A stretch of 64,000 nucleotides of DNA from Polaromonas jejuensis NBRC 106434 (GTDB taxonomy: Bacteria; Pseudomonadota; Gammaproteobacteria; Burkholderiales; Burkholderiaceae_C): assembly GCF_001598235.1 (NCBI RefSeq), contig NZ_BCYO01000010.1, positions 1-64,000 on the forward strand, in the 5' to 3' direction. Shown one piece after another: positions 1-64,000 of this stretch (positions are counted from its first letter, which is position 1; each line of letters opens with the position of its first letter). The translations under genes and the position numbers were made by a program. Below the pieces are notes generated by a model. It ran no database searches. It saw only the letters and a list, made by a program, of their open reading frames with translations, and was not told where the DNA came from.

Positions 1-8
1 AAGTCATC

Positions 9-37
9 AAAAAAGGCTCACTCTGTGGGCCTTTTTT
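9..37 (+). terminator. Rho-independent terminator of an upstream gene
   Basis: A-rich run, then a stem of about 12 pairs (one G-T wobble) around a TCT loop, followed by a T run. It probably ends a gene that lies before the window. No gene start is visible between it and the peroxiredoxin at 171. Confidence 0.7.
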
Positions 38-170
38 GTTTCCGCTGCGGGTCGCGACAAAAGCGGCAGAAGCGAAATAAAGACCGCAGTGCATCAGAGA
101 CTTTCTCGCTGGGTGAAAATACACGCGGCAGAAATTCATTGTTCATTTACCCCCCATTCAGGAGCATCCC

Positions 171-677
171 ATGATCAAAGTAGGCGACACCCTTCCCGCA
201 GCCACGCTGATGGAATATTCAGAAGTTGAAGGCGAGGGCTGCAGCATTGGCCCCAATGCCGTCGATGTGCTCAAGGCCAGCACCGGTAAAACCATTGCCC
301 TGTTTGCCGTGCCTGGCGCCTTCACGCCCACCTGTTCGGCCAAGCATGTGCCGGGTTTTGTCGAGAAGGCTGCCGAGTTCAAGGCGGCTGGTGTTGACGA
401 AATCTGGTGCCTGAGCGTGAACGACGCTTTCGTCATGGGCGCCTGGGCACGTGACCAGAAAACTGCGGGCAAAGTCCGCATGCTGGCCGATGGCGATGCC
501 GCGTTTGCCAAGGCCACCGGCCTGACCCTGGACCTGAACGGCAAGGGTCTGGGCCTGCGCAGCAACCGCTACTCCATGCTGGTCAAGGACGGCAAGGTGG
601 TGAGCCTCAATGTGGAAGGTCCCGGCAAGTTCGAAGTCAGCGATGCCGCGACCCTGCTGGCGCAAGCCAAAGCCTGA
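171..677 (+). CDS. Peroxiredoxin (Prx5/AhpE-like, thiol peroxidase)
   Basis: Cytoplasmic thiol peroxidase of the Prx5 group, reducing hydrogen peroxide and organic peroxides with glutathione or a glutaredoxin/thioredoxin as donor. The PGAFTPTC active-site motif lies at residues 48-55, with C55 as the peroxidatic cysteine. C24 and C80 are the other cysteines, so a resolving role for one of them is possible but not shown. The conserved arginine block near residue 130 (GLGLRSNRYS) is present. The length of 168 aa is normal for the family. The ATG follows a GGAG ribosome site, and the gene stands alone between two terminators. Confidence 0.93.
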   Translation: MIKVGDTLPAATLMEYSEVEGEGCSIGPNAVDVLKASTGKTIALFAVPGAFTPTCSAKHVPGFVEKAAEFKAAGVDEIWCLSVNDAFVMGAWARDQKTAGKVRMLADGDAAFAKATGLTLDLNGKGLGLRSNRYSMLVKDGKVVSLNVEGPGKFEVSDAATLLAQAKA

Positions 678-696
678 GGCCTGGCGGCTTCAGCAG

Positions 697-730
697 AAAA
701 GCCACCGCTCGCAAGAGCGGTGGCTTTTTT
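697..730 (+). terminator. Rho-independent terminator of the peroxiredoxin gene
   Basis: A perfect 10-bp stem (701-710 with 715-724), GCAA tetraloop and T6 tail lie 20 bases after the stop codon. Confidence 0.92.
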
Positions 731-778
731 CATGTCGGCCATGAAAGCGCAGCGGCGACGGCATCACGGCTGATTTTT

Positions 779-797
779 GCTATCAAAATAGTAGCTC
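779..797. repeat. Short GCTAT...AGC hairpin repeat, copy 1
   Basis: GCTATCAAAATAGTAGC-type imperfect palindrome in the gap between two genes. It matches the other AT-rich hairpin copies in this window (2831, 13598, 13750, 40857, 59341). I recognise it from memory as a dispersed intergenic element of Comamonadaceae; its function is unknown. Confidence 0.7.
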
Positions 798-847
798 ATT
801 GTGCCCGTCAGTCATGGGCTGGCGGCCATTTCCATTCGGATTTCCGG

Positions 848-1378
848 CTACAGATCGACCTTCAGGTAATGGGCGCCGGGAATCGGGTTGTGATAGTAGG
901 GCGGAATCTCTGCAAAGCCCAGTTCCGTGTACAGGGCGCGTGCCGATTCCATGTCGTCCAGGGTGTCCAGCAGCACGCTGTGGTAGCCCGCCATGCGCGC
1001 GGCATCGAGCACCGCCTCGGCCAGCTGCCGGCCCAGACCAAAGCGCCGAAAGGCCTTGCGCACATAGAGCCGTTTCATCTCGGCGGCGTTGGGATAGTCC
1101 ACCGATTCGAGCGCACGCAGCGCGCAGCAGCCGGCGACTTCTCCATCCACCAGCGCCAGCAACAGCGCGCCTTCCGGGGCATCGTATTCGCCCGGCAAGT
1201 TGGCCAGCTCGGCGTCGAAATTCTGGAAGCACAGGTCTATGCCCAACTGCTCCGCATACTCGGTGAATATCTGGCGCGTTCCCGCCAGTTGCTCGGGCGA
1301 GTCGGGGGTGATGAACCGGATGGAAGGGCGTTGCACGGAGTCGGGCGGCTGAAAAAGCGATGTCCAGTTTAACGGCAA
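848..1378 (-). CDS. GNAT family N-acetyltransferase
   Basis: Transfers an acetyl group from acetyl-CoA to an amine; the substrate cannot be told from sequence. The acetyl-CoA binding motif A (RxxGxG) is R111-R-F-G114-L-G116, followed by the helix with the usual alanines. The YTELGF block near residue 150 is the typical GNAT motif B region. The length of 176 aa is normal. The gene is monocistronic on the minus strand. The first 20 or so residues are poorly typical, so translation might begin slightly later. Confidence 0.85.
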   Translation of the reverse strand: MPLNWTSLFQPPDSVQRPSIRFITPDSPEQLAGTRQIFTEYAEQLGIDLCFQNFDAELANLPGEYDAPEGALLLALVDGEVAGCCALRALESVDYPNAAEMKRLYVRKAFRRFGLGRQLAEAVLDAARMAGYHSVLLDTLDDMESARALYTELGFAEIPPYYHNPIPGAHYLKVDL

Positions 1379-1451
1379 TTCCCTGCGCCGCCCTCGCGCG
1401 GCTCCTCGTGCGGCATTATGTGCCGGCCATCTGCTAGGCCCTGGCCCCGGA

Positions 1452-2144
1452 TCAGAACGGCAGCGCCTCGAGGCTTGACACCCAATAGGCCAGCGCGGTG
1501 CAAACCGCCAGAATCAGCAAGGCCGTCACGCGCGAAACCGTGTCGTCACGCGATGCCGGGGCGGCCAGCACCAGTTCCTTGTCGCCATGCAGCATGGCGC
1601 CCACCAGATTGTGCTTGCGGCGCAGGTAGAAAAGAATCGCTGCAATGTGCAGGACGACCAGGCCGAGCAGCACCCATTTGCCGATATCCTTGTGGTATCC
1701 GGTGGCCAGGCTGACGCTGGCATTCGACACAAAGCGCGTCAGCGGGCCGGCGAAGGCGATCTCGTCATCGCTGATCAGGCCGCTTCCCACCTGGGCCACA
1801 AGAAACCCCAGCATGGCGAAGACGGAGCCGGCGCCAATCGGGCTGTGGCCCACGCCATGCTCGGGCTTGCCCCGTCCCTTGAGGTAGTCGATGATGCTTT
1901 GCGGGGCATACATGAACGCCCCAAAGCGCGACCAGCGTCCGCCCACCAGGCCCCAGACAATGCGAAACAGCAGCAGCGCCAGCACCGCATAGCCCAGGCG
2001 GAAATGCCAGACCATGGCATTGCCGCCCAGGGTGCCGCTGATGGCCAGGCCGATGACGCAAATCGCCAGTGCCCAGTGAAAAAGCCGCGTCGGCAAATCC
2101 CAGACCCGCACCTTGTTGATGCTGCCCTTGTTGTACATGCTCAC
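1452..2144 (-). CDS. Cytochrome b561 family membrane protein
   Basis: Di-haem b-type cytochrome with four to five membrane helices in 230 aa. Candidate haem-ligand histidines are H23 (LFHWAL), H47 (WHFRLGY) and those in the GYHKDIGKWVLLGLVVLH segment. Such proteins pass electrons between the quinone pool and periplasmic cytochromes. It is divergent from the cytochrome c' gene starting at 2341, a pairing known in proteobacteria, where cytochrome b561 is a likely partner of cytochrome c'. It could also serve as the cytochrome subunit of another oxidoreductase. The ATG has a GAGGAGTGAG-type ribosome site. Confidence 0.9.
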   Translation of the reverse strand: MSMYNKGSINKVRVWDLPTRLFHWALAICVIGLAISGTLGGNAMVWHFRLGYAVLALLLFRIVWGLVGGRWSRFGAFMYAPQSIIDYLKGRGKPEHGVGHSPIGAGSVFAMLGFLVAQVGSGLISDDEIAFAGPLTRFVSNASVSLATGYHKDIGKWVLLGLVVLHIAAILFYLRRKHNLVGAMLHGDKELVLAAPASRDDTVSRVTALLILAVCTALAYWVSSLEALPF

Positions 2145-2340
2145 TCCTCGTTCATGATGGTTGGGTTTATAGCGCAGGGCGCGCCGGAAAGCCCGGCTCG
2201 CCGTGCAGGGCCGTTGGTGCTTACCCGTAGCGTATTAGTTCCTGTGGAACTTCTCGGGGCCCGCTAAACTCCAGCAGTCTGGCAGGCGCTCCCCCAAGCG
2301 TTGCCCGTCACCCCGTCTTAAAAACCTCACGAGGAATAAC

Positions 2341-2796
2341 ATGAAAGCTTTTGCCTGTATCGCTGCGGCGGCCACCCTGATTGCCCTGGCTGCGCCGGCC
2401 TCCGCGCAGTTTGCCAAACCGGAAGACGCCATCAAGTACCGCCAGAGCGCGCTGTCCGTCATGGGCACACATTTTGGCCGCCTGGGTGCCATGGCCAATG
2501 GCAAGGTGCCGTTTGACGCCAAAGCGGCGGCAGACAACGCTGAAATCGTTGCCAACATGGCGAAACTCCCGTGGGCTGGTTTCGTTGCCGGTACCGACAA
2601 GGGCGGCAACACCAAGGCCAAGCCCGAAATCTGGACCGAGCAGGGCAAGTTCAAGGAAACCAATGAGAAGCTGGTCGTTGAAACGGGCAAGCTGGCTGCT
2701 GCGGCCAAGACCGGCAACCTCGACGCCCTGAAGACGGCTTTTGCCGCCACCGCCGACACCTGCAAGTCTTGCCACGACGCGTTTCGGAACAAGTAA
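2341..2796 (+). CDS. Cytochrome c' (class II c-type cytochrome)
   Basis: Periplasmic four-helix-bundle cytochrome. A signal peptide (MKAFACIAAAATLIALAAPASA) is cleaved near residue 22. The haem site CKSCH is at residues 141-145, right at the C terminus as expected for class II, and replaces the N-terminal CxxCH of class I. Length 151 aa. Cytochrome c' proteins bind NO or CO and can protect against nitrosative stress. A GAGGAATAAC ribosome site precedes the ATG. It is divergent from a cytochrome b561 gene, which suggests an electron donor. Confidence 0.94.
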   Translation: MKAFACIAAAATLIALAAPASAQFAKPEDAIKYRQSALSVMGTHFGRLGAMANGKVPFDAKAAADNAEIVANMAKLPWAGFVAGTDKGGNTKAKPEIWTEQGKFKETNEKLVVETGKLAAAAKTGNLDALKTAFAATADTCKSCHDAFRNK

Positions 2797-2830
2797 TCCA
2801 CCCTGAATTCACCCTGGCAGCGCCGGGCAT

Positions 2831-2848
2831 GCTATTGAATCGATAGCT
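2831..2848. repeat. Short GCTAT...ATAGC hairpin repeat, copy 2
   Basis: GCTATTGAATCGATAGC, 5-6 bp arms, lying 34 bases after the cytochrome c' stop codon and before the terminator. Same family as the copies at 779, 13598, 13750, 40857 and 59341. Confidence 0.75.
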
Positions 2849-2871
2849 TCTGGCGCCCAGCCGGCAAGGAC

Positions 2872-2907
2872 AAAAGGCCAATTCCACTGGGAATTGGCCT
2901 TTTTTTT
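2872..2907. terminator. Bidirectional Rho-independent terminator
   Basis: A perfect 14-bp stem (2872-2885 with 2890-2903), ACTG loop and a T run of eight. The stem begins with AAAA, so it can also end the opposite-strand gene finishing at 2933. It separates cytochrome c' from the convergent thioredoxin gene. Confidence 0.93.
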
Positions 2908-2932
2908 GGGGGGACGGGTGCAGAGGGCGTGA

Positions 2933-3448
2933 TCAGGTCTCGGCCAGCAGCTTTTCAATCAGCTGGTGCAGCGCCGCAAAATCCGGCTCGCCCACATACT
3001 GCTTGACGATTTCACCGCGCTTGTTCACCAGGTAGGTGGTCGGTGTGAGCTGCACATCGCCCCAGGCCTTGGCCACCTTGCCGGTGTTGTCGATGGCCAC
3101 CTTGAAGGGCAGCTGGCGCGTTTCGGTGTAATTGACGACGTAGCTGGGCGGGTCGTAGCTCATGGCCACGGCCAGCGTGTCGTAACCCTGGCCCTTGTAT
3201 TTGTTGTAGGTGGCAATGACCTTGGGCATCTCCGCCACGCAGGTCACGCAGCTGGTGGCCCAGAAGTTGACCAGAGTGACCTTGCCCTTGAGGTCTGCCG
3301 TGGTCTGTTTGCTGCCGTCCAGCAGCACAAAGGTCGACTCCGGCGCCGCCTGGTTGCCGCTGCAGCCGGACAGGCTGACGAGTCCCGCCACCATGGCTAC
3401 GCCAGCCAGTGCCATGCGGCATACTGCCAGGACGGAAATTCGTTTCAT
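2933..3448 (-). CDS. TlpA-like thioredoxin-fold lipoprotein
   Basis: Membrane-anchored periplasmic thiol-disulfide oxidoreductase of the TlpA/ResA group. The leader of about 28 residues ends in the lipobox LSGC, so C29 is the lipid-modified cysteine. The redox motif is WATSCVTC, with C67 and C70. The cis-proline region (LTPTTYLV) follows near residue 135. Length 171 aa. A longer open frame runs upstream to 4255, but the lipoprotein leader fixes the start at 3448. A few upstream ATGs (for example 3463) are possible alternatives. Such proteins reduce apocytochrome c or copper-site cysteines; the partner here is unknown. Confidence 0.88.
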   Translation of the reverse strand: MKRISVLAVCRMALAGVAMVAGLVSLSGCSGNQAAPESTFVLLDGSKQTTADLKGKVTLVNFWATSCVTCVAEMPKVIATYNKYKGQGYDTLAVAMSYDPPSYVVNYTETRQLPFKVAIDNTGKVAKAWGDVQLTPTTYLVNKRGEIVKQYVGEPDFAALHQLIEKLLAET

Positions 3449-3464
3449 TGGAAGGACCCTCATC

Positions 3465-4169
3465 ATGCGACGTCGAAATTTTAACCAGGCCGGTGTCAGC
3501 GCGCTGGGCATGCTGATATGGGCCACCTGCCAGCAGGCCCATGCGCTCTCGCTGGGCGACCTGAGCAATGCCGAAGCCAGCAGCGGCCTGAAAACCGCCC
3601 TTGAAAAAGGCGCCCTGGCAGCCGTTGCCCTGCTCGGCAAGACAGATGGATTCCTTGGCAACCCAAAAGTTCGCATTCCCTTGCCCGGATATCTCGAAGA
3701 TGCGTCGAAATTGCTGAGAAACTTCGGCCAGGGCAAGCGCATCGATGAATTGGTGACCTCCATCAACCGCGCCGCCGAAGCCGCCGTGCCCATGGGCAAG
3801 GACCTGCTGGTCGGCGCCGTCAGGGCCATGACCGTCAATGACGCCAAAAACATTCTGCAGGGCGGCGAAACCTCGGTGACCAATTTCTTCGCCGAAAAAA
3901 CCCGCGCCCCGCTGGGCGTGAAGTTTCTGCCGGTGGTCACCAAGGCTACCGAAAAAGTCGGCCTGGCCAACAAATACAACGAGGTCGCCGGCAAGGCCGC
4001 CGGCTTTGGCCTGGTCAAGAAGGAAGACGCCAACATCCAGCAGTACGTCACCGGCAAGACGCTGGACGGCCTGTACCTGATCATCGGCGAAGAGGAAAAG
4101 AAAATCCGCCAGGACCCGGTCGGCACCGGCAGCGCGATTCTCCAGAAGGTGTTTGGCGCGCTGAAATAG
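3465..4169 (+). CDS. Exported DUF4197 protein
   Basis: A 234-aa protein of the uncharacterised DUF4197 family. A signal peptide (MRRRNFNQ then a hydrophobic stretch ending in QAHA) is cleaved near residue 27, so it is periplasmic. The rest is helical and lysine-rich, with the family-typical blocks LSNAEASSGLKTALEKGA near the N terminus and DGLYLIIGEEEKKIRQDP near the C terminus. The start at 3465 is set by GGAAGGA nine bases upstream. An in-frame extension to 3210 would run through the thioredoxin gene and is unlikely. Only 16 bases separate it from the divergent thioredoxin start. Function unknown. Confidence 0.85.
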   Translation: MRRRNFNQAGVSALGMLIWATCQQAHALSLGDLSNAEASSGLKTALEKGALAAVALLGKTDGFLGNPKVRIPLPGYLEDASKLLRNFGQGKRIDELVTSINRAAEAAVPMGKDLLVGAVRAMTVNDAKNILQGGETSVTNFFAEKTRAPLGVKFLPVVTKATEKVGLANKYNEVAGKAAGFGLVKKEDANIQQYVTGKTLDGLYLIIGEEEKKIRQDPVGTGSAILQKVFGALK

Positions 4170-4230
4170 CGCGGCGTTGGCCGGAATTGAGGGTCAAATA
4201 GGCTGACGGCCCAGGCAGTGCGGGCGCAGT

Positions 4231-4249
4231 TTACTATTAAAAACGGAGC
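4231..4249. repeat. Degenerate copy of the AT-rich hairpin repeat
   Basis: TACTATTAAAAACGGAGC resembles the left arm and loop of the GCTAT...ATAGC repeat, but the right arm is decayed. It lies in the gap before the dehydrogenase operon. Confidence 0.4.
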
Positions 4250-4301
4250 GGCCATAGCGCATAGAACGGCACGGCCTGGGCCGCCCCGGTAGAGGCCCTG
4301 A

Positions 4302-5615
<1,314 letters not shown>

Positions 5616-5620
5616 ATGGA

Positions 5621-5685
5621 CCCCCACGCTCAACTTCGTTCGCTGCCCCCCGAGGGGGCCGCAGCCCGCTTGGGGCGGCCCGGCG
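5621..5685. repeat. GC-rich intergenic repeat inside the bkd operon
   Basis: This C/G-rich stretch begins CCCCCACGCTCAACTTCG and contains the self-complementary CCCCCCGAGGGGG block, then GCCGCAGCCCGCTTGGGGCGGCCCGGC. I recognise this wording as a common dispersed intergenic element of Comamonadaceae genomes (from memory, not searched). It fills almost the whole gap between E1alpha and E1beta and may form a stable hairpin in the mRNA. Confidence 0.65.
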
Positions 5686-5698
5686 CGAGGCTGATGCC

Positions 5699-6709
5699 AT
5701 GCAAATGACCATGATCCAGGCGCTGCGTTCGGCCATGGACGTGATGCTGGCGCGCGACGACAACGTGGTGATCTTCGGCCAGGATGTGGGCTATTTCGGC
5801 GGCGTGTTCCGCTGCACCGACGGCCTGCAGGCGAAGTATGGCAAGTCGCGCGTGTTCGACGCGCCGATCTCCGAAGGCGGCATCGTCGGTGCGGCCATAG
5901 GCATGGCGGCCTATGGTTTGCGCCCGGTGGTGGAGGTCCAGTTCGCCGACTACTTCTATCCGGCCTACGACCAGATCGTTTCCGAAGCGGCGCGGCTGCG
6001 TTACCGCTCGGCCGGCGACTTCACCGCGCCCATGACCATTCGCATGCCCTGCGGCGGTGGCATCTTCGGCGGGCAGACGCACAGCCAGAGCCCGGAGGCG
6101 CTGTTCACGCATGTCTGCGGGATTCGCACGGTGATGCCGTCCAACCCCTATGACGCCAAGGGCCTGCTGATGGCCTGCATAGAGAATGACGACCCGGTGA
6201 TTTTTCTCGAACCCAAGCGCCTGTACAACGGCCCGTTCGACGGCCACCACGACAGGCCGGCGGTGCCCTGGACCGGCCGCCCGCTGGGCGAGGTGCCCGA
6301 GGGTTATTACACCGTGCCGCTGGAGTCGGCCACGGTGTTTCGCCCCGGCGCCGACCTGACGGTGCTCACCTACGGCACCATGGTCTTTGTGTCGGAGGCG
6401 GCGGCGCAGGAGAGCGGCATAGATGCAGAGATCATCGACCTGCGCAGCCTCTGGCCGCTGGACCTGCCCACCCTGGTGGCCTCGGTGAAAAAGACCGGCC
6501 GCTGCGTGGTGGTGCACGAGGCCACGCGCACCAGCGGCTTTGGCGCCGAACTGGCGGCGCTGGTGCAGGAGCATTGTTTTTACCATCTCGAAGCACCGAT
6601 TGAACGCGTGACCGGCTGGGACACGCCCTATCCGCATGCGCAGGAGTGGGCTTACTTCCCGGGACCGGCGCGCGTGGCGGCGGCGTTCAAGCGCGCGATG
6701 GAGAAATAG
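5699..6709 (+). CDS. bkdA2: 2-oxoisovalerate dehydrogenase E1 beta subunit
   Basis: Transketolase-like pyrimidine-binding subunit that pairs with E1 alpha. It opens with MQMTMIQALRSAMD and the FGQDVGYFGGVFR block, then has EGGIVGAAIGMA and the PCGGGIFGGQTHSQSPE loop near residues 115-135. The C-terminal transketolase domain carries IIDLRSLWPLD. Length 336 aa, normal for the family. The frame is open far upstream to 4694, but that part overlaps E1 alpha in another frame. The start at 5699 comes after the intergenic repeat; the GAGG at about 5686-5690 is a plausible ribosome site. Confidence 0.93.
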   Translation: MQMTMIQALRSAMDVMLARDDNVVIFGQDVGYFGGVFRCTDGLQAKYGKSRVFDAPISEGGIVGAAIGMAAYGLRPVVEVQFADYFYPAYDQIVSEAARLRYRSAGDFTAPMTIRMPCGGGIFGGQTHSQSPEALFTHVCGIRTVMPSNPYDAKGLLMACIENDDPVIFLEPKRLYNGPFDGHHDRPAVPWTGRPLGEVPEGYYTVPLESATVFRPGADLTVLTYGTMVFVSEAAAQESGIDAEIIDLRSLWPLDLPTLVASVKKTGRCVVVHEATRTSGFGAELAALVQEHCFYHLEAPIERVTGWDTPYPHAQEWAYFPGPARVAAAFKRAMEK

Positions 6710-7948
6710 ATGGCCATCCACGTCATCAAGATGCCCGACCTCGGCGAAGGCATTGCCGAGGTCGAACTGGTGGCCTGGCATGTCAAGCCCGGCGACCGCG
6801 TGTCCGAGGACCAGGTGCTGGCCGACGTGATGACCGACAAGGCTACCGTTGAAATCCCCTCGCCCGTGGTCGGCCAGGTGCTGGCGCTCGGCGGCGAGGT
6901 CGGGCAGGTGCTGGCGGTGGGGGCGGAGCTGATCCGCATTGAAGTGGAGAGGGAAGGGGTCGCCAGCGAGCCGCCCGCCACCGTTTCGAAGGCGCCGCAA
7001 GAAACAGCCCCGGCCATGTCGACGGCCCCGGCGCCGGCAGCACCACACGCGGCACCCCCCACAACGCCGGCCGGCGACAAGCCCATCGCCTCGCCCGCCG
7101 TGCGCCGGCGCGCCTGGGAACTCGGCATCGATCTGCAGAAGGTGGCAGCCAGCGGTGCGGGCGGCCGCATCATGCAGGCCGACCTTGACGCCCATGTCGC
7201 CGCGCATGGGGTGGCCATGCCGCCCGTCGCCTCCGGTCTTGCGCAGCGCGACGACGAGGAACGAGTGCCGGTGATCGGCCTGCGCCGCCGCATCGCGCAG
7301 AAGATGCAGGAGTCCAAGCGCCGCATCCCGCACTTCACCTATGTCGAGGAAGTCGATGTCACCGAGCTGGAGGCACTGCGCGCGCGGCTCAACGCCAAGT
7401 GGGGCGCGCAGCGCGGCCACCTGACCTTGCTGCCCCTGCTGCTGCGCGCCGTGGTGCTGGCCGTGCGCGAGTTTCCGCAGATCAATGCCCGCTTCGACGA
7501 CGAGGCCGGCGTGGTCACGCGCCATGGCGCGGTGCACCTCGGCATTGCCACCCAGACCGGCGCCGGCCTGATGGTGCCGGTGCTGCGCCATGCCGAGGCG
7601 CACGACCTGTGGTCCAGCGCGGCGGAAGTGGCGCGCCTGGCCCAGGCCGCACGCGCTGGCAAGGCCACGCGCGACGAACTCACGGGATCGACCCTCACTG
7701 TCACCAGCCTGGGGGCGCTGGGCGGCATTGTCTCGACGCCGGTGATCAACCATCCCGAAGTGGCCATCGTCGGCATCAACCGCATCGTGGAGCGGCCGGT
7801 GCTGCGCGGCGGCGCGGTGGTGGCGCGGCAGATGATGAACCTGTCGTCCTCGTTCGACCACCGTGTGGTCGACGGCGCGGATGCGGCCCGCTTCGTGCAG
7901 GCCTTGCGCGGGTATCTCGAATCCCCGGCCATGCTGTTCGCGGAGTAG
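6710..7948 (+). CDS. bkdB: Branched-chain 2-oxoacid dehydrogenase E2, dihydrolipoyl acyltransferase
   Basis: Core of the complex; it moves the acyl group from E1 to CoA through a lipoyl arm. A single lipoyl domain occupies residues 1-80, with the lipoylated lysine K44 in the TDKATVEIPSP motif. An Ala/Pro linker follows, then the peripheral subunit-binding domain (SPAVRRRAWELGIDL, about 125-162). The catalytic domain ends in SSFDHRVVDGADAARF near residue 382, with the active-site histidine in DHRVVDG. Length 412 aa. Its ATG touches the E1 beta stop codon. There is no E3 gene after it, so the complex must share an E3 encoded elsewhere. The window also encodes LipA and LipB, which make the cofactor. 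Confidence 0.94.
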   Translation: MAIHVIKMPDLGEGIAEVELVAWHVKPGDRVSEDQVLADVMTDKATVEIPSPVVGQVLALGGEVGQVLAVGAELIRIEVEREGVASEPPATVSKAPQETAPAMSTAPAPAAPHAAPPTTPAGDKPIASPAVRRRAWELGIDLQKVAASGAGGRIMQADLDAHVAAHGVAMPPVASGLAQRDDEERVPVIGLRRRIAQKMQESKRRIPHFTYVEEVDVTELEALRARLNAKWGAQRGHLTLLPLLLRAVVLAVREFPQINARFDDEAGVVTRHGAVHLGIATQTGAGLMVPVLRHAEAHDLWSSAAEVARLAQAARAGKATRDELTGSTLTVTSLGALGGIVSTPVINHPEVAIVGINRIVERPVLRGGAVVARQMMNLSSSFDHRVVDGADAARFVQALRGYLESPAMLFAE

Positions 7949-8021
7949 GGCCCATGGGCAAGTCGCTTGATGGCCGGCGCATTGATCGAATCGGCCTCTT
8001 GTCCAAGTAAGACGGGAACAA

Positions 8022-8045
8022 TTAGCTATCAAAAAGAGAGTGAAT
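8022..8045. repeat. Degenerate AT-rich hairpin repeat
   Basis: TTAGCTATCAAAAAGAGAG keeps the left arm of the GCTAT repeat family but not the right. It sits in the 217-base gap between bkdB and the convergent LysR gene, where I see nothing else of note. Confidence 0.45.
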
Positions 8046-8165
8046 TTGCTGGCTCAATCGGGGTGAAAGCGACAGTTGCTGTGCTTGGGGTCGGCAGTGA
8101 ATTCAGATGAACAACCTTCCGCAGAGCGCGTGAGTACAGTTTTTAGCGCTCGCGGTCGCAGGCTA

Positions 8166-9053
8166 CTAGCCCCGCGCTTGCGCAAGGATCCAGCTGCGGA
8201 AAGCCGCGAGCACGGGCAGTTCCATGCGGTCGGCCCTGAAGCAGAGGTAATGCCCCTGGTCCACCGTGACCAGGTCGCCGCAGGGTACGGCGAGCGATCC
8301 GTTGGTCAGTTCTTCCAGTACCAGAATGCGCGGCACCAATCCAATACCCAGGCCGCTGACGACGGCCTGGATGACGGCCGAGTACTGGGCAAAGCGCGGG
8401 CCTGACTGCACGGCTGATTCGGCCACGCCATGGTGTGCGGCCCATTGCCGCCAGGCGCTGGGCGCGCCTTCGTGATGAAGCAGGGTGTGCTCTGGCACCT
8501 TGTAAGGCTCACCAAGACGCCCCGACGCTATGAGGCCCGGCGCGGCAATCAAGACAAACGCCTTGCCGGCAATGTAGTCCGAGACAACCCCGGGCCACTC
8601 GCCGTGGCCGTAGCGTATGGCGGCGTCGACACCGGAAGGCATCTCTTCGTCGGGCCCCAGGTGTTGGGTGAAACTCAAGGTGACGCTGGGCGATTTTTTA
8701 CGGAAATCCGGCAGGCGCGGGATGAGCCACTTGGTCAGAAAAGTCGGCACGCTTGCCAACGTCAATATGCCCGCTCCCCCATCTCCCGACTGCATCTCGA
8801 AGGTGGCCGTTTCAAGGGCGCGCAGGCTACCGGAAATCTTTTGCCAATAAAGCCGTCCTTGCCCCGTCAGCGCTACACCGCGCCCGTTTCTTTGCAGCAG
8901 CGGGCGCCCTACAAATTCTTCAAGACTTGAGATTTGTTTGCTGACCGCGCTCACGGTGATGCACAGCGAGCCGGCAGCGTGCGTCAGGCTCTCGTACCGC
9001 GCGACGGCATCAAACGCCAGCAGCTCGTGGATGGTGGGGCAGAGTCTTCTCAT
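8166..9053 (-). CDS. LysR family transcriptional regulator (GcvA-like)
   Basis: DNA-binding regulator of 295 aa. The N-terminal winged helix-turn-helix covers residues 1-65 (LLAFDAVARYESLTHAAGSL, then SAVSKQISSLEEFVGRPLL), followed by a periplasmic-binding-protein-like effector domain. The wording, with FLTKWLIPRLPDF in the effector domain, is like GcvA/AmpR regulators. I chose the ATG at 9053; an in-frame TTG at 9101 would add 16 residues. It is divergent from the ABC importer starting at 9231, with a 177-base gap, so it is the likely regulator of that operon. Confidence 0.9.
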   Translation of the reverse strand: MRRLCPTIHELLAFDAVARYESLTHAAGSLCITVSAVSKQISSLEEFVGRPLLQRNGRGVALTGQGRLYWQKISGSLRALETATFEMQSGDGGAGILTLASVPTFLTKWLIPRLPDFRKKSPSVTLSFTQHLGPDEEMPSGVDAAIRYGHGEWPGVVSDYIAGKAFVLIAAPGLIASGRLGEPYKVPEHTLLHHEGAPSAWRQWAAHHGVAESAVQSGPRFAQYSAVIQAVVSGLGIGLVPRILVLEELTNGSLAVPCGDLVTVDQGHYLCFRADRMELPVLAAFRSWILAQARG

Positions 9054-9230
9054 GGCATGTTTTTGTGACAGGGTGATTAAAAACACTTTCTGTAAATTCA
9101 ACTATTGATGCTGAATCGTCAACCGAAAAGTGCTTGTTCATCGGTAGTATCACGGTGCAAATCGAAAAAAGAAATCCCTAAAGATAACTATTTGGAAAAT
9201 GATGTCAGTTCTTCACCGCCGGGGAATTCT

Positions 9231-9995
9231 GTGATCAGGGGCGTCAGCATGGCCTATGGCTCCTACCTGTTGTTGCCTATCGCACTTTTGCTGCTGGGCA
9301 GCTTCGGCAACAGCTGGACCAACACGCTGCTGCCCAACGGGCTGACGCTGCGCTGGTATCAGGATCTGTGGCTGGATGCTTCATTTCGCAAAGCCTTTGC
9401 AACCAGCCTCACGGTGGCTTGCAGCGCCTGCCTGATCAACAGCTTTCTCGCCTTGCCCCTGGCCTATTCCCTGTACCACCGTGCGGGCCGCGCGGGTAGC
9501 TGGGCGGCCAGGCTGGTGAGCTCCATGCCGGTCGCGGTTCCCACCATCACGCTGGGCTTCGGTTACCTGATTGTCTTCAACACCGACTGGATGCCCTGGC
9601 TGGGTTCGCTGCCGCTGCTGATCGCGGCACACACCATCTATACGCTGCCCTATCTGACGAATGCTTTGCTGACGGATCTGCGGCATCTTCAGCTTCAGGG
9701 TCTGGAAGACGCTGCTGCAACCCTGGGTGCTTCGCCATGGGCGCAGTTCACCGGCATTGTTTTACCCAACCTGCGGCACAGCCTGCTCAGCGGCCTGGTC
9801 ATGGTGGCGGCACTGTCGGTAGGTGAGTTCGGCCTGTCCAACCTGCTGACCAGTTTCAAGTTTCGCACTTACCCCGTGGTTCTTCTTCAGGCGTTCTACG
9901 GCGCGACCGGCTTTGCGTGCGCGGCGACCGTCATCCTGTTGCTGCTGGCCGGTGTGTCTGCGTTTATCTCATCAAGCTTGGGTCGAAAAAAATGA
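9231..9995 (+). CDS. ABC transporter permease (Fe3+/polyamine/phosphonate type)
   Basis: Inner-membrane permease with about six helices in 254 aa. The EAA loop reads DAAATLGASPWAQFTGIVLPNLR, the contact site for the ATPase. The GTG at 9231 has GGGGA seven bases upstream and precedes the first membrane helix; the in-frame ATG at 9105 would add 42 hydrophilic residues that look unrelated, and ATG 9249 is another option. It is the first gene of a transport operon and overlaps the ATPase start (ATGA). Substrate unknown; the family includes ferric iron, putrescine and 2-aminoethylphosphonate importers. Confidence 0.88.
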   Translation: MIRGVSMAYGSYLLLPIALLLLGSFGNSWTNTLLPNGLTLRWYQDLWLDASFRKAFATSLTVACSACLINSFLALPLAYSLYHRAGRAGSWAARLVSSMPVAVPTITLGFGYLIVFNTDWMPWLGSLPLLIAAHTIYTLPYLTNALLTDLRHLQLQGLEDAAATLGASPWAQFTGIVLPNLRHSLLSGLVMVAALSVGEFGLSNLLTSFKFRTYPVVLLQAFYGATGFACAATVILLLLAGVSAFISSSLGRKK

Positions 9996-11020
9996 GTCTT
10001 GCCTTTCATCAGCTCAGCTACAACTACCCGGGCACCCGGCAGGGGCTCAAGGACCTGTCGTTCACCGTCAACTCCGGTGAGTTGATTGCCGTGATCGGCC
10101 CCAGTGGATCGGGTAAGTCCACCTTGCTCAAGCTGGTTTCCGGTTTGACAAGCGGCCACAGCGGCCACATCACCCTGCACGGCCAGGATCTGGCCAACAA
10201 GCCGGTGCATGAACGCAACATTGGCATGGTGTTCCAGAACTACGCGCTGTTCCCGCACCTCAATGTGCTGGACAACGTTGCCTACGGGTTGCGGCTCAGG
10301 AAGATGGCCAAGGCGCCGAGCCATGCCAAGGCCGCAGCCCTGCTGGAGGCGGTGGGCCTGTCGGCATTCGCCGACCGTGCGGTGACCCAGCTCTCCGGTG
10401 GGCAGCAGCAGCGTGTGGCATTGGCCCGGGCCCTGGCGATTGACCCCCAGGCCTTGCTGCTTGACGAGCCGCTGGCCGCACTGGACGCCAGCATCAGGGG
10501 GCATTTGAGAGATCAGATTCGGGAAATCCAGAAACGCTTCAATGCCACCACGCTGCTGGTCACGCATGACCAGGAAGAAGCCCTGGCCATGGCCGACCGC
10601 GTGGCGGTCTTGAAAGACGGTTGCCTGCTTCAGCTCTCAACGCCCAAAGACATTTACGAGCAGCCCGCCAGTACGGCGGTCGCCCAGTTCGTGGGGCTGT
10701 CCACGATTTTCCCGGGACGGGTGTTGTCCACGGACCTGATCGACCTCGGGTTTGCCAGGCTGGTGGCGCCCACGCACAAACGGGTGCCCGGCCAGTCCAT
10801 CCACGCGCTGATGCGGCCCGAGCATGTGCAGATTGACCCGCCCGGAAACCCGGCCAACCTGATGACGGGTCGGGTTGGCGCCCAGCGCTATCTCGGGGCT
10901 GTTTCCCGGTTTGACTTTCATGTGCCCGGCGCAGACAAGCCCCTCCTGGCGGAATCGCGCGAGTTGCCCCGGCATGCCGTCTCGGTGGCGCCCGAGCACA
11001 TCCGACTGCTGGACAGCTGA
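9992..11020 (+). CDS. ABC transporter ATP-binding protein (PotA/FbpC-like)
   Basis: Energises the importer encoded around it. The Walker A motif GPSGSGKST is at residues 36-44, the Q-loop in NIGMVFQNYALFPH, the signature LSGGQQQRVALARAL near residue 134 and Walker B LLLDEP near 150, followed by the switch histidine (VTHDQEEA). A C-terminal TOBE-like domain fills residues 240-342 (LMRPEHVQI). Length 342 aa. The start at 9992 is translationally coupled to the permease by ATGA. Confidence 0.93.
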   Translation: MSLAFHQLSYNYPGTRQGLKDLSFTVNSGELIAVIGPSGSGKSTLLKLVSGLTSGHSGHITLHGQDLANKPVHERNIGMVFQNYALFPHLNVLDNVAYGLRLRKMAKAPSHAKAAALLEAVGLSAFADRAVTQLSGGQQQRVALARALAIDPQALLLDEPLAALDASIRGHLRDQIREIQKRFNATTLLVTHDQEEALAMADRVAVLKDGCLLQLSTPKDIYEQPASTAVAQFVGLSTIFPGRVLSTDLIDLGFARLVAPTHKRVPGQSIHALMRPEHVQIDPPGNPANLMTGRVGAQRYLGAVSRFDFHVPGADKPLLAESRELPRHAVSVAPEHIRLLDS

Positions 11021-11102
11021 CCTCCCCGCTCATCCGGCCAGCTCACCCCATTGACCCCCGCTAACTTCAACTTCAATCCCAACCCGATTAAAGGAACAAT
11101 TC

Positions 11103-12182
11103 ATGAACCGCAGAAATCTTCTCCAGGCCGCCGGTGTGCTTCCCTTGGCCGGCCTGCTCGCTCACAGCGCCTTCGCCTTTGACGGCCCCGAACTCTATGC
11201 GGGTGAAAAGGCGCTCTATGCCGAAGCCGAAAAAGAAGGGCTCGTTGTGTCTTTTGACACCGGCCCCGAGTGGGCCAACTGGAAGTCCCTCTTTCGGGAC
11301 TTCAAGAAACGGTATCCCGAAGTGGAGCTGACGTATAACGACCTCGGCTCGGCGGCGACGGTGGTGGCGCTGGAGAAGACGCGCAGGCGCCCCCAGGCCG
11401 ACACGGCCTACTACTTTGCCGCGTCAGCCGTGGACGCTGTCAAAAAAGACGTGGTCGCACCCTTCAAGCCCATCAACTTTGACAAGCTGCCACAGGTTTT
11501 CCGTGAAAACGAAGGCCGCTGGTTCACCATTCACACGCTCAATGTGGCCTTTCTAGTGAACAAGAAGCTGGTTAAAAACGTACCGGCAAGCTGGGCCGAT
11601 CTGCTCAAGCCCGAATACAAAAACACGGTCGTCTACCTGGACCCCCGCTCCACCGGCGTCGGTCAGGTGCTGGTGTTTGCGGCGGCGTATGCCAACGGCG
11701 GCAGCGTGGACAACATCAAGCCCGGCACCGATTACCTGGGTCAGCTGCATGGCGCGGGCAATGTGCAGCGTATAGAGGGCACCACCCCCTATGCCAAGTT
11801 TCTCAAGGGCGAGATTCCGATCTGGATCGGTTACGAAAACGACGGCCTCAAGGCCAAGCATGCGGACGGCATGGGCGATGCGATGGAGGTCGTCATCCCC
11901 AAGGAAGCGAGTGTTGCCGCGCCGTACGCCATCAGCCTGGTGAAAAACGCGCCCAACCCCAACTCGGCCAAGCTGTGGCTGAACTTCATCATGAGTGAAG
12001 CCGGCCAATCACTGTTTGCTCAGGGCTTCGTGCGTCCATCGGTGCCGGGTGTGCGCCTGTCTCCTGACGTAGCCGCCAGGATGCCGGCGGCGCCGCAGCT
12101 CAAGCCGCTGGATGTGGTCAAGGCCTCCGCGCAGAAGCCTGAGGTGGACCGCCTCTGGGCACAAGCCGTTCTCGCCAAGTAA
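11103..12182 (+). CDS. ABC transporter periplasmic solute-binding protein
   Basis: Captures the substrate in the periplasm (359 aa, solute-binding family of the Fe3+/thiamine/2-aminoethylphosphonate type). The leader MNRRNLLQAAGVLPLAGLLA has a double arginine and is cleaved after AFA near residue 25; Tat or Sec export is possible. Typical blocks are EAEKEGLVVSFDTG near the mature N terminus, KPEYKNTVVYLDPRSTG in the middle and NPNSAKLWLNFIMSEAGQ near the end. An AAAGGAACAATTC ribosome site precedes the ATG. Its position between the ATPase and the second permease is unusual. Confidence 0.9.
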   Translation: MNRRNLLQAAGVLPLAGLLAHSAFAFDGPELYAGEKALYAEAEKEGLVVSFDTGPEWANWKSLFRDFKKRYPEVELTYNDLGSAATVVALEKTRRRPQADTAYYFAASAVDAVKKDVVAPFKPINFDKLPQVFRENEGRWFTIHTLNVAFLVNKKLVKNVPASWADLLKPEYKNTVVYLDPRSTGVGQVLVFAAAYANGGSVDNIKPGTDYLGQLHGAGNVQRIEGTTPYAKFLKGEIPIWIGYENDGLKAKHADGMGDAMEVVIPKEASVAAPYAISLVKNAPNPNSAKLWLNFIMSEAGQSLFAQGFVRPSVPGVRLSPDVAARMPAAPQLKPLDVVKASAQKPEVDRLWAQAVLAK

Positions 12183-12229
12183 GACGCCATGGCAGCGTTT
12201 TTTTCTACCCCCTGTTGGTTGGGCACTTC

Positions 12230-13048
12230 ATGATCCGGCGTTTTGGTGCCTGGCCTGCCTGGCTGTTCATGGGGCTGTTTTTGGCAGTGCCCCTGCTGGC
12301 GCTCGTTTCCGAGGCCGGTGGGGGCGGTGGTGCCGCGTTTGCGCAGATCCTGGGTGATCGGCAGTTTCTCGTTGCCTTGCGCAACACGCTGGCGCTGGGC
12401 GGGGTGGCCGGTCTGCTGTCCGCCGCAGTGGGCACCGTCATTGCGATGGAGCTGGCGCGGCAGTCGCCACGCCATCGCCAGTGGATGATGTCGCTGCTCG
12501 GATTGCCGCTGGCCTTTTCGGGGCTTGTGATTGCGTACGGCTTTATCCTCGCCTTCGGCCGCGCAGGCTTTGTCACGCAGCTGCTGGGCATGGCGGGCGC
12601 TGACTCATCCGCGCTGGGCAGCTGGATTTACAGCGTCGGCGGCCTGGCTTTTGCCTACGCGTATTACCTCATCCCAAGGGTGGCGTTGTCGCTGTACCCG
12701 GTATTTGCCAACCTTGACCACACGCCGCTGCAAGCTGCACGCACCCTGGGCGCCACCCGCTGGCGGGCTTTTATGGATACCGTGGTACCCGAAGTCGCGC
12801 CTTCGGTGGTGTCTTCCGCCTTCTTTGTGTCAGCCGTCGCGATGGGTACCTACGGCACGGCGCTGGCGCTGGTGGGTACCCAGCTCAACATCCTCCCCCT
12901 GATGCTGCTGTCCAGGGTGGGCGACGGCGGTGCTGACTTTGCCGGGGCGGCGGTCATGTCCTTGGTTCTCATGTTTATCTGCATTGTTATCTTAGGAGTG
13001 GGTGATGTCTTCACGAGCCGCCGGACCGGCCGCCAAATCAGTCGTTGA
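12230..13048 (+). CDS. ABC transporter permease, second subunit
   Basis: Six-helix inner-membrane permease of 272 aa, partner of the permease at 9231. The EAA loop is QAARTLGATRWRAFMDTVVPEVAPS. I chose the ATG at 12230, just before the first helix; an in-frame TTG at 12215 is possible. A 14-codon open frame (12189-12233) ends in a TGA that overlaps this ATG as ATGA, which could couple translation to the binding-protein gene upstream. The 3' end overlaps the next gene by 44 bases. Confidence 0.88.
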   Translation: MIRRFGAWPAWLFMGLFLAVPLLALVSEAGGGGGAAFAQILGDRQFLVALRNTLALGGVAGLLSAAVGTVIAMELARQSPRHRQWMMSLLGLPLAFSGLVIAYGFILAFGRAGFVTQLLGMAGADSSALGSWIYSVGGLAFAYAYYLIPRVALSLYPVFANLDHTPLQAARTLGATRWRAFMDTVVPEVAPSVVSSAFFVSAVAMGTYGTALALVGTQLNILPLMLLSRVGDGGADFAGAAVMSLVLMFICIVILGVGDVFTSRRTGRQISR

Positions 13049-13592
13049 ACCCGGCGTTCAAGCCGAAGGCCTCGCACGGCTTGAGCAGAAAGTCATCGAG
13101 CTGCAGCGCAGCGCCAGGCGCTTCAAGCAGCCCATTGGCCTGATCGGCCCGGGCGACGGCAACGCCGAACTCTGTGCCGCCGCCTACCAAATTGCCAGCC
13201 GCCTCGCACGCACCGGGCTGTCGCTCGTCTGCGGTGGGCGCGGCGGGATCATGGAGGCCGCGTCCCGCGGTGCGGCAGAGGCGGGCGGCATCGTCGTCGG
13301 CCTGCTCCCCGAAAACGACGACGCGGCGGCCAACGCCTACCTCAGTGTCGCCATTCCCACGGGCATGGGCGAAATGCGCAACGCCCTGATTGCCCGAAGC
13401 AGCCTGTGCCTGGTGGCCGTCGGCGGCGGCATGGGAACCCTCTCCGAAATGGCCTTCGGACTCAAGCTGGGCAAGCCCGTTTTTTGCCTGCATCCAGAGC
13501 TTGAGCTGCCCGGCGCCACGCCAGTCGCCGGTGTGGATGACGCCGTGCATCGGGTGTTGTCGTGGCTTGTTCAGTCCAGGAGTCGATACTGA
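13005..13592 (+). CDS. LOG/TIGR00725-family Rossmann-fold protein
   Basis: A 195-aa protein of the lysine-decarboxylase-like LOG superfamily, in the DprA/Smf-related TIGR00725 branch. It has GGRGGIMEAASRGA near residue 75 and PTGMGEMRNALIARSS then VGGGMGTLSEM near residues 115-150. LOG proteins are cytokinin-riboside 5'-monophosphate phosphoribohydrolases or general nucleotide 5'-monophosphate nucleosidases; the activity of this branch is unclear. AGGAG lies 6 bases before the ATG at 13005. It overlaps the permease gene by 44 bases, so it is made with the transporter. This suggests, but does not prove, that the imported substrate is nucleotide-like or that the protein senses a nucleotide. Confidence 0.82.
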   Translation: MSSRAAGPAAKSVVEPGVQAEGLARLEQKVIELQRSARRFKQPIGLIGPGDGNAELCAAAYQIASRLARTGLSLVCGGRGGIMEAASRGAAEAGGIVVGLLPENDDAAANAYLSVAIPTGMGEMRNALIARSSLCLVAVGGGMGTLSEMAFGLKLGKPVFCLHPELELPGATPVAGVDDAVHRVLSWLVQSRSRY

Positions 13593-13597
13593 GTGGT

Positions 13598-13617
13598 TGC
13601 TATTGTTTTTATAGCAT
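13598..13617. repeat. Short GCTAT...ATAGC hairpin repeat, copy 3
   Basis: TGCTATTGTTTTTATAGCA, a near-perfect palindrome 5 bases after the LOG-like gene. It could also act as a weak terminator hairpin. Confidence 0.75.
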
Positions 13618-13749
13618 TTAGCGCTTGTGAATAAAGGGCTGGAGGTCTGTTTGATCATCAAACCAGGCTGAAACTGCTCTCCGGAATGCCGTTTTGAATC
13701 AGTCCAAGAGGTCAAACAAGCCATTTGCCCAATAAAGACGGGCACAAGA

Positions 13750-13768
13750 TGCTATTAAAAACATAGCA
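13750..13768. repeat. Short GCTAT...ATAGC hairpin repeat, copy 4
   Basis: TGCTATTAAAAACATAGCA, 6-7 bp arms, lying between the convergent LOG-like and hydrolase genes, only about 130 bases from copy 3. Confidence 0.75.
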
Positions 13769-13787
13769 AACCGTCTGCGCAGCGGCG

Positions 13788-14525
13788 TCATGCCCCGGCG
13801 CAATCCAGCAGGATCTGCGTCAGCACATGCGGCTCGCTGATCATGGCGTCGTGGCCGGTCTTGATCTCGATGAACTTCGAGTTGGGCAACCAGGCACCGT
13901 TCCAGAATGTGGGGTCTTTCGCGCGCAGGCGGCTGGGGTCTATCGTGGCCAGTGCCGGCTGGGTGCAGCTGACATAGGTGCGCGGCATGGCGGCCACGCG
14001 CTGCACATCAAAGTCCAGCGGGGCCTGGTAGGTGTTGCCGGGGTGCGGCGTCTGGCGGCGCATGACCCAGCCGTGGTCTGCGCCATGCAGGCCAAACACC
14101 CCGGGATCGGGCGGTGGAAAGCTGAAGCTGGGCGAGGCTTGCGACGCCGCCATGCGCTGCTGCTGCGTGGCGGCTGAATGTGTGCTGCTCCAGCTCTCGC
14201 CCGGCTTGGGCACCACCGCGTCCACATACACCAGGTGCTTCAGGCGCTGACCGAATCTGTCGGCCACAGCCGTGCCTATCATTCCCGCGTAGGAGTGCAC
14301 GGCCAGAGTCACCTCGTGCAGTTCTTCCATCTCGATGAGATTGATCACGTCGTTGATGTGTGTATCGAGATTGATGGACGGCGACAGCAGGTGGGCGCGT
14401 TCGCCCAGGCCGGTCAGCGTGACGGCGTAAACCTTGTGGTGATCAAGCTGCAGCGCCTGCGCCACGCGCCGCCAGCACCAGCCGCCATGCCAGGCGCCGT
14501 GCACCAGAACGAAATTGTGTTTCAT
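13788..14525 (-). CDS. Alpha/beta hydrolase (EstC / plant methylesterase-like)
   Basis: Soluble serine hydrolase of 245 aa. The N terminus MKHNFVLVHGAWHGGWCW provides the oxyanion-hole HG; the nucleophile S78 is in VHSYAG. The catalytic histidine is probably the one in KTGHDAMISEPH near residue 225. This wording resembles salicylate/jasmonate methylesterases and bacterial EstC, which cleave small esters. The ATG at 14525 has GAGG seven bases upstream. It is the last gene of a minus-strand group with the amidohydrolase-like protein and the CoA-transferase; the true substrate is unknown. Confidence 0.87.
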   Translation of the reverse strand: MKHNFVLVHGAWHGGWCWRRVAQALQLDHHKVYAVTLTGLGERAHLLSPSINLDTHINDVINLIEMEELHEVTLAVHSYAGMIGTAVADRFGQRLKHLVYVDAVVPKPGESWSSTHSAATQQQRMAASQASPSFSFPPPDPGVFGLHGADHGWVMRRQTPHPGNTYQAPLDFDVQRVAAMPRTYVSCTQPALATIDPSRLRAKDPTFWNGAWLPNSKFIEIKTGHDAMISEPHVLTQILLDCAGA

Positions 14526-14574
14526 CACATCACCTCATGGGGTTCAGGTCGGGCGCCCGGCTGTCCGGGGCCCT

Positions 14575-15627
14575 TCAGGCAAATTCTTCCCCAAACAGCA
14601 GCGCCCAGGCGTTCCGGTAGGCCACCTGGTGCCGGATTTCCGCGGGCAAGCGCTGCAGGAAATAGCGGTGCTTCTGGTCGTAGGAGGGGATCTGGTTCAT
14701 GCGATCGCCGCCGAGGTCGAGGGCGGACAGGAAGCGCGTCGGATGCGCCACCAGCAGGTCGCGCCATCCGGCGTCCAGGTTGCCGTCGCTGGCCCAGACG
14801 CGCGCGTGCCGCTGGTGGCTCAAGGGGTAGGTGGACATCGGGTCGCCGAAAGCGGTGTCGAAATACAGGTTGGGAAAACGCTTGAGCAAGCCATCGACAT
14901 AGGCGGGCGTGTAGCGGGAGGCCCGTTCGATGTAGCGGATCTGGGCCAGGTGGCACCAGATCACCTTGGCCTTGGGGTACTGCGCCATCATTTGCTCCAG
15001 CGGCGCCAGCAACTCGTCTTCGATTTCGTAATGCAGCTGGAAGGCCATGCCGGTTTTTTCGCTGAGGCTGAAAAGGCGGTGCCCGGTCGGACCATCGATC
15101 GGCACCTGGACATCGCGCTCCTCGGTCTCGCCGCGCTTGGCCTGCCGGGGCGAGGGGTAGTGGCGAAACTCATACTCGCCCAGGCACAGCATCTGCCCGC
15201 TTCGGATGGCCGCTTCCTGCGCATCCAGAAACTCGGCGGGGGCCTCGGTCAGGGACGGGGGCTGGCCGCCATTGCCCACGGGGATGAAGCGGTCGGGGTA
15301 GCTGGCGATCAGCCTTTCCGACAGGTTGTCGAAGCGCACGCCTTTCTTGAACTGGCCGCTGCCTATGTCCGCCGACAGCGCCATCAGCCCGATGTTCAGC
15401 CGGTCCATGTTTTGGGCGACGAAATCCATGTCCAGCTTGGTGGAGTTGCAGGAGCTTTCCAGGTCGATATAGGGCAGCTCACCGGCCGCCAGCATTTTCT
15501 TCAGGCGCTGGGCGTAGCCGGTCTTCAGGGCCGGGACATCGAAGGCCGCGGCGCCCGCAATGGCTGGCAGAAAGGCGCCCAGGGGCGCGGCTGACAGAGT
15601 CTTGATGAGATGGCGTCGGGTGATCAT
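14575..15627 (-). CDS. Tat-exported amidohydrolase-2-like TIM-barrel protein
   Basis: A 350-aa exported protein. The leader MITRRHLIKTLSAAPLGAFLPAIAGAAA has a twin-arginine motif and is cut near residue 28. The mature part fits the metal-dependent hydrolase TIM barrel in outline: IDLESSCNST, the HYEIEDELLAPLEQM block, VIWCHLAQ and YFDTAFGD. The usual N-terminal HxH metal site is not obvious, so it may be a metal-poor or inactive branch. Annotated relatives are usually amidohydrolase-family proteins of unknown substrate. It lies 49 bases upstream of the hydrolase and 63 bases downstream of the CoA-transferase. Confidence 0.7.
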   Translation of the reverse strand: MITRRHLIKTLSAAPLGAFLPAIAGAAAFDVPALKTGYAQRLKKMLAAGELPYIDLESSCNSTKLDMDFVAQNMDRLNIGLMALSADIGSGQFKKGVRFDNLSERLIASYPDRFIPVGNGGQPPSLTEAPAEFLDAQEAAIRSGQMLCLGEYEFRHYPSPRQAKRGETEERDVQVPIDGPTGHRLFSLSEKTGMAFQLHYEIEDELLAPLEQMMAQYPKAKVIWCHLAQIRYIERASRYTPAYVDGLLKRFPNLYFDTAFGDPMSTYPLSHQRHARVWASDGNLDAGWRDLLVAHPTRFLSALDLGGDRMNQIPSYDQKHRYFLQRLPAEIRHQVAYRNAWALLFGEEFA

Positions 15628-15690
15628 GGTTTTTTTTGCGGTGCTGTCAATGGTGTACAGGCAACGGCCCCGGCCGTCAAATCGACCGGC

Positions 15691-16926
15691 TCAAATCACC
15701 TGGCGGCCCTTGAGTTCGGCCAGCCTGGCCTCGGAGCAATCCAGCAGGCCGCGCAAGACCTCGTCGGTATGCTGGCCCAGGAGTGGCGGCGGCAGGTCCG
15801 TGCGCACCGGGGTGGCGCCGAGCTTGATGGGACTGGACACCAGGTGCAGATCGCTTTTGAGCGGGTGCTGCCACTGCGTGACCATGTGGCGCGCCTCGAC
15901 CTGCGGGTCGGCAAACACCTCGGCCAGGTTGTTGATGGCGCCGCAAGGCACCTTGGCCGCTTCCAGCGCCGCCAGCCAGTCGGCCTTGCTGCGCGTTTTC
16001 ATCACGGCTTCCAGAATCGGCACCAACTGGCCGCGGTTGAGCACGCGGTCGCGGTTTTTGGCATACAGCGGGTTCTGGCCCAGCTCGGGAATGTTGGCGA
16101 CCTGGCAGAACTTCACATACTGCGAGTCGTTGCCCACGGCCAGGATGAGGTGGTCCTTGCTGCCATCGGCGGCGGGCGCCACTTCAAACACCTGGTAGGG
16201 CACGATGTTCTGGTGTGCATTGCCGGCACGCTCCGGCACCTTGCCGCTCACCAGGTAATTGGCGCCCAGATTGGCCAGCATGGCGACCTGGGTGTCCAGC
16301 AGGGCCATGTCCACCTGCTGGCCTTCGCCGGTTTTCTCGGCGTGGCGCAGGGCGGCCAGAATGCCCACGGTGGCGTACATGCCGGTCATCAGGTCGGCCA
16401 CGGCCACGCCGACTTTTTGCGGGCCGCCGCCCAGGTCGTCGCGTTCGCCGGTGATGCTCATCAAGCCGCCCATGCCCTGGATGGCGTAGTCGTAGCCGGC
16501 CCGGTCGGCGTAGGGCCCGTTCTGGCCAAAACCGGTGACCGAGCAGTACACCAGGCGCGGGTTGATGGCCTTGAGCGACGCGTAGTCCAGGCCGTAGCGC
16601 GCCATGTCGCCGACCTTGAAGTTTTCGACAAACACGTCGCAATGGGTGACCAGTTCGCGGATCAGCGCCTGGCCGGCCGGCTGGGCAATGTCGCAGGTGA
16701 CGGAGCGTTTGTTGCGGTTGGCGCCCAGGTAGTAGGCGGCTTCGTGCGTTTCTGCGCCCTGGTCGTCTTTCAGGAAGGGCGGGCCCCAGGTGCGGGTGTC
16801 GTCGCCGGTGCCGGGGCGCTCGATCTTGATGACATCGGCGCCCAGGTCGGCCAGGGTCTGGGTGCACCAGGGACCGGCGAGGACGCGGGAGAGGTCAAGA
16901 ACGCGAATGCCGTCGAGTGAGTTCAT
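15691..16926 (-). CDS. CaiB/BaiF family III CoA-transferase
   Basis: Moves CoA between carboxylic acids, for example from succinyl-CoA or formyl-CoA to a substrate acid. The N terminus MNSLDGIRVLDLSRVLAGPWCTQTLADLGADVIKIERPGxGDDTR is diagnostic. GTNPR-type blocks (LDYASLKAINPRLVYCSVTGFGQNGPY) lie near residue 120. The catalytic aspartate of class III enzymes should be in VENFKVGDMARYGLDY or nearby. Length 411 aa, normal. It is the first gene of a minus-strand group with the two hydrolases. The substrate cannot be deduced. Confidence 0.93.
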   Translation of the reverse strand: MNSLDGIRVLDLSRVLAGPWCTQTLADLGADVIKIERPGTGDDTRTWGPPFLKDDQGAETHEAAYYLGANRNKRSVTCDIAQPAGQALIRELVTHCDVFVENFKVGDMARYGLDYASLKAINPRLVYCSVTGFGQNGPYADRAGYDYAIQGMGGLMSITGERDDLGGGPQKVGVAVADLMTGMYATVGILAALRHAEKTGEGQQVDMALLDTQVAMLANLGANYLVSGKVPERAGNAHQNIVPYQVFEVAPAADGSKDHLILAVGNDSQYVKFCQVANIPELGQNPLYAKNRDRVLNRGQLVPILEAVMKTRSKADWLAALEAAKVPCGAINNLAEVFADPQVEARHMVTQWQHPLKSDLHLVSSPIKLGATPVRTDLPPPLLGQHTDEVLRGLLDCSEARLAELKGRQVI

Positions 16927-16987
16927 GCCCTCATTTTGCCTTCAGACGGCCGGGCTCCTGAATGCCAATAAAAGCAGAACAAATTGG

Positions 16988-17048
16988 TGGTGGAGAGGAT
17001 GAGGGGCGAACTTACGACCTCTGCATTGCGAACGCAGCGCTCTCCCAG
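16988..17048 (-). pseudogene. 3' fragment of a tRNA-Ala-like gene (anticodon CGC), truncated
   Basis: On the minus strand this 61-base stretch reads as the last four fifths of a tRNA. It has the GGGAGAGC end of the D loop and stem, an anticodon arm CTGCG-TTCGCAA-TGCAG (anticodon CGC, alanine), AGGTC variable loop, a T arm with TTCG, CCTCTCC and encoded ACCA. The 5' acceptor strand and D stem are missing: the bases beyond 17048 do not match. The T stem has a mismatch and the T loop lacks A58, so it cannot be functional. Such 3' tRNA pieces are typical scars of elements that integrate into tRNA genes. Confidence 0.7.
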
Positions 17049-17086
17049 AAGGCGCTGCGCAGGGCATTGCCGACCGAACAACGCCA

Positions 17087-17626
17087 TCAGCCCGGAAACG
17101 TGACAACCGGACCTGCCGGTTTCTGGCCAGGCGGCAGGTAGTCCGGTGCGGCCTTGCCGGCCGGCCCGAGCGACCTGGTGTAGTGATAGATCGCTCGAAG
17201 ATCGCGATCCGTCATGGCGTGGACGTTGAACCAGGGCATGGGCGGGCGGGGCTGGAATGTTCTGGCCGTCTTGAGCCACGATGCTTCGGTGTGAGAGTGC
17301 ATAAAAAGGCGCAGATTGGTCGGGTAGGTTGTTCCCCAAGGTCCGCTCCAGCCAAGCGTGTCGCCCGTGAGCCAGAGCTTCTCGGCCACCTTGCCGCCTG
17401 CCGCGGCGTATCCGGGGGTATGGCAGTCGTTGCATCCTGCGGTCTTGACGAGATAGCGGCCATGCTCGAGCAGCGCCCGGTCCGCCGGGATTCTCTGGGT
17501 CTGCTGCTGCGGCGACTGCGCGGCGGCCCATGGGACGACCGATACAGTGAAGAGCATGGTGGCTGCGGCCAGTGCCGCGCCCGTTTTTCTGGTTGCCGGG
17601 CATTGGAGGAGGAAGGTCATTTTCAT
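17087..17626 (-). CDS. Periplasmic class I cytochrome c
   Basis: A 179-aa exported cytochrome with one haem site. A signal peptide of about 36 residues ends in PWAAAQ. The haem motif is CNDCH (preceded by YLVKTAG, about residues 65-69), and the likely methionine ligand is in PPMPWFNVHAMTDRDLRAIYHYTRSLG. This is the pattern of diheme/gluconate-dehydrogenase-type and sulfur-oxidation small cytochromes. It sits beside a tRNA remnant and upstream of a SnoaL-like gene on the same strand; no dehydrogenase partner is adjacent. Translation may start at the second methionine (MTFLL). Confidence 0.88.
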   Translation of the reverse strand: MKMTFLLQCPATRKTGAALAAATMLFTVSVVPWAAAQSPQQQTQRIPADRALLEHGRYLVKTAGCNDCHTPGYAAAGGKVAEKLWLTGDTLGWSGPWGTTYPTNLRLFMHSHTEASWLKTARTFQPRPPMPWFNVHAMTDRDLRAIYHYTRSLGPAGKAAPDYLPPGQKPAGPVVTFPG

Positions 17627-17783
17627 GATTTCGGTCTTTCGTCAGAATGAAGCCCGGCACGAGTCAGGCGGCAACGGGCGTCGCCGCTGAACGGGCCTGG
17701 GTGTGGCGCCGCATGGTTCGCGCGCTGGGGGCTGTGCGGTGCAACGCATCGAAGTCGCACATGACGTGTTTCGTGTGCCCGTC

Positions 17784-18218
17784 TTACGCGGCACTCGGCG
17801 CGGTGAGTTGCTGGGTGATCGACGCGAAATCGAGCCACACATTCTCGCGCTTGATCTTGCCGTCGGGCGCCATGTCGAAGATGTGCAGGAGGCGAAAGCT
17901 GAGCCGCTTGCCGGCCCCGGGAATACCGAACGGCGTGCCGGTCGCGGTGCCTTCCCACAGGCTTTCGTCGACCACGAAGTCCGGCCCGTAGTAGCGCCGC
18001 ACAGGGGTCACCTTCTCGCCAGACAGATCGGCGAACAGCGCGTCGTAGAAGCCGCGTGCCGCCTGCCGGCCATGCAGGGGACCGGTGGCGGAGCCGACCA
18101 CGTCGTGCTCGACGTCATCGGCCATCGTGCTCAGGACGCCGTCGACATCGTCTTCGGCTTCGAAGCGGAAATGCCTGTCGATCATCTGATCGAATTGCTG
18201 CTGCGCAATGGTGTTCAT
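17784..18218 (-). CDS. SnoaL-like / NTF2-fold protein
   Basis: A 144-aa soluble protein of the SnoaL-like polyketide-cyclase/NTF2 superfamily. It begins MNTIAQQQFDQMIDRHFRFEAEDDVDGVLSTMADDVEHDVVGS, with GRQAARGFYDALFADL and a YYGPDFVVDESLWEGTATG block, and ends with RENVWLDFASI. Members hydrolyse, isomerise or just bind small molecules; the function here is unknown. It is divergent from the TetR gene at 18307, with palindromes in the 88-base gap, so it is probably repressed by that protein. Confidence 0.85.
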   Translation of the reverse strand: MNTIAQQQFDQMIDRHFRFEAEDDVDGVLSTMADDVEHDVVGSATGPLHGRQAARGFYDALFADLSGEKVTPVRRYYGPDFVVDESLWEGTATGTPFGIPGAGKRLSFRLLHIFDMAPDGKIKRENVWLDFASITQQLTAPSAA

Positions 18219-18257
18219 ATGAATACTTCCTTGGGTGAGGGTTTCTGGATGAGCGTC

Positions 18258-18300
18258 TATAATGAGACTATAGTCACTTCATAAGACACTTGTCTCATTA
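18258..18300. promoter_or_regulatory. Divergent promoter with putative TetR operators
   Basis: TATAAT lies at 18258-18263, followed by two palindromes: GACTATAGTC (18266-18275) and AGACACTTGTCT (18284-18295). The whole is bracketed by TAATGAGAC (18260-18268) and its exact reverse complement GTCTCATTA (18292-18300). Such symmetry between a TetR gene and a divergent enzyme gene is the usual operator layout. Confidence 0.65.
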
Positions 18301-18306
18301 TTTGCC

Positions 18307-18984
18307 ATGCCAGACAGAAAGTCAAGCGCGCACGAGACGGACGCCGAGGGCCGTTCCAACCAAAAGCGCCGCACCCGGCAGGCGCTGATCGATGCCGCGC
18401 TCGCGCTGCGCGAAGAAGGCCGCGACCCGACCTTCGCCGAGGTGGCGGAGCGGGCCCTGGTGTCTCGCGCGACGGCGTACCGCTATTTCTCTTCGGTGGA
18501 GGCGCTGGTCAGCGAGACGGCGGCCGAGCGCGCAATGCCACTGCTGGAACACGTCTACCGGCCGGGTGACGACCCGGCACAGGCCATTGGGGTCGCGGCC
18601 CGCGAGTTGAACAAGATACTGCTCGACGACGAGGTCGGCCTCCACGTGATGGAGCGCTCTTTCATGGCCGTGTGGCTCGAGAACGAACGCGACTCCCGCC
18701 CCGCCCGGCCGGGCCGGCGCATGAAGTACATCCGGCCCATCGTTGACGCATTGAAGGACGAACTGCCGCCCGCGGCGCGGCAGCGGTTGAGCCAGGCGTT
18801 GTCGATGGTGATGGGCTCGGAGGCCGTGCTCGCCGTGCGCGACATCGCCGGCGCAAGCGTTGACGAGGCCATCGCTGCTGGCGCGTGGGCGGCGCAGGCT
18901 CTGGTGAAACAGGCGCTGGCGGAGGCCGATGAGGCACGGATGAAGCGGGGCGCGTCACGGCGGGCTGCTTCGCCGGCGCGCTGA
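18307..18984 (+). CDS. TetR family transcriptional repressor
   Basis: A 225-aa regulator. The N-terminal helix-turn-helix runs over residues 20-70 (RRTRQALIDAALALREEGRDPTFAEVAERALVSRATAYRYFSS), and the rest is the helical ligand-binding domain. It most likely represses itself and the divergent SnoaL-like gene, and perhaps the cytochrome c behind it. The inducer is unknown. The ATG at 18307 lies just after the palindromes. Alternative downstream starts are not supported. Confidence 0.92.
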   Translation: MPDRKSSAHETDAEGRSNQKRRTRQALIDAALALREEGRDPTFAEVAERALVSRATAYRYFSSVEALVSETAAERAMPLLEHVYRPGDDPAQAIGVAARELNKILLDDEVGLHVMERSFMAVWLENERDSRPARPGRRMKYIRPIVDALKDELPPAARQRLSQALSMVMGSEAVLAVRDIAGASVDEAIAAGAWAAQALVKQALAEADEARMKRGASRRAASPAR

Positions 18985-19139
18985 CTGTCAGCAGTGTCCG
19001 CCCCTTCGGATAGCTGCTTTGCGCGAGGGTGAGCTACAGATTCGGATCGATTGGCGACGATGGGCCAACAGGGGGCGCCGGCGAAGTCCAGGCCTATCCG
19101 GCAGCGGCCGCGCAAGACGGCAGCTTTTGTCGGTTTTTG

Positions 19140-19583
19140 TCAGTAGGTCTTATAGGGCAGGAATTTGCCGGACAGCACCACGTTGACACGGTCGCCTTTC
19201 GGGTCGGGCTGGCGCTGGATGTCCATGGAGAAATCGATGGCGCTCATGATGCCGTCGCCGAACTCCTCGTGGATCAGCTCCTTGATGGTGGTGCCGTAGA
19301 CGCTGACGATCTCGTACCAGCGGTAGATCAGCGGGTCGGTCGGCACGGGGGTGGGCAGCGAGCCCTTGTAGGGCACGACCTGCAGCCATTTCTGCTCCTC
19401 AGCCGTGAGGCCAAAAATCTTGCCGACGACCTTGGCTTGCTTCTCGTCCAGGGTCATCTGGCCCAGGCAGGCGGCGGTGGTCCACTCCTTGCTGAGGCCG
19501 ACTTTCCTGGCCACCGATTCCCAGGTGATGCCTTTGGAGACCTTGACGGTGATGATTTTTTCGGTGATGTCGTTGCGGTTCAT
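19140..19583 (-). CDS. cynS: Cyanate hydratase (cyanase)
   Basis: Converts cyanate and bicarbonate to carbamate (then ammonia) and CO2; a decameric cytoplasmic enzyme. The 147-aa sequence is collinear with the E. coli enzyme, and the catalytic residues are all present: R88, E91 and S114 (equivalent to R96, E99 and S122). The PLIYRWYEIVSVYGTTIKELIHEEFGDGIMSAIDF block is diagnostic. No carbonic anhydrase (cynT) or cyanate transporter lies next to it, so bicarbonate must come from elsewhere. An AGGAGCACACACC ribosome site precedes the ATG. Confidence 0.97.
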   Translation of the reverse strand: MNRNDITEKIITVKVSKGITWESVARKVGLSKEWTTAACLGQMTLDEKQAKVVGKIFGLTAEEQKWLQVVPYKGSLPTPVPTDPLIYRWYEIVSVYGTTIKELIHEEFGDGIMSAIDFSMDIQRQPDPKGDRVNVVLSGKFLPYKTY

Positions 19584-19919
19584 GGTGTGTGCTCCTGTGT
19601 TTGAAATGATTGTGAGTAAAGGGTTTCAGATCCAATGTGGTTTGGCGCGCGTGACGATGGAATCGACGGCATGGTTGCGCAGCTCTTAATCGCCCGGCAG
19701 GTGCGTCGGTACCGCATTCACGGGTGGCCGGTCGGGCATGACGACGTCTTCAGACAAGCCAATAGCAAACATCATGCCCAGATTGGTGCGAAGCGAGGCC
19801 TGATGGCAGCGCTAACCCGGTGCGAATACCCCGCCGGGCAAGTGCCCCAGCCTCAAGCTGACGCACGAATGCCTGTAAAGTGCAATGCGTGCGTACTATT
19901 TCCAAGCTTTGAGTGCCCG
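19584..19919. other. 336-base divergent gap, no gene seen
   Basis: It lies between cynS (minus) and the lipoprotein gene (plus). Open frames reach into it from the lipoprotein side (in-frame ATG at 19635) but the encoded residues look random. Promoters for both neighbours must be here; I see no convincing palindrome. Confidence 0.5.
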
Positions 19920-20492
19920 ATGCCTCGACCGACCTTGCCCCGATTGCGCTTGATGCTTTTTGCCGCCGCTTTGACCGCGCTGCTGGCGCTGGCTGCCTGC
20001 AGCCCCGTCTTCAACTGGCGCGAGGTGCGCCCCGACAACACCCGGCTCAGCCTGCTCCTGCCCTGCAAGCCCGACAAGGCGCAAAAAGTCGTGCCGCTGG
20101 GCGGTCAGCCCACCGTGCTGTCCATGCTGGGCTGCGATGCGGGGGGCGCGACCTTTGCCGTGGCGGTGGCGGATTTGGGCGATGCCGCGAAGGCGGCGAC
20201 GGTCCTTGCGCAATGGCAAAGCCTGACGCTGGCCAATATGAAGGCCGCACCCCTTGGCGCCGGTGCGGGCGACGGCGCCACGCAGCGGCTTGCGCTCAAG
20301 CTGCCCGGCGCTGCGGCTGAACCGCCCGCCTCGCTGGTGACGGCGCAGGGCCAGCGCGTCGACGGCACGCCCGTGCGTGGGCAGGCCGCCTATTTTGCGC
20401 AAGGCTCACAGGTGTTTCAGGTTGTGCTGTACGCCGCGCAGATCAAGCCCGAGGTGGCCGAGACTTTTTTCTCCAGCCTCAAACTGGAATGA
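19920..20492 (+). CDS. Putative lipoprotein of unknown function
   Basis: A 190-aa protein with a lipoprotein leader: positively charged start (MPRPTLPRLRL), hydrophobic stretch and a LAAC lipobox with C27 as the anchor. The mature part, about 160 aa, is Ala/Leu-rich; the NWREVRPDNTRLSLLLPCKPDKAQKVVPL segment resembles small periplasmic proteins annotated as hypothetical in Burkholderiales. The frame extends upstream, but the leader fixes the start at 19920. It lies 4 bases before the MFS transporter gene and is probably co-transcribed with it. No function can be assigned. Confidence 0.78.
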   Translation: MPRPTLPRLRLMLFAAALTALLALAACSPVFNWREVRPDNTRLSLLLPCKPDKAQKVVPLGGQPTVLSMLGCDAGGATFAVAVADLGDAAKAATVLAQWQSLTLANMKAAPLGAGAGDGATQRLALKLPGAAAEPPASLVTAQGQRVDGTPVRGQAAYFAQGSQVFQVVLYAAQIKPEVAETFFSSLKLE

Positions 20493-20496
20493 AGCC

Positions 20497-21825
20497 GTGA
20501 AACGCGATCCCATGCCTGATTCCGTGGCGCTGGCTGGCGCCGCGGCTGATTCCGGCCGGCTGGATGCCAACACCGGGGTGATCGTATTTTTGGCTTTCGC
20601 CGCGGCTTATTTCATTTCGGCCCTGATGCGTGCCATCACGGCCACCTTGTCGCCGGTGCTCACGCAGGATTTCTCTTTGCATGCGCGCGACCTCGGCTTG
20701 CTGGCGGGCGGCTATTTTCTGGGTTTCGCCGCGACCCAGTTGCCACTGGGCAGCTGGCTGGACCGCCATGGGCCTAAGCGCGTGATCCTGTGGTTTCTGA
20801 GTCTGGCCGTGCTGGGTTGCCTGGCCTTTTCTCTGGCCAGCAGCTTTGCCTGGCTGCTGGCGGCGCGGGTGCTCGTGGGCATGGGGGTGAGCGCCTGTCT
20901 CATGGCCCCGCTGACGGGTTACCGCCGCTGGTTTGAAGCGTCTACCGTGCTGCGCGCCAATTCCTGGATGCTGATGACCGGCTCACTGGGCATGCTGGCC
21001 TCCACCTTGCCCGTGCAGTGGCTGATGCCGCTCACCGGCTGGCGCCTGTTGTTCTGGATTCTGGCGGCGATGATTTTGCTGGCGATGCTGGCCATTGCGA
21101 AGGTGGCGCCCTCCTGGAAAAATGTGGCTTCCGCACCAGGCATGGGCATGCCCCCGCGGCCTCCCGCGCTTGGCGCTTCGGAGATGGCCGCGACTTTGCC
21201 GCAAGAGGCGAGTTATGCCCTGGTCTGGCGCAGCCGCTACTTCCGAAAAATGGCGCCGCTGGCTTTTTTCAACTATGGCGGCATGGTGGCCATGCAGACA
21301 CTGTGGGCCGGGCCGTGGATGGTCAAGGTGACGGGGAACAGCCTGCTGGAGGCGGCCACCGGTCTTTTTTACATCAATGCCGCCATGCTGGCGACCTTCT
21401 GGAGTTGGGGCATGGTCAATCCCGGGCTGGCCCAGCGCGGCTGGCATGCCACCCGCCTGATCGGCTGGGGCGTGCCCCTCAGCCTGGCGGTGCTGGCGTT
21501 CAATATCCAGGCCGGATCTGCCACGGGCTGGCTGGGCTGGGCCCTGTTTTGCGTGAGTTCGAGCGCCATGGGCTTGGCCCAGCCCGCCGTGGGCATGGCT
21601 TTTCCGGCTTCGCTGGCCGGCCGCGCGCTGTCGGCGTACAACCTGGTGATCTTTGCCGGGGTGTTCGTGACGCAGTGGGGCATCGGCCTGCTGATCGATG
21701 CTTTCTTGGCCATGGGCCTCACGCCGGTGGCCGGTTTCCAGGCTGCCATGGGGGTGTTTTTATGTTGTTGTATCGCCTCATATGCATACTTCCTGAGTAT
21801 GAAGGCCGATAATTCACAGCAATGA
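20497..21825 (+). CDS. Major facilitator superfamily transporter
   Basis: Inner-membrane transporter with 12 predicted helices in 442 aa. The loop 2-3 signature reads GSWLDRHGPKRVILW (GxLaDrxGrkr type), near residue 85. I chose the GTG at 20497, which has GGAA seven bases upstream; the ATG at 20512 is a near alternative. The substrate is not evident. Its last codons overlap the EIIA start (ATGA at 21822), so it is coupled to the PTS genes. Confidence 0.85.
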   Translation: MKRDPMPDSVALAGAAADSGRLDANTGVIVFLAFAAAYFISALMRAITATLSPVLTQDFSLHARDLGLLAGGYFLGFAATQLPLGSWLDRHGPKRVILWFLSLAVLGCLAFSLASSFAWLLAARVLVGMGVSACLMAPLTGYRRWFEASTVLRANSWMLMTGSLGMLASTLPVQWLMPLTGWRLLFWILAAMILLAMLAIAKVAPSWKNVASAPGMGMPPRPPALGASEMAATLPQEASYALVWRSRYFRKMAPLAFFNYGGMVAMQTLWAGPWMVKVTGNSLLEAATGLFYINAAMLATFWSWGMVNPGLAQRGWHATRLIGWGVPLSLAVLAFNIQAGSATGWLGWALFCVSSSAMGLAQPAVGMAFPASLAGRALSAYNLVIFAGVFVTQWGIGLLIDAFLAMGLTPVAGFQAAMGVFLCCCIASYAYFLSMKADNSQQ

Positions 21826-22265
21826 ACGGTATTTTCATCATTGCCCATGCCCCCCTGGCCGCCGCCCTGCGCCAGTGTGCATTGCATGTGTTTCCGGAAA
21901 GCGCGACAGGCGTGGCCGCACTGGATGTGCAGCCCAACATGCCGCCCGAAGAAACGCTCGCCCAGGCACGCATCATGCTAGAGCAGTTGGGCACCGCGCA
22001 GGTGCTGGTGCTGGTGGACCTGTTTGGCGCCACGCCCTGCAATGTGGCGCAAAAGCTGGTGGATGGGGTGAATGCGAAGCTGGTGACCGGCATCAATTTG
22101 CCGATGCTGCTGCGCACCATCTCCTATCGAAACGAGTCGCTCGATGCGCTGGTTGCGCGAGCGCTGGTGGGCGGTGCGCAAGGTGTGATGCAGGTGGCCA
22201 TCACCGCACCGCAAAACCAAGTACGTAGAACACATGATCAAGACCAGCACGACCATCAACAATAA
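21822..22265 (+). CDS. PTS EIIA component, mannose (Man) family
   Basis: A 147-aa phosphocarrier of the EIIA-Man/fructose-type fold. The phosphorylated histidine is H9 in FIIAHAPLA. The VLVLVDLFGATPCNVAQ block near residue 65 is the family signature. No EIIB, EIIC or EIID gene follows. It overlaps the HPr gene by 32 bases. In many betaproteobacteria this EIIA serves regulation, for example of kinases or transporters, rather than sugar uptake. Confidence 0.92.
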   Translation: MNGIFIIAHAPLAAALRQCALHVFPESATGVAALDVQPNMPPEETLAQARIMLEQLGTAQVLVLVDLFGATPCNVAQKLVDGVNAKLVTGINLPMLLRTISYRNESLDALVARALVGGAQGVMQVAITAPQNQVRRTHDQDQHDHQQ

Positions 22266-22503
22266 ACTGGGCCTGCATGCCCGCGCATCTGCCAAACTTA
22301 CCAAACTTGCCGGCAGCTTTTCCAGCGAGGTCTGGATGGTCAAGGGCGAGCGCCGCGTCAACGCCAAAAGTATCATGGGTGTCATGATGCTGGCCGCCGG
22401 CCTGGGCAGCACCGTCGAAATCGAAACCGACGGGCCTGATGAGCAAAAAGCCATGGATGCGTTGCGGGCTTTGATCAGCGATAAATTTGGTGAAGGTGAA
22501 TGA
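22234..22503 (+). CDS. ptsH: Phosphocarrier protein HPr
   Basis: An 89-aa HPr that takes phosphate from Enzyme I on H15 (GLHARASA motif) and passes it to EIIA. S46 is present in VNAKSIMGVMML, the site of regulatory phosphorylation by HprK. Start and stop overlap the neighbouring genes (32 bases with EIIA, 4 with Enzyme I), so the three are one translation unit. Confidence 0.96.
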   Translation: MIKTSTTINNKLGLHARASAKLTKLAGSFSSEVWMVKGERRVNAKSIMGVMMLAAGLGSTVEIETDGPDEQKAMDALRALISDKFGEGE

Positions 22504-24272
22504 CTTTTTCCGTCCACGGTCTGGCCGTTTCACGCGGCATCGCCATCGGCCGCGCCGTGCTGGTGGCGTCAAGCCGTGCCGATGTGGCGCACTACTTTAT
22601 CGACGCTGCCAAAACCGATGAAGAAATCATGCGCGTCAGGGACGCCCGCAATGCCGTCACGGAAGAAATCCTGCGCTTGCAGAAGGATTTGCCCAAGGAT
22701 GCGCCGCACGAGCTCGCTGCGCTGCTGGACGTGCACCTGATGCTGCTGCAGGATGAGCAGCTGATCAGCGGCGTGAAGCGCTGGATCACCGAGCGGCACT
22801 ACAACGCCGAATGGGCGCTGACCACGCAGTACGAAACCATTGCGCGCCAGTTCGACGACATGGAGGACGAGTACCTGCGCGAGCGCAAGGCGGATCTGGA
22901 GCAGGTGGTGGAGCGTATTTTGCGCCGCATGAAAGGCGTGGGCTCACCGATTCAGCCCGTAGGCCAGGCGGGTGCAAGCCGCAAACAGTCCCAGCAGGAC
23001 CTGCTGCTGGACGACACCATGGACGTGCCGCTGGTGCTGGTGGCGCATGACATTTCGCCGGCCGACATGCTGCAGTTCAAGCAGAGCCTGTTTGCCGGCT
23101 TTGCCACTGACGTGGGCGGCAAGACCTCGCACACGGCGATCGTGGCGCGCAGCATGGACATTCCGGCGGTGGTCGGCGCGCGCAGTGGCAGCCAGCTGAT
23201 CAAGCAGGACGACTGGGTCATTATTGACGGCGATGCCGGTGTGCTGATCGTCGACCCGTCGCCCATCATCCTGGCCGAGTACGGCTTCAAGCAGCGCCAG
23301 GGCGAGCTGGAGCGCGAGCGCCTGAATCGGCTCAAGCACACGCCCGCCGTGACCATGGACGGCCAGCATATCGAACTGCTGGCCAATATTGAAATGCCCG
23401 AGGACACGCTGGGCGCGGTCAAGGCCGGGGCGGTCGGGGTCGGCCTGTTCCGCAGCGAGTTTTTGTTCATGGGCCGCAACGGCAAGCTGCCCGATGAGGA
23501 GGAGCAGTACCTTGCCTACCGCAAGGCGATCGAAGGCATGCACGGCCTGCCGGTCACGATTCGCACTGTCGATGTGGGGTCAGACAAGCCGCTCGACAAG
23601 CTGGCGGAAAAGGCACAGGACAGCCACCTGAACCCGGCCATGGGGCTGCGCGCCATTCGCTGGAGTCTGGCGGACCCGCCGATGTTCCTGACGCAGCTGC
23701 GCGCCATCCTGCGGTCGGCGGCGCACGGCCAGGTGAATCTGCTGGTGCCCATGCTGGCCCACGCCAGCGAAATTCGCCAGACCATGCGGCTGATCGACCA
23801 TGCCCGCGCCATTCTCGACAGCCGGGGCGTTCCTTACGGCCCGGTGCGGCTGGGCGCCATGATAGAGATACCGGCGGCGGCGCTCACGCTGAAGGTGTTT
23901 TTGAAGTACTTCGATTTCCTCTCCATAGGCACCAACGACCTGATCCAGTACACGCTGGCGATTGACCGGGCCGACGAGTCGGTGGCGCATTTGTACGACC
24001 CCTGCCATCCGGCGGTGCTGCGGCTGGTGGCCGACACGATTGCCGAATGCGATGCCCAGGGCAAGGGTGTCAGTGTGTGCGGCGAGATGGCGGGCGACCC
24101 CAGCATGACGCGTTTGCTGCTGGGCCTGGGGCTGCGCAGCTTTTCCATGCACCCATCGCAGATTCTGGCGATCAAGCAGCAGATTCTGCGTGCCGATACC
24201 GGAAAACTCGCTTCTTGGGCCGAGCAGGTGATGGCCAGTGAGGATCCGGCTGCGATGCTTCAGAGTTATTGA
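22500..24272 (+). CDS. ptsI: Phosphoenolpyruvate-protein phosphotransferase, Enzyme I
   Basis: Starts the PTS phosphorelay by taking phosphate from PEP. 590 aa. The N-terminal HPr-binding and swivelling domain carries the active histidine H211 in GGKTSHTAIVARS. The C-terminal TIM barrel carries GLFRSEFLFM, the IGTNDLIQYT block and the proton-donor cysteine C527 in VCGEMAGDP. All catalytic groups are present, so the enzyme should be active. The ATGA overlap with ptsH ties synthesis together. Confidence 0.97.
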   Translation: MTFSVHGLAVSRGIAIGRAVLVASSRADVAHYFIDAAKTDEEIMRVRDARNAVTEEILRLQKDLPKDAPHELAALLDVHLMLLQDEQLISGVKRWITERHYNAEWALTTQYETIARQFDDMEDEYLRERKADLEQVVERILRRMKGVGSPIQPVGQAGASRKQSQQDLLLDDTMDVPLVLVAHDISPADMLQFKQSLFAGFATDVGGKTSHTAIVARSMDIPAVVGARSGSQLIKQDDWVIIDGDAGVLIVDPSPIILAEYGFKQRQGELERERLNRLKHTPAVTMDGQHIELLANIEMPEDTLGAVKAGAVGVGLFRSEFLFMGRNGKLPDEEEQYLAYRKAIEGMHGLPVTIRTVDVGSDKPLDKLAEKAQDSHLNPAMGLRAIRWSLADPPMFLTQLRAILRSAAHGQVNLLVPMLAHASEIRQTMRLIDHARAILDSRGVPYGPVRLGAMIEIPAAALTLKVFLKYFDFLSIGTNDLIQYTLAIDRADESVAHLYDPCHPAVLRLVADTIAECDAQGKGVSVCGEMAGDPSMTRLLLGLGLRSFSMHPSQILAIKQQILRADTGKLASWAEQVMASEDPAAMLQSY

Positions 24273-24309
24273 TTCGGCCTGGAGAGGTTTTAAGCCCCGT
24301 TCCGGCTGG

Positions 24310-24336
24310 GCCCTTCGACAAGCTCGGGACGAGCGG
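24310..24336. repeat. GC-rich CCCTTCGACAAGCTC-type dispersed repeat
   Basis: GCCCTTCGACAAGCTCGGGAC and the following GAGCGG resemble a short repeat I know from intergenic regions of many proteobacteria. It lies in the 120-base gap between the convergent ptsI and PBP genes. Only one copy is in the window, so this relies on recall. Confidence 0.5.
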
Positions 24337-24392
24337 TTCGATTTTCATGGGGGCGGATCAACAGGCTCGCGGCAGCGTGATGACGCATCAAA

Positions 24393-27300
24393 TCAATTCT
24401 GGCAGGCCAACGAAGGGGCGCTGGCGCCTGTTTCCATCATGGGCAGAAGTGTCGGCGTCAGCGATTTGAGCAATTGAACCGTGAGCGCACTGGTGAACTT
24501 GTAGTTGGCCGCATAGGGCTCGCGGACGTAGGCGGTGATGGTGCCGAAGAAGCGATCGCCGATCAGGAATACAAAGGTGGCGGAACGGTTCACGGCGCGC
24601 GAGGAAATCAGCCTGCCGCCCGGAGCGCGGACCTCGAAGCGATGGTCGCCGGTGCCGGTTTTTCCGCCAACTTCCACTGCCTTGCCCTTTGCCTGCCGCA
24701 AGCCGCCCTTGAGCCGTTTGGCCGTTCCACCCTCCACCACGTCAAGCAATGCGCGGCGCACCACGTCCGTTATCTCCTCGGGCAAAACCCGTTCGGCCAC
24801 AGCTGCCTTGTTCTCAAAGTGCGTTTCATAGGGCGTTGCTTGGGCAAAGTCCAGGTTTTCCAGTTTTCTGAGCGGCAGACGCATGCCTTTATTGACGATG
24901 ATTCCCATCAACTCGGCCAGCGCGGCGGGTCGATCGCCCGAGGCGCCAACCGCGCTGGCATAAGAGGGCGTGAGCGATTCGAATGGATAACCGAGTCGCC
25001 GCCAGTCGCGGCCAATTTCCAGAAAGGCCTCCAGTTCCAGCATTTGCCGGATACGTTTGTCCTGCTTGGTCTTGTGGTGTGTCTTGAACAGCCAGGCGTA
25101 GACCGCCTGGCGCTCCTCGCGGCTTGCGTCCAGCGATTGCGTCAGCGTCGCCTCTGGATGCTGGCGCATGAAGCCGAGCAGCCATAACTCCAATGGATGG
25201 ATGCCAGCGATGTAGCCGCGGTCGGCCAAGGAGAATTTGTCTGGCCCGTACTGCTCATACAGCGCTTTCAACTTGGCGTCCGAGAGGCCATCCTTGGGGA
25301 ATTGTTCATGCATGAAGGTGGAGAATTTCTCCAGGCCGGCGTCCGGCTCGAGGCTGCGGAACACCACGGCAAGGCGAGCAGGTGCCGGACGCATGTTTTC
25401 CAGCAACAATTCCCGGGCCTCCTGTGGCGTCTTGCCGTGGTATTTTCTGTAGAAGCGAACCAGGAACTGGCGTCCTTCCCTGTCGGCAAAGCGGGACAGG
25501 ATTTCTTGTCGCCTTGGCTCGCTCTGAGCCTCCAGCGACTCAGAGCTGGCGCCGGCCATCTCGAATTGGTAATGCCGCACGATGTCGCGCATGAGCCGGA
25601 CAAAAACCAGGTTGACCGACTGCTGGAAGCCTTCGCGTACCGTCATGACCCTGTAGTTTTCCTCGGACTCGAAATTCGTGAATGTCTGCACGCCTCCCCC
25701 TGTCACAAACGCTTCCCCTGGATTGCCCGAGTAGCGCCGCGACATCGCGGCCTCCAGCATCGCGGGCAGACCCCGATCCTGCGCCTTTGCCAGGTAATCG
25801 AGCGCCCAGCGGCTCAAGACGTTCTGGCTCTCCACTTTCAGTTGGGCCAGCTCCTTCGGCTTCATGCCGGCGTAGCGTTGATGCAGGCTGGCGACTATTT
25901 CGAGATAGGTAATCAACGTGCGCAGCTTGGCGGTCGATCCCAGATTGAGTCTGGCGCCCTCATTGATGTCGAAAGGCTGGTCGAAATTGTCGGTCTGCAC
26001 GCGCAGCAGATTGGCGCCACCGCGTTGCTCGAACAACGTGAAACTGAAAATCAGCTTGCCCGGGTCATCGCCGCTGCCGAGCATGTTGTGGCCATACAGT
26101 TCCGCCGCTTTGGCATTGGCTGGATTCTTGAGCTGCCGTAGCACCGTCGTCACCGCACCCTGCATTTCGCCATTCATGGTCGTGACCGCGGTGAGATCGA
26201 GACGGTCCAGATCGTAAAGGTGCTTGACGTGCAGCAAACCGGAAAGATGGGCGCGCAATGCGGTCACTGCTTTTCGGGTGACAAAGGAAATTGGCGGCTC
26301 GTCGACGGGCTTTTGCTGCAGATTCAGCTTGATCGGCAACGCCGCATCGCGCAGTGCAACCGGAATGGTTCCCGACGCGGCCAGCAGCCTTAAATGACTG
26401 TCGGTCAACTGCTGAAGGTCCGCCATGCCTTCCCGCAGGTAATAGGAAGGCCGGCGTTGCGCGATCATGAGCGAAAGCGCCTGCTTGAAGGCTTCTGCCC
26501 TGCGCTGCGGCGGCTCATCTTCCAGTGGCATGTCGTCACCGTCCAGGAGCTGATTGACTTCTTCAAAATCACGACCGTACCAGGCCCACAGACCGTCGCC
26601 CAGGCCACTGATCTCGCCATAGCCCGGCTTGGCCGCAAGCGGCACGGTATTCAGATAGTCCACGACGATTTGCTGGCGCGCCGGGAGCGTGTTCTCGCCG
26701 TCCAGATACACCCTGACGGAGGCCGAAGCCATCTGCCGCAGCTTCTCCTGCGGCGATGGGGTCCGGCCTTCAGGTGAATGACGGTATTTTTCGATCTGTG
26801 TGACCAGCGTACTGGCTCCCGGCGTGGGGTGCGATTTATCAAACACATGCAGCAACTGGTCGGAGAGAGCCCTGGCGAAGCGGCTCCAGTCGAACGAAGG
26901 ATTGTGGTGCGGATAATCGGTCGTCAGCAGCTCACGGTCTTCGATGAACAACAGTGTGTCTGCAAGCAAGCGCGGCACCGACTCGAAATTCGCATAGCTG
27001 CGTCCGGGGAAGCGTTGAGAGTACAGGGATTGTCTGTTGCAGTCGAGCAAGTCAATGCCGGCTTGACTCTTCTCCCGATAAGCCGGAAAGAGCCCTCTGT
27101 CCGTGAGCTGGGCCAGCCGCGGCGAGATGCGCGCTTGCTGCGAAATCAGGTAATCGTGCCTCGTCAGGAACTCGGTATAGGCAGGAAGACTGCTATACCC
27201 AAGGCGCTCATCGTAAGGACCGGGCTTGGGAAAACGGATTGACGGACTTGGCCCCGGCTCCGTCTTGAACGTCAGTTCGCGGCCGAGTTCGGACAGGTTG

Positions 27301-27422
27301 CGTGCTTGCCATTCGGACGTGCGTAGCTCGTTGTAGATCAGCCGGGCGACAAAAACCAGCAGCCCGAACAGGCCGATCAGGCCGATCATTAGCAGTAACT
27401 TGCTCCAGTTGCGTCGTGTCAC
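24393..27422 (-). CDS. Bifunctional penicillin-binding protein (GT51 transglycosylase plus transpeptidase), divergent type
   Basis: Inner-membrane cell-wall synthase of 1009 aa with one N-terminal helix (about residues 9-30) and a periplasmic body. The GT51 domain has the catalytic glutamate in LLFIEDRE (E161) but an atypical second motif, GASTLVTQIEKYRH, in place of the usual GGSTITQQLAKN. The transpeptidase motifs are complete: S496-T-A-K499, S602-V-N604 and K921-T-G923. The gap between the SxN and KTG motifs (about 320 residues) is much longer than in PBP1a/1b and holds a large insertion. The start is GTG at 27422. It is likely monocistronic and convergent with ptsI. Confidence 0.9.
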   Translation of the reverse strand: MTRRNWSKLLLMIGLIGLFGLLVFVARLIYNELRTSEWQARNLSELGRELTFKTEPGPSPSIRFPKPGPYDERLGYSSLPAYTEFLTRHDYLISQQARISPRLAQLTDRGLFPAYREKSQAGIDLLDCNRQSLYSQRFPGRSYANFESVPRLLADTLLFIEDRELLTTDYPHHNPSFDWSRFARALSDQLLHVFDKSHPTPGASTLVTQIEKYRHSPEGRTPSPQEKLRQMASASVRVYLDGENTLPARQQIVVDYLNTVPLAAKPGYGEISGLGDGLWAWYGRDFEEVNQLLDGDDMPLEDEPPQRRAEAFKQALSLMIAQRRPSYYLREGMADLQQLTDSHLRLLAASGTIPVALRDAALPIKLNLQQKPVDEPPISFVTRKAVTALRAHLSGLLHVKHLYDLDRLDLTAVTTMNGEMQGAVTTVLRQLKNPANAKAAELYGHNMLGSGDDPGKLIFSFTLFEQRGGANLLRVQTDNFDQPFDINEGARLNLGSTAKLRTLITYLEIVASLHQRYAGMKPKELAQLKVESQNVLSRWALDYLAKAQDRGLPAMLEAAMSRRYSGNPGEAFVTGGGVQTFTNFESEENYRVMTVREGFQQSVNLVFVRLMRDIVRHYQFEMAGASSESLEAQSEPRRQEILSRFADREGRQFLVRFYRKYHGKTPQEARELLLENMRPAPARLAVVFRSLEPDAGLEKFSTFMHEQFPKDGLSDAKLKALYEQYGPDKFSLADRGYIAGIHPLELWLLGFMRQHPEATLTQSLDASREERQAVYAWLFKTHHKTKQDKRIRQMLELEAFLEIGRDWRRLGYPFESLTPSYASAVGASGDRPAALAELMGIIVNKGMRLPLRKLENLDFAQATPYETHFENKAAVAERVLPEEITDVVRRALLDVVEGGTAKRLKGGLRQAKGKAVEVGGKTGTGDHRFEVRAPGGRLISSRAVNRSATFVFLIGDRFFGTITAYVREPYAANYKFTSALTVQLLKSLTPTLLPMMETGASAPSLACQN

Positions 27423-27886
27423 TTTTTTGGATTGGCAATGCGACTTGGCGAGAGTCTCTGATTGTCAAATTAATCACCCATTTCGCCTGTGTTGATTCTG
27501 GTGCAGATTGCAGAATTTTGGCAAAAAAAGTTCTCCCTATTGACAAATCATCGGGTCGAAAAACGCATTTTTGACTGAAATGCGACTCAGCAACTCAATC
27601 CCCGCCATCGTGATGGGGCTCAGGTTGGAAATCCTTGAAATCGTGCATCGGACCCATGCGAAGTGCCAGGCCAGGATGATCCCGGTTTTCGGTCTTGCCG
27701 GGTGTCTTTTTTTACCGGCATTTCTTGCCCGGCCGCCGCACCTCGTACGGGCCAGGTAGCTGCCGAGCTTGCTGACCCGGGGCGCATGGCTCCCGGCTCG
27801 AACCGTTCAATATCGAGCCGATCCTGAACATGCGCCTGCTGCTGGTTCCGCAGGGCCGGGAGCCTGGCTGTTCATCGGGGAGCGGG
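27423..27886. other. 464-base gap, no gene supported
   Basis: It lies between the PBP start (minus) and the 3' end of the EamA gene (minus). The first 170 bases are AT-richer than the surroundings and should hold the PBP promoter. A 62-codon open frame at 27571-27759 has no ribosome site or recognisable sequence. Confidence 0.5.
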
Positions 27887-28774
27887 CTATCTGCGTATCT
27901 TCCGCACGCGCGCACGTGTCCCCAGCAGCGCCGCTCCAATGATCATCACGGCCGCCAGGCCAATGCTCCAGGTCAGGGTGCGGCCGCTCACCAGCATCAG
28001 CAGGGCGGTGGAGCTCAGCGGGGTCAGGTAGCTCAGTATGCCGATCTGACGGGCGTCGCCGCGCTTGAGCGCCTTGTCCCACAGGAAAAATGCGGCACCC
28101 AGCGGCCCCAGGCCCATCACGGCCAGCAGCAGCCAGTCCTGGCCCGAGAGCGTCACCTGCGGCTCCAGCGCGACATGGCAGAGCAGCGACAGCAGGCCCG
28201 ACACGAGGCCGAACAGGCCAATCGCGGCGGTGGAAAAGCTTTGGCCCTTCAACTCGATGCGCTTGGTTTGCAGGGAGTAGTTGGCCCAGATGCAGGCCGA
28301 GCCCAGCGCCAGCAGGTAACCCAGGCCCGCGCTCCAGGCCGCATTGCTGGTGGCGGCGCCCGCCGGGTCGCGGCCGCCCAGAATGGCCAGCGCCGCGCCG
28401 GCAAAGCCCACCAGGGCGGCAATGACGTGCACCCTGTGCAGCTGGACACCTGGCAAATACAGCGGGGCCAGCACCACGATCAGCAAGGGCCACAGGTAAT
28501 TGACCAGATTCACTTCCACGGCCGGTGCGATGCGCAAGCCAATGAACAGCAGGAAGTGAAACCCGAACAGGGTGAACACCCCCAGGCCGAGCGTGCGCGG
28601 CGACACCGCCCATTGCCGCCGGTCCTTGATGACGAACGGCAAGGCCAGAACGCTGCCAATGATGAGCGCCAGACCCGTTAGCAGGAAGGGGGGAACATGT
28701 TTGAGCGAAACCCCCAGCGAGGCGAGGGTGGCCCATAGTGCGATGGCCCCCAGTGCGTATAAATTGGCTTGCAT
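27887..28774 (-). CDS. EamA/DMT family exporter (YddG-like)
   Basis: Ten-helix drug/metabolite transporter of 295 aa made of two EamA repeats. It resembles aromatic amino acid exporters of the YddG group, with MQANLYALGAIALWATLASLGVSLKHVPPFLLTGLALIIGS at the N terminus. I chose the ATG at 28774; longer starts up to 28807 are possible, but the added residues look unstructured. No clear regulator is adjacent except the AraC gene 0.4 kb away. The substrate is inferred only from family resemblance. Confidence 0.88.
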   Translation of the reverse strand: MQANLYALGAIALWATLASLGVSLKHVPPFLLTGLALIIGSVLALPFVIKDRRQWAVSPRTLGLGVFTLFGFHFLLFIGLRIAPAVEVNLVNYLWPLLIVVLAPLYLPGVQLHRVHVIAALVGFAGAALAILGGRDPAGAATSNAAWSAGLGYLLALGSACIWANYSLQTKRIELKGQSFSTAAIGLFGLVSGLLSLLCHVALEPQVTLSGQDWLLLAVMGLGPLGAAFFLWDKALKRGDARQIGILSYLTPLSSTALLMLVSGRTLTWSIGLAAVMIIGAALLGTRARVRKIRR

Positions 28775-28990
28775 GGCCGCCAGCATACGGGGTGCTGGCG
28801 GCGGCATCGTCGCGCAACGACGGTCTTTCTCTGGTCAGGGGGCGGCTACATCCGGTAACCGGCTTCACACGCCCGCTGCACGCCAGACACCCGGCCGGCA
28901 CCCGAGCGGAAGTGAAATGGGCTTATCCATAGGCTCATCTGCCGGTGCGGGTCGCCACAGGGATGAATTCCAGATTCAAGGAGAGACGCG

Positions 28991-29182
28991 ATGAAAAAAC
29001 TCACGATGGTGTTGCTGGCACTGGCCGGTCTGAGCGCCCTGTCCGGCTGTGTGGCCTATGTGCCCTATGACCAGGGCCGGCATTTCTACCACGGCGGTCC
29101 GGGCGCGGGCTATGGAGATCGCGACGGCGACGGGATGCGCGACCGACATGACCGCCGTCCCAACAATCCGTACCGTTACTAA
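28991..29182 (+). CDS. Small lipoprotein, Gly/Asp/Arg-rich
   Basis: A 63-aa protein with lipoprotein leader MKKLTMVLLALAGLSALSGC (lipobox LSGC, C20). The mature 43 residues are rich in Gly, Asp, Arg and Tyr (GAGYGDRDGDGMRDRHDRRPNNPYRY), including a DRDGDGMRD stretch like a calcium-binding loop of thrombospondin type-3 repeats. A strong GGAGAGACGCG ribosome site precedes the ATG. Similar short lipoproteins are common in Burkholderiales, with no known function. Confidence 0.82.
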   Translation: MKKLTMVLLALAGLSALSGCVAYVPYDQGRHFYHGGPGAGYGDRDGDGMRDRHDRRPNNPYRY

Positions 29183-29217
29183 GCCGGTGGCAGAACCGAT
29201 GGCCGGTTCAACCAGGC

Positions 29218-29934
29218 TCAATTTGGGCGCTGGCGGCGCATCGCTGCCGTCAGGGCCGAGGGCGACTGGTAGCCGCAATGCAGGGCGGTGTCGGCCACGG
29301 TCATGCCGTCGGCGCGCAAGGCCTGGGCCCGGCACAGGCGCTGGTTGCGCAGCCATTGCATCACGCTCAGGCCGGTTTCGCGCCGGCAGCGTGCGGCGAA
29401 TTGAGTCGGGCTCAAAAACACCTGCTGCGCCAGTTGGGCAACACTCAGCGGCTCATGCAGGCGCTCCCGCGTCCAGGCGGCGAGCTGCTCCCAGTCAATC
29501 GGGCGCTGGTAGCGCTGGTACGGCGGCGAGTTCGGCAGACTTTGCGCAGGGCGCCATGCCTCCAGCAGCAACCGCGGGCCGTAGTGCTGTGCCAGGCTGC
29601 CGGCTTGCGGCCGGTCCTGTTCCAGCGACAGCGCCAGATAGCGCGCCAGTGCCAGGGTTTGAGCCGCCTGCGCCGGATGGGACGGACAGCGCGCCCAGCC
29701 GGCCTGCGCAGTGTCCAGTACCAGGCAACGGCTGCCGTAGCGCGCTTCAAAGTCGTGCCGTTCACCAGGGGCAATCACGCAGCCCTGGCCGGCCGCGATG
29801 CGCTGGCCGCGGCCCTGCACTTCCAGTTCCAGCACCCCGTCGAGACCCAGCAGCACCTGAAAATGCGAATGGGCATGGCTGCCGTGCGAGGCGCCGTACC
29901 GGCGCAGCGACAGTGAATTTTGCGGTGCATTCAT
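29218..29934 (-). CDS. AraC family transcriptional regulator
   Basis: A 238-aa regulator with an N-terminal cupin-like sensing domain (HAHSHFQVLLGLDGVLELEVQGRGQRIAAGQGCVIAPGERHDF) and a C-terminal double helix-turn-helix (residues about 140-235: EPLSVAQLAQQVFLSPTQFAARCRRETGLSVMQWL, then TVADTALHCGYQSPSALTAAMRR). It is convergent with the small lipoprotein gene. Regulators of this type often control an adjacent exporter, and the EamA gene lies about 0.4 kb away on the same strand. The link is inferred. Confidence 0.88.
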   Translation of the reverse strand: MNAPQNSLSLRRYGASHGSHAHSHFQVLLGLDGVLELEVQGRGQRIAAGQGCVIAPGERHDFEARYGSRCLVLDTAQAGWARCPSHPAQAAQTLALARYLALSLEQDRPQAGSLAQHYGPRLLLEAWRPAQSLPNSPPYQRYQRPIDWEQLAAWTRERLHEPLSVAQLAQQVFLSPTQFAARCRRETGLSVMQWLRNQRLCRAQALRADGMTVADTALHCGYQSPSALTAAMRRQRPN

Positions 29935-30077
29935 CTCAGGCGATGCCGTTTGCGGCGTGATGGCTCATGGTGTGCCTTCAACAATGGGCGGGTGACGGGG
30001 GAACGGATGGGGCGAAATCCGGAAAGACTTCGCTATATGCTAGCGACAAATCCATAAGGATCATAAGGAGACCGTTT

Positions 30078-31211
30078 GTGAGAGCTTGGCGTTTGTACGC
30101 GGTGGGGGAGGGCCCGTTTCGCCTGATCGCGCAAGTGGTCTGCTGGTGCTTGCTGGCCTTGTGCGGAATGGCGCGTGCACAGCTACCCGGGCATTACCCC
30201 GCCGACTATGGCGCGGTGGTGGAGGCGGCGCGAAAAGAAGGCGTGGTGGTGGTTTACTCCACCACAGACTTGTCGGCCGTGGCGTCGCTGGTGCGCGATT
30301 TCGAATCTCTCTACCCCGGCGTTAGGGTTCAGTACCATAAGCTGATCAGTACCGATCTCTACCAGAGATACCTTGCTGAGACGGCGGCGCATCGACCCAC
30401 CGCCGATGTGTTGTGGAGTTCGGCCATGGATTTGCAGATCAAGCTGGCCAACGACCACCACGCGGCCACCTACAGGTCACCGGAAGCCGCCGCGCTGCCC
30501 GATTGGGCCATCTGGCGTGATGCGGCCTATGGCACGACCTTTGAGCCGGCCGTTTTTGTCTACAACAAGCGCATGGTCACCGGGCCGGAGATTCCGCAAA
30601 CCCATGCGGAGTTTGCCCATCTGCTGGCAACGCATCGCCAGAAATACGCAGGCCATGTCACCACCTATGACATTGAAAGATCTGCCGTGGGTTTTTTGTT
30701 TGCCACGCAGGACAGCCGCGTTCAGCCCGGTTTTTGGGACCTGGCAAGAGCACTGGGCAGCAGTGACGTGGAGAAGGGGTCAAACACGTCGGCGATGGTC
30801 GAGCGCATTGCGTCAGGAAAGGTGTATCTGGGCTACAACCTGATCGGATCATATGCCTTGACGCGTGCGCGGCGCGATCCGTCGATTGGCGTGGTGCTGC
30901 CCAGCGATTACACCCTGGTCATGTCGCGCATCGCATTGGTGTCAACAAGCGCGGCGCATCCGAATGCCGCGAGGCTGTGGCTGGACTACCTGCTGTCGTA
31001 CCGCGGGCAAAGCCTGCTGGCCAACCGGGCCGAGCTGTTTTCGGTGCGCGGCGATGTACCGGGGGAATTCTCGGCCGCCACCTTGCGGCAGTCGCTGGGT
31101 TCCAGCATCAAGGCCATCGGTGTCGGGCCTTCCCTGCTGGTCTTTCTTGACCACGCCAAACGGCAGGAGTTCTTGCAACGCTGGCGGCGTGAGACCGCAC
31201 CGGTCAAATAA
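30078..31211 (+). CDS. Periplasmic solute-binding protein without a transporter
   Basis: A 377-aa exported protein of the Fe3+/PgtC-like solute-binding type. The GTG at 30078 has AAGGAG seven bases upstream; the frame continues upstream but without a leader. The signal peptide ends in ARA-Q near residue 34. Blocks such as EAARKEGVVVVYSTTDLSAVASLVRDFESLYPGVRVQYHKL and HPNAARLWLDYLLSYRGQ are typical. No permease or ATPase is next to it; instead it is convergent with a TctDE-like two-component system, ending 8 bases inside that gene. It may present a ligand to the sensor kinase. Confidence 0.87.
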   Translation: MRAWRLYAVGEGPFRLIAQVVCWCLLALCGMARAQLPGHYPADYGAVVEAARKEGVVVVYSTTDLSAVASLVRDFESLYPGVRVQYHKLISTDLYQRYLAETAAHRPTADVLWSSAMDLQIKLANDHHAATYRSPEAAALPDWAIWRDAAYGTTFEPAVFVYNKRMVTGPEIPQTHAEFAHLLATHRQKYAGHVTTYDIERSAVGFLFATQDSRVQPGFWDLARALGSSDVEKGSNTSAMVERIASGKVYLGYNLIGSYALTRARRDPSIGVVLPSDYTLVMSRIALVSTSAAHPNAARLWLDYLLSYRGQSLLANRAELFSVRGDVPGEFSAATLRQSLGSSIKAIGVGPSLLVFLDHAKRQEFLQRWRRETAPVK

Positions 31212-32598
31212 GGTGCGCGGGCTTGAACTGAACCCGCACAAGCAGGCCTGGCCCGCCTCCGGCTGGGCTGTCCAGCGCGATCTGTGCATCATGCGACACG
31301 CAGATGTCCCGCACGATGGACAGACCCAGTCCTGAACCCTGAGCGTCCTTGTTGGGCCCGCGGTAAAAACGCTCAAATACTTTTTCTCGTTCGGACAGTG
31401 CAATACCCGGGCCGTTGTCTTCCACCTCCAGCACGGCCCACTCACCCTGCATGACTCGCACGGTGATGGCGCCATGGGCCGGCGTGTAGCGGATCGCATT
31501 GTCGATCAGGTTTGCCATCAGCTCGTGCAGCAAAAGCTCATTGCCCATGACCGGCACTTCGTGCTCCGGGCCTTCAAAGCTCAGGTCAATGGCCTTTCGC
31601 CGGGCCGCGGGCACATGCTCAAGCGCGGTATCCCGCGCAAGCGCCATCAGGTTCGCCACGCCGCTGTGATGGTTTTGCATGGCTTCGGGGTCTGAGCGCG
31701 CCATCAGCAGCAGTTGCCCAATCAGGCGCGTCTGGCTGTCAAGCCAGCGCCTGACCGTGGCCAGGGTTTCGTGCGACAACTCTGGCCGTCCCTGCCTGAG
31801 GGTGTATTCGACCTGGGTGCGCATTTCCGACAGCGGCGTGCGCAGTTGGTGGGAGGCATCGGCAATGAAGCGCTGCCGGCTCTCAATCAGTTTCTCGATG
31901 CGCGAGGTGTGCTGATTGAGTGCCTCAATCAAGGGCCGGATCTCATTCTGGACACGGGTCTGGTCGATGGGGCTGAGGTCAAAAGAGGAGCGCTTCACAA
32001 GGCTGTCGCGCAGCTCCATCAGGGGCCTCAGGCCCCGGCCCAGGCCGAGCCACACTAGCAGGCCGGCCGCGATGATCAGGACGGCCTGGCGCTGCAGGTC
32101 ATCGATCAATATCTGCCGCGACAGGGCGCTTCTGGATTCGCCGGTTTCGGCGACCAGGATCACCACCGGATCGGTCGTGCTCAGTCCGTACACCTGCTTG
32201 TAATAGGCCACCAGGTAGATGTCTTCGCCTTTGTACTGGGCTGTGTAAGTCACCTGCGTGTCGGCGGTGGATGTTCGCCGCGGCGGCATTGGCAAGTCAT
32301 CGTAGCCCGTCAGGGTTCTGCCATCCGGTGCCACCACGCGGTAGAAAATTCGTTCCTGCAGGTTCGATTCGAGCAGTTGCAGCGCCACATACGGCAAGTC
32401 CACGGCCAGCGCACCATCCCTGACGGTGACCTGGTCTGCGATGGTGTCGGCCGAGGCGACCAACAAGCTGTCAAAAGCATGGTTGGCGGTCAGATTGGCC
32501 GTGCGGTTGCTGAAAAATGCGTTGACCACAAGCAGCAGCCCCAGCGGGATGAGCAACCAGCGAAGCAGCTGAAGCCGAAGACTGTCAAGTTGCTTCAA
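31204..32598 (-). CDS. TctE-like sensor histidine kinase
   Basis: Inner-membrane kinase of 464 aa with two membrane helices around a periplasmic sensor domain of the 2CSK_N type (residues about 30-160). The H-box is ADASHQLRTP with phosphorylated H250, followed by the N box (NLIDNAIRYTP), G1 (DNGPGIA) and G2 (GSGLGLSIV). An in-frame TTG at 32598 is the likely start, because the frame upstream lies inside the regulator gene; translation is coupled to it through the 14-base overlap. The partner is the response regulator ending at 32585. TctE-type kinases sense carboxylates such as tricarballylate or citrate. Confidence 0.88.
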   Translation of the reverse strand: MKQLDSLRLQLLRWLLIPLGLLLVVNAFFSNRTANLTANHAFDSLLVASADTIADQVTVRDGALAVDLPYVALQLLESNLQERIFYRVVAPDGRTLTGYDDLPMPPRRTSTADTQVTYTAQYKGEDIYLVAYYKQVYGLSTTDPVVILVAETGESRSALSRQILIDDLQRQAVLIIAAGLLVWLGLGRGLRPLMELRDSLVKRSSFDLSPIDQTRVQNEIRPLIEALNQHTSRIEKLIESRQRFIADASHQLRTPLSEMRTQVEYTLRQGRPELSHETLATVRRWLDSQTRLIGQLLLMARSDPEAMQNHHSGVANLMALARDTALEHVPAARRKAIDLSFEGPEHEVPVMGNELLLHELMANLIDNAIRYTPAHGAITVRVMQGEWAVLEVEDNGPGIALSEREKVFERFYRGPNKDAQGSGLGLSIVRDICVSHDAQIALDSPAGGGPGLLVRVQFKPAHLI

Positions 32599-33250
32599 GG
32601 AGGTAGCCCAGTCCGCGCAGGGTAATGATCGAAACGCCAGAGTTGTGCAGTTGCTTGCGCAGCCGGTGGATGTAGATTTCAACCACATCCTGGCCCGTGG
32701 TGGCATCGACCGAGAACACCTTTTCGAAAAGCTTTTCCTTGCTGATGGCCTTGCCGCCGCGCAGCAGCAGCACTTCCAGTACCGCGTGCTCCTTGGGCCG
32801 AAGCGCCAGCGTGGCGCCGCCCAGCGTGAAAGTCCGGCCAACGCTTTCATAGCTCAAAGGCCCCAGCGTGATCAGCGGCGCGCTGACGCCATGCGCCCGC
32901 CGGATCAGGGCATGCAGGCGGGCTTCCAGTTCAGAGAGCTCAAAAGGCTTGGCCAGGTAGTCGTCGGCGCCCAGGTTGAGGCCGGCGACCCTGTCGCTGA
33001 GTTCGCCGCGCGCCGTGAGCACCATGACCGGCACGGTGCTGCCGCGTGCCCGCAGGCGCCGCAGGACCGTCAGCCCATCCATCGAAGGCAGTTCCAGATC
33101 GAGGATGACGGCATCGTAAGTCTGGGTGAACAACAGGTGGTCGGCATCCTGGCCATCATGGGCCATGTCGACGGCGTAACCACTGCCTTGCAAGGCCTTG
33201 GCGAGCCATTTGGCCAGCTCGGCACTGTCCTCTATCAATAGCAGACGCAT
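32585..33250 (-). CDS. TctD-like OmpR-family response regulator
   Basis: A 221-aa regulator with a receiver domain (phosphorylated D51 in VILDLELPSMDG, acidic E7-D8, lysine in AKPFE) and a C-terminal winged helix of the OmpR/PhoB type (residues about 125-218). It is the first gene of a pair with the kinase; the stop overlaps the kinase start. The binding-protein gene beyond the kinase, or the importer at 33490 divergent from it, is a plausible target. Confidence 0.93.
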   Translation of the reverse strand: MRLLLIEDSAELAKWLAKALQGSGYAVDMAHDGQDADHLLFTQTYDAVILDLELPSMDGLTVLRRLRARGSTVPVMVLTARGELSDRVAGLNLGADDYLAKPFELSELEARLHALIRRAHGVSAPLITLGPLSYESVGRTFTLGGATLALRPKEHAVLEVLLLRGGKAISKEKLFEKVFSVDATTGQDVVEIYIHRLRKQLHNSGVSIITLRGLGYLLEAT

Positions 33251-33489
33251 GTCAAATTCTCTTTGCTTTATCCGACCTGGATGATGGCTGCAGTTTCACT
33301 TCAAGCCCCTGATTGGGGCTTGCCTTGGATTAGGTGTTTTCCCTAGGATTCCCAAAAGTAAAGCGGCAGGAAAGGTCGTCTGCGCACACTGCCTTCATCG
33401 GTGGGGTCCGAGGTGCTTGCCTCCATGTGCGCATGACGCGCTTGGCCCCATCGCTGAATTTGACCATAAAACCTTTTAGGAGATAAACC

Positions 33490-34491
33490 ATGCTGAGCCG
33501 ACGCTTCCTGTTATCCGCCCTTGCCATCGCCGCTTCGTTGACTGCTTCGGCGGCGGCCGTTGCCGCCGAGAAAGTCACCATCATGGTGGGAGGCTACGAA
33601 AAACAAATCTACCTGCCTGCGAAGCTGACGGAGCGCCTGGGCTACTTCAAGGACGAGGGACTGGATGTTGAGCTGCTCAATCAGCCGGCCGGCGTCGATG
33701 CCGAGCTCCAGATGCTTGCCGGTGCCGTGGATGGTGTGGTGGGTTTTTATGACCACTGCGTGGACTTGCAGACCAAGGGCAAGTTTGTCCAGTCCATCGT
33801 TCAGTTCAGCCAGGCGCCGGGCGAAGTGATTCTGGTGTCCACCAAGCATCCCCAACTCAAGTCCATGGCCGACATGAAGGGCAAGACCGTGGGTGTGACA
33901 GGCCTGGGTTCTTCCACCAATTTTCTGACGCTGGCGCTGGCCGCTCGCGCCAATGTGCCTGTCGGCGATTTCACCACCTTGCCAGTCGGCGCCGGCACCA
34001 CTTTCATCGCCGCCATGCAGCAGGACAAGATTCAGGCCGGCATGACCACCGAGCCCACCATTTCCCGCATGGTCAAGACGGGTGAAGCCAAGGTGCTGGT
34101 GGACATGCGAACCGTGGAAAAAACCAAGGCGGCCTTGGGCGGCACCTACCCGGCGGCCTCGCTTTACATGGACGCCGCGTGGATCAACAGCCACAAGGAA
34201 ACCGCGCAAAAGCTGGCCAATGCCTTTGTCAAAACGATGAAATACATCAATACCCATACCGGTGCCGAAATCGCCGACAAGATGCCGCCCGAGTTCTATG
34301 TGGGCGACAAGGAGGGCTACATCAAGGCGCTCGATGACGGCAAGGCGATGTTCACGCCCGACGGTGTGATGCCCGCGGGCGGTCCCGAAACCGTGCTGGC
34401 CGTGCTTTCCGGTTTCTCGAAAAACATGAAAGGCAAGACAGTGGACCTGTCCAAGACCTATACCTCCGAGTTCGTCAAACGCGCCAAGTAA
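33490..34491 (+). CDS. ABC transporter substrate-binding protein (NMT1/SsuA-like)
   Basis: A 333-aa periplasmic protein of the nitrate/sulfonate/taurine-binding family. Signal peptide MLSRRFLLSALAIAASLTASAAAVAA, cleaved near residue 26. Then EKVTIMVGGYEKQIYLPAKLTERLGYFKDEGLDVEL, the family-typical start of the mature protein. AGGAGATAAACC precedes the ATG. Substrate not known; members bind nitrate, sulfonates, taurine, aromatic sulfonates or thiamine precursors. It is divergent from the TctD-like regulator and starts an SBP-ATPase-permease operon. Confidence 0.92.
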   Translation: MLSRRFLLSALAIAASLTASAAAVAAEKVTIMVGGYEKQIYLPAKLTERLGYFKDEGLDVELLNQPAGVDAELQMLAGAVDGVVGFYDHCVDLQTKGKFVQSIVQFSQAPGEVILVSTKHPQLKSMADMKGKTVGVTGLGSSTNFLTLALAARANVPVGDFTTLPVGAGTTFIAAMQQDKIQAGMTTEPTISRMVKTGEAKVLVDMRTVEKTKAALGGTYPAASLYMDAAWINSHKETAQKLANAFVKTMKYINTHTGAEIADKMPPEFYVGDKEGYIKALDDGKAMFTPDGVMPAGGPETVLAVLSGFSKNMKGKTVDLSKTYTSEFVKRAK

Positions 34492-34498
34492 GTTGGAC

Positions 34499-34527
34499 GC
34501 CGAGGGCCTGGTTCGCAGGCCTTCGGC
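34499..34527 (+). promoter_or_regulatory. Intercistronic hairpin after the binding-protein gene
   Basis: A 12-bp stem (GCCGAGGGCCTG with CAGGCCTTCGGC, one wobble pair) around GTTCG, 5 bases after the SBP stop, without a T tail. Such hairpins usually protect the upstream binding-protein mRNA and lower expression of the transporter genes behind it. Confidence 0.65.
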
Positions 34528-34596
34528 TGAAGCTTGTCTGCCGATGGCCCTTCCGGGCCTCGCACGCCTCGCTCCCCTGCACAAAGAGAACCATTT

Positions 34597-35421
34597 ATGA
34601 CTGATACCTCCAGCCCGGCCACACCAGCCGTAGAACTGATCAATGTGAGCCGCCGTTTTGTCACACCCGATGGCAAGTCCATGACGGCGATTCGTGACTT
34701 CAACATGACCATAGAGCGCGGCGAGTTTGTCGCCATCGTCGGCCCCACGGGCTGCGGCAAGTCGACCACGCTCAACCTGGTGACTGGCCTGGCCAAACCC
34801 TCGGCCGGCGAGGTGCGCCTGTTCGGCCAGCCCGTGGACGGCATCGACCCGCGCATCGGCTTTGTGTTTCAGACCGATGCCCTGTTTCCGTGGCGCAGCG
34901 TGATTGACAACGTGGTGGCCGGCCCGCTGTTTCGTGGCATGGCCAAGGACGAAGCCTATGCATGCGCCGAAAAATGGCTGGCGCGGGTGAACCTGAGCGG
35001 CCATGAGAGCAAATACCCGCACCAGCTCTCGGGCGGCATGCGCAAGCGCGTTTCCCTGGCGCAAACCTTCATCAACGAGCCGGAAATCCTCCTCATGGAT
35101 GAGCCCTTTTCCGCACTCGACGTGCAAACGCGGGTACTCATGCATGACGCCTTGCTGCAGCTGTGGTCGGAAGCCAAGGCTTCGGTGCTGTTTGTGACCC
35201 ACGACCTTGAAGAGGCGATTGGCCTGGCCGACAAGGTTTATGTCCTGACGGCCGGCCCGGCCACGGTGAAATCGGTTTATCCCATCGACATTCCACGGCC
35301 CCGCGTGGTGTCGGACATCCGTTACGACAAACAATTCATTGATATCTCCCAGACCATCTGGAATGACCTGCGCGACGAAGTGAAGCTGGGCGCCGCCCGT
35401 GCCGAAACCGTTGCCGCCTGA
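34597..35421 (+). CDS. ABC transporter ATP-binding protein (SsuB/TauB-like)
   Basis: A 274-aa ATPase of the nitrate/sulfonate importer family. Walker A GPTGCGKST at residues 49-57, Q-loop in IGFVFQTDALFPW, signature LSGGMRKRVSLAQTFI and Walker B ILLMDEPFSALD, then the switch histidine (VTHDLEEAIGLADKVYVL). The ATG at 34597 follows AAAGAGAACC; longer in-frame starts reach back to 34534. It is one operon with the binding protein and the permease. Confidence 0.92.
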   Translation: MTDTSSPATPAVELINVSRRFVTPDGKSMTAIRDFNMTIERGEFVAIVGPTGCGKSTTLNLVTGLAKPSAGEVRLFGQPVDGIDPRIGFVFQTDALFPWRSVIDNVVAGPLFRGMAKDEAYACAEKWLARVNLSGHESKYPHQLSGGMRKRVSLAQTFINEPEILLMDEPFSALDVQTRVLMHDALLQLWSEAKASVLFVTHDLEEAIGLADKVYVLTAGPATVKSVYPIDIPRPRVVSDIRYDKQFIDISQTIWNDLRDEVKLGAARAETVAA

Positions 35422-35436
35422 GCAAAAGGACTACAC

Positions 35437-36315
35437 ATGACAAACTCCACCCTGACGGCCAATGGGCCGGTGTTTCGCGCCGGCACCTCCGACGCAGAGA
35501 TTGAGCGCGCCGCCGCGGATGCGGCGGTCAAAAGACGGCGCATGGTTCTCTTCTGGCGCTTCCTGATTCTGGCCGTCTTCCTGGTCGGCTGGGAAGTCGC
35601 CGTGCGGACCAAGGTGATCGACGAATTTTTCTACTCCAGCCCGACCGCGATCCTGGAGCGCCTGTGGCAATGGATGGTGGATGGCACCGATGGTGTTTCC
35701 CTCTGGTATCACCTCTGGGTGACCATGGAGGAGGCGCTGCTTGGCTTTGGCAGCGGCGCCGTGTTGGGCGTGATCGTGGGCGTGGTCCTGGGCCGCAACC
35801 GCATGGCCGCCGATGTGTTCTCCATCTACATCAAGGTCTTCAACTCCATCCCGCGCGTGGTGCTGGCGCCCATCTTCATCATGATCCTGGGCCTGGGCCT
35901 GGGTTCCAAGGTGGCGCTGTCCTTTGTGATGGTGTTTTTTGTGGTGTTTTCCAATGCCTTCCAGGGCGTGCGCGAGGCCGACCGTTCATTGATCGCCAAT
36001 GCGCAGATCCTCGGCGCAACGCCCTGGCAACTGACCTGGTCGGTGATCGTGCCCTCGGCCATGAGCTGGATTTTTGCCTCGCTGCAGGTGAGCTTCGGTT
36101 TTGCCATTGTCGGCGCCATCGTCGGCGAGTTCGTCGGTTCGCGCTTCGGTATCGGCCTGCTCATCAACATCGCCAAGGGCTCGTTCGATGCCGCCGGCAT
36201 GTATGCCGCCATCGTGATCATCATGGTGGTGGCACTGGCGGCGGAGTACTCGATGTCGCTGGTCGAGAAGCGACTGGCGAAATGGCGCCCAGCCGCACTG
36301 AGCGAGACGGCTTGA
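35437..36315 (+). CDS. ABC transporter permease (SsuC/TauC-like)
   Basis: A 292-aa inner-membrane permease with about six helices after a hydrophilic N terminus of about 35 residues. The EAA-type loop reads SLIANAQILGATPWQLTWSVIVPSAMSW, where the ATPase docks. The C-terminal part contains GIGLLINIAKGSFDAAGMYAAIVIIMVVAL, typical of the family. It closes the importer operon and is followed by a clear terminator. Confidence 0.92.
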   Translation: MTNSTLTANGPVFRAGTSDAEIERAAADAAVKRRRMVLFWRFLILAVFLVGWEVAVRTKVIDEFFYSSPTAILERLWQWMVDGTDGVSLWYHLWVTMEEALLGFGSGAVLGVIVGVVLGRNRMAADVFSIYIKVFNSIPRVVLAPIFIMILGLGLGSKVALSFVMVFFVVFSNAFQGVREADRSLIANAQILGATPWQLTWSVIVPSAMSWIFASLQVSFGFAIVGAIVGEFVGSRFGIGLLINIAKGSFDAAGMYAAIVIIMVVALAAEYSMSLVEKRLAKWRPAALSETA

Positions 36316-36360
36316 CGGATGGCCCGGGCCAGGGCGGGCTGCAGCCCCTGGCGGATATTG

Positions 36361-36402
36361 AATGCCGCGGACGCTCAGGTTGAGGTCCGCGGCATTTTTT
36401 TT
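36361..36402 (+). terminator. Terminator of the SsuABC-like operon
   Basis: A perfect 12-bp stem (36361-36372 with 36385-36396) with a 12-base loop and a T run to 36402. It abuts the stop codon of the convergent uppP gene. Confidence 0.88.
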
Positions 36403-37273
36403 AGTGGAGGAACCCGTTGCGCACGGCGGCGATCAGGAACAGGCCGAGCAAGGCCCGGTAAATGACAAAGGGCCATGCCGAAAACCGTTCCAGCACCCGC
36501 ATCAGGCCCCAGATTGCGATGAAGGCCGAGCCACTCGCGACGACCAGGCCAAACGCCAGCAGCGACCAGGCCTCAGGCGGGATGTGCGCATGATGCAGAA
36601 CCCACAGCTCCTTCAATCCCGCCAGCGCAATGGCGGGCAAGCCCAGAAGAAACGAAAACCGCGCGGCTTCCTCGCGCTTGAAGTTGAGGAACAAGGCCGC
36701 CGTCAGGGTCGAGCCCGAGCGCGACACGCCCGGAATCAGGGCGCCCACCTGCGCCAGTCCGACGATCAGCGCATCCCTGAGCCGCATCTGCTCGACGGTG
36801 CGGCGATGCCGGCAAAGGACCTCGGCCGCGGCCAGCAAGACCGCCATCACGACCGATGAAACGCCGATCACCATCAGGCCGCGCAGCGGCGACTCGCAGG
36901 CATTCAATACCGAGGAGAGTGCCAGGCCGGCAAGGCCGATCGGAATCGTTGCCAGCAGGATGCCAGCCGCCAGACGAAACCAGGGGTCGTTGAAATCCCG
37001 GCGCTTCGTCGCGGCGACACTGCCTGACACCACGGCGCGTATGTCGCGCCAGAAGTAGCTGACCACGGCGGCCAGCGCCGCCAGCTGCATCGCCGCCGAG
37101 AAGGCGGAACCCGGATCACGCCAGCCCAGCAACGCCGGGACCACGCGCATGTGCGCGGTCGATGAGATGGGCAACAGCTCGGTGATGCCCTGGATGATGC
37201 CGAGGATGCCAATCTGCGCATACCCCAGCGAGGCAAAACCGATATCCAGGCCTGCACTGCAAACATTCGCCAA
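36401..37273 (-). CDS. uppP: Undecaprenyl-diphosphatase (BacA/UppP)
   Basis: Multi-helix membrane enzyme that recycles undecaprenyl pyrophosphate for cell-wall synthesis. 290 aa. The two catalytic motifs are present: QGITELLPISSTAHM near residue 30 and PGVSRSGST near residue 170. The start is a TTG at 37273 with AAGGGAGA about eight bases upstream. It is a lone gene convergent with the importer operon. Confidence 0.93.
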   Translation of the reverse strand: MANVCSAGLDIGFASLGYAQIGILGIIQGITELLPISSTAHMRVVPALLGWRDPGSAFSAAMQLAALAAVVSYFWRDIRAVVSGSVAATKRRDFNDPWFRLAAGILLATIPIGLAGLALSSVLNACESPLRGLMVIGVSSVVMAVLLAAAEVLCRHRRTVEQMRLRDALIVGLAQVGALIPGVSRSGSTLTAALFLNFKREEAARFSFLLGLPAIALAGLKELWVLHHAHIPPEAWSLLAFGLVVASGSAFIAIWGLMRVLERFSAWPFVIYRALLGLFLIAAVRNGFLH

Positions 37274-37332
37274 AATTTTTCTCCCTTAAATAAGCTCTTG
37301 ATATTGTGGCCACCGCAGTGGTTCGTGCCCTG

Positions 37333-40300
37333 TCATGTTCCCAGTGGCCGCAGCAACTCTGCCACATCGCTTTCGGTAAACAGCGGCTGTTTACGCGCTT
37401 GCGAGCCGCTGTACATGCTCTCGGCCAGCGCCGCCTTGCGCTCTTGCAGCGCCAGTATGCGTTCTTCAATCGTGCCCTGGGCCACCAGCTTGTAAACAAA
37501 GACCTGGCTCTTTTGCCCGATGCGGTGGGCGCGGTCGGTGGCCTGGTTTTCCGCGGCCGGGTTCCACCACGGGTCGTAATGAATCACGGTGTCGGCCTGC
37601 GGCAGGTTCAAGCCCACGCCACCGGCCTTGAGGCTGATGAGAAACAGCGGCACCTCGCCAGAGGTAAAGCGCTCAATGATCTCATCGCGCTTTTGCGACT
37701 GGCCGGTGAGCTTGACCCATGGCATGCCGCGCGCCTTGAGCGCTTCCTCGATCAGCGTCAGCATGCTGGTGAAGGTCGAGAACAGCAGCACGCGCCTGCC
37801 CTCGGCCACCATTTCGGGCAGCAGCTCCATCAGGTGTTCCAGCTTGGCCGACTGCCTGATTTTTTTGGCCGAAGCCAGCGGCAGCAGGCGTGGGTCGCAG
37901 CACACCTGCCGCAGCTTGAGCAGGGCGTCCAGGATCTGGATCTGGGACTTTGCCAGCCCCTTGCTGGTCAGCGCATCCCGCACGGTTTTTTCGGTGCTCA
38001 GGCGTATGGTTTCGTAGAGGTCGGCCTGCTTGCCCGAGAGCTCGATGCTGGAGACGCTCTCGATCTTGTCGGGCAGTTCGGTGGCCACCTCGCGCTTGGT
38101 GCGCCGCAGCGTGAAGGGCGTGATGCGGCGGCGCAACTGCGCGAGTCGCTCGCCGTCCCCCTCCTTTTCGATGGGCGTGCGAAACAGTTCCTTGAAGCGC
38201 GCCTGGCTGCCGAGAAAGCCGGGCATCAGGAAGTGGAACAGGCTCCACAGCTCGCCCAGATGGTTTTCCATGGGCGTGCCCGACAGGCATAGTCGGTGGC
38301 GGGTCTGCAGCGCGCTGACCACCTGCGCGGCATGGGTGCTGGCGTTCTTGATGTTCTGCGCTTCGTCCAGCACCACCAGATGCCAGGGCTGTTCCAGCCA
38401 GCGTTCGCGGTCGCGCTGCAGCAGGGAGTAGGGCGCAATCACCAGATCGTGGGTGCTCATCTCGGCGGCCGCATCGTGCCTTTCCTTGCCGTGCAGCACC
38501 AGGGCGCGCAGCCCCGGGGTAAAGCGTTCGGCCTCGCGCCGCCAGTTGCCCATCAGGCTCACCGGCGCGACGATCAGGGCCGGGCGGGTGAGCCGGCCGG
38601 CTTCCTTTTCCGCCAGCACATGGGCCAGCGTTTGCAGTGTTTTGCCCAGGCCCATGTCGTCGGCCAGGATGCCGCTTAGGCCGTGCTGGCGCAAGAACTG
38701 CAGCCAGTTCAGGCCTTGCTGCTGATAGGGTCGCAGGCTGGCCTGCAAGCCGGCGGGCGCGGCCACCACGGGCAGCTGAACATGGCCGCTGAGCTGACGC
38801 ACGGTGGTGCGCAGGGCCTGGGCGCCTTCCCACACCGCACCCTCGCCCAGGGCGGCGCTGGTGCGCAGCGCGTCCAGGCGCGAGAGCCTGAGGCTGTCTG
38901 CCGAAAAATTGTGCGCGCGGTCGCCCACCAGTTCCAGCAGCGCGGCCATCCATGGTTTGAGCGCGTCGGTCGGCAGCCGAATAAAGCCCTGGCCGCCGGG
39001 AGCCGGCAGGTAGACAAAGGGCGGCATACCGGGCTGGCCGGTGGCGGGGTCGGGCGGGCTGGCGGCCGCGGCGGCAATCAGCTCGGGCAGCCAGGGCAGG
39101 ATGTTGTGGCGCTGGCCGTTGATCTCCATGCCCAGCGACAGCTCAAACCACGGTGAAGAGGCCTCGTCATCGCCCTGGGGCTGCAGCTGCACGCTGAGGC
39201 TGTCGGCGTGGGTGATCCAGCGTGCCAGGGCGTCGTCCAGCGTCACCTCAAAGCCGGCATCGCGCAGCACCGTGAAGCCGTTGTCGGCCCAGTGCAGCCA
39301 GTCCTGCTGGGGACCGTCGCCGGGGATGCCGAAGATGCCGCCATCGGTGGCCTTCAGCCCCAGGTCAAACAGACGGGTGATGGCGTCCAGCTCGGCTTCG
39401 GCGTCGCGCTGCAGCAGCACGCGCCCTTGGGGGCCATCGACCAGCACGGCCGTGCCCTGGCCGGCCCACCAGCCGCGATGGCCCTGGTAGTCAAAGCGCA
39501 GCCGAGCCTGGATCAGGCCCATGAACCGGACGTCTTCAGTAGGGTTGAGGCTCAGGTGCAGGCTGGCGGTGGGCGTGGCGCCGCTCAATCTGGTGAAGTC
39601 TTGCAGCACGGGCGGCAGGGGCAGTGCTGGCAGGCTGCCCAGGTGTCCCATCAGATTGACCTGGTGTTTTTGCAGGGCCGAAGTCCTGAGTGGCGGGGCC
39701 TTGAGCAGCAGCGCCAGTTGGGCGGGCGCAATGCCCGGCGTATCGACCGGCCCGCACAGGCCTTGCCCGGCGTCCAGGTAGAGCGGCGGGCTGTTCAGGC
39801 ACAGCGTGGCGCCGAGTGTGTCCTTGGTGCCGGCAGGGCTCAGCCTGGCGCGCAAGGCCCAGCCGGGCCCGGTGGCTTGCGCGCCGGGCAACTCCTGCCA
39901 ATGCCATTCCAGGGTCCGGGGCGGTCCCCACCGAATGGCGGCGCCCGGGCTGCCGCGGCCCTCGTTCATGAACAGCCGCCCGGTGCTGGCCGCCTGCTGC
40001 AGCGCCAGCAGGCCGGCCTGGCCGGCCAGGATGACACGCGGGCTGACACTGTAGGCCGAGTAGAAGTTGTCGCTGTTCGGCATGGCGCGCATGAGTTGCA
40101 GCACCTGCCGGTCCGCCTCGCTGGCCAGGTCGTACGCCGCCTGTCCCTCGTGGGGCGGGGTTCTTATTGATTTGGGCTTGGCCCAGCCGCCGCTGACTTT
40201 GGGGTAAGACACCATGGCTTCCAGTTGCAGCCGTGGTGTGGGGCCGGGGTCGCCGACGACCGTCAGCAGGTACAGATACTGTTCGGACCGGACCTGTTCA

Positions 40301-40821
40301 TCCGTCCTGGCTGCTTCGGCGGGCCGGCCGCTGGCGCGGTCCAGCGCCTGCATCCATTGCAGCAGCTGCGCCTCGGCTTCCTGCCTGGCCTTGTCTTCGG
40401 CGCGGGCCAGGGCCGCCTGGCGCAAGGCTTCGGCCTGTTCGCGGCTGGGCACTGCGTGCAGCGCTGCACTGTTTGCCAGCTCCGGGCCCAGCAGGTGCAG
40501 GCCCTGGTAGGCCGCCTTGAGGGTCAGCGCCACGCCGTGCTTGCAATCGGCACCCACCGGGCAGCTGCAGTCGCTGAGCCAGTCAGCCAGCTGGCCATCA
40601 GGCAGCAGGGTCATTTCGACAGAGACCTCATAAGGCGCGCGCTGGCTGCCCTGCACCTGACCCTCCAGCAGCCAGTGATCCTTCAGCGGCTCGATGTCCA
40701 GGTGCAGCACATTCTGGCTGCGGTAGAGCAGCAGGCCGCGGCTCCAGGCACCCGAACTGCTCAGCCGCTCCAGCGATTGTGGGTTGAACCACAAGCCATT
40801 CTTCAGGGGATTGGTCTGCAT
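37333..40821 (-). CDS. SWIM zinc-finger and SNF2-family DEAD-like helicase
   Basis: A 1162-aa DNA-dependent ATPase of the SNF2/HepA type. A SWIM zinc finger (C85-S-C87, C93-K-H95) lies near the N terminus, then a long middle part of unknown function, an SNF2 helicase domain with Walker A (LADDMGLGKT, about residue 724), a DEAQ box near residue 818, and a C-terminal helicase domain (FSTFTSML, GGVGLNLPQADTVIHYDPWWNPAAENQATDRAHRIGQ). Such SWIM-SNF2 proteins occur singly in many bacteria and are suspected of roles in repair or RNA polymerase recycling. The ATG at 40821 is directly after an AT-rich hairpin. Confidence 0.92.
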   Translation of the reverse strand: MQTNPLKNGLWFNPQSLERLSSSGAWSRGLLLYRSQNVLHLDIEPLKDHWLLEGQVQGSQRAPYEVSVEMTLLPDGQLADWLSDCSCPVGADCKHGVALTLKAAYQGLHLLGPELANSAALHAVPSREQAEALRQAALARAEDKARQEAEAQLLQWMQALDRASGRPAEAARTDEQVRSEQYLYLLTVVGDPGPTPRLQLEAMVSYPKVSGGWAKPKSIRTPPHEGQAAYDLASEADRQVLQLMRAMPNSDNFYSAYSVSPRVILAGQAGLLALQQAASTGRLFMNEGRGSPGAAIRWGPPRTLEWHWQELPGAQATGPGWALRARLSPAGTKDTLGATLCLNSPPLYLDAGQGLCGPVDTPGIAPAQLALLLKAPPLRTSALQKHQVNLMGHLGSLPALPLPPVLQDFTRLSGATPTASLHLSLNPTEDVRFMGLIQARLRFDYQGHRGWWAGQGTAVLVDGPQGRVLLQRDAEAELDAITRLFDLGLKATDGGIFGIPGDGPQQDWLHWADNGFTVLRDAGFEVTLDDALARWITHADSLSVQLQPQGDDEASSPWFELSLGMEINGQRHNILPWLPELIAAAAASPPDPATGQPGMPPFVYLPAPGGQGFIRLPTDALKPWMAALLELVGDRAHNFSADSLRLSRLDALRTSAALGEGAVWEGAQALRTTVRQLSGHVQLPVVAAPAGLQASLRPYQQQGLNWLQFLRQHGLSGILADDMGLGKTLQTLAHVLAEKEAGRLTRPALIVAPVSLMGNWRREAERFTPGLRALVLHGKERHDAAAEMSTHDLVIAPYSLLQRDRERWLEQPWHLVVLDEAQNIKNASTHAAQVVSALQTRHRLCLSGTPMENHLGELWSLFHFLMPGFLGSQARFKELFRTPIEKEGDGERLAQLRRRITPFTLRRTKREVATELPDKIESVSSIELSGKQADLYETIRLSTEKTVRDALTSKGLAKSQIQILDALLKLRQVCCDPRLLPLASAKKIRQSAKLEHLMELLPEMVAEGRRVLLFSTFTSMLTLIEEALKARGMPWVKLTGQSQKRDEIIERFTSGEVPLFLISLKAGGVGLNLPQADTVIHYDPWWNPAAENQATDRAHRIGQKSQVFVYKLVAQGTIEERILALQERKAALAESMYSGSQARKQPLFTESDVAELLRPLGT

Positions 40822-40856
40822 GAAATAGGGGAATAGCCCTTATTTACAGGGCGTAG

Positions 40857-40879
40857 TTTGCTATTGAAAAAATAGCAAA
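40857..40879. repeat. Short GCTAT...ATAGC hairpin repeat, copy 5
   Basis: TTTGCTATTGAAAAAATAGCAAA, a 9-bp-arm perfect palindrome, the best-conserved copy in the window. It lies about 35 bases upstream of the SNF2 start, inside its leader region. Confidence 0.8.
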
Positions 40880-40934
40880 AAGACGGCTGCCGGGTTTCAG
40901 GTTTTGGATGCCATTGTGAACATGCAGTTCAACT

Positions 40935-41005
40935 TGAGACAAGTGGCATATTTTACGGATTTTCGTTTAAAAGTTAGTGAGACAAACTGAAGAAGTTAAT
41001 GAGAC
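40935..41005. repeat. Three direct TGAGAC hexamers near the SNF2 promoter
   Basis: TGAGAC occurs at 40935, 40978 and 41000; the last two lie in the longer near-repeats AGTTAGTGAGAC and AGTTAATGAGAC spaced 22 bases. The region (40822-41067) is AT-rich and has no gene. It may hold regulator sites for SNF2; no more can be said. Confidence 0.4.
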
Positions 41006-41067
41006 GACTTTGGGATATGTCTTCTTGACACGAAAGGTTTCTACATTGTCGTTCTTCTTTATTGACG

Positions 41068-41805
41068 CTACGCCGCCGGATCTCGCGCGGCCTTCGTTTG
41101 CAACGCACGGACGTAGGTGTCGCCCGATCCCTTGACGTGCACGATCATGAGTTTCTCGAAGGCCTCGAAATCGCCCTTGATGAAGAGCTTCAGGAACTTG
41201 CGGTGCTCCGAAAACGAGTCCGGACTGCGCACGTCGAGCGGCGCACTGAGGTTGGTTCGTAAGGCCGCGATCTTGCCGGCGGCGAGCTTGTAGGACTCCT
41301 GCAGGTACGTGTTCCCACAATGGGTGAACATCGCCTCGTGCAGCGATGTGTCGGCGCGGCCGTACGCCACCGTGTCGCGGCGCTTCACTGCCGATTCCAT
41401 CTCGGCGATCGCTGCTTCGATGGCTCCCACGGTAGAGATTTTGTCGTTGCGATAAGCCAGCTCGGCCGCTCGCGGCTCGATCACGCAGCGGAACTGGCAC
41501 AGCTCCGTCACGTCGTCGACAGTCGGGTAGAACACGAAGCTGCCCACCTGCGGCCTGACATGCACGAGGCCTTGCAGCTGCAACTGGTTCAGGGCTTCTC
41601 GCACGGGCGTGCGGCTGACGCCGAACGACTGCGCCAGCGTCTCTTCGGGGATTTGCGACCCCAGCGCCAACTCCCCCTCGATGATGGCCTGTCGCAAGCG
41701 CGCTGCGATCTGCACCGCCAGCGACTTGGCGGGCTCGAGTTTGAACGCCGTCATGCGCGCGTCCGGCGGGGTTGTTGTTCTCGGGGTTGTCGTCATCGCA
41801 TTCAT
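41068..41805 (-). CDS. GntR family regulator (FadR/FCD subfamily)
   Basis: A 245-aa DNA-binding regulator. The winged helix-turn-helix (residues about 25-90) contains GSQIPEETLAQSFGVSRTPVREALNQLQLQGLVHVRPQVGSFV. The FCD ligand domain follows, with the metal-binding histidine pattern in ADTSLHEAMFTH and SFSEHRKFLKL. FCD regulators sense small organic acids such as lactate, glycolate or gluconate. It is divergent from the FAD-linked dehydrogenase gene at 41931, with a palindrome in the 125-base gap, so it most likely represses that operon. Confidence 0.9.
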   Translation of the reverse strand: MNAMTTTPRTTTPPDARMTAFKLEPAKSLAVQIAARLRQAIIEGELALGSQIPEETLAQSFGVSRTPVREALNQLQLQGLVHVRPQVGSFVFYPTVDDVTELCQFRCVIEPRAAELAYRNDKISTVGAIEAAIAEMESAVKRRDTVAYGRADTSLHEAMFTHCGNTYLQESYKLAAGKIAALRTNLSAPLDVRSPDSFSEHRKFLKLFIKGDFEAFEKLMIVHVKGSGDTYVRALQTKAARDPAA

Positions 41806-41870
41806 TGTGGACCATGAACGATTGCGGTTGCCGCGCGGGGCCCGCGGCGATCGCCAAACTCAGGGAATGT

Positions 41871-41886
41871 ACTAATGAACATTAGT
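41871..41886. promoter_or_regulatory. Putative GntR operator palindrome
   Basis: ACTAATG-AA-CATTAGT: 7-bp perfect half-sites with a 2-bp centre in the gap between the divergent GntR gene (minus) and the dehydrogenase gene (plus). An overlapping CTTACATACAAG motif follows at about 41889. The position suits self-regulation and operon repression. Confidence 0.6.
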
Positions 41887-41930
41887 GTCTTACATACAAG
41901 AATACATGAAGTTAGCAACTCCGTCATTCC

Positions 41931-43334
41931 ATGAACCCCAGCAGCCACGCCGCAATTGCCGCCCTACGGGCCCGCCTTGGAGCCGTGACCGTTCTGACCG
42001 GCTCCGATGTGCCGGTGCGCAACACGAACGACTGGAGCCCGCAGCCGCCAGAGCAGCCACTCGCCGTGGTCCGTCCGGCCGGTACCGATGACGTCTCGGC
42101 CGCGCTGCGCATCTGCCACGAAGCCGGCCTGGCGGTGGTGCCGCAAGGTGGGCTGACCGGCTTGTGCGGTGGCTCGCGGCCGATCGCCGATGCGATCGCC
42201 CTGTCGCTGGAGCGCATGGTCGGCATCGAAGAGATCGACGCCGACGCCGGCACCATCACGGTTCTCGCGGGAACGCCGCTGGCGGTGGTGCAGCGCGCGG
42301 CCGACGATGCGGGGTTCTTCTTTCCGCTCGACCTGGGTGCGCGCGGCTCGTGCGCGATCGGCGGCAACCTGTCGACCAACGCCGGCGGCAACCGCGTGAT
42401 TCGCTACGGTATGGCGCGCGAGATGACGCTCGGGCTCGAAGTGGTGCTGCCCGACGGCACCGTGGTGACGAGCCTGAACAAGATGCTGAAGAACAATGCC
42501 GGTTACGACCTCAAGCACCTGTTCATCGGCAGCGAAGGCACGCTTGGGGTTATCACCCGCGCGGTCTTGCGCATGCATCCGAAACCGGCCTGCACGATGG
42601 TCGCGATGTGCGCGCTGAAAGACTACGCTGGCGTGCTGGCGCTGCTGGCCGCGGCGCGCCGCGACCTCGGTCCGCTGCTGTCGGCCTTCGAAGTCATGTG
42701 GCCCGACTATTGGGATGTGGCCACGCAGCAAGTCTCGGGCGTGCGCAATCCGTTCGAGGGTGACGCGACCACCCACGGCGCGTATGTGCTGATCGAGGCG
42801 CTCGGCACCGATCCTGCCATCGATGTTCCCCGCTTCGGGACCTGGCTCGAAACCCAGCTAGAGCTCGGCCATGTGCCGAACGCGGTGGTCGCGCAGTCGA
42901 TGTCCGACGCCGCGGCGCTGTGGGGCGTGCGCGATGCCTGCTCCGAATTCATTCAGGCGATAGGCCCGCACCTGCCCTTCGACGTCGGCCTGCCCACCGC
43001 CGACATGGACGACTACGCGCGTCGCTGCCGCGACGACCTGGCTGCTCGCATCCCGGGCGCCCGGAGCATGTACTACGGCCACATCGGCGATGGCAACCTG
43101 CACCTGATCGCCTGGCTGCCCGGCGCGGCCGAGCCGCCCAAGCAGGCCATCGAGGAAGTGGTCTACGGCCTGGTGCGCGAGTTCCACGGCAGCGTGTCGG
43201 CCGAGCACGGCATCGGCACCTTGAAGAAGCCCTGGCTCGGCCACGCCAGAACGCCGGAAGAGATCGCGCTGATGCGCACGCTCAAGAAAGCCCTCGACCC
43301 CAAGGGCATCCTCAACCCGGGCAAGGTTGTCTAG
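41931..43334 (+). CDS. FAD-linked 2-hydroxyacid dehydrogenase (GlcD/D2HGDH-like)
   Basis: A 467-aa flavoprotein that oxidises a D-2-hydroxy acid (lactate, glycolate, 2-hydroxyglutarate or a sugar acid) to the 2-oxo acid. FAD-binding domain: PQGGLTGLCGGS near residue 65, and GARGSCAIGGNLSTNAGGNRVIRYG near residue 140. C-terminal FAD-oxidase domain: HIGDGNLHLIAW near residue 385 and SAEHGIGTLKKPW near residue 425. The gene is the first of an operon with an ABC importer, so its substrate is probably the imported compound or a product of it. Confidence 0.92.
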   Translation: MNPSSHAAIAALRARLGAVTVLTGSDVPVRNTNDWSPQPPEQPLAVVRPAGTDDVSAALRICHEAGLAVVPQGGLTGLCGGSRPIADAIALSLERMVGIEEIDADAGTITVLAGTPLAVVQRAADDAGFFFPLDLGARGSCAIGGNLSTNAGGNRVIRYGMAREMTLGLEVVLPDGTVVTSLNKMLKNNAGYDLKHLFIGSEGTLGVITRAVLRMHPKPACTMVAMCALKDYAGVLALLAAARRDLGPLLSAFEVMWPDYWDVATQQVSGVRNPFEGDATTHGAYVLIEALGTDPAIDVPRFGTWLETQLELGHVPNAVVAQSMSDAAALWGVRDACSEFIQAIGPHLPFDVGLPTADMDDYARRCRDDLAARIPGARSMYYGHIGDGNLHLIAWLPGAAEPPKQAIEEVVYGLVREFHGSVSAEHGIGTLKKPWLGHARTPEEIALMRTLKKALDPKGILNPGKVV

Positions 43335-43382
43335 TGCAGTGTTGCACGCTATCTGGAACATAAAAACCTGAAGGAGACTGAC

Positions 43383-44693
43383 ATGAAACTCGCGTTCCGA
43401 ACCTTGGTGTTGAGCGGCTTGGCCGCCGGCACATGGCTGCTGGCCTCGCCCGCCACGGCGCAAAGCTTCGACTGGAAGCACTTCAACGGCGAGACGCTCA
43501 ACGTGCTGCTGAACAACCACCCCTGGTCGAACGCGATTCGCGATCTCGCGCCGGAGTTCACCGCCAAGACCGGCGTCAAGTTGCGCATCGAACTTCTCAA
43601 CGAAGACCCGCAGCGTGCGCGCCTGGGCACGCTGCTGCAGGCGAAGTCGTCGGACATCGACGTCTTCAACTCGCTGCAGATCCGCGAAGGCGCGGTCTAT
43701 GCCAAGGCCGGCTGGTATGCCGATCTCACCCCGTACGTCAACAACCGCACGCTCACCGCGCCTGACTTCAACCTCGAAGACTTCGGCGAAGGCCTGCGCA
43801 AGACCGCGACCTTCGGCGGCAAGCTGGTGGCGCTGCCGATCAACGTCGAAGGCCCGCTGTTCTACTGGCGCACCGACATCTTTGCGAAGTGCAAGGTCGA
43901 GGTCCCGGCCTTCCTCGAAGACATCCCGGTCGCTGCCGCCAAGCTCAAGGCCTGCGACCCCAATCAGGGCGTGTGGGCATCGCGCGGCGTGCGCAACGCG
44001 ATCCCTTACGCGATGGCGAGCTTCGTCTTCAACAGCGGCGGCGATTTCAAGTCGACCGACAAGAAACAGCCCGGCCTGTGCCAGCCCAAGACGATTGCCG
44101 GCATCTCGATGTACGCGGATCTGCTGAAGACCTACGGCCCGGTCGGCGCCACCAACCATAGCTTTCCGCAGGTCGTCGAGTTGCTGGGGCAGGGCAAGAT
44201 CGCAATGACGCACGAGTCGTCGAACGAATTCTCGAATGTCATGAAGTACCCGGGGCGCGAGGGCGACCTGCAGATCAAGGTGCTGCCCAAGGGGCGCGAT
44301 TCTGGCATCTCCAAACCGATAGCCTTCGGCTTCGGTCTGTCGATCTCCGAATTCTCGAAGAAGAAGGACGCCGCCTGGTACTTTGTGCAATGGGCGACCT
44401 CGGCCGAGGTCGAGACCAAGCTGGTGGCCAAGGGCGTGGCGCCGCCGCGGGCATCGGTGTTCTCGGGCCCGGCGATGAAGGCCTGGGCGAGCGAGAAGCC
44501 GGTGCGCCAGCAATGGGTCGATGCGCTGCGCGAGATCAGCCGCACCGGCACCGGCGACTACGCGTCGCCGACCGATCGCGTGCCCGAGACGCGCGAGATC
44601 ATCGGCCGCGCGGTGCAGGAGGTCGTGCTCGGTCAGAAGACCGCGAAGTATGCGGCCTGCGCCGCCGACGCCGACCTGGCCAAGCTGCAGTAG
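43383..44693 (+). CDS. ABC transporter solute-binding protein, family 1 (carbohydrate type)
   Basis: A 436-aa periplasmic protein of the family-1 (UgpB/MalE-like) fold. Signal peptide MKLAFRTLVLSGLAAGTWLLASPATA, cleaved near residue 26. Mature blocks: FDWKHFNGETLNVLLNNHPWSNAIRDLAPEFTAKTGVKLRIEL, and the C-terminal GPAMKAWASEKPVRQQWVDALREI. An AAGGAGACTGAC site precedes the ATG. The ligand is not evident, perhaps a polyol or hydroxy acid conjugate, given the dehydrogenase upstream. Confidence 0.9.
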   Translation: MKLAFRTLVLSGLAAGTWLLASPATAQSFDWKHFNGETLNVLLNNHPWSNAIRDLAPEFTAKTGVKLRIELLNEDPQRARLGTLLQAKSSDIDVFNSLQIREGAVYAKAGWYADLTPYVNNRTLTAPDFNLEDFGEGLRKTATFGGKLVALPINVEGPLFYWRTDIFAKCKVEVPAFLEDIPVAAAKLKACDPNQGVWASRGVRNAIPYAMASFVFNSGGDFKSTDKKQPGLCQPKTIAGISMYADLLKTYGPVGATNHSFPQVVELLGQGKIAMTHESSNEFSNVMKYPGREGDLQIKVLPKGRDSGISKPIAFGFGLSISEFSKKKDAAWYFVQWATSAEVETKLVAKGVAPPRASVFSGPAMKAWASEKPVRQQWVDALREISRTGTGDYASPTDRVPETREIIGRAVQEVVLGQKTAKYAACAADADLAKLQ

Positions 44694-44725
44694 CCACATC
44701 GGCTGCGCCGGCTGGAGCGAACCCC

Positions 44726-45661
44726 ATGAAAAGCATCGTCGTCGCGTCCGCGGCCCATGCCCCCGCAGGCAGTGCGGCCGGCATTGAGCCGCGCCCTGCG
44801 TTCGGGCAGCAAAGCCTGTCGCTAGCCTGGATGATGTGGCCGGCCGTCCTGTTCGTCGGCGCGATGATCATTTTCCCGCTCGTGTACGCGGTGTGGATCT
44901 CGTTGTACGACGCCTCGCTCGGTGCCGAGCCGCGCTTCGTCGGCCTGGGCAACTACCTCGGCCTGATGCAGGACCCGGAGTTCCGCAACGCCTTCAAGGT
45001 GACCTGGCTGCTCTACGGAGCGGCGTTGTCCATGCAACTCGTGCTCGGCACCTGGCTCGGCGTGGTGCTCAACGGCGTGAAGTGGGCGCGCAACCTGGTG
45101 TGCACGATCGCGATCACGCCCTTCATGCTGCCGCCGGTGGTCGTAGGCATGATGGCCATGGTGCTACTCGACCCCTCGGTGGGCATCGTCAACTGGTTCA
45201 TCGGCCTGATCGGAATTCCGCCGCAGCTGTGGCTGGCCCATCCCACCTGGGTGCTGGCCAGCGTGGCGATGGTCGACACCTGGCAGTGGGCACCGTTCGT
45301 GGCGCTGCTCGTGCTGGGCGGCTTGCAGTCTTTGCCAGTCAGTGTGTTCGAAGCGGCCGAAGTCGACGGCGTGATCGGCTGGCGTCGCTTCGTCTTCGTG
45401 ACGTTGCCGCTGCTCGGCCCGACGCTGCTGACTGCGGCGGTGCTGCGCTCGGTGGACCTGCTGCGCTTCTTCGACCTGGTCTTCATCGCCACCCGCGGCG
45501 GCCCGGGCAATGCGTCGACCACGATGAACATGTACGCCTACCAGCAAGGCTTCGAGTTCTCGCGCTTCGGCTGGGCCTCGGCGTCGATGATCACGTTGTC
45601 GCTGGTCGTGCTGTGCACGGTCGTGGTCTTCGCTCGGCTGCGGCGCGCCGTCTCATGGTGA
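44726..45661 (+). CDS. ABC transporter permease (MalF/UgpA-like)
   Basis: A 311-aa permease with about six helices after a hydrophilic N terminus of about 30 residues. The EAA loop reads FEAAEVDGVIGWRRFVFVTLPLLGPTLLT. GGAG lies about 8 bases before the ATG at 44726. The frame extends upstream inside the binding-protein gene, which is a shadow. The stop codon overlaps the next gene's start region (ATGGTGA). Confidence 0.9.
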   Translation: MKSIVVASAAHAPAGSAAGIEPRPAFGQQSLSLAWMMWPAVLFVGAMIIFPLVYAVWISLYDASLGAEPRFVGLGNYLGLMQDPEFRNAFKVTWLLYGAALSMQLVLGTWLGVVLNGVKWARNLVCTIAITPFMLPPVVVGMMAMVLLDPSVGIVNWFIGLIGIPPQLWLAHPTWVLASVAMVDTWQWAPFVALLVLGGLQSLPVSVFEAAEVDGVIGWRRFVFVTLPLLGPTLLTAAVLRSVDLLRFFDLVFIATRGGPGNASTTMNMYAYQQGFEFSRFGWASASMITLSLVVLCTVVVFARLRRAVSW

Positions 45662-45669
45662 GGTCTTCG

Positions 45670-46512
45670 ATGAGCCATTCTTCCGCGTCCCCCTTGCGCC
45701 CTCGCAGCGCGCTCTCGCTGCTGGTCGGGCGGCTGCAGGTCATCCTGATGCTGATGGTGGTGCTGCTGCCGATCGCCTGGATGCTGCTGGCCTCGTTCAA
45801 GCACAGCGTCGACGTGATGAGCTTGCCGCCCAAACTGTTCAACGTGCCCACGCTGGACAACTACCGCGAGCTCCTTGTCCGCACCGATTTCCTGCACAAC
45901 ACCTGGAACAGCCTGGTCGTGGCCACCGGCGCCACGGTCCTGGGTCTGGTCTTGGCCATTCCTGCGGCGTTCGCGATCTCCTGGCACCGCATGACCTGGC
46001 CAGCGACGCTGACGCTGTTCGCCCGGATGGCGCCCGGCACGCTGTTCCTGCTGCCCTGGTTCGTGCTGTTCTCCAAGCTCGACCTCGTGGGCAGCTACAC
46101 GGTGCTGATCCTCACGCACGGCGCGATCACGGTGCCGGTGGCGCTGTGGACGCTGCTGCCGTACTTCGACGGCGTGCCGCGCGCGCTCATCGAATCGGGT
46201 CAGATCGACGGTTGCCGGCCGTACAGCATCCTGCTGCGCATCGTGCTGCCGCTGGTGGTTCCGGGCGTCGTGGTGGCGGCGATCCTGTGCTTCGTTTTCA
46301 CCTGGAACTACTTCCTGTTCGCGCTGGCGCTGTCGGGCTTCGACACAAAGACCGCCATCGTCGCATCGTTCAATTTCGTCGGCGAGGGCGTCACCAACTG
46401 GGGCGCGCTGATGGCCGCTGCCTCTATGATCGCGCTGCCGCCTCTGGTGCTCGCGCTGCTGGTGCAGCGGCGTCTGGTGTCCGGCCTCGCGGTCGGCGCC
46501 GTGAAGGGATAA
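45670..46512 (+). CDS. ABC transporter permease (MalG/UgpE-like)
   Basis: A 280-aa permease, second subunit of the importer, with about six helices. The EAA loop reads RALIESGQIDGCRPYSILLRIVLPLVVPG. The ATG at 45670 has GAGG six bases upstream; a GTG at 45658 is also in frame and overlaps the preceding stop (GTGA). Confidence 0.9.
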   Translation: MSHSSASPLRPRSALSLLVGRLQVILMLMVVLLPIAWMLLASFKHSVDVMSLPPKLFNVPTLDNYRELLVRTDFLHNTWNSLVVATGATVLGLVLAIPAAFAISWHRMTWPATLTLFARMAPGTLFLLPWFVLFSKLDLVGSYTVLILTHGAITVPVALWTLLPYFDGVPRALIESGQIDGCRPYSILLRIVLPLVVPGVVVAAILCFVFTWNYFLFALALSGFDTKTAIVASFNFVGEGVTNWGALMAAASMIALPPLVLALLVQRRLVSGLAVGAVKG

Positions 46513-46517
46513 ATAGC

Positions 46518-47570
<1,053 letters not shown>

Positions 47571-47780
47571 ACGAGGGGCGGCAGGGATTCATGTAAAAAA
47601 ACTGTTTGCGCCGATGCCAATTTGAGCAGTTTGAGTGGCATGTGCCGACTTTGCACTGAGCATGGTATTTACTCGGAGCAGGTTTTCCTGTGTGCTCAAC
47701 AGAAGAATTGCTCTGGTCATTTGGAGATCGGCCCATGGGGTTCATATACGGACACCCCTGTGTCTGTGATCGTCACAATT
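47571..47780. other. Gap upstream of the second ABC operon
   Basis: AT-richer, unannotated stretch. Short overlapping open frames (47622-47840 and 47690-47890) have no ribosome site and run into the promoter region. A TGTGA-TCG-TCACA inverted repeat (47765-47777) lies 4 bases before the -35 box; its 3-base spacer rules out a normal CRP site. Confidence 0.45.
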
Positions 47781-47825
47781 TTGACACTTTGCCGCATCAA
47801 AATACCATCTATGAACACGTGTTCA
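47781..47825 (+). promoter_or_regulatory. Sigma70-type promoter with a LacI-like operator
   Basis: TTGACA (47781-47786) lies 16 bases before TACCAT (47803-47808). A perfect 14-bp palindrome, TGAACACGTGTTCA (47812-47825), follows three bases later and would cover the transcription start. Its central CG and symmetry are typical of LacI-family operators. The LacI-type gene at 54063 is in the operon this promoter should drive, so self-regulation is likely. Confidence 0.68.
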
Positions 47826-47883
47826 CATTGGATGGGGTAGCTTTGTCGACTCCTGGATTGACCTTGAATATCGGAGAAAACGC

Positions 47884-49248
47884 ATGGTGACGACCAAATC
47901 GGTCAAACGGATTCTGAAGCATGGCCTTCTGGTCGCCTCGATGACCTGTGCAGGCCTGGCGTACGCCGCTGACTACAAGATCTCGGTGGTTGCGGGCGGC
48001 TCCGGCCCCAATGACAGTTACCGCGTGGACGCGATCGAGATGGCCGCTGACCTGCTGATGAAAGAGGCAGCTGCCAAGGGCGAGCCCCTCCACATCACCG
48101 TCGAAAAACGCAGCTATCCCGACTGGGACAACTTCAAGCAGGCAGTCACGCTCGCGGCCGAATCCGGGAAAGCGCCCAACATCGTGGTGACCGGCCATGA
48201 AGATATCGCGTCCTGGGCGCAGTCCGGCCTGATCGTACCGATCGAAGACTATCTCGATATGGCTTCCTGGCCGATCAACAGCCTCTACCCGAACCTGCTC
48301 AAGGTCGCGTCGTTCAATGGCAAGGTCTACGGCCTGCCGCAGGACACGGAGGCCCGCCCTTTCTTCGCGTGGAAAAACCATCTCAAGCAAATCGGTTACA
48401 CCGACAAGATGATCGAAGCGCTGCCGAACAAGGTCAAATCCGGCGACTACACGCTATACAGCATGCTGAACGATGCCAAGAAGGCGCAGGACAAGGGCCT
48501 CGTGGCGCCGGGCTACGGCTTCTATCCCCGTCCCACCAGCGGTCCGGACTACTGGCAGTTTTATGTGAGCTTCGGCGGCCAGGTGCAGGACCCCAAAACC
48601 GGCCGGCTGGTCTTTGACAAGCAAGCCGCACTCAAGACCTATCAGTTCTTCATCGACGCAGTGAAGATGGGTGTGACGCGCAAGAACCACTTGGGCACCC
48701 CCTGGGATCAGTGGTACCACGAGGTCGCCACCGGCAAGGTGGCCTTCTGGAATGGCGGCACCTGGCACTATGCGCGCTACACGAGCAAGGAAGGCCTGAA
48801 GGACTTTTTCGCCAACATCCAGTTCAGCCTGATTCCCGCCGGCGACAAGACAGGCAAAGCCAATACGCTGAGCCACCCCGTCGTCTACCTGATCACCAAG
48901 CAGGGTGATGACGCGCAGAAGGAGATCGCGGCCAAGCTTGTCGCCATCGCCTCCGAGCCGCGGATCAACGCCTTGCATGCGATCAAGTCGGCCCATCTGG
49001 GAATCAGCCCGCAGGAGGCGAACATCGGTCTGTACCGCAGCGACCGCTGGGCCACGGCAGCAACCGCGAGGCTCCTGCCGTACGCCTACGCGATGCCGAA
49101 CGATACCGACCTGGGCAACTTGTGGAACAGCTACTGGAAGGGCCTGGAAGCGGCCTGGAGCGGCAAGAAAACGGCACAAGAGGCTGTGACGGATGCCGAG
49201 AAGGAAATTCGCGGCGGCAACCTGGCCAACAGGGTTGTGATCCGATAA
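47884..49248 (+). CDS. ABC transporter solute-binding protein, family 1 (UgpB/MalE-like)
   Basis: A 454-aa periplasmic protein. The leader MVTTKSVKRILKHGLLVASMTCAGLAYA is cleaved near residue 28. Mature start DYKISVVAGGSGPNDSYRVDAIEMAADLLMKEAAAKGEPLHITVEKRSYPDWDNFKQAVTLAAESGKAPNIVVTGHEDIASWAQSG. The tryptophan-rich middle (WDQWYHEVATGKVAFWNGGTWHY) is typical for sugar or glycerophosphodiester ligands. A CGGAGAAAACGC site precedes the ATG. First gene of the phosphodiester cassette; the ligand is inferred from the catabolic genes behind it. Confidence 0.88.
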   Translation: MVTTKSVKRILKHGLLVASMTCAGLAYAADYKISVVAGGSGPNDSYRVDAIEMAADLLMKEAAAKGEPLHITVEKRSYPDWDNFKQAVTLAAESGKAPNIVVTGHEDIASWAQSGLIVPIEDYLDMASWPINSLYPNLLKVASFNGKVYGLPQDTEARPFFAWKNHLKQIGYTDKMIEALPNKVKSGDYTLYSMLNDAKKAQDKGLVAPGYGFYPRPTSGPDYWQFYVSFGGQVQDPKTGRLVFDKQAALKTYQFFIDAVKMGVTRKNHLGTPWDQWYHEVATGKVAFWNGGTWHYARYTSKEGLKDFFANIQFSLIPAGDKTGKANTLSHPVVYLITKQGDDAQKEIAAKLVAIASEPRINALHAIKSAHLGISPQEANIGLYRSDRWATAATARLLPYAYAMPNDTDLGNLWNSYWKGLEAAWSGKKTAQEAVTDAEKEIRGGNLANRVVIR

Positions 49249-49256
49249 CAAGGCGC

Positions 49257-49308
49257 CTCTGAACAGATTGTCAGAGCCCCCAGAACGCCAGGCGATGATC
49301 CGCCTGGC
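49257..49308 (+). promoter_or_regulatory. Two hairpins after the binding-protein gene
   Basis: CTCTGA with TCAGAG (49257-49276, 8-base loop), and GCCAGGCG with CGCCTGGC (49287-49308, 6-base loop). Neither is followed by a T run. As after the SBP gene at 33490, these probably stabilise the binding-protein mRNA. Confidence 0.55.
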
Positions 49309-49324
49309 CCCACCGAAATAAAGC

Positions 49325-50638
49325 ATGATGAAGAGATCACATACATTGGGGCTGGCGATGCTTGCGCCGGCACTGATCTTTGTGCTGCTGTTCTTTCTGT
49401 TGCCGGTCGTCATGACCGCCGTTTTCTCATTGACCAACATGAGTACGGCCACTGGCATCAGTAATGGCACCTACCAGATCTCACCTTCGGCATTGAAGAG
49501 CTTGTCCAGTGAATTCGACCTGCCGGATCTGGCCAACAAACTGAGTGAAACCCGCTACACCGTTGATCGCAAGGGACTGGATGCGCTCAAAGCCAGCGGG
49601 GGCGATCAGGGCTTTGTGAATGAAATCGACACAAATCTCCTGGGACGCAGTTATGAACAGCGTCGGGATATCGAGGGCGCATTGCGCGACCTGCGCAACA
49701 GCCCGGCGAATATTCGGGAGGTCAAAAAAGTTGCGGACGTATTCCAGCGTTCGGTGGGCACAACGAAGTTCGAAAGTGCCGAGTCCTTGCTTGAAGCGAT
49801 CTCCCGCGCCGGCGTGTCGCTCAGGCCCGCAGAGCAACGAGCCGTCGCCACGGCGAGCTACACCGGATGGGCATGGACGACCGACAACTACAAGCGCATG
49901 ACGTCGACCCCGGACACCCGAAAGATACTGACCAATACCCTGCTGTATGTTTTCGGCACTCTGAGTCTTTTCAACATTGGCTTTGCCCTGGTGCTGGCCA
50001 TTTCAACCCACTATCTGCCTCAAAAGCCAGCCGGCTGGATTCGCGGCATCTGGTTGCTGCCGCGTATCACACCGCCGGTGCTGTATGTGCTGCTCTGGAA
50101 GTGGTTTGCGTGGGACACAGGTTTCATTTCGGCTGTGATGTCGGCGTTCGGCGTACCGGCCCGAAACTGGATGCTCGACTCCACCGCCAACACCTGGACA
50201 TTCGTGATCCTGATCAATGGTTTTGTCGGGGCTTCGATGGGCATGCTGGTGTTCTCATCGGCCATCAATGCGATTCCGAAAAGCCAGTTCTGGGCCAGCG
50301 ATGTCGACGGAGCCAACCGCCTCCAGCAGATCCGCTACATCGTTCTGCCGCAACTGCGTTGGCCAATTCTGTTCGTGACGTGCTACCAGACCCTTTCGTT
50401 GCTGACGTCGTTCGAATACATCCTGCTGGCCACCGATGGCGGTCCCGGGGGCACGACCGAGGTCTGGGCCCTGCACGCCTTTCACACCGCGCTGCGCAAC
50501 TACGCCGGCAACCTGCAGTACGGCTATGGCGCCGCACTCGCGATGATTCTCGTCTGCATCGGCCTGTTCCTGTCCGCCCTTTACCTGAAGCTGTTCCGTT
50601 TCAAGGAATTGGTTGCCAAGCCGCGAATCGAGATCTAG
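49325..50638 (+). CDS. ABC transporter permease with long periplasmic insertion (MalF-like)
   Basis: A 437-aa permease, about 130 residues longer than usual. After the first helix (residues about 8-35) a mainly hydrophilic stretch (about residues 40-190) precedes the second helix near LLYVFGTLSLFNIGFALVLAIS. This insertion holds LSETRYTVDRKGLDALKASGGDQGFVNEID and RDIEGALRDLRNSPANIREVKKVADVFQRS, and lies where MalF carries its P2 domain. The EAA loop reads WASDVDGANRLQQIRYIVLPQLRWP. The start could be the first or second M of MMKRSH. Confidence 0.88.
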   Translation: MMKRSHTLGLAMLAPALIFVLLFFLLPVVMTAVFSLTNMSTATGISNGTYQISPSALKSLSSEFDLPDLANKLSETRYTVDRKGLDALKASGGDQGFVNEIDTNLLGRSYEQRRDIEGALRDLRNSPANIREVKKVADVFQRSVGTTKFESAESLLEAISRAGVSLRPAEQRAVATASYTGWAWTTDNYKRMTSTPDTRKILTNTLLYVFGTLSLFNIGFALVLAISTHYLPQKPAGWIRGIWLLPRITPPVLYVLLWKWFAWDTGFISAVMSAFGVPARNWMLDSTANTWTFVILINGFVGASMGMLVFSSAINAIPKSQFWASDVDGANRLQQIRYIVLPQLRWPILFVTCYQTLSLLTSFEYILLATDGGPGGTTEVWALHAFHTALRNYAGNLQYGYGAALAMILVCIGLFLSALYLKLFRFKELVAKPRIEI

Positions 50639-50647
50639 GAGGAGCCG

Positions 50648-51472
50648 ATGTCTCACCACCGATCAAACACCTTGCTGCTCGCCGTTTTCAGCCTGCTGAG
50701 CGCGCCGCTGTTCCTGATGTACGCGTATCTGTTCATCGATACGTTTTCCAACACCCGGGCGGGTGAGCTTCTTCCCCACCAGTTCACGCTGGAGCATTGG
50801 CGCTTCCTGTGGCAGGACCTTCCAGGGAAACCGGGTATCTGGAGCGTGACATTGAATACGCTGGTTTTCGCCACGGTCACCACTTTGCTGGTTCTGGTGG
50901 TTTCCTCCGCCGCCGCCTATGCGTTGTCACGCCTGAACATGCCTCTGAGACGGTTCTTTCTGGGGGGCGTGATGGTTTTGCATGCCTTTCCGACCGTCAC
51001 GCTGCTGATCGCGACATTCCTGATCCTGCAGTATGTCGGCCTTTACGACACCATCCTCGGCGTGATTATCGTGAAGACCTCGCTCGAACTCCCGTTCGGT
51101 ATCTGGATTCTGAAGGGCTTTTACGACACCGTTCCCTGGGAGATTGAAATGGCTGCCATCCAGGATGGTGCCAGCCGTTTCCGGGTCTGGCGCGAAATCG
51201 TCTTGCCGCTGGTCAGGCCGGCTCTGGTGTCGCTCGGAATCTTCTCCTTCCTGGCGGGGTGGAGCGAATACCTGCTTCCGCAGGTGCTGGCCCCCGGAAA
51301 CAACGCGCAGGTGTTGTCCGTTTATCTCGCCGGGCTGATCGCCGACGATAACAACTTCGACATGGCGACATTCAAATCCGTTGGACTGTTCTATGCCGCA
51401 CCGGTCATGATTCTGTTCGTGATCTTCCAGAAGCAGTTGATGAATATGTATGGTGGAGGGAATAAAGGCTAA
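50648..51472 (+). CDS. ABC transporter permease (MalG/UgpE-like)
   Basis: A 274-aa second permease. Six helices; EAA loop EIEMAAIQDGASRFRVWREIVLPLVRPALVS. AGGAGGAGCCG lies before the ATG, 9 bases after the upstream stop. The stop overlaps the ATPase start (TAATG), so the genes are translationally coupled. Confidence 0.92.
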   Translation: MSHHRSNTLLLAVFSLLSAPLFLMYAYLFIDTFSNTRAGELLPHQFTLEHWRFLWQDLPGKPGIWSVTLNTLVFATVTTLLVLVVSSAAAYALSRLNMPLRRFFLGGVMVLHAFPTVTLLIATFLILQYVGLYDTILGVIIVKTSLELPFGIWILKGFYDTVPWEIEMAAIQDGASRFRVWREIVLPLVRPALVSLGIFSFLAGWSEYLLPQVLAPGNNAQVLSVYLAGLIADDNNFDMATFKSVGLFYAAPVMILFVIFQKQLMNMYGGGNKG

Positions 51473-52533
51473 TGGGTATCCAGATCCGTAATTTGACGAA
51501 AAGGTTCGGCGACACCGCCGTCATCGAAAACATGAACCTGGACATCGCGCCGGGTGAGATGGTAGCGCTGCTCGGTCCGTCCGGCTGCGGCAAGTCCACC
51601 ACCTTGTTCGCGGTCAGCGGCATCCATCGAGTGGATGACGGCCAGATTCTGATTTCCAGTCGGGATGTGACGCATGCCCCGCCGCAACAACGCAATGTCG
51701 GCGTGACCTTTCAGTCCTATGCACTGTACCCGCACATGACGGTGGAGCAGAACATCGGATTTCCGCTGAAGGTCCGAGGGGAAACCGCTGCCGAGGTCAG
51801 GCGCAAGGTCGCGGAAATCGCCGAACTCGTGCGCATCGACGACCTCCTTCAGCGCAAACCGGCCGCGCTGTCCGGTGGTCAGCAGCAACGCGTGTCGCTG
51901 GCACGGGCCATTGTCCGCCGGCCTGATGTGTTGCTGATGGATGAACCCCTGGCCAACCTCGACGCCAACCTGCGCATCGAGATGCGCACCGAAATCCGCC
52001 GGATTCAGCAGGAATCCGGCATCACCGCCATCCTGGTCACGCACGATCAGGTCGAGGCGATGAGCATGTGTGATCGCATCGCGCTCATGCAACACGGCAG
52101 GGTCGTGCAGGTCGATACGGCGGTACAGATGTACAACAACCCGACCCATGCCTTTGTCGCCGGGTTTCTGGGCAATCCACCGATCTCTTTTCTGGATGGT
52201 GCTCTGGACACACAGCGTTTTGTCCATGAGAGCGCGCAGGTCGCCCTCGCGCTTGATGCGATGCCCGATGGCGGGCGCCGAAAGGTCCGGGTGGGATTGC
52301 GCCCCGAACACGTGGAGCTGAAATCAGCAGGCGCGAACCACGCGATCGTCAGCTTCATTGAACATCAGGGTCGTGAAATCCTGTACGACCTGAAGCTCTC
52401 GAGCGGCGACGTCGTCCGCACCATTCAATCTGCCAAGGGGGATCTCAAGCTCGGTGAGGCAGTCCGCTGGCATGTCGCACCTGAACATGTTCTGGTCTTC
52501 GATGAAAAGGGAGATCGTCTGCATGTCGCGTGA
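51472..52533 (+). CDS. ABC transporter ATP-binding protein (UgpC/MalK-like)
   Basis: A 353-aa ATPase. Walker A GPSGCGKST near residue 36, Q-loop VGVTFQSYALYPH, signature LSGGQQQRVSLARAI, Walker B VLLMDEPLANLDANLR, and VTHDQVEAMSMCD. The C-terminal TOBE domain has VGLRPEHVEL. UgpC-type proteins of glycerol-phosphate importers interact with phosphodiesterases, a point of interest because the next gene, overlapping by 11 bases, is a phosphodiesterase. Confidence 0.94.
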   Translation: MGIQIRNLTKRFGDTAVIENMNLDIAPGEMVALLGPSGCGKSTTLFAVSGIHRVDDGQILISSRDVTHAPPQQRNVGVTFQSYALYPHMTVEQNIGFPLKVRGETAAEVRRKVAEIAELVRIDDLLQRKPAALSGGQQQRVSLARAIVRRPDVLLMDEPLANLDANLRIEMRTEIRRIQQESGITAILVTHDQVEAMSMCDRIALMQHGRVVQVDTAVQMYNNPTHAFVAGFLGNPPISFLDGALDTQRFVHESAQVALALDAMPDGGRRKVRVGLRPEHVELKSAGANHAIVSFIEHQGREILYDLKLSSGDVVRTIQSAKGDLKLGEAVRWHVAPEHVLVFDEKGDRLHVA

Positions 52534-54070
52534 ACAACGGCGGAGCTTGCTCGCAGGACTCACACGGCCCAAGCCGCTGTGCATTGCCCATCGGGGAGCC
52601 AGCGGCCACCGGCTCGAAAATACCCTGGAAGCCTTCGAGCTGGCGGCCCGTCTGAACGCCGACATGTGGGAGATCGATGTTCAGTTGACAGCCGATGGTG
52701 TCTGCGTGGTCAGTCACGACGACAACCTGAACAAGAACGCCGGCGTGGATGTCCGGATTCAGGACGTGTCGTACGAGCGGCTGAGGGCGTATCGGCTGCA
52801 CAACGGGGAGCCGGTCCCCAGCGTTCGCGAAGTCATCCAACTGGCCAGGCAAACAGGTTGTGGCCTGTATATCGAGTTGAAGGCCGAAGGCTCGGGGCCG
52901 AAAGTGGTGGATCTGCTGAAGGAGATGAACTTCAGCAACGTGGTGATCGGCTCTTTCAAGACATCACGCCTGGCCGAACTGGCCGCGCTGCACTGCCCCT
53001 ACCCCTTGTCGGTGCTGGTGCCAGCCGGCGCAGACCCGTTTTCCCTGGCCGAGACCGGCTGCGCCGACATGATCCACCTTTGCTGGGAAAAGGCATCTGA
53101 TACGCCGCATGAACTGCTGAGCGACGAATTGATCGCCAAGGCCCAGGCGCGTCAGTTGCCGATTGTCATCTGGCACGAGGAACGTGCGAACGAAATCGCC
53201 CGGCTCATGCGGATGCCGGTATGGGGGATCTGCAGTGACCTGCCGGAAATGGTCAGCGCTTATCACCCGCATCCGGACAACCCTATCCAGATCGTCTGCC
53301 ACCGCGGTGCGAACACCATCGCACCCGAGAACACCTTGGCCAGCGCAGAACTCGGATACCGCATGGGTGCCGAGACCATCGAACTGGATCTGAACACCAC
53401 GGCCGACGGGCAACTGGTGGTGATTCATGATGACACCCTTGACAGAACCACCAATCTGAACGGGCCGGTCTGTCAACGCACCTTGGCGGAATTGTCGCTG
53501 TGTGACGCGGGCTCATGGTTTCACCCGAATTACCGTACCGAGGAGGTCAGTGCCTTCGTTACTTACCTGGCGCTGGCCGATCGTTACCAGAAGTCGTTGT
53601 TCGTCGAACTCAAGGCCGCGAACGCGGGCCGCGTGATGGAGGAAGTGGCGGCGCGCAATGCGTGGTCGCGCTGCTTTTTCTGGAGCTTCGACTTCGCCAG
53701 CGTCGACCTGATTCAGTCCAACTATCCGCAGGCCAGAGTGATGCGGCGGCGTCAGGACTATCCCAACCTTGCGGTTCTGCTGGCGACAGGTACGCCCTAT
53801 GTCGTGGAATACGACCACCTGATCGATGACTTGTCCGAGTTCGCGCAGTGCCGCGCCTCGGGTGCAAAGGTGATGGTCCGCTTCTTTGCGGACCAGCTCG
53901 ACGCGGCCGTTGCCCTGATCGGCCTGAAGCCCGATATGGTGAACATTGATGATCCGTTCACCTTCAGCCGGGCCTATGGGATCTGGCTGAAATCCGGGTA
54001 TCCGGGTATCGCGACGCCGTGTGAAGAATCCCAATCCATTCAAATAGCAGGTAGAACGCAGGATGCCTAA
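52523..54070 (+). CDS. Tandem two-domain glycerophosphodiester phosphodiesterase
   Basis: A 515-aa protein made of two GDPD domains. Domain 1 (about residues 15-230): H23-R-G, E32-N, E50/D52 and H65-D-D. Domain 2 (about residues 255-490): H260-R-G, E269-N, E287/D289 and H302-D-D followed by LDRTTN. Both keep the full catalytic and calcium/metal set, so both may be active. No signal peptide is seen, so it acts in the cytoplasm after import. GDPDs split phosphodiesters to a phosphomonoester and an alcohol. GGGAG lies 9 bases before the ATG at 52523; ATG 52502 is an alternative. It overlaps the ATPase gene by 11 bases and LacI by 8. Confidence 0.93.
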   Translation: MSREQRRSLLAGLTRPKPLCIAHRGASGHRLENTLEAFELAARLNADMWEIDVQLTADGVCVVSHDDNLNKNAGVDVRIQDVSYERLRAYRLHNGEPVPSVREVIQLARQTGCGLYIELKAEGSGPKVVDLLKEMNFSNVVIGSFKTSRLAELAALHCPYPLSVLVPAGADPFSLAETGCADMIHLCWEKASDTPHELLSDELIAKAQARQLPIVIWHEERANEIARLMRMPVWGICSDLPEMVSAYHPHPDNPIQIVCHRGANTIAPENTLASAELGYRMGAETIELDLNTTADGQLVVIHDDTLDRTTNLNGPVCQRTLAELSLCDAGSWFHPNYRTEEVSAFVTYLALADRYQKSLFVELKAANAGRVMEEVAARNAWSRCFFWSFDFASVDLIQSNYPQARVMRRRQDYPNLAVLLATGTPYVVEYDHLIDDLSEFAQCRASGAKVMVRFFADQLDAAVALIGLKPDMVNIDDPFTFSRAYGIWLKSGYPGIATPCEESQSIQIAGRTQDA

Positions 54071-55070
54071 AAAGGTCACGGCGCAGGTGACAGCACAGGT
54101 CACTGCGCAGGAGGTCGCTGACGCAGCCGGGGTTTCCCGTGCTGCCGTTTCGCGAACCCTCTCCAACTCCGGATACGTTTCCGCGCAGGCCCGAAACAAG
54201 GTGCTGCAGGCAGCCAGCGCCCTCGGATACCGGGTCAACCACCTGGCCCGCGGCCTGAACAAGCTGCGCTCCGACCTGGTCGGTCTGGTGGTGGCCGATA
54301 TCGACAACCCCTTCCGTAGCCAGCAACTCAAAGACCTGAGTGAAGCCTTGCTGGAAAACCAGTACCGCCCGCTCCTGATTCCCACCACGCAGGGGCGGGA
54401 CAGTTCACAGGTGATCGACATGTTGATGCGCTATAGCGTATCCGGCGTGATCATCACCTCGGACACGCCACCTGCCGAAATTTATCGAAACTGTATCCGT
54501 CACCAGGTCCCGGTTGTGCTGATCAACAAGGCCGACCAACACCCGAAGGTTGACCGTGTTCTTTGTGACAACGCCAAGGGCATAGCGCTGTTGGCAGATT
54601 TTTTCCGTCAAGCGCAATGCCGGCAGGTCGCGGTCATCGCCACCAAAGAAGGCTCGTACAGCATTCAATGCCGTGAGCGTCTGTTCGTGCAACAGATGGC
54701 GGATCTGGGCATCCGGACCTCGGTGATCCGCGCGCCCAAACACGACTATCAGGGCGGGGCCATGGCCGCCCTGGAACTGCTGTCAATGCCTTCTTTGCCA
54801 GATGGCGCTTTCTGCACCAACGACTATCTGGCATTGGGTTTGATCGACCAACTCAAAGACAAGTTATCGCCATCGAGATTCAGGAAAATCCGCATTACCG
54901 GCTTTGACGATATACCGCAGGCAAGCTGGCTCAACTACCAGCTCACCACCATCAGGCAGTCGACCCGGGACCTCGCCGCCGCCGCGGTCGACCTGTTGAA
55001 GAGAAGGATCGACGATCCCGATCTCGAAGGGCAGACCGAAATCATCGATGTGCAGTTGGTCGCCCGATAA
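54063..55070 (+). CDS. LacI family transcriptional regulator
   Basis: A 335-aa repressor. The helix-turn-helix (about residues 16-40: VADAAGVSRAAVSRTLSNSGYVSAQARNKVLQAASALGYR) and hinge helix (NHLARGLNKLRSDLVGLVV) precede a sugar-binding-type domain with GFDDIPQASWLNYQLTTIRQ at the end. The first residues repeat VTAQ three times from a 12-base tandem repeat (54074-54109) with wobble changes, an odd leader for this family. It likely binds the palindrome at 47812 and senses the imported phosphodiester or a breakdown product. The ATG overlaps the GDPD stop. Confidence 0.92.
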   Translation: MPKKVTAQVTAQVTAQEVADAAGVSRAAVSRTLSNSGYVSAQARNKVLQAASALGYRVNHLARGLNKLRSDLVGLVVADIDNPFRSQQLKDLSEALLENQYRPLLIPTTQGRDSSQVIDMLMRYSVSGVIITSDTPPAEIYRNCIRHQVPVVLINKADQHPKVDRVLCDNAKGIALLADFFRQAQCRQVAVIATKEGSYSIQCRERLFVQQMADLGIRTSVIRAPKHDYQGGAMAALELLSMPSLPDGAFCTNDYLALGLIDQLKDKLSPSRFRKIRITGFDDIPQASWLNYQLTTIRQSTRDLAAAAVDLLKRRIDDPDLEGQTEIIDVQLVAR

Positions 55071-55103
55071 AAATACAAAGACTACAAGGACGCGTGAATT
55101 CCC

Positions 55104-55862
55104 ATGAACATTGCATTGCATGACCGTTTGGCGACGGCAAAAAAACTCGCTCGCGACGCGGGCGCGCTGGCACTTTCGTATCAGGAGCGCCTGCGGCGCA
55201 ACGACCTCGTTATCATCGAGAAAGGCGTGCAGGATTTTGTCAGCGAGGCTGACCAGACAACCGAACGCCTGATCCGGGATGAACTGGCTCGACAACACCC
55301 TGAGGATGGTTTTCTTGGCGAGGAGACCGGAAGTTGCCTGCATGGTCAGGGCGTCTGGGTCGTCGATCCGATCGATGGTACAAACAACTATTTGCGCCAG
55401 CACAGACACTGGTGTGTTTCGATCGCGTACGTAGTGGACGGGGAACCGTTGCTGGGAGTCATCTATGACCCGAGCAACGACGAATTGTTTAGCGCGCTCA
55501 TCGGACAAGGCGCTTATCTCAATGATTGCCGCCTGCACGCCGACCACGGAAATGCGGATCGTGTCCGAATCGTGAACCTGGGGTATTCCGCCAAAACCGA
55601 ATTGCAGCATTACCTGCGCACCATCGAACGCCTGTTCGAGCAGGGCATCGATCATCGCCGCCACGGTTCCGCAGCGCTGGGTCTGGCGCATGTTGCGGCC
55701 GGCCGCTTTGACGGCTACATGGAAGCCTTTATCAATGCGTGGGACATCATGGCCGGCGTCATCATCGTTCGGGAAGCCGGACTTTGGGTGGAACTGCAAA
55801 CACGGCCCGGTGGATATGCGATTCGAGCGGGTGTTCCCGCGCTTGCGCCGATTCTGGTATGA
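55104..55862 (+). CDS. Inositol-monophosphatase-family phosphatase
   Basis: A 252-aa magnesium-dependent sugar or polyol phosphatase of the IMPase/CysQ/FBPase fold. Metal-site residues are complete: E73-E74 (FLGEE), D88-P-I-D91-G-T (WVVDPIDGTNNYL) and D214 in NAWDIMAG. Substrates of the family are inositol-1-phosphate, histidinol phosphate, PAP and sugar phosphates; none is certain here. It follows LacI by 33 bases in the phosphodiester cassette, so it is best placed to remove the phosphate left by the GDPD protein. Confidence 0.92.
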   Translation: MNIALHDRLATAKKLARDAGALALSYQERLRRNDLVIIEKGVQDFVSEADQTTERLIRDELARQHPEDGFLGEETGSCLHGQGVWVVDPIDGTNNYLRQHRHWCVSIAYVVDGEPLLGVIYDPSNDELFSALIGQGAYLNDCRLHADHGNADRVRIVNLGYSAKTELQHYLRTIERLFEQGIDHRRHGSAALGLAHVAAGRFDGYMEAFINAWDIMAGVIIVREAGLWVELQTRPGGYAIRAGVPALAPILV

Positions 55863-55918
55863 GCGCACGCCAATGCCCGGCGACACGTCCGGGCATCTGG
55901 CGGCGCAAAGGCCGCCCG

Positions 55919-56179
55919 CTACTGGTCGAGCACGACTTCAATCTGGGTTTTCGACAAAGTGGAGCAATAAAACGCGTATTTGGGCGCCTGTGCTTTTGCA
56001 ATCTTGGCGATCACATTGAACGAAAGCTTCCCGGACGGCAAGACTAGTTCGTTAGTAACGCAGACGTTGAGGGGGGCCGAGTTTTCGGGATAGATCGGCT
56101 CGCCATGCCGATCGTGTTCAAGCAGTTGGCGCGACAGGCCGGTGTTGACGCGAAGAACGGGCAAAACTCGGAAAATCAA
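55919..56179 (-). CDS. Possible small hypothetical protein or gene remnant
   Basis: An 86-codon open frame with lysine, isoleucine and asparagine-rich usage unlike the neighbours (for example NVIAKIAKAQAPKYAFYCSTLSKTQIEVVLDQ at the C terminus). I recognise no family. It is on the opposite strand to the phosphodiester cassette, in a 440-base gap. It may be a short gene or the decayed end of a longer one. There is no clear ribosome site. Confidence 0.3.
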   Translation of the reverse strand: MIFRVLPVLRVNTGLSRQLLEHDRHGEPIYPENSAPLNVCVTNELVLPSGKLSFNVIAKIAKAQAPKYAFYCSTLSKTQIEVVLDQ

Positions 56180-56222
56180 AATTTGAATTCTTTTTTACTT
56201 GAGTTTTGGCCAGAATTTAAGG

Positions 56223-56239
56223 TTAACTCATTGAGTTAA
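56223..56239. repeat. Perfect 17-base inverted repeat in an AT-rich patch
   Basis: TTAACTCA-T-TGAGTTAA: 8-bp arms around one base, about 10 bases before an AAGGA-type ribosome site. The patch 56160-56310 is strikingly AT-rich compared with the rest of the window. It is placed like an operator, but the downstream open frame is only 19 codons. Confidence 0.55.
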
Positions 56240-56249
56240 AAGGAAATTT

Positions 56250-56309
56250 ATGAATTCTGAGATGACCAAAGAGCTCATTCTCTTAGTGAAATTTCTCATT
56301 AACTATTGA
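56250..56309 (+). CDS. Possible 19-residue micro-ORF
   Basis: ATG-started frame [19 protein letters not shown] with AAAAGGAAA about 6 bases upstream and the inverted repeat before that. The stop lies over the last codons of the convergent lipA. It may be a genuine small peptide, the truncated start of a lost gene, or chance in AT-rich DNA. Confidence 0.25.
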
Positions 56310-57319
56310 TCATTGACGCGCACCCCTGCGGCATGGGCCTGCTGGTCGGCATGGTAGCTGGAGCGCACCATGGCGCCCACGGCCGCATGGGTAAAGCCCA
56401 TTTTGTAGGCTTCTTCCTCGAACATCTTGAAGGTGTCTGGGTGCACGTAGCGGCGCACCGGCAGGTGGCTGGTCGAAGGCGCCAGGTACTGGCCTATGGT
56501 CAGCATGTCGATGTCGTGCGCGCGCATGTCGCGCATCACCTGCAGGATTTCCTCGTCGGTTTCGCCCAGGCCGACCATGATGCCGCTCTTGGTCGGCACG
56601 TCGGGGTGCAGCGCCTTGAACTTTTTCAGCAGGCTCAAGGAGAACTGGTAGTCGCTGCCGGGGCGCGCCTCCTTGTACAGGCGTGGCGCGGTTTCGAGGT
56701 TGTGGTTCATCACGTCGGGCGGCGCGGCCTTCAGGATTTCCAGCGCGCGGTCGTCGCGGCCACGGAAGTCGGGCACCAGGATTTCGATGGTGGTGCCGGG
56801 CGACAGCTCGCGAATCTTCTGGATGCATTCAACAAAATGGCCGCTGCCGCCGTCGCGCAGGTCGTCGCGGTCCACGCTGGTGATCACCACGTATTTGAGC
56901 TTGAGGGCGGCAATCGTGCGCGCCAGGTTCAGCGGCTCGTTGACGTCCAGCGGATCGGGCCGGCCATGGCCGACGTCGCAGAAGGGGCAGCGGCGCGTGC
57001 ACTTGTCGCCCATGATCATGAAGGTCGCCGTGCCCTTGCCGAAGCACTCGCCTATGTTGGGGCAGCTGGCTTCTTCGCAGACGGTGTTGAGCTTGTTCTC
57101 GCGCAGGATCTGCTTGATCTCGTAAAACCGGGTGGTCGGGCTGCCGGCCTTGACGCGGATCCAGTCGGGTTTTTTGAGCATTTCGCCCTGAACCACCTTG
57201 ACCGGGATGCGCGACAGCTTGGCGGCCGCCTTCTGCTTGGCCAGCGGGTTGTAGGTTTCCTGGCTCTGGACGTCGCGGACAACGGGAGGGGTGGAGTTGA
57301 GGGTTTCTAAGGTGCTCAT
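56303..57319 (-). CDS. lipA: Lipoyl synthase
   Basis: Radical-SAM enzyme that inserts two sulfurs into protein-bound octanoyl groups, making lipoyl cofactor for 2-oxoacid dehydrogenases (such as the Bkd complex in this window) and the glycine cleavage system. 338 aa. The auxiliary cluster motif [12 protein letters not shown] and the radical-SAM motif CTRRCPFC are both present, followed by [10 protein letters not shown]. The gene ends in the AT-rich patch. It is the last gene of dat-ybeD-lipB-lipA, 24 bases after lipB. Confidence 0.97.
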
Positions 57320-57343
57320 GGTGTGTTTCGTGTTTCTGCCGGG

Positions 57344-58018
57344 CTACGGGCTCAGGTAGGTGACGAGCTTTTGGCCCAGCACGTCCGCAGCCTCCTGCCA
57401 GCTGGCCGATACGCCGATTGTAGAAAGGTCGGTGGTTGTCAGCCCGGCGTAGCCGCAAGGGTTGATGCGCGAGAAGGGTTCCAGGTCCATCGCCACATTG
57501 AGCGCCACGCCGTGGTAGGTGCAGTGGCGACTGACCTTGATGCCCAGGGCGGCGATTTTGCCCAGGCCGCGAAACGGGTCGGCGGGGTGCGCCGGGCCGG
57601 TCAGGGCGGCGTGCGAAAACGGGTCGTCCAGGCGCACGTAAATGCCGGGCGAGCCGGCGACGCGGTGGCCGGTCACGCCGAAGTGCGCCAGGGTCTTGAT
57701 GACCGATTCCTCGATGCGGTACACATATTCCTTGACGAAATAGCCGGCGCGCCTGAGGTCTATCAGGGGATAGGCCACCACCTGCCCGGGCCCATGAAAG
57801 GTCACCTGGCCGCCGCGGTTGGTCTGCACGACGGGAATCTCACCGCGGTTCAGGATATGGTCGCTTTTGCCCGCTAGGCCTTGTGTATAAACCGGTAGGT
57901 GCTCGCAAATCCATAGCGCATCGGGGGTTTCCGCGGTGCGCCCGGCGGTGAAGTCCTGCATGGCCTGGTAAACCGGCAGGTAGTCCACCCGGCCCAGTGT
58001 GCGCACATCGCCTGGCAT
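57344..58018 (-). CDS. lipB: Octanoyl-[ACP]:protein N-octanoyltransferase
   Basis: Transfers octanoate from acyl carrier protein to lipoyl domains, the first step of lipoylation; LipA follows. 224 aa. [23 protein letters not shown] is the family signature; the catalytic lysine is in [22 protein letters not shown] and the acyl-carrying cysteine in RHC just after. It lies 22 bases after ybeD. Confidence 0.96.
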
Positions 58019-58040
58019 CAGCCGCGCTCGCCCGGGCGCC

Positions 58041-58355
58041 TCACAGCACCACTTTGACCATGGGGTGGGTGGACAGCGCGCGGTAGAGATCGTCGAGCTG
58101 CTCGCGGCTGGTGGCCGTCACGGTGATGGTCACGCCCAGGTAATTGCCGCCCTTGCTTTCGCGCAGCTCTATGGTGGAGGCGTCAAAGCCGGGGTCAAAC
58201 TGATGGGCCACCGCCGTGATGGCCGCGACCAGGCCGTCTACCTTGTTGCCCATGACCTTGATGGGGAACAGCGACGGGTATTCGATCAGCGAGTCCTTGC
58301 GGGCCGTCGCCTCTGCGGAAGCCGGCGTGCCGGGTGGGGTGTCGGAAGTGTTCAT
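58041..58355 (-). CDS. ybeD: YbeD family protein (DUF493)
   Basis: A 104-aa small protein of the DUF493 family, with [24 protein letters not shown] and [22 protein letters not shown] at the C terminus. It has a ferredoxin-like/ACT-type fold and its function is not established. It commonly precedes lipB in proteobacteria, as here. The start overlaps the stop of the aminotransferase gene (4 bases). Confidence 0.93.
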
Positions 58356-59257
58356 GTCGATTGCTCAAGTTTGGCCTGTTGATACGCTGCGTACAGCCTG
58401 GCATAGATGGGGCCGGGTTGGCCGTTCCCAACCGGCCGGCCGTCCAGCAGGGTGACGGGCAGCACCTCCTTGGTGGCCGAGGACAGCAGCAGTTCATCGG
58501 CCGCCAGCACTTCGGCGCGGCTGATGCGGCGCAGCTCGAATTCGATGCCGGCGGCGCGACACATTTCCTCTATCAGGCCATAGCGTATGCCTTCGAGCAC
58601 CAGATGGTCCTTGGGCGGGCCCGAGACCCTGCCGTCCTTGATGACCCAGACGTTGCTGGACGAGGCTTCGCTGAGGTGATCGCCGCGGAACATGACGGTT
58701 TCCAGCGCCCCGGCATCCACGCTGATCTGGCGTGAAAACACCGCGCCCAGCAGGCTGGTGCTCTTGATGTGGGCCTTTTCCCAGCGGAAGTCGTCGGCCG
58801 TGACGCAGGCCACGCCCTGCTCGCGCTGCTGTGCGCTGGGCAGCTTCAGGGGGTTGGCCATGACGAAAACGGTCGGCGTCAGGCCGGGCAGCATAGGGTG
58901 GTCGCGCATGGCCACGCCGCGGCTGATCTGGATGTAAATGAGTTGATTGCCATTTTCGGCCGGAGCCCCCGTCTTGTGGGCGTAGTCTGCTATCAGTTTA
59001 AGTGCGACCTGGCGCCATTCGACCCGCGTCAAGGGGTTGGTGATGCGCAATTCGGCGAGGCTGCGCTCCAGCCGTGCCATGTGCTGCTCAAAGCGGAACA
59101 GCTTGCCGGCGTACGCCGGCACCACTTCATAAATCCCGTCGCCAAAGATGAAACCGCGGTCCAGCACGCTGATCTTGGCGTCCTTGAGGGCGGTGTATTC
59201 ACCGTTGAGGTAGCAGGGCGTGTCGGGCAGGGAGTTGGCTGCGGAGGAGCTTGTCAT
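58352..59257 (-). CDS. dat: D-amino-acid aminotransferase, class IV PLP enzyme
   Basis: A 301-aa class IV aminotransferase. FIFGDGIYEVVPAYAGKLFRFEQHMARLERSL is diagnostic, and the PLP lysine is K165 in AHIKSTSLLG. It probably interconverts D-alanine and D-glutamate, supplying peptidoglycan precursors; a branched-chain aminotransferase or aminodeoxychorismate lyase is less likely because of the EVVPAYAGK block. First gene of the lip operon. Confidence 0.9.
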   Translation of the reverse strand: MTSSSAANSLPDTPCYLNGEYTALKDAKISVLDRGFIFGDGIYEVVPAYAGKLFRFEQHMARLERSLAELRITNPLTRVEWRQVALKLIADYAHKTGAPAENGNQLIYIQISRGVAMRDHPMLPGLTPTVFVMANPLKLPSAQQREQGVACVTADDFRWEKAHIKSTSLLGAVFSRQISVDAGALETVMFRGDHLSEASSSNVWVIKDGRVSGPPKDHLVLEGIRYGLIEEMCRAAGIEFELRRISRAEVLAADELLLSSATKEVLPVTLLDGRPVGNGQPGPIYARLYAAYQQAKLEQST

Positions 59258-59340
59258 GGATCAATCGGGGGAGAGGTTGAAAGGGGGCGGGGAATTGTGC
59301 GAAACAGAGAGATTATCTTTTGCGGCTGCCTGGCTTTGAT

Positions 59341-59360
59341 TTGCTATTAAATATATAGCT
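59341..59360. repeat. Short GCTAT...ATAGC hairpin repeat, copy 6
   Basis: TTGCTATTAAATATATAGCTT: 5-bp arms with an AT loop, located between the aminotransferase start and the CopD-like gene. Confidence 0.75.
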
Positions 59361-59390
59361 TCATGCGCTGATTTGACAAGGGTTGGAGCC

Positions 59391-59840
59391 CTAAGTCACG
59401 AAAATCACGGCGGCAATGGCCGCCGCACCCAGCGCCAGGTTGGCGAGGGCCAGGGTGGCGATTTGCCCGACGCGGCGCCCGCCTTCCGGCCAGTTGGACG
59501 CGCTCACGGCCTGTTTCAGGCGGCGGAAAGGACCGAAGTAAAGGTGGCCGAACAGGGCAAACATCAGCAGGCCAAGGCCCAGCATCAGGTGCCAGCCCGT
59601 GGGCGCATTTTTCATTCCTGCAGGCAGCAGCATGGCCAAGCCCGACAGCAGCAAAACCCCAATCGTCACCCATACCAGTACAAAAAACCGGCGCAACACT
59701 TCCGCAATCAGCGGCAGCCGCTGTGGCGGCGCCAGTTGGCCGGCTGCAGGACGCAGGGCAAACAGCATGAAGCTCGCGCCGCCCAGCCAGGTGATCGCCG
59801 CAGCGATATGCAGAAATTTCATCAGGGCGTGCATGGGCAT
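59391..59840 (-). CDS. CopD-like four-helix membrane protein
   Basis: A 149-aa membrane protein with about four helices, of the CopD/DUF-type copper resistance family. It has MPMHALMKFLHIAAAITWLGGASFMLFALRP at the N terminus (the conserved H near residue 11 and W near 18) and MLGLGLLMFALFGHLYFGPFRRL in the middle. I chose the start at 59840; a longer start at 59870 is in frame. Such proteins are linked to copper or haem transport, but the true role is unknown. Confidence 0.78.
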   Translation of the reverse strand: MPMHALMKFLHIAAAITWLGGASFMLFALRPAAGQLAPPQRLPLIAEVLRRFFVLVWVTIGVLLLSGLAMLLPAGMKNAPTGWHLMLGLGLLMFALFGHLYFGPFRRLKQAVSASNWPEGGRRVGQIATLALANLALGAAAIAAVIFVT

Positions 59841-59995
59841 CTTTCGTGAAGAGGGGGCTGGCCGCACCATTTTGAAGCGGCCTGACGGCAGGCGTTCCGG
59901 CTGTCCGGCGCGATCTGGGGCTATTGTGGACCATGCACCTAGCCTTCACCAGCGGCCCTGTCAATGCCACGAAATTCAGAGCGCGGACGTAGGTT

Positions 59996-60026
59996 TTGCG
60001 GGCTTGCAGGGGTTTCTACGTATAAT
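59996..60026 (+). promoter_or_regulatory. Possible promoter of the ATP synthase operon
   Basis: A perfect TATAAT (60021-60026) lies 46 bases before the atpI ATG. A weak TTGCGG (59996-60001) sits 19 bases upstream, longer than the ideal 17. The -10 element is convincing; the -35 is uncertain. Confidence 0.45.
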
Positions 60027-60072
60027 CGTGGGCTTTGCTGGCAATTCTTCTGTAACTTTCCCGTAATTTGTA

Positions 60073-60585
60073 ATGTCCAAAATGGCAAATTCGGAAATGG
60101 ATCCCGCAAGTCCGGGGTCTCAAGAGGGAGTTGAGGCGGAAGAAGCGGCTTTCAAGCCCCTGACGCGTGAAGAGGCTCAAAAGCTGCGCGAGGCGACTCC
60201 TGTGGTCTCCCCGTGGAAGATCTTGATGTGGCAGGGCGTGGTGGGTGGTCTGGTTGCCGCGGCGGCCTGGGCATTGACCGGCCAGCCCCGGATGGCCTGG
60301 TCGGCTGCTTACGGCGCTTTGGCGGTGATTATTCCCGCCGCGCTGTTTGCCCGCGGGTTGTCGCGCCAGAAGGCGGTGACTCATGGGGGTGCCGCGCTGG
60401 TCGGGTTTTTTGTGTGGGAAATGGTCAAGATTGCCTTGACGGTGGCGATGCTGGTCGCTGCGCCAAGGCTGGTTGCGCAATTGAGTTGGCTGGCCCTGCT
60501 GGCTGGCTTTGTGGTGACGATGAAGGTGTACTGGGTGGCCATGTGGCTTCGCCCGGCATCCAAAACGTCGGTCAAGAACATCTGA
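60073..60585 (+). CDS. atpI: ATP synthase accessory protein AtpI
   Basis: A 170-aa small membrane protein at the head of the atp operon. A hydrophilic N terminus of about 45 residues is followed by four helices (LMWQGVVGGLVAAAAWALTG, then further segments). AtpI helps assemble the c-ring or maintain magnesium supply. It lies 22 bases before atpB. Confidence 0.88.
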   Translation: MSKMANSEMDPASPGSQEGVEAEEAAFKPLTREEAQKLREATPVVSPWKILMWQGVVGGLVAAAAWALTGQPRMAWSAAYGALAVIIPAALFARGLSRQKAVTHGGAALVGFFVWEMVKIALTVAMLVAAPRLVAQLSWLALLAGFVVTMKVYWVAMWLRPASKTSVKNI

Positions 60586-60607
60586 AGAATTGACAAACTG
60601 GTGATAT

Positions 60608-61501
60608 ATGTCTGCTGCTGAACACGCTGGAACACAGGCCCCGACGGCGGGAGAGTACATCCGTCACCATTTGCATCATCTGCAGATGGATTTCTCCTTC
60701 AAGGGTGTCGAGCAGCACGGCATCGTCGATTTCAGCCTGTTCAACCTGGACTCGCTGGTTTATTCGGTCCTGCTGGGCGCGATCGGCTGCTTCCTGCTGT
60801 GGCGCGCTGCCCGCCAGGCCACGTCCGGCGTGCCGGGCCGTTTCCAGGCCGCGGTCGAAATCCTTTCCGAAATGGCGAACAACCAGGCCAAGGGCGTGGT
60901 TCACAACGCCCGGAGCCGCAAGCTGGTGGCTCCTCTGGCGCTCACCGTGTTCATCTGGATCTTCATGATGAACGCCATGGACATGCTTCCCGTGGATGTG
61001 ATTCCTAGCCTGTGGCATGGTACTGCTCCTGCGCTGGGCTTCAATAATTTCATGCGCGTCGTGCCGACGGCTGACGTGTCGACGACCCTGGGCCTTTCCT
61101 GCAGCGTGCTGCTGGTCTGCCTGGTGTACAACATCAGGATCAAGGGCATTGGCGGCTGGGCGCACGAGCTCGTGGCCGCGCCCTTCGGCGACAAATGGTT
61201 CCTGTATCCGGTCAACTTCCTGATGCAGATGATTGAATTCGCCGCCAAGACCATGTCCCATGGCATGCGGTTGTTCGGCAACATGTTTGCCGGTGAACTG
61301 GTTTTCATGCTGATCGCCCTGATGGGCGGCGTATGGGCCTGGCAGTTCAACCCCCTCACGGGCGGTTTCTGGCTGGGAATCGGGCATGTGGTCGCTGGAA
61401 CCGTGTGGAGCATCTTCCACATTCTGGTGATCACGCTGCAAGCCTTCATCTTCATGATGTTGACGTTGATCTACGTGGGTCAGGCCCACGACTCACACTA
61501 A
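60608..61501 (+). CDS. atpB: F-type ATP synthase subunit a
   Basis: Membrane subunit that forms the proton channels. 297 aa. The essential arginine lies in the MRLFGNMFAGELVFMLIA block near residue 220; KTMSHGMRLFGN is typical of bacterial a subunits. Confidence 0.96.
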   Translation: MSAAEHAGTQAPTAGEYIRHHLHHLQMDFSFKGVEQHGIVDFSLFNLDSLVYSVLLGAIGCFLLWRAARQATSGVPGRFQAAVEILSEMANNQAKGVVHNARSRKLVAPLALTVFIWIFMMNAMDMLPVDVIPSLWHGTAPALGFNNFMRVVPTADVSTTLGLSCSVLLVCLVYNIRIKGIGGWAHELVAAPFGDKWFLYPVNFLMQMIEFAAKTMSHGMRLFGNMFAGELVFMLIALMGGVWAWQFNPLTGGFWLGIGHVVAGTVWSIFHILVITLQAFIFMMLTLIYVGQAHDSH

Positions 61502-61541
61502 CTTTTCGTTTTTTTCTTCTCCTCTCTTCTTTTAAGGATAA

Positions 61542-61790
<249 letters not shown>

Positions 61791-61829
61791 TTCCCCGGCA
61801 CCCCTGTCACGTTGGATAAGGAATAAGCC

Positions 61830-62300
61830 GTGAACATTAACGCAACCCTGTTCCTGCAGGCTATCGTTTTTGGGATCCTGGTGTGGTTCACGATGAAGTT
61901 CGTGTGGCCCCCGATCACAAAAGCGCTGGACGAGCGGGCCCAGAAAATCGCTGACGGCCTCGCCGCGGCCGACCAAGCCAAATCGGAACTTGCCACTGCC
62001 AACAAGCGTGTTGAGGCCGAACTGCTGACATCGCGCAACGAAACGGCCGCCCGTCTGGCGGATGCGGATCGTCGGGCTCAAGGCATCGTTGAAGAAGCCA
62101 AGTCCCGTGCGACCGAAGAAGCCAACAAGATCATTGCTGCAGCCCAGGCTGAAGCCGGTCAACAAATGGTCAAGGCCCGCGAGGCACTGCGTGAGCAGGT
62201 CGCCGTGCTGGCGGTCAAGGGCGCCGAGCAGATTCTCCGCAAGGAAGTCAACGCCGGCGTGCATGCCGACCTGCTTAGCCGCCTGAAAACCGAGCTGTAA
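61830..62300 (+). CDS. atpF: F-type ATP synthase subunit b
   Basis: A 156-aa stator subunit with one N-terminal helix ([27 protein letters not shown]) and a long charged coiled coil. The start is GTG at 61830, with AAGGAATAAGCC upstream. Confidence 0.95.
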
Positions 62301-62322
62301 GCAGAGCAAGGCAGAGAACACT

Positions 62323-62853
62323 ATGGCTGAACTTGCAACCATTGCCCGCCCCTACGCGGAAGCGCTGTTCAAGGCGCAGGGCTCCGATCTGGCCGCAACG
62401 GCAGTCTGGCTCGATGAGCTGGCTGCCGTGGCAGAGAATCCGCAACTGCGCCAGCTGGCCGACAATCCGAAAGTGGATACGGCTCAGGTGTTTGATGTGA
62501 TCACCGGTGTGGTGAAAACCGCCTTGCCGGCTGCTGCCCGGAACTTCCTCAAGCTCGTGATCGAGAACGGTCGCCTGTACGCACTGCCCGAGATCGCCAG
62601 CCAGTTTCGTTCGCTCAAGAACGCGGCCGGCGGTTCGACCGATGCCGTCGTCTACAGTGCGTTTCCGCTGGATGCGCAGGCACTGGCCGAAGTTGCTGCC
62701 ACGCTGGAAAAGCGTTTTGGGCGAAAACTCGGTGTCAAGGTTGAACTCGATCCTTCGTTGATCGGTGGGATTCGCGCGGTCGTGGGTGACGAGGTGCTGG
62801 ACACTTCGGTGAAAGCCCGTTTAGAGCAAATGAAAGTGGCGCTGATTTCTTGA
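62323..62853 (+). CDS. atpH: F-type ATP synthase subunit delta
   Basis: A 176-aa peripheral stator subunit that links subunit b to the alpha3-beta3 head. [19 protein letters not shown] is the typical start, and [38 protein letters not shown] the typical end. Confidence 0.95.
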
Positions 62854-62917
62854 GCTGGCGCCCCTGCGCATCAACCCCCAAGTTTTTAGCCAACAACATA
62901 GAAAGAAGGAAAGAGTC

Positions 62918-64000
<1,083 letters not shown>

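Follow-up and report, generated by a model that had tools for sequence, protein, structure and literature searches.

Organic phosphodiesters form a large nutrient pool in the sea, in soil and in plants. To our knowledge, few dedicated systems for their uptake and cleavage are known apart from Ugp, Acc and the recently described xanthosan system. A 64,000-nucleotide stretch of Polaromonas jejuensis NBRC 106434 (the window) carries seven adjacent genes for an ABC importer, a phosphodiesterase, a LacI-family repressor and a phosphatase, and literature searches of open-licence papers found no paper on such a cassette. Do these genes form one system, and what would it consume? The answer we consider probable is a single self-contained nutrient cassette, in which LacI controls the import of an intact phosphodiester, its cleavage and the dephosphorylation of the product.

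Organization and spread of the cassette

The seven genes, each confirmed by its Pfam families, are intact, lie on the + strand and span 47884-55862:

47884..49248, + strand: substrate-binding protein (SBP) gene; MalE-like fold, 454 aa; SBP_bac_8 / SBP_bac_1
49325..50638, + strand: permease 1 gene; MalF-like, 437 aa; BPD_transp_1 at residues 221-420
50648..51472, + strand: permease 2 gene; MalG-like, 274 aa; BPD_transp_1
51472..52533, + strand: ABC ATPase gene; UgpC/MalK-type, 353 aa; ABC_tran and TOBE_2
52523..54070, + strand: tandem glycerophosphodiester-phosphodiesterase (GDPD) gene; 515 aa; two PF03009 stretches
54063..55070, + strand: LacI-family repressor gene; 335 aa; LacI HTH and Peripla_BP_3
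55104..55862, + strand: inositol-monophosphatase-family (IMPase) gene; 252 aa; PF00459, 189.2 bits

The GDPD start is a chosen ATG within a longer ORF. Intergenic distances are, in gene order, 76, 9, -1, -11, -8 and 33 nt. This tight packing, together with the intact genes and their conserved neighbourhood, bears out the one operon-like unit of seven genes that an earlier note on this DNA had described from the letters alone. That note did not cover four points presented below: the operator, the fusion of GDPD to LacI, the distribution of the cassette and the Pho-box-like element seen in relatives.

The tandem GDPD profile was used to collect 80 loci for comparison. All six partner families occur in 49 of them, and in 19 more only the IMPase is missing. 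Carriers include Vibrio, Photobacterium, Roseibium, Devosia and Rhizobium, many of the bacteria being marine, soil or plant-associated, and the gene order is kept across Alpha-, Beta- and Gammaproteobacteria. The search for this order in other genomes, which the earlier note had suggested, thus found a strongly conserved neighbourhood. Correlations of between-gene distances were left out, because ORFs with fused or single-domain GDPDs skew them. Among the flanking ORFs tested, a single cluster (39 loci) is common to more than seven of the 80 loci; its example members suggest a mixed group of ABC ATPases, and the conserved unit therefore ends at seven genes.

An unrelated second CUT1-type operon lies directly upstream of the cassette, which lends something to the idea of chance neighbours or several unrelated units. 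Against this stand the gene order shared by three proteobacterial classes and a single operator that tracks the presence of LacI. The 49 loci with all six partners rule out a chance cluster, and the idea is highly improbable.

The importer

The SBP model (pLDDT 89.5) is closest to solved folds of MalE-type and other sugar-binding SBPs, and permease 1 has a long N-terminal part ahead of its permease domain. Pfam families and profile scores agree with the earlier assignment to the CUT1 type. All Mal scores fall below their cut-offs (MalE 37/291, MalF 46.7/392, MalG 99.8/261, MalK 302.2/568 bits) and the seven genes include no glycosidase, which sets the cassette apart from MalEFGK. The scores for UgpA (31.3/335 bits), UgpE (54.8/297) and UgpC (361.9/432) likewise lie below the NCBIfam cut-offs, as does that of the GDPD protein against the UgpQ model PRK09454 (162.9/264).

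These scores bear on a possible, if unlikely, explanation, namely that the cassette is a variant of Ugp plus UgpQ for generic glycerophosphodiester scavenging, with glycerol-3-phosphate (G3P) as the useful product and the IMPase as a side activity. As in Ugp, a CUT1-type importer with a UgpC-like ATPase adjoins a GDPD-family gene; UgpC is the nearest match of the ATPase, and many relatives carry the Pho-box-like elements that phosphorus scavenging would lead one to expect. However, no subunit attains a Ugp or UgpQ cut-off, the host already encodes a further GDPD, of a single domain, on contig C6, and there would be no need for LacI control or for a dedicated IMPase. The SBP is also strongly conserved, its columns averaging 68% identity over 26 rows, which suggests a single ligand. 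Ugp loci with a tandem GDPD, a LacI or an IMPase are not known to us.

The GDPD protein

Enzymes of the GDPD family carry two catalytic His, E/D metal ligands and an E/D-x-K motif. The PF03009 profile (178.1 bits) matches two stretches of the protein, and the structural model (pLDDT 92.6) has a barrel resembling solved GDPDs:

52568-53254, + strand: GDPD domain 1, about residues 16-244; PF03009
53276-53992, + strand: GDPD domain 2, about residues 252-490; PF03009

Both domains belong to the enzyme family by profile and by catalytic residues. In domain 1, H23, R24, E50, D52 and H65 (window numbering) are kept in all 79 readable loci, a contig end inside the gene having removed L097 from this count; K120 is kept in 80/80, and position 118 is occupied by E in 47 loci and by D in the other 33. 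Domain 2 is present in 68 of the 80 loci and retains H260, R261, E287, D289, H302, E362 and K364 in every one. This conservation upholds the proposal of a tandem enzyme with two intact sites. The doubling, which the earlier note counted among the traits that set the cassette apart, is not essential to it, as 12 of the 80 loci carry domain 1 alone.

Recent duplication was rejected as the origin of the tandem: the domains share 28% identity (148 columns) and fall in separate clades. Of the 81 cassette GDPDs (the window's and those of the 80 loci), the trees covered 22, with R. etli L134 added. Domain 2 forms a single clade with a support of only 90/86 and is nearest to the free-standing GDPD o_L137, so that the two domains represent different GDPD lineages. 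A clade uniting the single-domain forms, defined by domain content yet after inspection of the first tree, was rejected (p-AU 0.0036), and domain 2 has therefore probably been lost at least twice. Three sequences (o_L001, o_L005 and o_L012) were removed before the final tree as poorly extracted or long-branched; the first is the host's other GDPD, which for this reason is unplaced. A defence role was also considered and dropped, the GDPD protein having no PADLOC match.

The IMPase and the inositol question

GEE, DP-DGT and WD are motifs of the IMPase family. The window's enzyme carries their residues in addition to its PF00459 match, and they are invariant in 25/25 aligned sequences, a set that includes one from another type of locus. 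Of the 51 loci with an IMPase nearby, 49 have its gene immediately after LacI, as do three named plasmids. The host genome has just one other IMPase-family gene, in keeping with a phosphatase dedicated to the cassette. Fourteen of the 19 loci that lack the gene belong to Roseibium or Labrenzia. Searches of these 19 genomes with the R. suaedae IMPase found several IMPase-family genes in each and no clear orthologue other than the query, so the missing partner cannot be named. The R. suaedae IMPase-family gene that has operator sites belongs to a different importer locus.

An IMPase-family enzyme in the operon, beside a sugar-type importer and LacI, would suit a cassette for glycerophosphoinositol, the earlier note's example of a substrate. 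The GDPD would yield inositol-1-phosphate and glycerol (or G3P and inositol), the IMPase would free inositol and the Iol pathway would burn it. IolD exceeds its cut-off in 31 and IolE in 30 of 36 genomes, all of them cassette-bearing, a sample that provides no baseline from genomes without the cassette. In the host genome, however, no IolE match was found, nor any IolD above cut-off, which weakens inositol as a required payload and, relatives excepted, rules it out as an obligatory one. Both proteins are also below cut-off or absent in Vibrio maerlii, Martelella alba, Pseudovibrio exalbescens and Rhizobium deserti, while one further genome (G219) lacks only IolE above cut-off. Nor is any flank gene common enough to suggest an iol partner, by a general flank clustering rather than an iol-directed one. 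With no positive evidence in its favour, glycerophosphoinositol is quite unlikely; of the earlier note's overall account, the cassette itself stands, without this example.

Operator, LacI and Pho-box-like elements

Two elements precede the SBP gene:

47781..47808, + strand: promoter-like hexamers TTGACA - 16 nt - TACCAT; consensus scan, 10/12 matches
47811..47826, + strand: predicted LacI operator; 14-bp perfect palindrome TGAACACGTGTTCA within ATGAACACGTGTTCAC

The first base of the hexamer pair is the point at which the earlier note had begun the cassette. A promoter scan of the region returned 2 matches against a shuffle mean of 3.1, that is, no excess, and the promoter call therefore rests on its position next to the operator.

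The repressor has the LacI HTH and sugar-binding domain of its family, and the predicted operator is palindromic with a central CpG. A 16-bp TTGCACACGTGTGCAA-type operator (at most 4 mismatches) precedes the SBP gene in 68 of the 69 upstream slices from loci with LacI, the window included; in the lone exception, L064, an exact operator lies just outside the slice. None of the five slices from loci without LacI has one, so that among 74 slices the operator is present only where the LacI gene is. The window's site occupies the same place as those of its relatives and differs from their consensus at 4 positions. Allowing one mismatch, the 16-mer was found in 18 of 37 genomes searched, in 17 of them solely at the cassette. 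The host genome has one more operator-like site (G000:C4:203004), around which no gene could be linked to the cassette's pathway.

The Pho box consensus used was CTGTCAT-N4-CTGTCAT. A Pho-box-like element (at most 4 mismatches) stands at a fixed distance from the operator in 24 of 57 operator-bearing loci with LacI, and in 11/11 rhizobial loci at a different fixed place. Such an element next to the operator suggests that many relatives place the cassette under PhoB control too, where it would therefore probably supply phosphorus as well as carbon. Assignment to the Pho regulon was judged by a Pho box before the operon, and the window has none: the best match has 5/14 mismatches in the upstream slice and 6 at the conserved place.

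Rhizobia have a single GDPD domain that overlaps the LacI protein or is fused to it, the fusion being present in 11 loci. The fusion couples a catabolic enzyme with its predicted repressor and would join product-making to sensing, and it suggests that what the enzyme makes serves as the signal, as shown for AccF and AccR.

Proposed mechanism

In the self-contained nutrient cassette favoured here, the CUT1-type importer would take up an intact small phosphodiester, part of which is sugar-like or a polyol. Cytoplasmic cleavage by the GDPD-family enzyme would yield a phosphomonoester together with an alcohol or sugar; the IMPase-family enzyme would then strip the phosphate from the monoester, and the products would enter central metabolism. 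LacI would repress the promoter through the 47811-47826 palindrome until released by an inducer, for which the likeliest candidates are the substrate and the phosphomonoester produced by the GDPD. The sequences themselves show which genes are present, their order and conservation, the intact active sites, the conserved operator and the fusion, whereas the direction of transport, the phosphodiester nature of the substrate, the sequence of reactions, the inducer and PhoB control are inferred. As a seven-gene unit with its own operator, accompanied in many relatives by a Pho-box-like element, the cassette offers a ready way to the substrate through tests of the SBP, the enzyme or the 16-bp site.

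Comparison with known systems

The agrocinopine catabolism operon acc (AccR, AccABCDE, AccF, AccG) imports a phosphodiester and then cuts it, AccF and AccG are a putative phosphodiesterase and phosphatase, and the effector of the repressor AccR is the product of AccF (PMC4526662). Locus L176, whose record names no acc gene, appears from its gene order to be of the acc type. Like the cassette, it joins an importer, a GDPD-family phosphodiesterase, an IMPase-family phosphatase and a repressor in one unit, so that the Acc-like pairing of GDPD and IMPase proposed earlier is seen there directly. Its importer, however, is annotated as an oligopeptide/dipeptide type with two ATPases, whereas the window's CUT1-type importer has one; its regulator is DeoR/GlpR rather than LacI; and its GDPD is a single domain of 266 aa. 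In the window, the LacI gene sits between those for GDPD and IMPase. The cassette is thus acc-like in logic and, by the tests made, neither Ugp nor Acc, as the earlier note had held.

An Acc-like catabolism of sugar phosphodiesters is unlikely: the substrate would have two sugar-like parts, possibly linked by two phosphodiester bonds, both of which the two GDPD sites would cut. The GDPD and IMPase pairing and the two lineages with intact sites in one chain are consistent with it, and cyclic dimeric galactose phosphate, whose name implies two phosphodiester bonds, is known to serve bacteria as a nutrient (PMC12807533). Domain 1 alone nevertheless suffices in 12/80 loci, and AccF and AccG are distant (AccF 33% identical to domain 2 and 29% to domain 1; AccG 33% to the IMPase). 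The system of PMC12807533, too, works with a TonB-type transporter and hydrolyses by a 2H phosphoesterase.

The xanthosan system of Xanthomonas (XanT, XanP) resembles the proposed cassette in that a few genes are devoted to the uptake and hydrolysis of a sugar phosphodiester used as a nutrient. As far as the available part of its description goes, it relies on a TonB-dependent outer-membrane transporter, a 2H phosphoesterase and a ROK regulator, and names no ABC importer, GDPD hydrolase, LacI or IMPase (PMC12807533). Neither a TonB transporter nor a 2H phosphoesterase is among the seven genes. A decidedly doubtful extension would make the cassette the ABC-importer arm of a widespread, unrecognised sugar/polyol phosphodiester economy, in which the tandem GDPD would cut a two-bond substrate or two kinds of diester, and the rhizobial fusion would be an enzyme-repressor making its own inducer on a DNA-binding protein.

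A plasmid locus, L177, also carries an importer together with a long GDPD gene.

Organization of the cassette

The window is part of contig C10 in the 5.13 Mb host genome and carries the following features.

43383-44693, SBP gene of the upstream operon
46518-47570, ATPase gene of the upstream operon
47781-47808, TTGACA/TACCAT pair upstream of the cassette SBP gene
47811-47826, palindrome after this pair, upstream of the cassette SBP gene
47884-55862, + strand, the seven cassette genes, with intergenic gaps of 76, 9, -1, -11, -8, and 33 nt
SBP, + strand, Pfam SBP_bac_8/1
Two permeases, + strand, Pfam BPD_transp_1 in each
ATPase, + strand, Pfam ABC_tran and TOBE_2
GDPD protein, + strand, Pfam GDPD in two stretches
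LacI, + strand, Pfam LacI and Peripla_BP_3
IMPase, + strand, Pfam Inositol_P

By NCBIfam models the importer is nearest to Mal/Ugp. None of its subunits in the window reaches the Mal or Ugp cut-off, which agrees with the earlier note's view that the cassette is distinct from ugp. GC content per kb is 0.575-0.603 in the cassette region (48-56 kb) versus 0.605-0.704 upstream (38-47 kb), and is also variable downstream (0.559-0.647). A second, unrelated CUT1-type operon, which also has permeases and is preceded by an FAD-linked oxidase gene (41931-43334), adjoins the cassette upstream, the region with the oxidase gene spanning 41931-47570; the two SBPs share almost nothing, and the ATPases are 40% identical.

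Distribution and gene order

When the 515-aa GDPD protein was compared with 200 genomes of the host's family, host included, the full protein was found in none of the others (next match 82.9 vs 1185 bits). Within the family the cassette is therefore rare, and it has probably been acquired. A wider search scored 7999 candidates and found 680 relatives. Of the 120 listed, the 34 at the top align over 90% or more of the query, with identities of at least 44%. A profile (A1) of 27 of these recovered 171 relatives from genome contigs, and the best 80 of the 171 loci were kept. Holders named among these 80 include Ralstonia, Photobacterium, Vibrio, Roseibium, Ruegeria, Shimia, Martelella, Devosia, Pelagibacterium, Rhizobium, Neorhizobium, Ensifer, and MAGs labelled Oceanospirillaceae and Deltaproteobacteria, the closest GDPD to the window's being that of Ralstonia sp. 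SET104 (77%), followed by Photobacterium and Vibrio (56-59%). Plasmid records with an SBP relative number 146, of which 121 are from Rhizobium.

The cassette is real and widely conserved. When the seven window proteins were compared by phmmer with the ORFs of the 80 loci, at score thresholds of the analyst's choice, all six partner families were present in 49, which bears out the single seven-gene cassette that had been considered probable. IMPase alone is missing from 19 loci (14 of them Roseibium or Labrenzia) and LacI alone from one, while four (three Deltaproteobacteria and Granulosicoccus) have the importer without LacI or IMPase, divergently oriented in the three Deltaproteobacteria. The remaining seven (L034, L042, L054, L056, L086, L089, and L097) are cut by contig ends, incomplete, or decayed. 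The usual order is SBP-permease-permease-ATPase-GDPD-LacI-IMPase, permuted in locus L064, where LacI-IMPase lies ahead of the SBP gene. IMPase directly follows LacI in 49 of the 51 loci that have it; the exceptions are L040, without LacI, and L052, where the ORF as listed has a longer overlap. In the flanks, considering ORFs of 120 aa or more, one mixed group, ABC ATPases by the analyst's reading, recurs in more than seven of the 80 loci, and no other group does.

Public annotation shows these seven genes in the same order on plasmids of R. etli CIAT 652 and R. leguminosarum WSM1325, with a single-domain GDPD, and of Marinovum algicola DG 898, with a GDPD of 474 aa, tandem by length. The decayed cassette of Ralstonia sp. 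SET104 (L034) retains the ATPase, a partial (truncated) LacI, and the GDPD, whose frame remains open and shares 77% identity with that of the window; SBP and permease genes are absent. A search of open-licence papers listed none on this cassette.

Predicted operator and Pho-box-like element

Upstream slices were taken from the window plus 73 loci. Of the 74, 68 have a site at most four mismatches from TTGCACACGTGTGCAA, and 63 have one at most three away, versus 6 of 3235 control windows at the latter limit, a rate that is partly circular because the consensus derives from those loci. Less circular is the dependence on LacI: the predicted operator is found in 68 of 69 slices whose locus has LacI and in none of the five without (Fisher p = 3.7e-7, nominal because the loci are related). 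In the one exceptional locus, L064, an exact site lies at 4789, between the IMPase and SBP genes, and a second, with one mismatch, at 3854 before the IMPase gene. The 16-mer (at most one mismatch) is present in 18 of 37 genomes searched, and in 17 of these its sites are confined to the cassette. In the eighteenth, Roseibium suaedae, two sites precede another IMPase gene outside the cassette, which itself has the variant TTGCACATATGTGCAA.

Scans with the Pho-box consensus place an element with at most 4 mismatches in 14 positions between -42 and -36 relative to the operator in 24 of 57 non-rhizobial operator loci (window among the 57), versus 0-3 of 57 in 22 further windows of equal size, and at +14 to +20 in 11 of 11 rhizobial loci, offsets that were picked after inspecting the data and counts that are inflated by relatedness. 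At any position, a match within three occurs in 27 of 74 slices versus 30 of 1142 control windows. The element is absent from the window, Vibrio, and Photobacterium, which have 6-8 mismatches at the conserved place; PhoB control is therefore not claimed for the window.

The tandem GDPD protein

Both GDPD domains are present in 68 of the 80 loci, and the single-domain forms as one clade are rejected (p-AU 0.0036). Catalytic residues of domain 2 are kept in all 68 two-domain loci and those of domain 1 in every readable locus, position 118 being D for E in 33 of 80. The AlphaFold model of the tandem (27 sequences) has a mean pLDDT of 92.6. Each of the 50 Foldseek matches listed, headed by the A. 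tumefaciens GDPD 1zcc, aligns with roughly half of the model (TMq no higher than 0.43), and none is a solved tandem of this type. In a domain tree of 50 rows without an outgroup root, domain 1 forms one clade (support 100/99) and domain 2 a second one (90/86); a free-standing GDPD is the closest relative of the latter. As judged from these sequences, the tandem would join two different GDPD lineages, and domain 2 appears to have been lost at least twice.

The free-standing relative (L180, Rhizobium wenxiniae, G238:C11) lies with a ROK regulator, permease, ATPase, metallophosphoesterase, and an autotransporter with an endonuclease/phosphatase domain. A different importer-GDPD pairing occurs on a plasmid of Paracoccaceae bacterium La 6 (L177), where an annotated sugar-type ABC importer has a 617-aa GDPD gene immediately behind it (only 28% identity to domain 1 in the aligned portion).

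GDPD-LacI fusion and comparison with acc

Domain 1 and LacI form a single ORF of 579-643 aa in 11 loci (L103-L113; two ORFs checked by Pfam) from Rhizobium, Neorhizobium, Ensifer, Pseudorhizobium, and two further Rhizobiales. An internal start could yield LacI alone as well. On a Neorhizobium petrolearium plasmid, too, the GDPD match is carried under a LacI gene name (public annotation). The two are separate genes with a 17-nt overlap in R. etli and R. leguminosarum. Two of the 11 fusion loci have an extra, convergent GDPD-family gene on the - strand immediately behind IMPase (L106, 12532-13473, 38.3 bits; L110, 12513-13568, 26.7 bits).

An acc-type locus, assigned from gene order, comprises DeoR, SBP, two ATPases, two permeases, GDPD, and IMPase. 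The cassette shares its logic and enzyme families but differs in the type of importer, in the regulator, and in having a second GDPD domain, with enzymes 29-33% identical, so that the distinction from acc drawn earlier stands. The mechanism class of the cassette is fairly secure. As described in PMC4526662, the effector of the acc repressor is the AccF product rather than the diester; the GDPD-LacI fusion would, by analogy, point to product sensing in the cassette.

Other LacI-IMPase importer loci

The R. suaedae locus with two cassette-type operators before IMPase (L171, G206:C14) combines LacI, IMPase, a Na/phosphate transporter, and an importer with a PhnU2-like fused permease and UgpC-like ATPase; it is perhaps a phosphomonoester counterpart of the cassette. 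Another importer-IMPase arrangement, with no GDPD match in the stretch taken, is found in Labrenzia sp. OB1 (L172) and Roseibium marinum (L173), where LacI, a 363- or 386-aa ORF (no NCBIfam match in L172), a 736-aa permease, ATPase, and IMPase lie together, the L172 permease being PhnU2-like.
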